NCBI GenBank assembly: GCA_020629335.1
Contig: JAHDDN010000125.1
Span: forward strand, 1-12,449
Direction: 5' to 3'
DNA from: Chitinophagales bacterium
GTDB lineage: Bacteria; Bacteroidota; Bacteroidia; Chitinophagales; UBA2359
Length of the DNA stretch: 12,449 bases
The notes below the pieces were generated by a model. That model did not search any database. It saw only the letters and a list, made by a program, of their open reading frames with translations, and was not told the origin of the DNA. Shown one piece after another: positions 1 through 12,449 of this stretch. Position 1 is the stretch's first letter. Every line of letters starts with the position of its first letter. The position numbers were made by a program, and so were the translations under genes.

Positions 1-22
1 ACTAATCACCAATCAACTACTT

Positions 23-3000
23 CTATTCTTTGATTAGCTTTTGGGTATAGATATTTTGACCGCTTTGCAATTGGATGAAATAGATGCCGATTGGAAGGGC
101 ATTTACATCTAATTGATAGGTGTTGGTATCTGCTTGGATTTTTAGTGATTGTGTGAGTATGGATTGACCGCTAAGATCGTAGATATTTAGATTTAAGAGA
201 TCGCCATTGCCTTGGTATTGAATTTGTAAGTTACCTGCTGTAGGATTCGGCAGTAATTCAAAAGTGGCGACGGTATTTCTTTCTATCAATATGATATTGG
301 AGTAATCAAAAGTCTCGTCATTATCTACTGCTTTTAATCGGTAGTAGGCATTGCTTTGAACGTTTTCGTCTAAGAAATCATAATGGAGTACTTGGGTGCT
401 ATTATTGGCTGCCTCTACCCTATCAAGGGCTTGGAAATTAGTGCCGTCTGTAGAGCGTTGGATTTCGAAATATTGGCTATTGCTTTCTGTGGCGGTGGAC
501 CAATTTAATTGATTGCCTTCAGTGATTGCGGTGCCTTCAAAAGAGAGTAATTCGATAGGTGTTTTGTAGCAGATAATTTCATAGCTCACATAGCCTTCGC
601 ATTCTAATGCGTCAGTGGCATAAAACTCTAATAGCGTACCATCTGTAGGAGGTAATACTACGGTGAAGGTTTGATTGATATTAAAGCTTGGATCGGAATA
701 GTAACCGCTAATTGCATAAGTTTCGGAAGAATCATAAGCTGGTAATCCACCGCTGATGGCTACCGTCATAGTGTACTCGCCTGTCGTTTCCCAATCACAA
801 GAGCCATTTAATTGTAGTACTATTGGCTCAAGCATAATTACTTCTGTGCCTGGTGCAATGGCGGTACATTCATCATCAAAGTCGGGTTCGCCATTATCAT
901 CTGGGAAGGCAACGACTGCTGAGATGTAGTAAGTTGTATTGGCTTCTAAATTGTCGATGCTTGACAAATCAAATGTGCCTGTTTGGTTGATGGCAAATAT
1001 TTCTCCTGCGGTATTATCTGCGCTATCATGTAGAATATACCAAAGTTCTGCCCCTTCATCGATATTTGGATCAGTGGTCGTTGCTTCTACTGTTCCGCCA
1101 TCACAAACGATTTGCGGACCTGGTGGCATGGTACCTGGATCAGGGAAACAAGAAGGACAGTCTAAGGCATCAATCTCCTCAGTCGCTGAACAGCCTAAAT
1201 CATCTGTTACCGTCAACTCATAAGTTGATACACCATCGCCTTCTAAAGTGATGATGATTGGCTCGTCTTCATTTAGAGTCCCTTCTTGAGCTGCGATTGT
1301 GTATTCATAAGGGCCACCTGTACTACCGCTTGCTGCTATAGAAATTTCAAACTCACCCGTCGGCAAACATTCTAATATTTCGACCTCTAAGCTTACTCCA
1401 CTTAGGATAGTTACTACATCTGTATATTCACTGCTACAGTCATCCACTGTTAAGCTATGAGTGATCTCATAATCGCCTGCGTCTAAACCTGTAGGATCAA
1501 ACATCCCATCTTCATCTACCCCATCACCTGACCATTCGCCACCTTCAATCGCTGCTTCTAATTGAACTGCTTCAGCACCTAAACAAAGCGTTTGTGGAGT
1601 AAAGCTGGCATCAGGTATGCCGTAAACAATCGTTGTTAAGCTAAGGTTAGATTCACAACCATCCACACTGATTTCGTAAGTAATTTCAAAAGCCACTCCT
1701 ATTTCTATCTCTGCTGCTGATGGATCAAAGGTGTTTCCATTTACGCCAGGCCCAGAGAAAGTACCGCCTGTAGTTGCTGGCACTAATTCGTAAATCTCAT
1801 CATTAGCGCAGAATTCGGGTAATAACTCAAAAGAGGTATCAGGCTCATCAAATACCGTGATGATGGCACTTGCTGAATACACACAAGTGTCAGCCTCCAC
1901 GGTATAAACGACTTCATATTCTGCTGGAGCAAGGCCTACAGGATCAAAAATACCATCAACATCTACCCCATCACCGCTCCATTCGCCACCTTCAGGACTT
2001 ACTTCTAATTGTGCCGCCTCTGAGGTGATACAGAAGTTTTGCGCTTCTATGCTTACATCAGGCGCAATAAATACGTTAAAGCTTTGAGTAAGTGTATCCG
2101 TATCTCCACAAATATCTAAATCTAAAGCTATCAGGGTGACTTCATACTCCCCTGCTTCTTCATAAGTGTGTGTCGGATTTTCTTCTGTAGAAATATCGCT
2201 TCCATCACCAAAGTCCCATTCGTAATCGAAGGCGTTTTCGCTGTTATTAGTGAAGGCAACTGTATTTGGATTATCGCAATCTGATGTAAAATCAAAAGCT
2301 GAAACGACTTCTGTCAAATCGAAGGTGAATTTGAAAGCTGCTAAATTACAATTAGTTGGATTATTATTAACTTCAGACCAAACCCCTTCCGTTGTTGGGA
2401 AAATACTGGTTCCTCCACAACCGGCACAAACCGATTGGTAGACAGCTCCGTTTTTATCAAATCTACTGGTACCACCATCTACGTGCTCCCCATTGGTCCC
2501 ATCTCCGCCTATATAAGTGGCATATAATACATCCGTTAGATCTTGTTCAAGTATCATGATGTAAAAATCACTTCCATCAGTGGTACTTTGATAAGCGTCT
2601 GAGGTAATAACTTGATCTTCCATAGTGGTCATCAAGGTATTCTGAATACCGCCACCAGTATTAACAGATCCACCCCAACCTGAGAAATAAACTCTTTCGC
2701 ACTGATCTACTAAGAAAGCGGTGGGTACTAATTCTAATAATTCCTTGCCCGCTCCAATAGTTGTAGAGAGTAAAGAAGTAGTCAAGTCATTATCTAATTT
2801 TTGGATAAACAAACGCCCATTATCTGCACTAAAGACATCGCCTTGTACTGGATACTCCCCTAAAGTTTGTCCAATCACAAATACTTCAAAATCGTTATTA
2901 AATTCAATGAAGTAACATTGATCGTAAGCGTCTGTTCCTATATAAGTTGCTTGTTCAAATTCACTTCCATCATCTGAAATAATGGCTACATAGCCATCTA

Positions 3001-4624
3001 TATCACCAATAGCATCTTCATTCAATACACCTGATGTAGCAGGGAAGTCTGGACTTAAGGTAGAACCACATACATAGGCTCTATCATTCTCATCCACCTT
3101 TACACTATAAGCGCCATCATCTTCTGTCCCTCCTATATAAGTTGACCATTCTAAAGAGGTCAAATCACTCGATAATTTAAATACAACTCCTTCCATTCCA
3201 CCAGTCAAAGCCGATTGAGCGGCATCTGCTGAAGTTGGGAAATCGCTAGAGAAAGTACAAGATGCTACATAGATATTATCCTCTTCATCAATATTCACCT
3301 CTCCCCTTGCGTGCTCGCCATAGTTATATTGTAGATCACTCACTGATTCTGGATCAACATTACTCAAGCGACCTCCATTTAGTCCGTCATTTAAAGATCC
3401 ACCTACGAAAGTCGAACCTTCTAATTCAGAACCATCCGCATTGAATTTTGCCACGATGATATCACAACCATCAACATACTCCAGTACATTCGTAAATAAG
3501 ATATATTCTCCACCATTGAAGGTACTATCATAAGCATCATCAAATACTGGAAAATCAGCTGAACTGGAAGTACCATATACGATGAGTTTATCTTCACTAT
3601 CTACCACTAAACTGTGAGGAATTTCGTTAGCAGAACCACCCAAATAAGTGGAGAATATCTGAGCCGTACCATCAGCAGAAAACTTCGTGATAGAAATATC
3701 AATTGGGTAAGTTAGGAAAGTCTGACCATTTCCACCTCCAAATACTTCTTGAAAGGCTCCCACAGTAACTGGATATTCAGTACCAAAGATGATACCTCCT
3801 CCATAATGATTACTCTCACTATCAAAAGTAGCCGTATAGCCCCAGTTATCGGAAACAGAACCTGTATAAGTAGAAAAAGCCAATTCTGGATCAATTACTA
3901 AGTCGTAATTTTCGTCATAACCTTCTGGAAAATGAAAACTCACGACATTTCCTTCCACCACAAATTCACAAGCCACTTCTTGCTGTAAGCCATTAATTTG
4001 CTGATAGGCATAAGGAGCTAATTCTGTTATGGTATTCACTGAAGTAACAACATATAATTTATCGTCTGCAATATAAATATCATCTACACCCGAATAGACC
4101 ATCTGAATATCGGCTGTATTTCCGCCTGTTTTCACGACCACATCATACTTCAAGATATTATCAAATCCATAGATATGCATATCTATATTGTCATACAAAT
4201 CATAATAATCTAGCTGCTTTTGTAGTGGTACATGCGATGCCCACTTAGAGGCATCATTGCCTATATAATAGTTGTGGTAATAATCCAATGCACATGAGGA
4301 CTGAATATCTACCTCTTCGTTACTTCCTTCAAAATCAACTTGATAAGCATGATAATTCATCACCAATGGGTCACTTGCCCCACTGATATGCATCATCTCA
4401 TGGAAAGTACTCATATCCTCCGCATCTCGCCAAACGTAAGTAAAACGATTCGATTCTAAGAACATTCGCCCATTTGGCAAATCCATTCTATACTCAATAA
4501 AATCATCCCACTGACCGATATTTTCTATAAAATACAAATCAGTATCTACCGCCATATCACAAGCTATCAGTGAAGTACTTGCCATAAGGCCCATCATTAT
4601 CAAGAAAGTATACAAATTCCGCAT
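23..4624 (-). CDS. T9SS-secreted SBBP/PKD/Ig-like surface protein with type A C-terminal sorting domain
   Basis: A large (1533 aa) exported protein, probably cell-surface or extracellular; no enzymatic motif is visible. Seen in order: a hydrophobic signal peptide (about 1-22); an N-terminal region resembling the DUF7948 type (about 30-245, with ENIGQWD near 34-40); SBBP-like beta-propeller blades with recurrent STYxGG (about 250-770, e.g. 325-330, 494-499, 703-707); a conserved CAGCGG stretch (733-738); a PKD domain with WDFGDGS at 803-809; three Ig-like repeats with GGEWSGDGV (854-1074); two further Ig-like domains (about 1155-1352); a linker-like domain (1357-1448); and a T9SS type A sorting domain (1455-1533, with LLPNPTAG, NLNIYDLSGQ, GIYFIQL and a KLIKE end). 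From family knowledge, the sorting domain directs outer-membrane passage and is then removed. The ATG at 4624 precedes a good signal peptide and lies about 40 nt from a consensus -7 box. Odd point: LIAC at residues 19-22 fits a lipobox. Export is near certain; the role (adhesin or matrix protein) is inference. Confidence 0.95.
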   Translation of the reverse strand: MRNLYTFLIMMGLMASTSLIACDMAVDTDLYFIENIGQWDDFIEYRMDLPNGRMFLESNRFTYVWRDAEDMSTFHEMMHISGASDPLVMNYHAYQVDFEGSNEEVDIQSSCALDYYHNYYIGNDASKWASHVPLQKQLDYYDLYDNIDMHIYGFDNILKYDVVVKTGGNTADIQMVYSGVDDIYIADDKLYVVTSVNTITELAPYAYQQINGLQQEVACEFVVEGNVVSFHFPEGYDENYDLVIDPELAFSTYTGSVSDNWGYTATFDSESNHYGGGIIFGTEYPVTVGAFQEVFGGGNGQTFLTYPIDISITKFSADGTAQIFSTYLGGSANEIPHSLVVDSEDKLIVYGTSSSADFPVFDDAYDSTFNGGEYILFTNVLEYVDGCDIIVAKFNADGSELEGSTFVGGSLNDGLNGGRLSNVDPESVSDLQYNYGEHARGEVNIDEEDNIYVASCTFSSDFPTSADAAQSALTGGMEGVVFKLSSDLTSLEWSTYIGGTEDDGAYSVKVDENDRAYVCGSTLSPDFPATSGVLNEDAIGDIDGYVAIISDDGSEFEQATYIGTDAYDQCYFIEFNNDFEVFVIGQTLGEYPVQGDVFSADNGRLFIQKLDNDLTTSLLSTTIGAGKELLELVPTAFLVDQCERVYFSGWGGSVNTGGGIQNTLMTTMEDQVITSDAYQSTTDGSDFYIMILEQDLTDVLYATYIGGDGTNGEHVDGGTSRFDKNGAVYQSVCAGCGGTSIFPTTEGVWSEVNNNPTNCNLAAFKFTFDLTEVVSAFDFTSDCDNPNTVAFTNNSENAFDYEWDFGDGSDISTEENPTHTYEEAGEYEVTLIALDLDICGDTDTLTQSFNVFIAPDVSIEAQNFCITSEAAQLEVSPEGGEWSGDGVDVDGIFDPVGLAPAEYEVVYTVEADTCVYSASAIITVFDEPDTSFELLPEFCANDEIYELVPATTGGTFSGPGVNGNTFDPSAAEIEIGVAFEITYEISVDGCESNLSLTTIVYGIPDASFTPQTLCLGAEAVQLEAAIEGGEWSGDGVDEDGMFDPTGLDAGDYEITHSLTVDDCSSEYTDVVTILSGVSLEVEILECLPTGEFEISIAASGSTGGPYEYTIAAQEGTLNEDEPIIITLEGDGVSTYELTVTDDLGCSATEEIDALDCPSCFPDPGTMPPGPQIVCDGGTVEATTTDPNIDEGAELWYILHDSADNTAGEIFAINQTGTFDLSSIDNLEANTTYYISAVVAFPDDNGEPDFDDECTAIAPGTEVIMLEPIVLQLNGSCDWETTGEYTMTVAISGGLPAYDSSETYAISGYYSDPSFNINQTFTVVLPPTDGTLLEFYATDALECEGYVSYEIICYKTPIELLSFEGTAITEGNQLNWSTATESNSQYFEIQRSTDGTNFQALDRVEAANNSTQVLHYDFLDENVQSNAYYRLKAVDNDETFDYSNIILIERNTVATFELLPNPTAGNLQIQYQGNGDLLNLNIYDLSGQSILTQSLKIQADTNTYQLDVNALPIGIYFIQLQSGQNIYTQKLIKE
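1403..2065 (-). repeat. Three tandem Ig-like repeats inside the T9SS protein gene
   Basis: Residues 854-925, 926-1003 and 1004-1074 are three consecutive modules of about 71-78 aa. Each has a Cys near its start, a central Gly-Gly-x-(W/F)-S-G-x-G-V turn, an FDP motif and a later Cys. Units 1 and 3 are also close at DNA level: the stretches near 1506-1544 and 1953-1995 are almost identical. Unit 2 is more diverged. This points to a fairly recent duplication or gene conversion between units 1 and 3. Confidence 0.8.
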
Positions 4625-4663
4625 ATCAAATTATGATTTTGTTAATTTCTAATTGCAGTAAGG

Positions 4664-4671
4664 CAAAGATA
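4664..4671 (-). promoter_or_regulatory. Bacteroidota -7 promoter box for the T9SS protein gene
   Basis: The minus strand reads TATCTTTG, an exact match to the Bacteroidota sigma-ABfrA consensus TAnnTTTG, ending 40 nt before the start codon. It predicts a 5' leader of about 35 nt. No TTG is seen at the -33 spacing, so the promoter is incomplete by sequence. Confidence 0.5.
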
Positions 4672-4710
4672 TTCATACAAAAGCATAAATATAATGAATA
4701 TTAGGTAATT

Positions 4711-4870
4711 AGGAACGTTTAAAAAATAATTTCCACATTTAGCAACTAATCTTTTGTACCAATACTTCGTTGAAAAGCCTTGCCGATGCGCTGCATCGCC
4801 TGCATTTTTCGCCTTGTCTTGATACAAAATATTTAGCTGCAAATGCCAATCTTATTTTTTAAACGTTCCT
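4711..4870. repeat. 160-bp imperfect palindromic element with perfect 19-bp ends (MITE-like)
   Basis: Positions 4711-4729 are an exact reverse complement of 4852-4870 (19 bp, starting AGGAACGTTT). The interior continues as an imperfect inverted repeat at roughly 65% by hand alignment. It meets at a near-palindrome, CGATGC-GC-TGCATCG, around 4784-4798. The whole unit could fold as one long hairpin on either strand. It encodes no plausible protein and shows no convincing target-site duplication. This architecture is typical of miniature inverted-repeat elements or REP/BIME-like palindromes moved in trans. It sits just upstream of the T9SS gene promoter and next to another repeat family. Confidence 0.75.
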
Positions 4871-4890
4871 TAGTAAGATTTATAATTATT

Positions 4891-5120
4891 TTTTGGGCGC
4901 AACCAAGCCTCGCAATCCTCAATATTAATCATATTCTAAGCGCTCAATCAAAAATCAACAAATCAAGCAATCAACAAGTGGCTTGGTCGGGCTGTCCACT
5001 CTTATGTGGCTATGCGGCTCCTACTCTGCTAAGTGCTGCTTGTCTCTTATTGGAGCCTGCGCATCACTAAGCGCCGTAAGTCGCAGCATGGACGCCACAT
5101 ACCGTTTCCATCCCTTGCGC
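4891..5120 (+). repeat. Structured repeat, copy 1 (GGGCGCA ... CCCTTGCGC element)
   Basis: This copy matches the reverse complement of 5714-5941 in conserved blocks: TTTTTTGGGCGCA at the start, TCGGGCT(A/G)TCC, TTATGTGGCTATG, GCCACATACCG and ATCCCTTGCGC at the end. Complementary segments give a three-stem fold. P1 pairs GCGCA (4897-4901) with TGCGC (5116-5120). P2 pairs CCAAGCC (4903-4909) with GGCTTGG (4980-4986). P3 pairs TATGTGGC (5003-5010) with GCCACATA (5094-5101). It has no coding potential beyond chance ORFs. I believe similar intergenic elements are common in Bacteroidota genomes but cannot name a described family. It could be an RNA (3'-end element or small RNA) or a DNA mobile repeat. 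Confidence 0.75.
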
Positions 5121-5153
5121 GGAAATTAGCGCATAGTTCATAGCGATGAGCGC

Positions 5154-5234
5154 TTAGTTTTGAAAATTAAAATCATCAAATTCATCCTTAGACAGGAAAT
5201 CCATTAAAAAGCCTGATATTCTTCCTATTTTCAT
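5154..5234 (-). CDS. Possible 26-aa ORF overlapping the zinc-ribbon gene stop (ATGA)
   Basis: On minus, the TGA of the upstream zinc-ribbon gene overlaps an ATG, opening a 26-codon frame that ends in TAA at 5154. The product begins MKIGRISGF and ends in an acidic-aromatic tail (DEFDDFNFQN). The ATGA junction is the usual arrangement for translational coupling. Alternatively, the short run is the true C-terminal tail of the 114-aa protein, separated from it by a frameshift near the A-rich stretch 5233-5240. No family is recognised, and a chance ORF of this length is quite possible. Confidence 0.25.
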   Translation of the reverse strand: MKIGRISGFLMDFLSKDEFDDFNFQN

Positions 5235-5575
5235 TTATTATATATTGTGATTATTAAAAAAGGAATACCTACGCACATACCCAGTACTTCTAAAAGCGCT
5301 AAATCAGACCCCAATTCATTACGCCAATAAGTAATAAAAATATAGTAAACTGCTATGCTTGATATTATCAAGGCTAAAAGATAGATTAATAAGATTAAAA
5401 TTTTAGATTCTTTGGCTTGAACAGAATTTGGATGAACTGTGTTTTTTTCATGGCACTGGCCACAGGCTATGTTTACACCTTGAGGATATCTAATTTTTAA
5501 AGCTAGCCTATCTTTAGCTCTATACTTAAATCGATTTTCGTTAAGACAATATTCACATTTATAATATAGCTTCAT
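5231..5575 (-). CDS. Small zinc-ribbon membrane protein, function unknown
   Basis: This is a 114-aa protein. Two CxxC knuckles (CEYC at residues 7-10, CGQC at 38-41) form a likely zinc ribbon in the first 45 residues. Two hydrophobic helices follow, at about 58-80 and 93-111, leaving a short charged loop between them. The zinc ribbon therefore probably faces the cytoplasm. I recall unnamed short Bacteroidota proteins with this zinc ribbon plus membrane layout but cannot assign a role. It is isolated between two inverted copies of a structured repeat. Its start overlaps a 25-codon frame upstream, and its stop overlaps another short frame downstream. The ATG at 5575 has no Shine-Dalgarno, as expected in this phylum; a candidate promoter lies at 5658-5688. 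Confidence 0.7.
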   Translation of the reverse strand: MKLYYKCEYCLNENRFKYRAKDRLALKIRYPQGVNIACGQCHEKNTVHPNSVQAKESKILILLIYLLALIISSIAVYYIFITYWRNELGSDLALLEVLGMCVGIPFLIITIYNK

Positions 5576-5636
5576 TTCGATTGGGGATTTCGCCAGCCTG
5601 GATGGTGTTTCTGCAAGTGCATTTTAATTTTGGCAT
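5559..5636 (-). pseudogene. Possible N-terminal stub of another zinc-ribbon gene (25 codons)
   Basis: On minus, an ATG at 5636 opens 25 codons beginning MPKLKCTC, with GEIPNRNE near residues 15-22. It ends at a TAA inside the neighbouring zinc-ribbon gene, 17 nt past that gene's start and in a different frame. The CxC near the start followed by a GEIPNxNE motif resembles the beginning of a family of small Bacteroidota zinc-binding proteins that I recall only from memory. Here the rest is missing, so it reads as a decayed or truncated copy, or as a short leader frame for the downstream gene. Both could be true. Confidence 0.3.
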
Positions 5637-5657
5637 TGTAAAGTATTTTCTCTTTTG

Positions 5658-5688
5658 CAATTATACAACATTTACTCAAGTATCTCAA
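5658..5688 (-). promoter_or_regulatory. Candidate promoter for the zinc-ribbon gene
   Basis: On minus, TTG (5686-5688) is followed after 20 nt by TATAATTG (5658-5665), one mismatch from TAnnTTTG. A 6-bp dyad with a 4-nt loop (5678-5683 / 5688-5693) overlaps the -33 side and could be an operator or simply AT-rich symmetry. The position fits transcription of both the 25-codon frame and the 114-aa gene. Confidence 0.35.
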
Positions 5689-5713
5689 TACTTTATACCC
5701 AATACCAATAAAT

Positions 5714-5941
5714 GCGCAAGGGATAGTAGCGGTATGTGGCGGCCATGTGCTGACTTATGGAGCTTAGGTAGCTGCAGGCTGGCCCTGAAAGGGCAGACAA
5801 GGATGCCTTAGCGGAATAGGAAGTACATAGCCACATAATAGCGGATAGCCCGACCCTTCCTGATTTTTTATTCGAGGGCGCACACATAGGTAGCGCCCCT
5901 ACAGGTCGAATAAAAAATCAGGAAGGGATGCGCCCAAAAAA
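5714..5941 (-). repeat. Structured repeat, copy 2, with 22-bp perfect hairpin arm
   Basis: This is the second, inverted copy of the element at 4891-5120. P1 pairs 5929-5933 with 5714-5718, and P3 pairs 5830-5837 with 5733-5740, both with the same sequence as copy 1. P2 sits in the same place but has a different sequence: a perfect 22-bp inverted repeat (5854-5875 / 5906-5927) capped by a second stem, GGGCGC (5876-5881) / GCGCCC (5893-5898). An inner hairpin GCCCT-GAA-AGGGC lies near 5782-5794. The element starts 9 nt after the stop of the metallophosphoesterase gene and in the same sense, so it would form that transcript's 3' end. The strong stem is not followed by a U-tract, so it is not a textbook intrinsic terminator. 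Confidence 0.75.
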
Positions 5942-5949
5942 TGATCTTT

Positions 5950-7194
5950 TTAAGCCTTTTTCAATTTGGCGACGGTGATTTCTGGCAACATACCTACTCG
6001 GCCTGGATAGCCTAAGAAGCCGAAACCTCGGTTGACGTGGAGGTGTTGATTTCCTTGGGTATAAGTGCCGTCCCATTCAGAATAAGCGATTTTGGCAGGG
6101 CTCCACTTTAGACCCGCTATTTCGATGCCGAATTGGAAGCCGTGTGTATGGCCTGAGAAAGTGGCTACGATATCATTGAATCGCTCGGTAACTTCTGCGC
6201 GCCAGTGGGTTGGGTCGTGAGAAAGCAATACCTTAACATCAGCAGCTTCACAACCTGCATAGGCTTTATCTAAATCGCCTGTACTTGGGAAGTGATCTCT
6301 ATGACTCCAGTTTTCTACGCCTATGACAGCTAATTTCGCATTGCCTTTTTGGATAATTTCGTGCTCATTGAGGAGGAGTCGCCAGCCCATATCTTTATGA
6401 GCGGTTTTTAGCGTTTCAAAATTATATTTGAGCGCATCATCGTCTTTTCTGTATCGGTAACTACCATAATCGTGATTGCCAATGATGGAGTAAACGCCTT
6501 CTTTGGCTTTGATTTGCTTGAAAATATCCACGTAAGGATGTATTTCTTCTGCTACGGAATTGACTAAATCGCCAGTGAAGAATACTAGGTCTGGCTCCTC
6601 GGCATTAATCATTTCAATCGCCTTATTGATAGGCGTTTTCATGGTAAAACTGCCTGAGTGGATATCGGATATTTGAATAATTTTTAAACCTTCTAATTCT
6701 GCTGGAAGATTCTTGACGGCCATGTCTACTCGACGATATTTATAATTGTAGGCATTGCGGACCATGCCGTAAAGTAAGGTTGCTACAGGTGTAGCTGCTA
6801 TGAGTACACCTATTTGATTGAGGAAACGATTACGGGATGGGCTATAAGCTGTTTCTCCACCATTCCCTTGAATACTGTTGATTCCCCATTTACTTGTTCG
6901 AATAATATCGTCAATAAACACAAAGAAAACCAGGATGAATTTGAAAAAGAAAAACAGTAAAAATACTGCCGTGATATAGGAGCGCCAAAAGGGCGCTAAG
7001 GTCCTAAAATCAACAAAAAAAGCGGCCACTATCATCAATGCATAACTCATTATGGTCATGGCCCAATAGGTGATCACTACTCCTTTTTTGGCAGTTAAGT
7101 TTCCCCAGCCCTCTATCGCAGCTTTGACTCCTTGAAAGGCATAATAGTCGATGAATAATAAGAAGCTATAAAAGATGATTAATCGTATGACCAT
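5950..7194 (-). CDS. Membrane-anchored metallophosphoesterase (YaeI/YkuE-like)
   Basis: This is a 414-aa calcineurin-like phosphoesterase. The N-terminal third has four hydrophobic helices (about 2-21, 37-60, 70-95, 126-145). The catalytic domain starts near 165. Its metal-binding motifs are all present: DIH at 177-179, GD at 208-209, GNHD at 239-242, SHDP at 325-328 and GHTH at 348-351. Relatives in this subgroup act on phosphomonoesters or on lipid-linked pyrophosphates such as UDP-diacylglucosamine; the substrate here is unknown. The frame is open to an ATG at 7308, but the ATG at 7194 is preferred. It places the first membrane helix at the N-terminus, as in relatives, while the extra 38 residues are polar and Cys-rich without family resemblance. 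It is transcribed alone, divergent from the four-helix-bundle gene, and followed directly by structured repeat copy 2. Confidence 0.93.
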   Translation of the reverse strand: MVIRLIIFYSFLLFIDYYAFQGVKAAIEGWGNLTAKKGVVITYWAMTIMSYALMIVAAFFVDFRTLAPFWRSYITAVFLLFFFFKFILVFFVFIDDIIRTSKWGINSIQGNGGETAYSPSRNRFLNQIGVLIAATPVATLLYGMVRNAYNYKYRRVDMAVKNLPAELEGLKIIQISDIHSGSFTMKTPINKAIEMINAEEPDLVFFTGDLVNSVAEEIHPYVDIFKQIKAKEGVYSIIGNHDYGSYRYRKDDDALKYNFETLKTAHKDMGWRLLLNEHEIIQKGNAKLAVIGVENWSHRDHFPSTGDLDKAYAGCEAADVKVLLSHDPTHWRAEVTERFNDIVATFSGHTHGFQFGIEIAGLKWSPAKIAYSEWDGTYTQGNQHLHVNRGFGFLGYPGRVGMLPEITVAKLKKA

Positions 7195-7348
7195 TGTTTT
7201 TGTGGCTATTTTTGTTATTATGGTGTAATTAAATGGCGTATTAGCGTATATACAACAACACTTATTTGGGACTTTTGTTAAATTTGTTGTAACTATTTGC
7301 TTATGCAATAACGTTGGATGTAAGTATAAGGTTTTGTGAATAACTGTA

Positions 7349-7372
7349 TTAACTGAATAACTGGCAAACCGA
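7349..7372 (+). repeat. Left inverted repeat of the four-helix-bundle cassette
   Basis: This 24-nt sequence of taactg-type units pairs with 7906-7929, with three mismatches. It lies within a longer run of taactg repeats covering 7338-7386. Confidence 0.6.
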
Positions 7373-7459
7373 ATAACTGATAAGCTAAATATTTTTTTTG
7401 TGATTTTTTATGGAATTTACTTCATGTTGTACTCATATAAGTAAACAAACTATAAAATC

Positions 7460-7837
7460 ATGAAAAAATATTTTAAAAACACAGGAGATCCTTTAAGTGA
7501 TAAGACTTTTAATTTTGCACTTAGAGTTATCCGTTTGTTTAAGTTCTTGCAGCAAGAGAAAAAGGAGTACATCATCAGTAAACAAGTTTTACGCTCTGGA
7601 ACGGCTCCTGGAGCTATGGTAAGAGAGGCTAAAAATGCACAATCTGGAAAAGATTTTATTCATAAGCTCTATATAGCTCAAAAAGAAGCTGCAGAAACTC
7701 AATATTGGTTAGAGTTATTGTTTGCCTCTGGTTATATGGAAAATAATATTTATAAATCACTCAATCAAGATATCATTGAAGTAATGAGAATAATTGGGAG
7801 CTGTATTAGAACTGCTAAACGAAATAACTATAATTAA
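7460..7837 (+). CDS. Four-helix-bundle protein (23S rRNA IVS-type, TIGR02436-like)
   Basis: A 125-aa, almost wholly helical protein. It shows the family signatures: SKQVLRSGTAPGAMVREA (about 40-57), in the place of the usual Q-x-x-R-S-x-x-S-x-x-x-N-x-x-E-A pattern, and IAQKEAAETQYWLELL (about 72-87). Family length is normally about 115-130 aa, so the gene is full length. The family was first seen as ORFs in intervening sequences of 23S rRNA genes and is now known as free-standing genes; one relative forms a pentameric four-helix bundle, but no biochemical role is established. The gene is flanked by inverted taactg-type repeats and sits alone between two unrelated host genes. The ATG at 7460 has no Shine-Dalgarno, and no good promoter match is seen. 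Confidence 0.93.
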   Translation: MKKYFKNTGDPLSDKTFNFALRVIRLFKFLQQEKKEYIISKQVLRSGTAPGAMVREAKNAQSGKDFIHKLYIAQKEAAETQYWLELLFASGYMENNIYKSLNQDIIEVMRIIGSCIRTAKRNNYN

Positions 7838-7872
7838 CTAAAAAACTGATTAACTGAACAACTGATTAATGA
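7834..7872 (+). repeat. taactg-type direct repeats after the four-helix-bundle gene
   Basis: Starting within the stop codon region, the sequence carries several loosely spaced copies of (t/a)aact(g/a) separated by 2-5 nt, in the same orientation as the run at 7338-7386. The two runs bracket the gene. Confidence 0.5.
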
Positions 7873-7905
7873 AAAGCGTGAATACTTAGATAATATTAAT
7901 ATTTA

Positions 7906-7929
7906 TCGGTTTACCAGTTTATCAGTTAA
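7906..7929 (-). repeat. Right inverted repeat of the four-helix-bundle cassette
   Basis: This is the reverse complement of 7349-7372 at 21 of 24 positions. It lies 29 nt before the start of the M1 peptidase gene, so it may fall in that gene's promoter or leader. Confidence 0.6.
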
Positions 7930-7958
7930 GACGTTATTCAATTACAATTAACCATAAC

Positions 7959-9611
7959 ATGAGGTATTTTATCATTTTATTAATAGCTGTGTTAAGCAGC
8001 TCATGTGTAGATGCTCAATTATTGAGTAAAAATGAGAATTTTACGAAGAAGGATACTTTGCGAGGTATGCTTTCTGAGGATAGGGACTGGTTTGATGTCA
8101 CTTATTATAATTTGCACATCAAGATAGATACGGAAGCCAAGACGATAGAGGGCTATAATCAAATCTTTTTTGAAGTATTGCGCAAGCACGATGTGATGCA
8201 GATAGATTTGTTTGAGAATATGAATGTAGACAAAATTGTCTTTCAAGAAAAGAGGTTGAAATTTAAGCGAGAATACAATGCCGTATTTTTGGAAATGCCT
8301 GAAGATATTGAATTGACAGAAGGAGAAGTCTACGATCTGAAATTTTATTATTCAGGTGAGCCGATAAGTGCGCCTCGTGCTCCTTGGGATGGCGGATTTG
8401 ATTGGAAGAAAGATAGTGAGGGGAACCCATTTGTGGGAGTGGCTTGTGAAGGAACTGGCGCGAGTCTTTGGTGGCCAAATAAGGATCACTTATCAGAGGA
8501 ACCAGATAGTATGATGATTAGTGTGGCAGTCCCTAAAGGACTAACTTGTGTGAGTAATGGTAATTTGCGTTCACAGGAAGAAGAAAGTGGCTTTGAGCGT
8601 TTTAACTGGTTTGTGAGTTATCCGATCAACAATTATAATGTCACAGTGAATATTGCCAAATACGTGAATTTCAATGATGTGTATGTAAGTGGAGAAGATA
8701 GTTTAGCTTTAGAATATTATGTTTTACCTGAAAATTTAGAAAAAGCGAAGGAGCACTTCAAGCAAGTAAAGCCTATGATGCGTTGTTTTGAGACTTATTT
8801 GGGTAAATATCCATTTTGGGACGATGGTTTCGCTTTAGTAGAGACGCCTTATTTGGGTATGGAACACCAAAGTGCCATTGCTTATGGAAATAAGTATAAG
8901 ACAGGGTATAATGGGATGGATTTCTCGGGTATTGGATTAGAGTTTGATTATATCATCATACATGAAGCAGGCCACGAATGGTGGGGAAATAGTGTGAGTG
9001 TAGCAGATATTGCAGACTTGTGGATACATGAAGGATTCTGTACTTACTCAGAGGCAATTTATGTAGAGTGTATGCACGGTTATGAAACAGCGATGGCTTA
9101 TGTAAATGCTAAGAAAAGATCTGTTGGTAATAAATCACCTGTCATTGGACCGTATGATGTCAATGAAGAAGGCGATGGCGATATGTATAATAAGGGAATG
9201 TTGATTTTGAATACGCTTCGCCATGTATTAGGAGACGATGAAAAGTGGTTTAATTTGATCTTGGATATTACGCAAGACTTTGAGCGTACTGTCGTTACTT
9301 CTCAGCAGATTGAGGAGTATATTATGGAAAAAACAGGCTTGGATTTGAAGGCATTTTGGGATCAATATTTACGTCATTCAGATTTACCAATACTTGAACA
9401 CAAGATTGGAAAAAGAGGGAAAAAAGTAGTAGTAGAATATCGTTGGGTAACGGATGTGCCTAATTTTGAAATGCCGATTAAGTATAGTGTCGATGGAGAA
9501 AAATGGGTCGATATTAAGCCAACCAATAAATGGCAAAGAATGACCTTTAAGGATATTAAGCCAAGCGATTTTAAGTGGGATGAGAAGCATTATTACTACA
9601 ATATCCAGTAA
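7959..9611 (+). CDS. Secreted M1 family zinc aminopeptidase (short form)
   Basis: A 550-aa gluzincin-type peptidase that should remove N-terminal residues from peptides outside the cytoplasm. A hydrophobic signal peptide covers about 3-15. Cys16 follows LSSS, a weak lipobox, so it may be a lipoprotein or be cut after VDA at 17-19. The N-terminal beta domain spans about 45-235. The catalytic domain has the exopeptidase motif as GMEH (300-303, where GAMEN is usual), the zinc site HEAGH (335-339) with WWG, the third ligand Glu358 exactly 18 residues on (WIHEGF), and the transition-state tyrosine Tyr410 in YNKG. The chain is much shorter than four-domain M1 enzymes (850 aa or more): the large C-terminal helical domain is absent and a short beta-like tail (about 475-550) replaces it. 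Asn in GAMEN replaced by His may alter N-terminus recognition. The start ATG gives the signal peptide. It stands alone after the four-helix-bundle cassette. Confidence 0.95.
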   Translation: MRYFIILLIAVLSSSCVDAQLLSKNENFTKKDTLRGMLSEDRDWFDVTYYNLHIKIDTEAKTIEGYNQIFFEVLRKHDVMQIDLFENMNVDKIVFQEKRLKFKREYNAVFLEMPEDIELTEGEVYDLKFYYSGEPISAPRAPWDGGFDWKKDSEGNPFVGVACEGTGASLWWPNKDHLSEEPDSMMISVAVPKGLTCVSNGNLRSQEEESGFERFNWFVSYPINNYNVTVNIAKYVNFNDVYVSGEDSLALEYYVLPENLEKAKEHFKQVKPMMRCFETYLGKYPFWDDGFALVETPYLGMEHQSAIAYGNKYKTGYNGMDFSGIGLEFDYIIIHEAGHEWWGNSVSVADIADLWIHEGFCTYSEAIYVECMHGYETAMAYVNAKKRSVGNKSPVIGPYDVNEEGDGDMYNKGMLILNTLRHVLGDDEKWFNLILDITQDFERTVVTSQQIEEYIMEKTGLDLKAFWDQYLRHSDLPILEHKIGKRGKKVVVEYRWVTDVPNFEMPIKYSVDGEKWVDIKPTNKWQRMTFKDIKPSDFKWDEKHYYYNIQ

Positions 9612-9670
9612 GTAAGTGTATGGACAAAATTACTAAACCAAGAAGGAAACATGACAATATTATTGAATTG

Positions 9671-9712
9671 GCATGACTTTGGCGCCTTTATTTCGTAACA
9701 AATAAGTCATGC
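9671..9712 (+). promoter_or_regulatory. 9-bp dyad enclosing the hemolysin III start codon
   Basis: GCATGACTT (9671-9679) is the exact reverse complement of AAGTCATGC (9704-9712), and the right arm contains the ATG at 9709-9711. Folding would hide the start codon. A competing 6-bp hairpin, TTATTT (9688-9693) / AAATAA (9700-9705), uses part of the same right arm, so the two structures exclude each other. It may be a translation switch, a protein-binding operator, or chance. Confidence 0.35.
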
Positions 9713-10338
9713 ATTACAGAGATATAAAAAGAGAATTAGCCAACAGTATCACTCATGGACTAGGACTGCTACTTGCAATAGTAGCAGTCCCAGTCGTATT
9801 GGCGATGGCCGTAAAGAAGGGAGGTGCTGCTCCTATAATAGGTGCTAGTATATACGGAATTACCGTCTTAATGACTTTTTTGTCCTCCACGCTTTATCAT
9901 AGCATACAACAACAAACAGTCAAGCAAGTATTGCGAGTGATAGACCATATCAGTATTTATTTTATGATCGCAGGTGGCTATACTCCCTTCATTGTCATCT
10001 TCATTAATCAGGGTGTTGGATGGGCCATGCTGGCCATTTTATGGACTCTGGCAGGCTTGGGTACTTTATTTAAAATTTTCTCCGCCCATCGCTTCAACGA
10101 ATTATCAACTATTCTTTATGTCGTCATGGGTTGGATGGCTATATTTTTCATTAATCCTGTTACAGCCCATATTCCAGCCGTTTGTTTGTATTGGTTGTTA
10201 GCTGGCGGCATATTATACACTATTGGAGTCGTTTTTTATATGTGGCATAGCCTTTTATATCATCATGCTATTTGGCATGTTTTCGTGATAGCTGGTAGTA
10301 TTTTTCATTATATAGCGTTGTTATATTCGGTTGCTTAG
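9709..10338 (+). CDS. Hemolysin III / PAQR family seven-helix membrane protein
   Basis: A 209-aa integral membrane protein with seven predicted helices, the normal length for bacterial HlyIII/YqfA proteins. Seen motifs: ELANSITHGLG (9-19), SSTLYHS (59-65, with His64), DHISIYFMIAGGYTPF (79-94, with Asp79 and His80) and the last-helix HHAIWHVFVIAGSIFHY (185-201, with His186 and His190). These match the Ser/His/Asp/His-His set that forms the zinc-dependent hydrolase-like site of PAQR proteins. The bacterial role is unsettled: some members have been reported as cytolytic on expression, others are linked to membrane lipid homeostasis. The gene is single, 97 nt after the M1 peptidase. Its start codon is within an inverted repeat arm (9671-9712), which hints at translational control. 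Confidence 0.95.
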   Translation: MHYRDIKRELANSITHGLGLLLAIVAVPVVLAMAVKKGGAAPIIGASIYGITVLMTFLSSTLYHSIQQQTVKQVLRVIDHISIYFMIAGGYTPFIVIFINQGVGWAMLAILWTLAGLGTLFKIFSAHRFNELSTILYVVMGWMAIFFINPVTAHIPAVCLYWLLAGGILYTIGVVFYMWHSLLYHHAIWHVFVIAGSIFHYIALLYSVA

Positions 10339-10389
10339 ATTATCCTTTTAAAATTCGTTTATTCTTTCCTAAAATAGATTTCTTATTCG

Positions 10390-10397
10390 TATTTTTG
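10390..10397 (+). promoter_or_regulatory. -7 promoter box for the glycosyltransferase operon
   Basis: TATTTTTG matches the Bacteroidota -7 consensus TAnnTTTG exactly. It ends 8 nt before the ATG at 10406, so transcription would begin only a few bases before the start codon. The -33 region has TTTC (10365-10368) at 21-nt spacing rather than TTTG. The alternative GTG start at 10397 lies within the box and would not be in the mRNA. Confidence 0.5.
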
Positions 10398-10405
10398 TGC
10401 CACTC

Positions 10406-11605
10406 ATGAAGATACTTCAATTATGTAAGAAGTTTCCCTACCCACCTAAAGATGGGGAAACAATCGCCATATTTAATTTGATTAAGGGATTTTGGGAACT
10501 TGGACAAGAATTAACAGTTATTGCGATGTGTACGCCTAAGCATCGCTATGACGAAAAATACCTCACTCCAGAGATCAAACGTTTGGCCTTATTTAACTCG
10601 GTTTATGTAGATACAACCGTAAGGGCTTGGCCTGCCTTCAAGAATCTATTTTCTTCCAAATCTTATAATATCGCTCGTTTTGAGTCGAAAGATTTTGAGG
10701 AAAAGATCAAATTCTACCTTTCTAAAAAGAAGTATGACATCATACAACTAGAAGGACTTTATCTCACGCCTTATATTCCTCTTATTAGAAGTATGAGCGA
10801 CGCACGGATCGTTATGAGAGCACATAATGTGGAATTCGAAATCTGGGAACGTATGGCTAAAAATCAAGGTATTAGCCCTAAAAAACTCTACCTCCAATTT
10901 CTTACGAGAAGAATGAAAAATTTTGAGATCAATTCTTTAAATGAATATGATGCCATGGTGACCATATCAGACAAAGATGCTCGAAATTTTCAAGCAATGG
11001 GATTTAATAAACCAAGCTTTACTACACCTGCCAGCGTAGATCTCAGTCAGTTTGTAGTAGAAAATCATAATTTAGAAAAACAATCGGTATTTTATCTAGG
11101 CGGCCTCGATTGGCTCCCCAATCAAGAGGGACTAAAATGGTTTTTAGAGGAGGTATGGCCTAAAATTCACCAGAAATACCCACAATTACCTTTCTATATA
11201 GCAGGACGTCATGCCCCCAAATGGATCAAAAAATTGAAGGGAAGTAATATTCATTATCTGGGAGAAGTAGAAAGCGCCAGTGAATTTATGAACTCCAAAC
11301 ATATCATGATCGTACCCCTATTCTCAGGTAGTGGAATGCGCATCAAAATTATTGAAGCAATGGCTCTTTGTAAGCCAATCGTTGCGACCTCTATCGCTGC
11401 TGAAGGCATAGAATACACAGATGGAAAAAATATACTAATTGCCAACGATTCTGAGACTTTTATCGACTCTATTATAAAGTGTGTTGAAGACTACGATTTC
11501 GGTGAAGATATTGGCATTAATGCACGTCTATTTGTAAATACTGCGCATAATAATCGTAACTTAGTCGAAGCACTTATCAAATTCTACGAAAATGAAGTAC
11601 TTTAA
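10406..11605 (+). CDS. Glycosyltransferase family 4 (GT-B fold)
   Basis: A 399-aa retaining glycosyltransferase, predicted to add a sugar from a nucleotide-sugar donor during glycan or polysaccharide assembly at the inner face of the cytoplasmic membrane. The N-terminal acceptor domain has the Gly-containing loop PPKDGE (about 13-18) and HNVEFEIWERMA (140-151). The C-terminal donor domain has the GGLDWLPN block (232-239), AGRHA (266-270) and the motif GSGMRIKIIEAMA (308-320), then KPIVAT and AAEGI. The Glu in IIEAMA is the second Glu of the EX7E motif; the first position is replaced in the GSGMRIK form of the motif, which is common in this subgroup. An upstream in-frame GTG (10397) would add only three residues and overlaps the -7 box, so ATG at 10406 was chosen. 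The stop codon abuts the GT2 start, indicating an operon. Confidence 0.93.
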   Translation: MKILQLCKKFPYPPKDGETIAIFNLIKGFWELGQELTVIAMCTPKHRYDEKYLTPEIKRLALFNSVYVDTTVRAWPAFKNLFSSKSYNIARFESKDFEEKIKFYLSKKKYDIIQLEGLYLTPYIPLIRSMSDARIVMRAHNVEFEIWERMAKNQGISPKKLYLQFLTRRMKNFEINSLNEYDAMVTISDKDARNFQAMGFNKPSFTTPASVDLSQFVVENHNLEKQSVFYLGGLDWLPNQEGLKWFLEEVWPKIHQKYPQLPFYIAGRHAPKWIKKLKGSNIHYLGEVESASEFMNSKHIMIVPLFSGSGMRIKIIEAMALCKPIVATSIAAEGIEYTDGKNILIANDSETFIDSIIKCVEDYDFGEDIGINARLFVNTAHNNRNLVEALIKFYENEVL

Positions 11606-12449
11606 GTGATAACATTCCTACAAATAATATTTTGGATCAGCGTTTTAGCTTTGTTTCACTCCTATGTCTTGTACCCTCTGATACTCAAAATATTAGCTAA
11701 AGGAAAAAGTAATAACCAAGTACACTATAGCCCTCAAGATGAGCTTCCACACCTATTCTTATTGATGTCTGTTTATAATGAGGAAAGTGTGATAGATGAA
11801 AAATTATCGAGCGTTTTTAATACGACTTACCCACTTAATAAACTATCCGTTTTAGTCGGTTCTGATGGCTCAACAGACGAAACCGATCAAATCATTGAAA
11901 AGCATCGACAAAAATACCCGCAAATCAAATTCACTCGATTTGGTGGGCGAAATGGGAAATCTAATATCCTCAACCAACTCTTCGAAATGCATCGCGAATA
12001 TATATTCGCCCAATATCAGCCAATTTTCATCATGACAGATGCGAATGTGATGTTTAGCCAAAATATGCTCTTCGAATTAGCTAAACACTTCAAAAATCCC
12101 GATATTGGTATTGTCGGAGCTAATATCGTGAATAGAGGAGTCAAAAAAGATATAGGTATCTCCTTCCAAGAAAAATCCTACATCCAAAGAGAAAACAAAA
12201 TAAAATATTACGAAGGCGTTCTTTGGGGAAATATGATGGGAGCTTTTGGGGCTTGTTATGCACTCAAAGCAGACTACTTCTCCCCTATTCCGCCTAATTA
12301 CTTGATGGAGGATTTCTATATCACTATGAGTGTCTTAGATCGCAATAAAGACGCCATTAAGGATATGGACGCCATCGCATTTGAAGACCTTCCAGATAGT
12401 ATGCAAGAAGAATTTAGACGCAAGAAACGCATCTCTTCAGGAAATTTTC
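11606..12449 (+). CDS. Glycosyltransferase family 2, membrane-associated (3' end beyond window)
   Basis: This frame is open for 281 codons to the window edge. It starts with GTG directly after the TAA of the GT4 gene (zero spacing), which implies translational coupling. The first in-frame ATG lies in the catalytic core, so GTG is the best start; it gives an N-terminal membrane helix (about 2-30). GT-A motifs follow: LMSVYNEE (53-60), VGSDGSTDET (84-93), GGRNGKS (113-119), the DxN form of the DxD metal site MTDAN (143-147), the acceptor-side LMEDFYITMSVL (233-244) with the catalytic Asp236, and FEDLPDSMQEEFRRKKRISSGNF (259-281), equivalent to the QxxRW region of processive enzymes. The family includes inner-membrane polysaccharide synthases and lipid-linked sugar transferases. 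More membrane helices would be expected after the edge. With the GT4 it suggests a capsule or exopolysaccharide locus continuing to the right. Confidence 0.9.
   Translation, partial: MITFLQIIFWISVLALFHSYVLYPLILKILAKGKSNNQVHYSPQDELPHLFLLMSVYNEESVIDEKLSSVFNTTYPLNKLSVLVGSDGSTDETDQIIEKHRQKYPQIKFTRFGGRNGKSNILNQLFEMHREYIFAQYQPIFIMTDANVMFSQNMLFELAKHFKNPDIGIVGANIVNRGVKKDIGISFQEKSYIQRENKIKYYEGVLWGNMMGAFGACYALKADYFSPIPPNYLMEDFYITMSVLDRNKDAIKDMDAIAFEDLPDSMQEEFRRKKRISSGNF

Follow-up and report, generated by a model that had tools for sequence, protein, structure and literature searches.

Evidence for two diverged copies of an extended Flavo-1-like repeat in a Chitinophagales contig

The window, by which we mean the whole 12,449-nt stretch of Chitinophagales DNA analysed here, contains two inverted copies of a structured element that flank a small open reading frame and lie beside a metallophosphoesterase gene. 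Both copies sit where the original prediction had placed them, at 4891-5120 and 5714-5941: the inverted-arm listing pairs 5054-5120 with 5714-5780 (67 nt, 78% identity) and 4985-5045 with 5795-5855 (61 nt, 79% identity), and the outer inverted arms of the two copies are 20 nt long and 90% identical. The strands assigned to them, plus for the first and minus for the second, are not supported; the sense is probably the opposite one, minus for copy 1 (5120..4895) and plus for copy 2 (5714..5935). When reverse-complemented, the blocks GGGCGCA, TCGGGCT and ATCCCTTGCGC named in that prediction correspond to the 3′ end, the P2/P3 junction and the 5′ end, respectively. The parts of the two copies are as follows.

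4895..5120, minus: copy 1, entire extended Flavo-1-like element, 226 nt, running from 5120 to 4895
5714..5935, plus: copy 2, entire extended Flavo-1-like element, 222 nt
5116..5120, minus: copy 1, 5′ strand of P1, GCGCA; partner TGCGC at 4897-4901; P1 covaries across relatives
5714..5718, plus: copy 2, 5′ strand of P1, GCGCA; partner TGCGC at 5929-5933; P1 covaries across relatives
4988..5114, minus: copy 1, P2 arm; core GGGATGGAAACGG ... AGTGGACAGCCCG, with a long inner arm
5720..5852, plus: copy 2, P2 arm; core GGGATAGTAGCGG ... AGCGGATAGCCCG, with a long inner arm
4902..4987, minus: copy 1, P3 arm, 86 nt; 7-bp stem CCAAGCC/GGCTTGG with a loop of ~70 nt
5853..5928, plus: copy 2, P3 arm, 76 nt; perfect 22-bp stem 5854-5875/5906-5927
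4889..4894, minus: copy 1, A run (T run on the plus strand) directly after the CC end
5936..5941, plus: copy 2, A run directly after the CC end

Each copy is laid out as a three-way junction of P1, P2 and P3 (the stem that had been numbered P2 in the original prediction), followed by CC and an A run. The order of parts is the same in both: P1 GCGCA, a single A, GGGATNGNANCGG, a long inner arm, AGNGGANAGCCCG, the P3 opening ACC, TGCGC, CC and six As. The P2 arm is framed by GGGATNGNANCGG...AGNGGANAGCCC and encloses the inner arm, which measures 103 and 109 nt in the two copies. The block patterns GCGCAAGGGATNGNANCGG and AGNGGANAGCCCGACC, derived from the copies themselves, each match twice in the window, once per copy, and never in 200 shuffles.

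The neighbouring metallophosphoesterase (PF00149) has one relative at 91% identity followed by others at ~50%, and those with a name come mostly from Saprospiraceae, Pontibacter and other Bacteroidota, so that, by the relatives of this protein, the host would be a member of Bacteroidota, as for Flavo-1, and probably of Saprospirales. The frame between the copies (5231-5575, minus) would encode 114 aa and shows, by eye, CxxC pairs and hydrophobic stretches. Further downstream, a gene for a 23S rRNA-intervening sequence family protein (PF05635; 7460-7837, plus) adjoins an M1 peptidase gene.

Searches with the window element as DNA returned matches of only 22-36 nt, confined to 2 of the 100 genomes searched from the family of G005, and a short match in one of 13 relatives; outside the window, no long inner arm of this type was found in the genomes searched, and a first exact pattern had no match in the genome contig collection. 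A core pattern drawn from the 22-36-nt matches occurred 162 times, in 27 of 298 genomes, and its reversed form 12 times (hand sums); some single matches, such as L098, L107 and L108, lack the rest of the element. The highest count per genome was 91 matches to the 5′ core in G026, where the 3′-core pattern, which differs in strictness, matched 66 times; these counts gave a rough reason for setting aside 5′ truncation as a sign of reverse transcription. G026 also supplies 86 copies, about half, of the 166-copy set referred to below.

The element is mostly intergenic and occurs in all gene orientations. Among 77 copies, 23 read in the same direction as the genes on either side and 18 in the direction opposite to both; divergent genes flank 13 and convergent genes 10, and for 13 a gene was lacking on one side. 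Simple frame calling placed 6 of the 77 over a frame longer than 150 aa. Twenty-five stretches of viral contigs (L454-L478) match a short-arm pattern, and all but L478 were confirmed at 41.2 to 68.8 bits by R1, a covariance model trained on short copies alone, all from a family other than that of the Flavo-1 loci described below. The same model found two weak matches (27.0 and 25.6 bits) among 80 phosphoesterase loci, and one short-armed copy used as a query had no match in the plasmid and phage collections.

A consensus fold of the two window copies contains 63 pairs, with P1 identical in both and with ten pairs of P2 and the inner arm changed on both sides and none broken. Being predicted from the same two sequences, this fold leans towards itself, and the independent evidence therefore has to come from relatives, through a landmark test of P1 and an alignment of 23 copies. 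The claim that one stem changes in sequence and still pairs is upheld, that stem being P3, with 7 bp in copy 1 and a perfect 22 bp in copy 2; the double changes in P2 and the inner arm show that compensation reaches beyond the single stem first named.

When the P1 partner was set by position only, 57 of 72 copies paired at all five positions and comprised 15 different P1 sequences, six copies without the landmark having been set aside. Counted as distinct P1 combinations, 15 of 28 pair fully, whereas 5000 shuffles gave 1.35 on average and 7 at most. For other copy sets, including the 166-copy set, P1 pairing had been one of the grounds for acceptance; their P1 counts are therefore no proof, and the landmark-only test is the fair one. 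Within the P2 core, the pair formed by N in GGGATN/GGAN is A-T in 140, C-G in 12, G-C in 9 and A-A in 4 of 165 copies, and the two window copies differ at this pair by compensation. In the alignment of short relatives (24 of 39 listed copies, reduced to 23 by dropping L095 as misaligned), 98.3% of 344 cells pair. The covariation score of these 23 copies is 0.264 against 0.079 in shuffles, a control inflated by kinship (0 of 500 reach the score), and against at most 0.033 with slid partners, a control that preserves kinship. The original reading of maintained pairing as covariation, and of the fold as selected, is thus strengthened by the two copies, P1, the P2 core and the 23 relatives, and selection on the fold is supported across P1 and P2.

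Mismatches provide some indication of which strand folds. Isolated arm mismatches read on the sense strand are G-T in 43 and A-C in 15 cases (nominal p 0.0003), a count in which the G026 copies are not independent; the corresponding numbers are 13 versus 10 outside G026, 15 versus 12 in an earlier, smaller set, 3 versus 5 in P1 and 12 versus 0 at two P2 core pairs of 165 related copies. Taken together, these counts favour the sense strand as the folding strand only weakly.

The original prediction could not link the element to a named RNA family and suggested a comparison with Flavo-1; this proved to be the right comparison, as the element has the P2 core of Rfam Flavo-1 (RF01705) and shares its full architecture with eight Flavo-1 loci that score over the cut-off. 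The Flavo-1 core helix GAUNGNAGCGG / AGCGGANAGC and its internal loops are present in both window copies, in copy 1 in the compensated form AACGG / AGTGG. The Rfam model scores 22.1 bits (E 0.77) on copy 1 (minus strand, 4981-5128) and 21.5 bits (E 1.1) on copy 2 (plus strand, 5693-5859), below the gathering cut-off of 42 bits, as do the short-armed relatives, which reach up to 32.2 bits. Among ten related short-armed loci, five carry a Flavo-1 match at the element and on the same strand (29-32 bits, E 0.003-0.02), and the other five have none at E 0.1. Scores in the twenties carry no weight alone because a 26-bit match in G005 lacks the element core; a low-score scan likewise found 0 of 13 genomes over the cut-off, with 5 of 14 control genomes also matching at E<=1. 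The window copies are therefore best described as an extended, long-armed Flavo-1-like variant and not as members of the family.

Of 198 genomes of the class, 49 have Flavo-1 matches over the cut-off, the highest count per genome being at least 22. Thirty such loci were scanned, and eight of the ten listed carry the full P1-P2-P3-CC element, for example GCGTGAGGGATAGAAGCGG...AGCGGATAGCCCGACC..GGGCACGCCCAAAT. The other two of the ten represent a second subtype in which P2 is closed by other pairs and P3 is absent; the P1, P3 and CC-A end is not universal in Flavo-1. R1, built without these loci, finds 15 of the 30 at E<1e-6. On the window it matches only part of copy 2 (13.8 bits) and nothing in copy 1, as expected from the lengths of the inner arm (103 and 109 nt) and of P3 (86 and 76 nt) in the two copies. 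Because the full element is found at Flavo-1 loci over the cut-off, the 76 positions of the Rfam model would cover one arm of a larger structure, which suggests that Rfam Flavo-1 describes only one arm of a three-armed element. Flavo-1 and the present element have in common the P2 core, down to its internal loops and pairs, a Bacteroidota host and many copies per genome; they differ in that the Rfam model comprises 76 nt of one arm without P1, P3 and the CC-A end, whereas the window copies are long-armed and score 22 bits. Taken together, the two window elements are, we are confident, full-length, diverged copies of an extended Flavo-1-like dispersed intergenic repeat of Bacteroidota.

The P2 core was already catalogued with Flavo-1 in 2010 (PMC2864571), and the catalogue entry appears to end at one arm of the full element with P1, P3 and the CC-A end. 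Passages naming Flavo-1 in the open-licence literature (PMC2864571, PMC9723704) do not describe P1, P3 or a repeat nature, and a study of F. psychrophilum states that Flavo-1 matches gave no real clue to function (PMC9723704).

A difference of P3 arms between near-identical cores lay beyond the reach of the two window copies alone and was seen in G026. Copies matching one query copy there are mostly 78-97% identical to it, and nearly all matches stop at query positions 133-141 of 183, the start of P3, with one reaching 180 (best 40 of 194 candidates). Among 99 pairs of G026 copies with cores >=95% identical, pairs that share copies and are not independent, 80 have dissimilar and 2 have identical P3 arms under a coarse typing that places 11-nt arms in the 'long' class and takes a string ratio <0.7 as dissimilar. 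Coarse types of inner arm, P3 and 5′ flank showed no significant association over 78 copies (permutation p 0.067, 0.685 and 0.19), which is compatible with arm shuffling and no proof of it at this sample size. Heptamer arrays stand before 25 of 76 copies in G026 and after 0 of 84, compared with 1 of 78 and 3 of 80 in other genomes, and a few 5′-truncated copies have such arrays at the junction.

One orthologous site was compared among nine relatives of G366. The element is present in G366, G503, G505, G501 and G498, and in G504 it is present with an insertion. G499 and G502 showed no element although both flanks align, and none was seen in the G506 stretch, of which only one flank aligned. The copies of G366 and G503 share the core and carry unrelated inner arms. 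This pattern suggests that arms change at a fixed site and that the element is gained or lost among relatives; it may also reflect independent insertion at one site, and retention of the element in several relatives can alternatively mean a conserved function.

Two observations concern inserts and flanks. Seven G026 copies (L132, L313, L325, L328, L337, L343 and L356) have a similar insert (CTTGACTGAATGGTGC...), ~130-150 nt long where readable, at the same point of the inner arm, and in four G292 copies (L134, L137, L138 and L140) the 100 nt upstream share another repeat that ends at P1. No gene was noticed inside an arm among the copies listed.

The explanation that we judge probable overall is that of a dispersed, structure-selected, extended Flavo-1-like repeat that acts as a folded single strand and whose arms are exchanged. 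For its mode of action we can offer only a tentative proposal. The element would work as a folded single strand, with a putative trans-acting factor binding P1 and the P2 core. Such binding would place the core and the pairing under selection and leave the arm sequence free, and the conserved cores could let copies recombine so that arms are swapped. Copies would spread rarely, as a non-autonomous REP-like repeat, and then persist for long. By extension, Flavo-1 might conceivably be not a small RNA and instead a single arm of a repeat that is modular, selected for its structure and either mobile or recombining, in which arms and 5′ flanking arrays are exchanged at the cores and only the fold is inherited; we put this forward as a possibility that we would not yet back. 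With its ends defined, a closing helix that covaries and a second arm that is freely replaced, the whole element offers a precise target for studies of binding, deletion and transcription. The variation of P3 among copies that are otherwise nearly identical is, as a pattern of repeat evolution, both unusual and open to testing.

Alternatively, the copies could be redundant genes of a trans-acting sRNA or processed non-coding RNA family whose three-way-junction transcript binds a protein, an explanation that we regard as rather unlikely. Covariation and purine-rich internal loops of the RNA kind agree with it, as do the copy kept at an orthologous site and the excess of G-T over A-C on the sense strand, the latter carried by one genome, G026 (13 versus 10 elsewhere and 3 versus 5 in P1). 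We take the y/n columns of the Flavo-1 row in the catalogue to stand for RNA, cis-regulatory and switch. In Weinberg et al. the entries of that row are y, n, n, Bacteroidetes and RF01705 (PMC2864571), which favours an RNA gene, and Rfam types the family as Gene; sRNA (RF01705). A uniform transcript is, however, difficult to reconcile with F. psychrophilum, in which Flavo-1 matches lie indistinctly in sense or antisense of transcribed regions and many fall outside them (PMC9723704), nor would it be expected of an element with no orientation preference over 77 copies, ~90 copies in one genome and P3 arms that are replaced at will.

The prediction had also considered a 3′-end RNA element, here a bidirectional, terminator-like structure that protects mRNA ends or stops transcription and whose copies arise by ordinary repeat turnover. 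Where a gene on the opposite strand faces the 3′ end of the element, its stop codon is a median of 24 nt away (31 copies, hand count), the end of copy 2 is 14 nt from the phosphoesterase frame, and several G292 copies have an A-rich 5′ flank, equivalent to a T run after the fold in antisense. This flank is not general, however, the sense-strand fold is followed by an A run and not a T run, and gene orientation lends no support, all four orientations being common among the 77 copies (23/18/13/10); we consider this explanation improbable.

Still more doubtful is the DNA-hairpin alternative, a non-autonomous ssDNA element moved by a Y1 (HUH) transposase in the manner of REP/RAYT or IS200/IS605 derivatives. 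REP/BIME sequences are short, dispersed, palindromic and intergenic, with many copies and no target duplication, and elements of the REP/RAYT and IS200/IS605 type have a GTAG or CGTC tag at one hairpin foot. The present element resembles REP/BIME in all the former respects, and its hairpin architecture, dispersed and mostly intergenic copies and lack of target-site duplication would suit such a mover. The last was sought over 288 k-mer/offset settings in 152 copies, where none was found; the largest excess, for 3-mers, was 12 of 152, with shuffles averaging 3.5. Yet none of 30 Y1 loci carries the element within ~1.5 kb, three having isolated half-motif matches, and PF01797 occurs in 9 of 13 element-bearing versus 11 of 13 other genomes and had no match in the draft genomes G026 (66 core-pattern matches) and G096 (10), so RAYT/Y1 is not supported as the mobiliser and no mobilising enzyme was found among the Y1 loci or through PF01797 in element-bearing genomes. 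Nor is there a replication-strand bias in G494, where 30 Flavo-1 matches divide 15 to 15 between leading and lagging strands; with the origin and terminus, inferred from the GC skew of 20 slices, shifted by 0.1 Mb, the split is 14 versus 16 and 12 versus 18. The element further differs from REP/BIME in its larger three-way-junction fold and in pairing that covaries in place of fixed palindromes. With MITEs it shares a non-coding nature, dispersal and short terminal complementarity (P1), and it differs from them by having no target-site duplication signal or visible parental transposon and an internal fold kept by covariation. A composite transposon made up of the two copies and the frame between them gets no support, because the protein database search matched the 114-aa frame only to itself and no Pfam family was assigned to it.

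Other repeats accompany the copies in the window. An inverted repeat with arms at 4706-4740 and 4841-4875, built around GGAACGTTTAAAAAATAA, encloses ~100 nt and adjoins copy 1; it looks like a separate MITE-like element, and no second copy was present in the loci compared. Degenerate tandem arrays of 7-8 bases (ATTAACTG-like) occupy 7340-7400 and 7830-7875, and the P3 loop of copy 1 (~4930-4980) contains, by eye, a degenerate TTGATT-like tandem array. These window arrays are of a similar type to the heptamer arrays found ahead of elements in G026.
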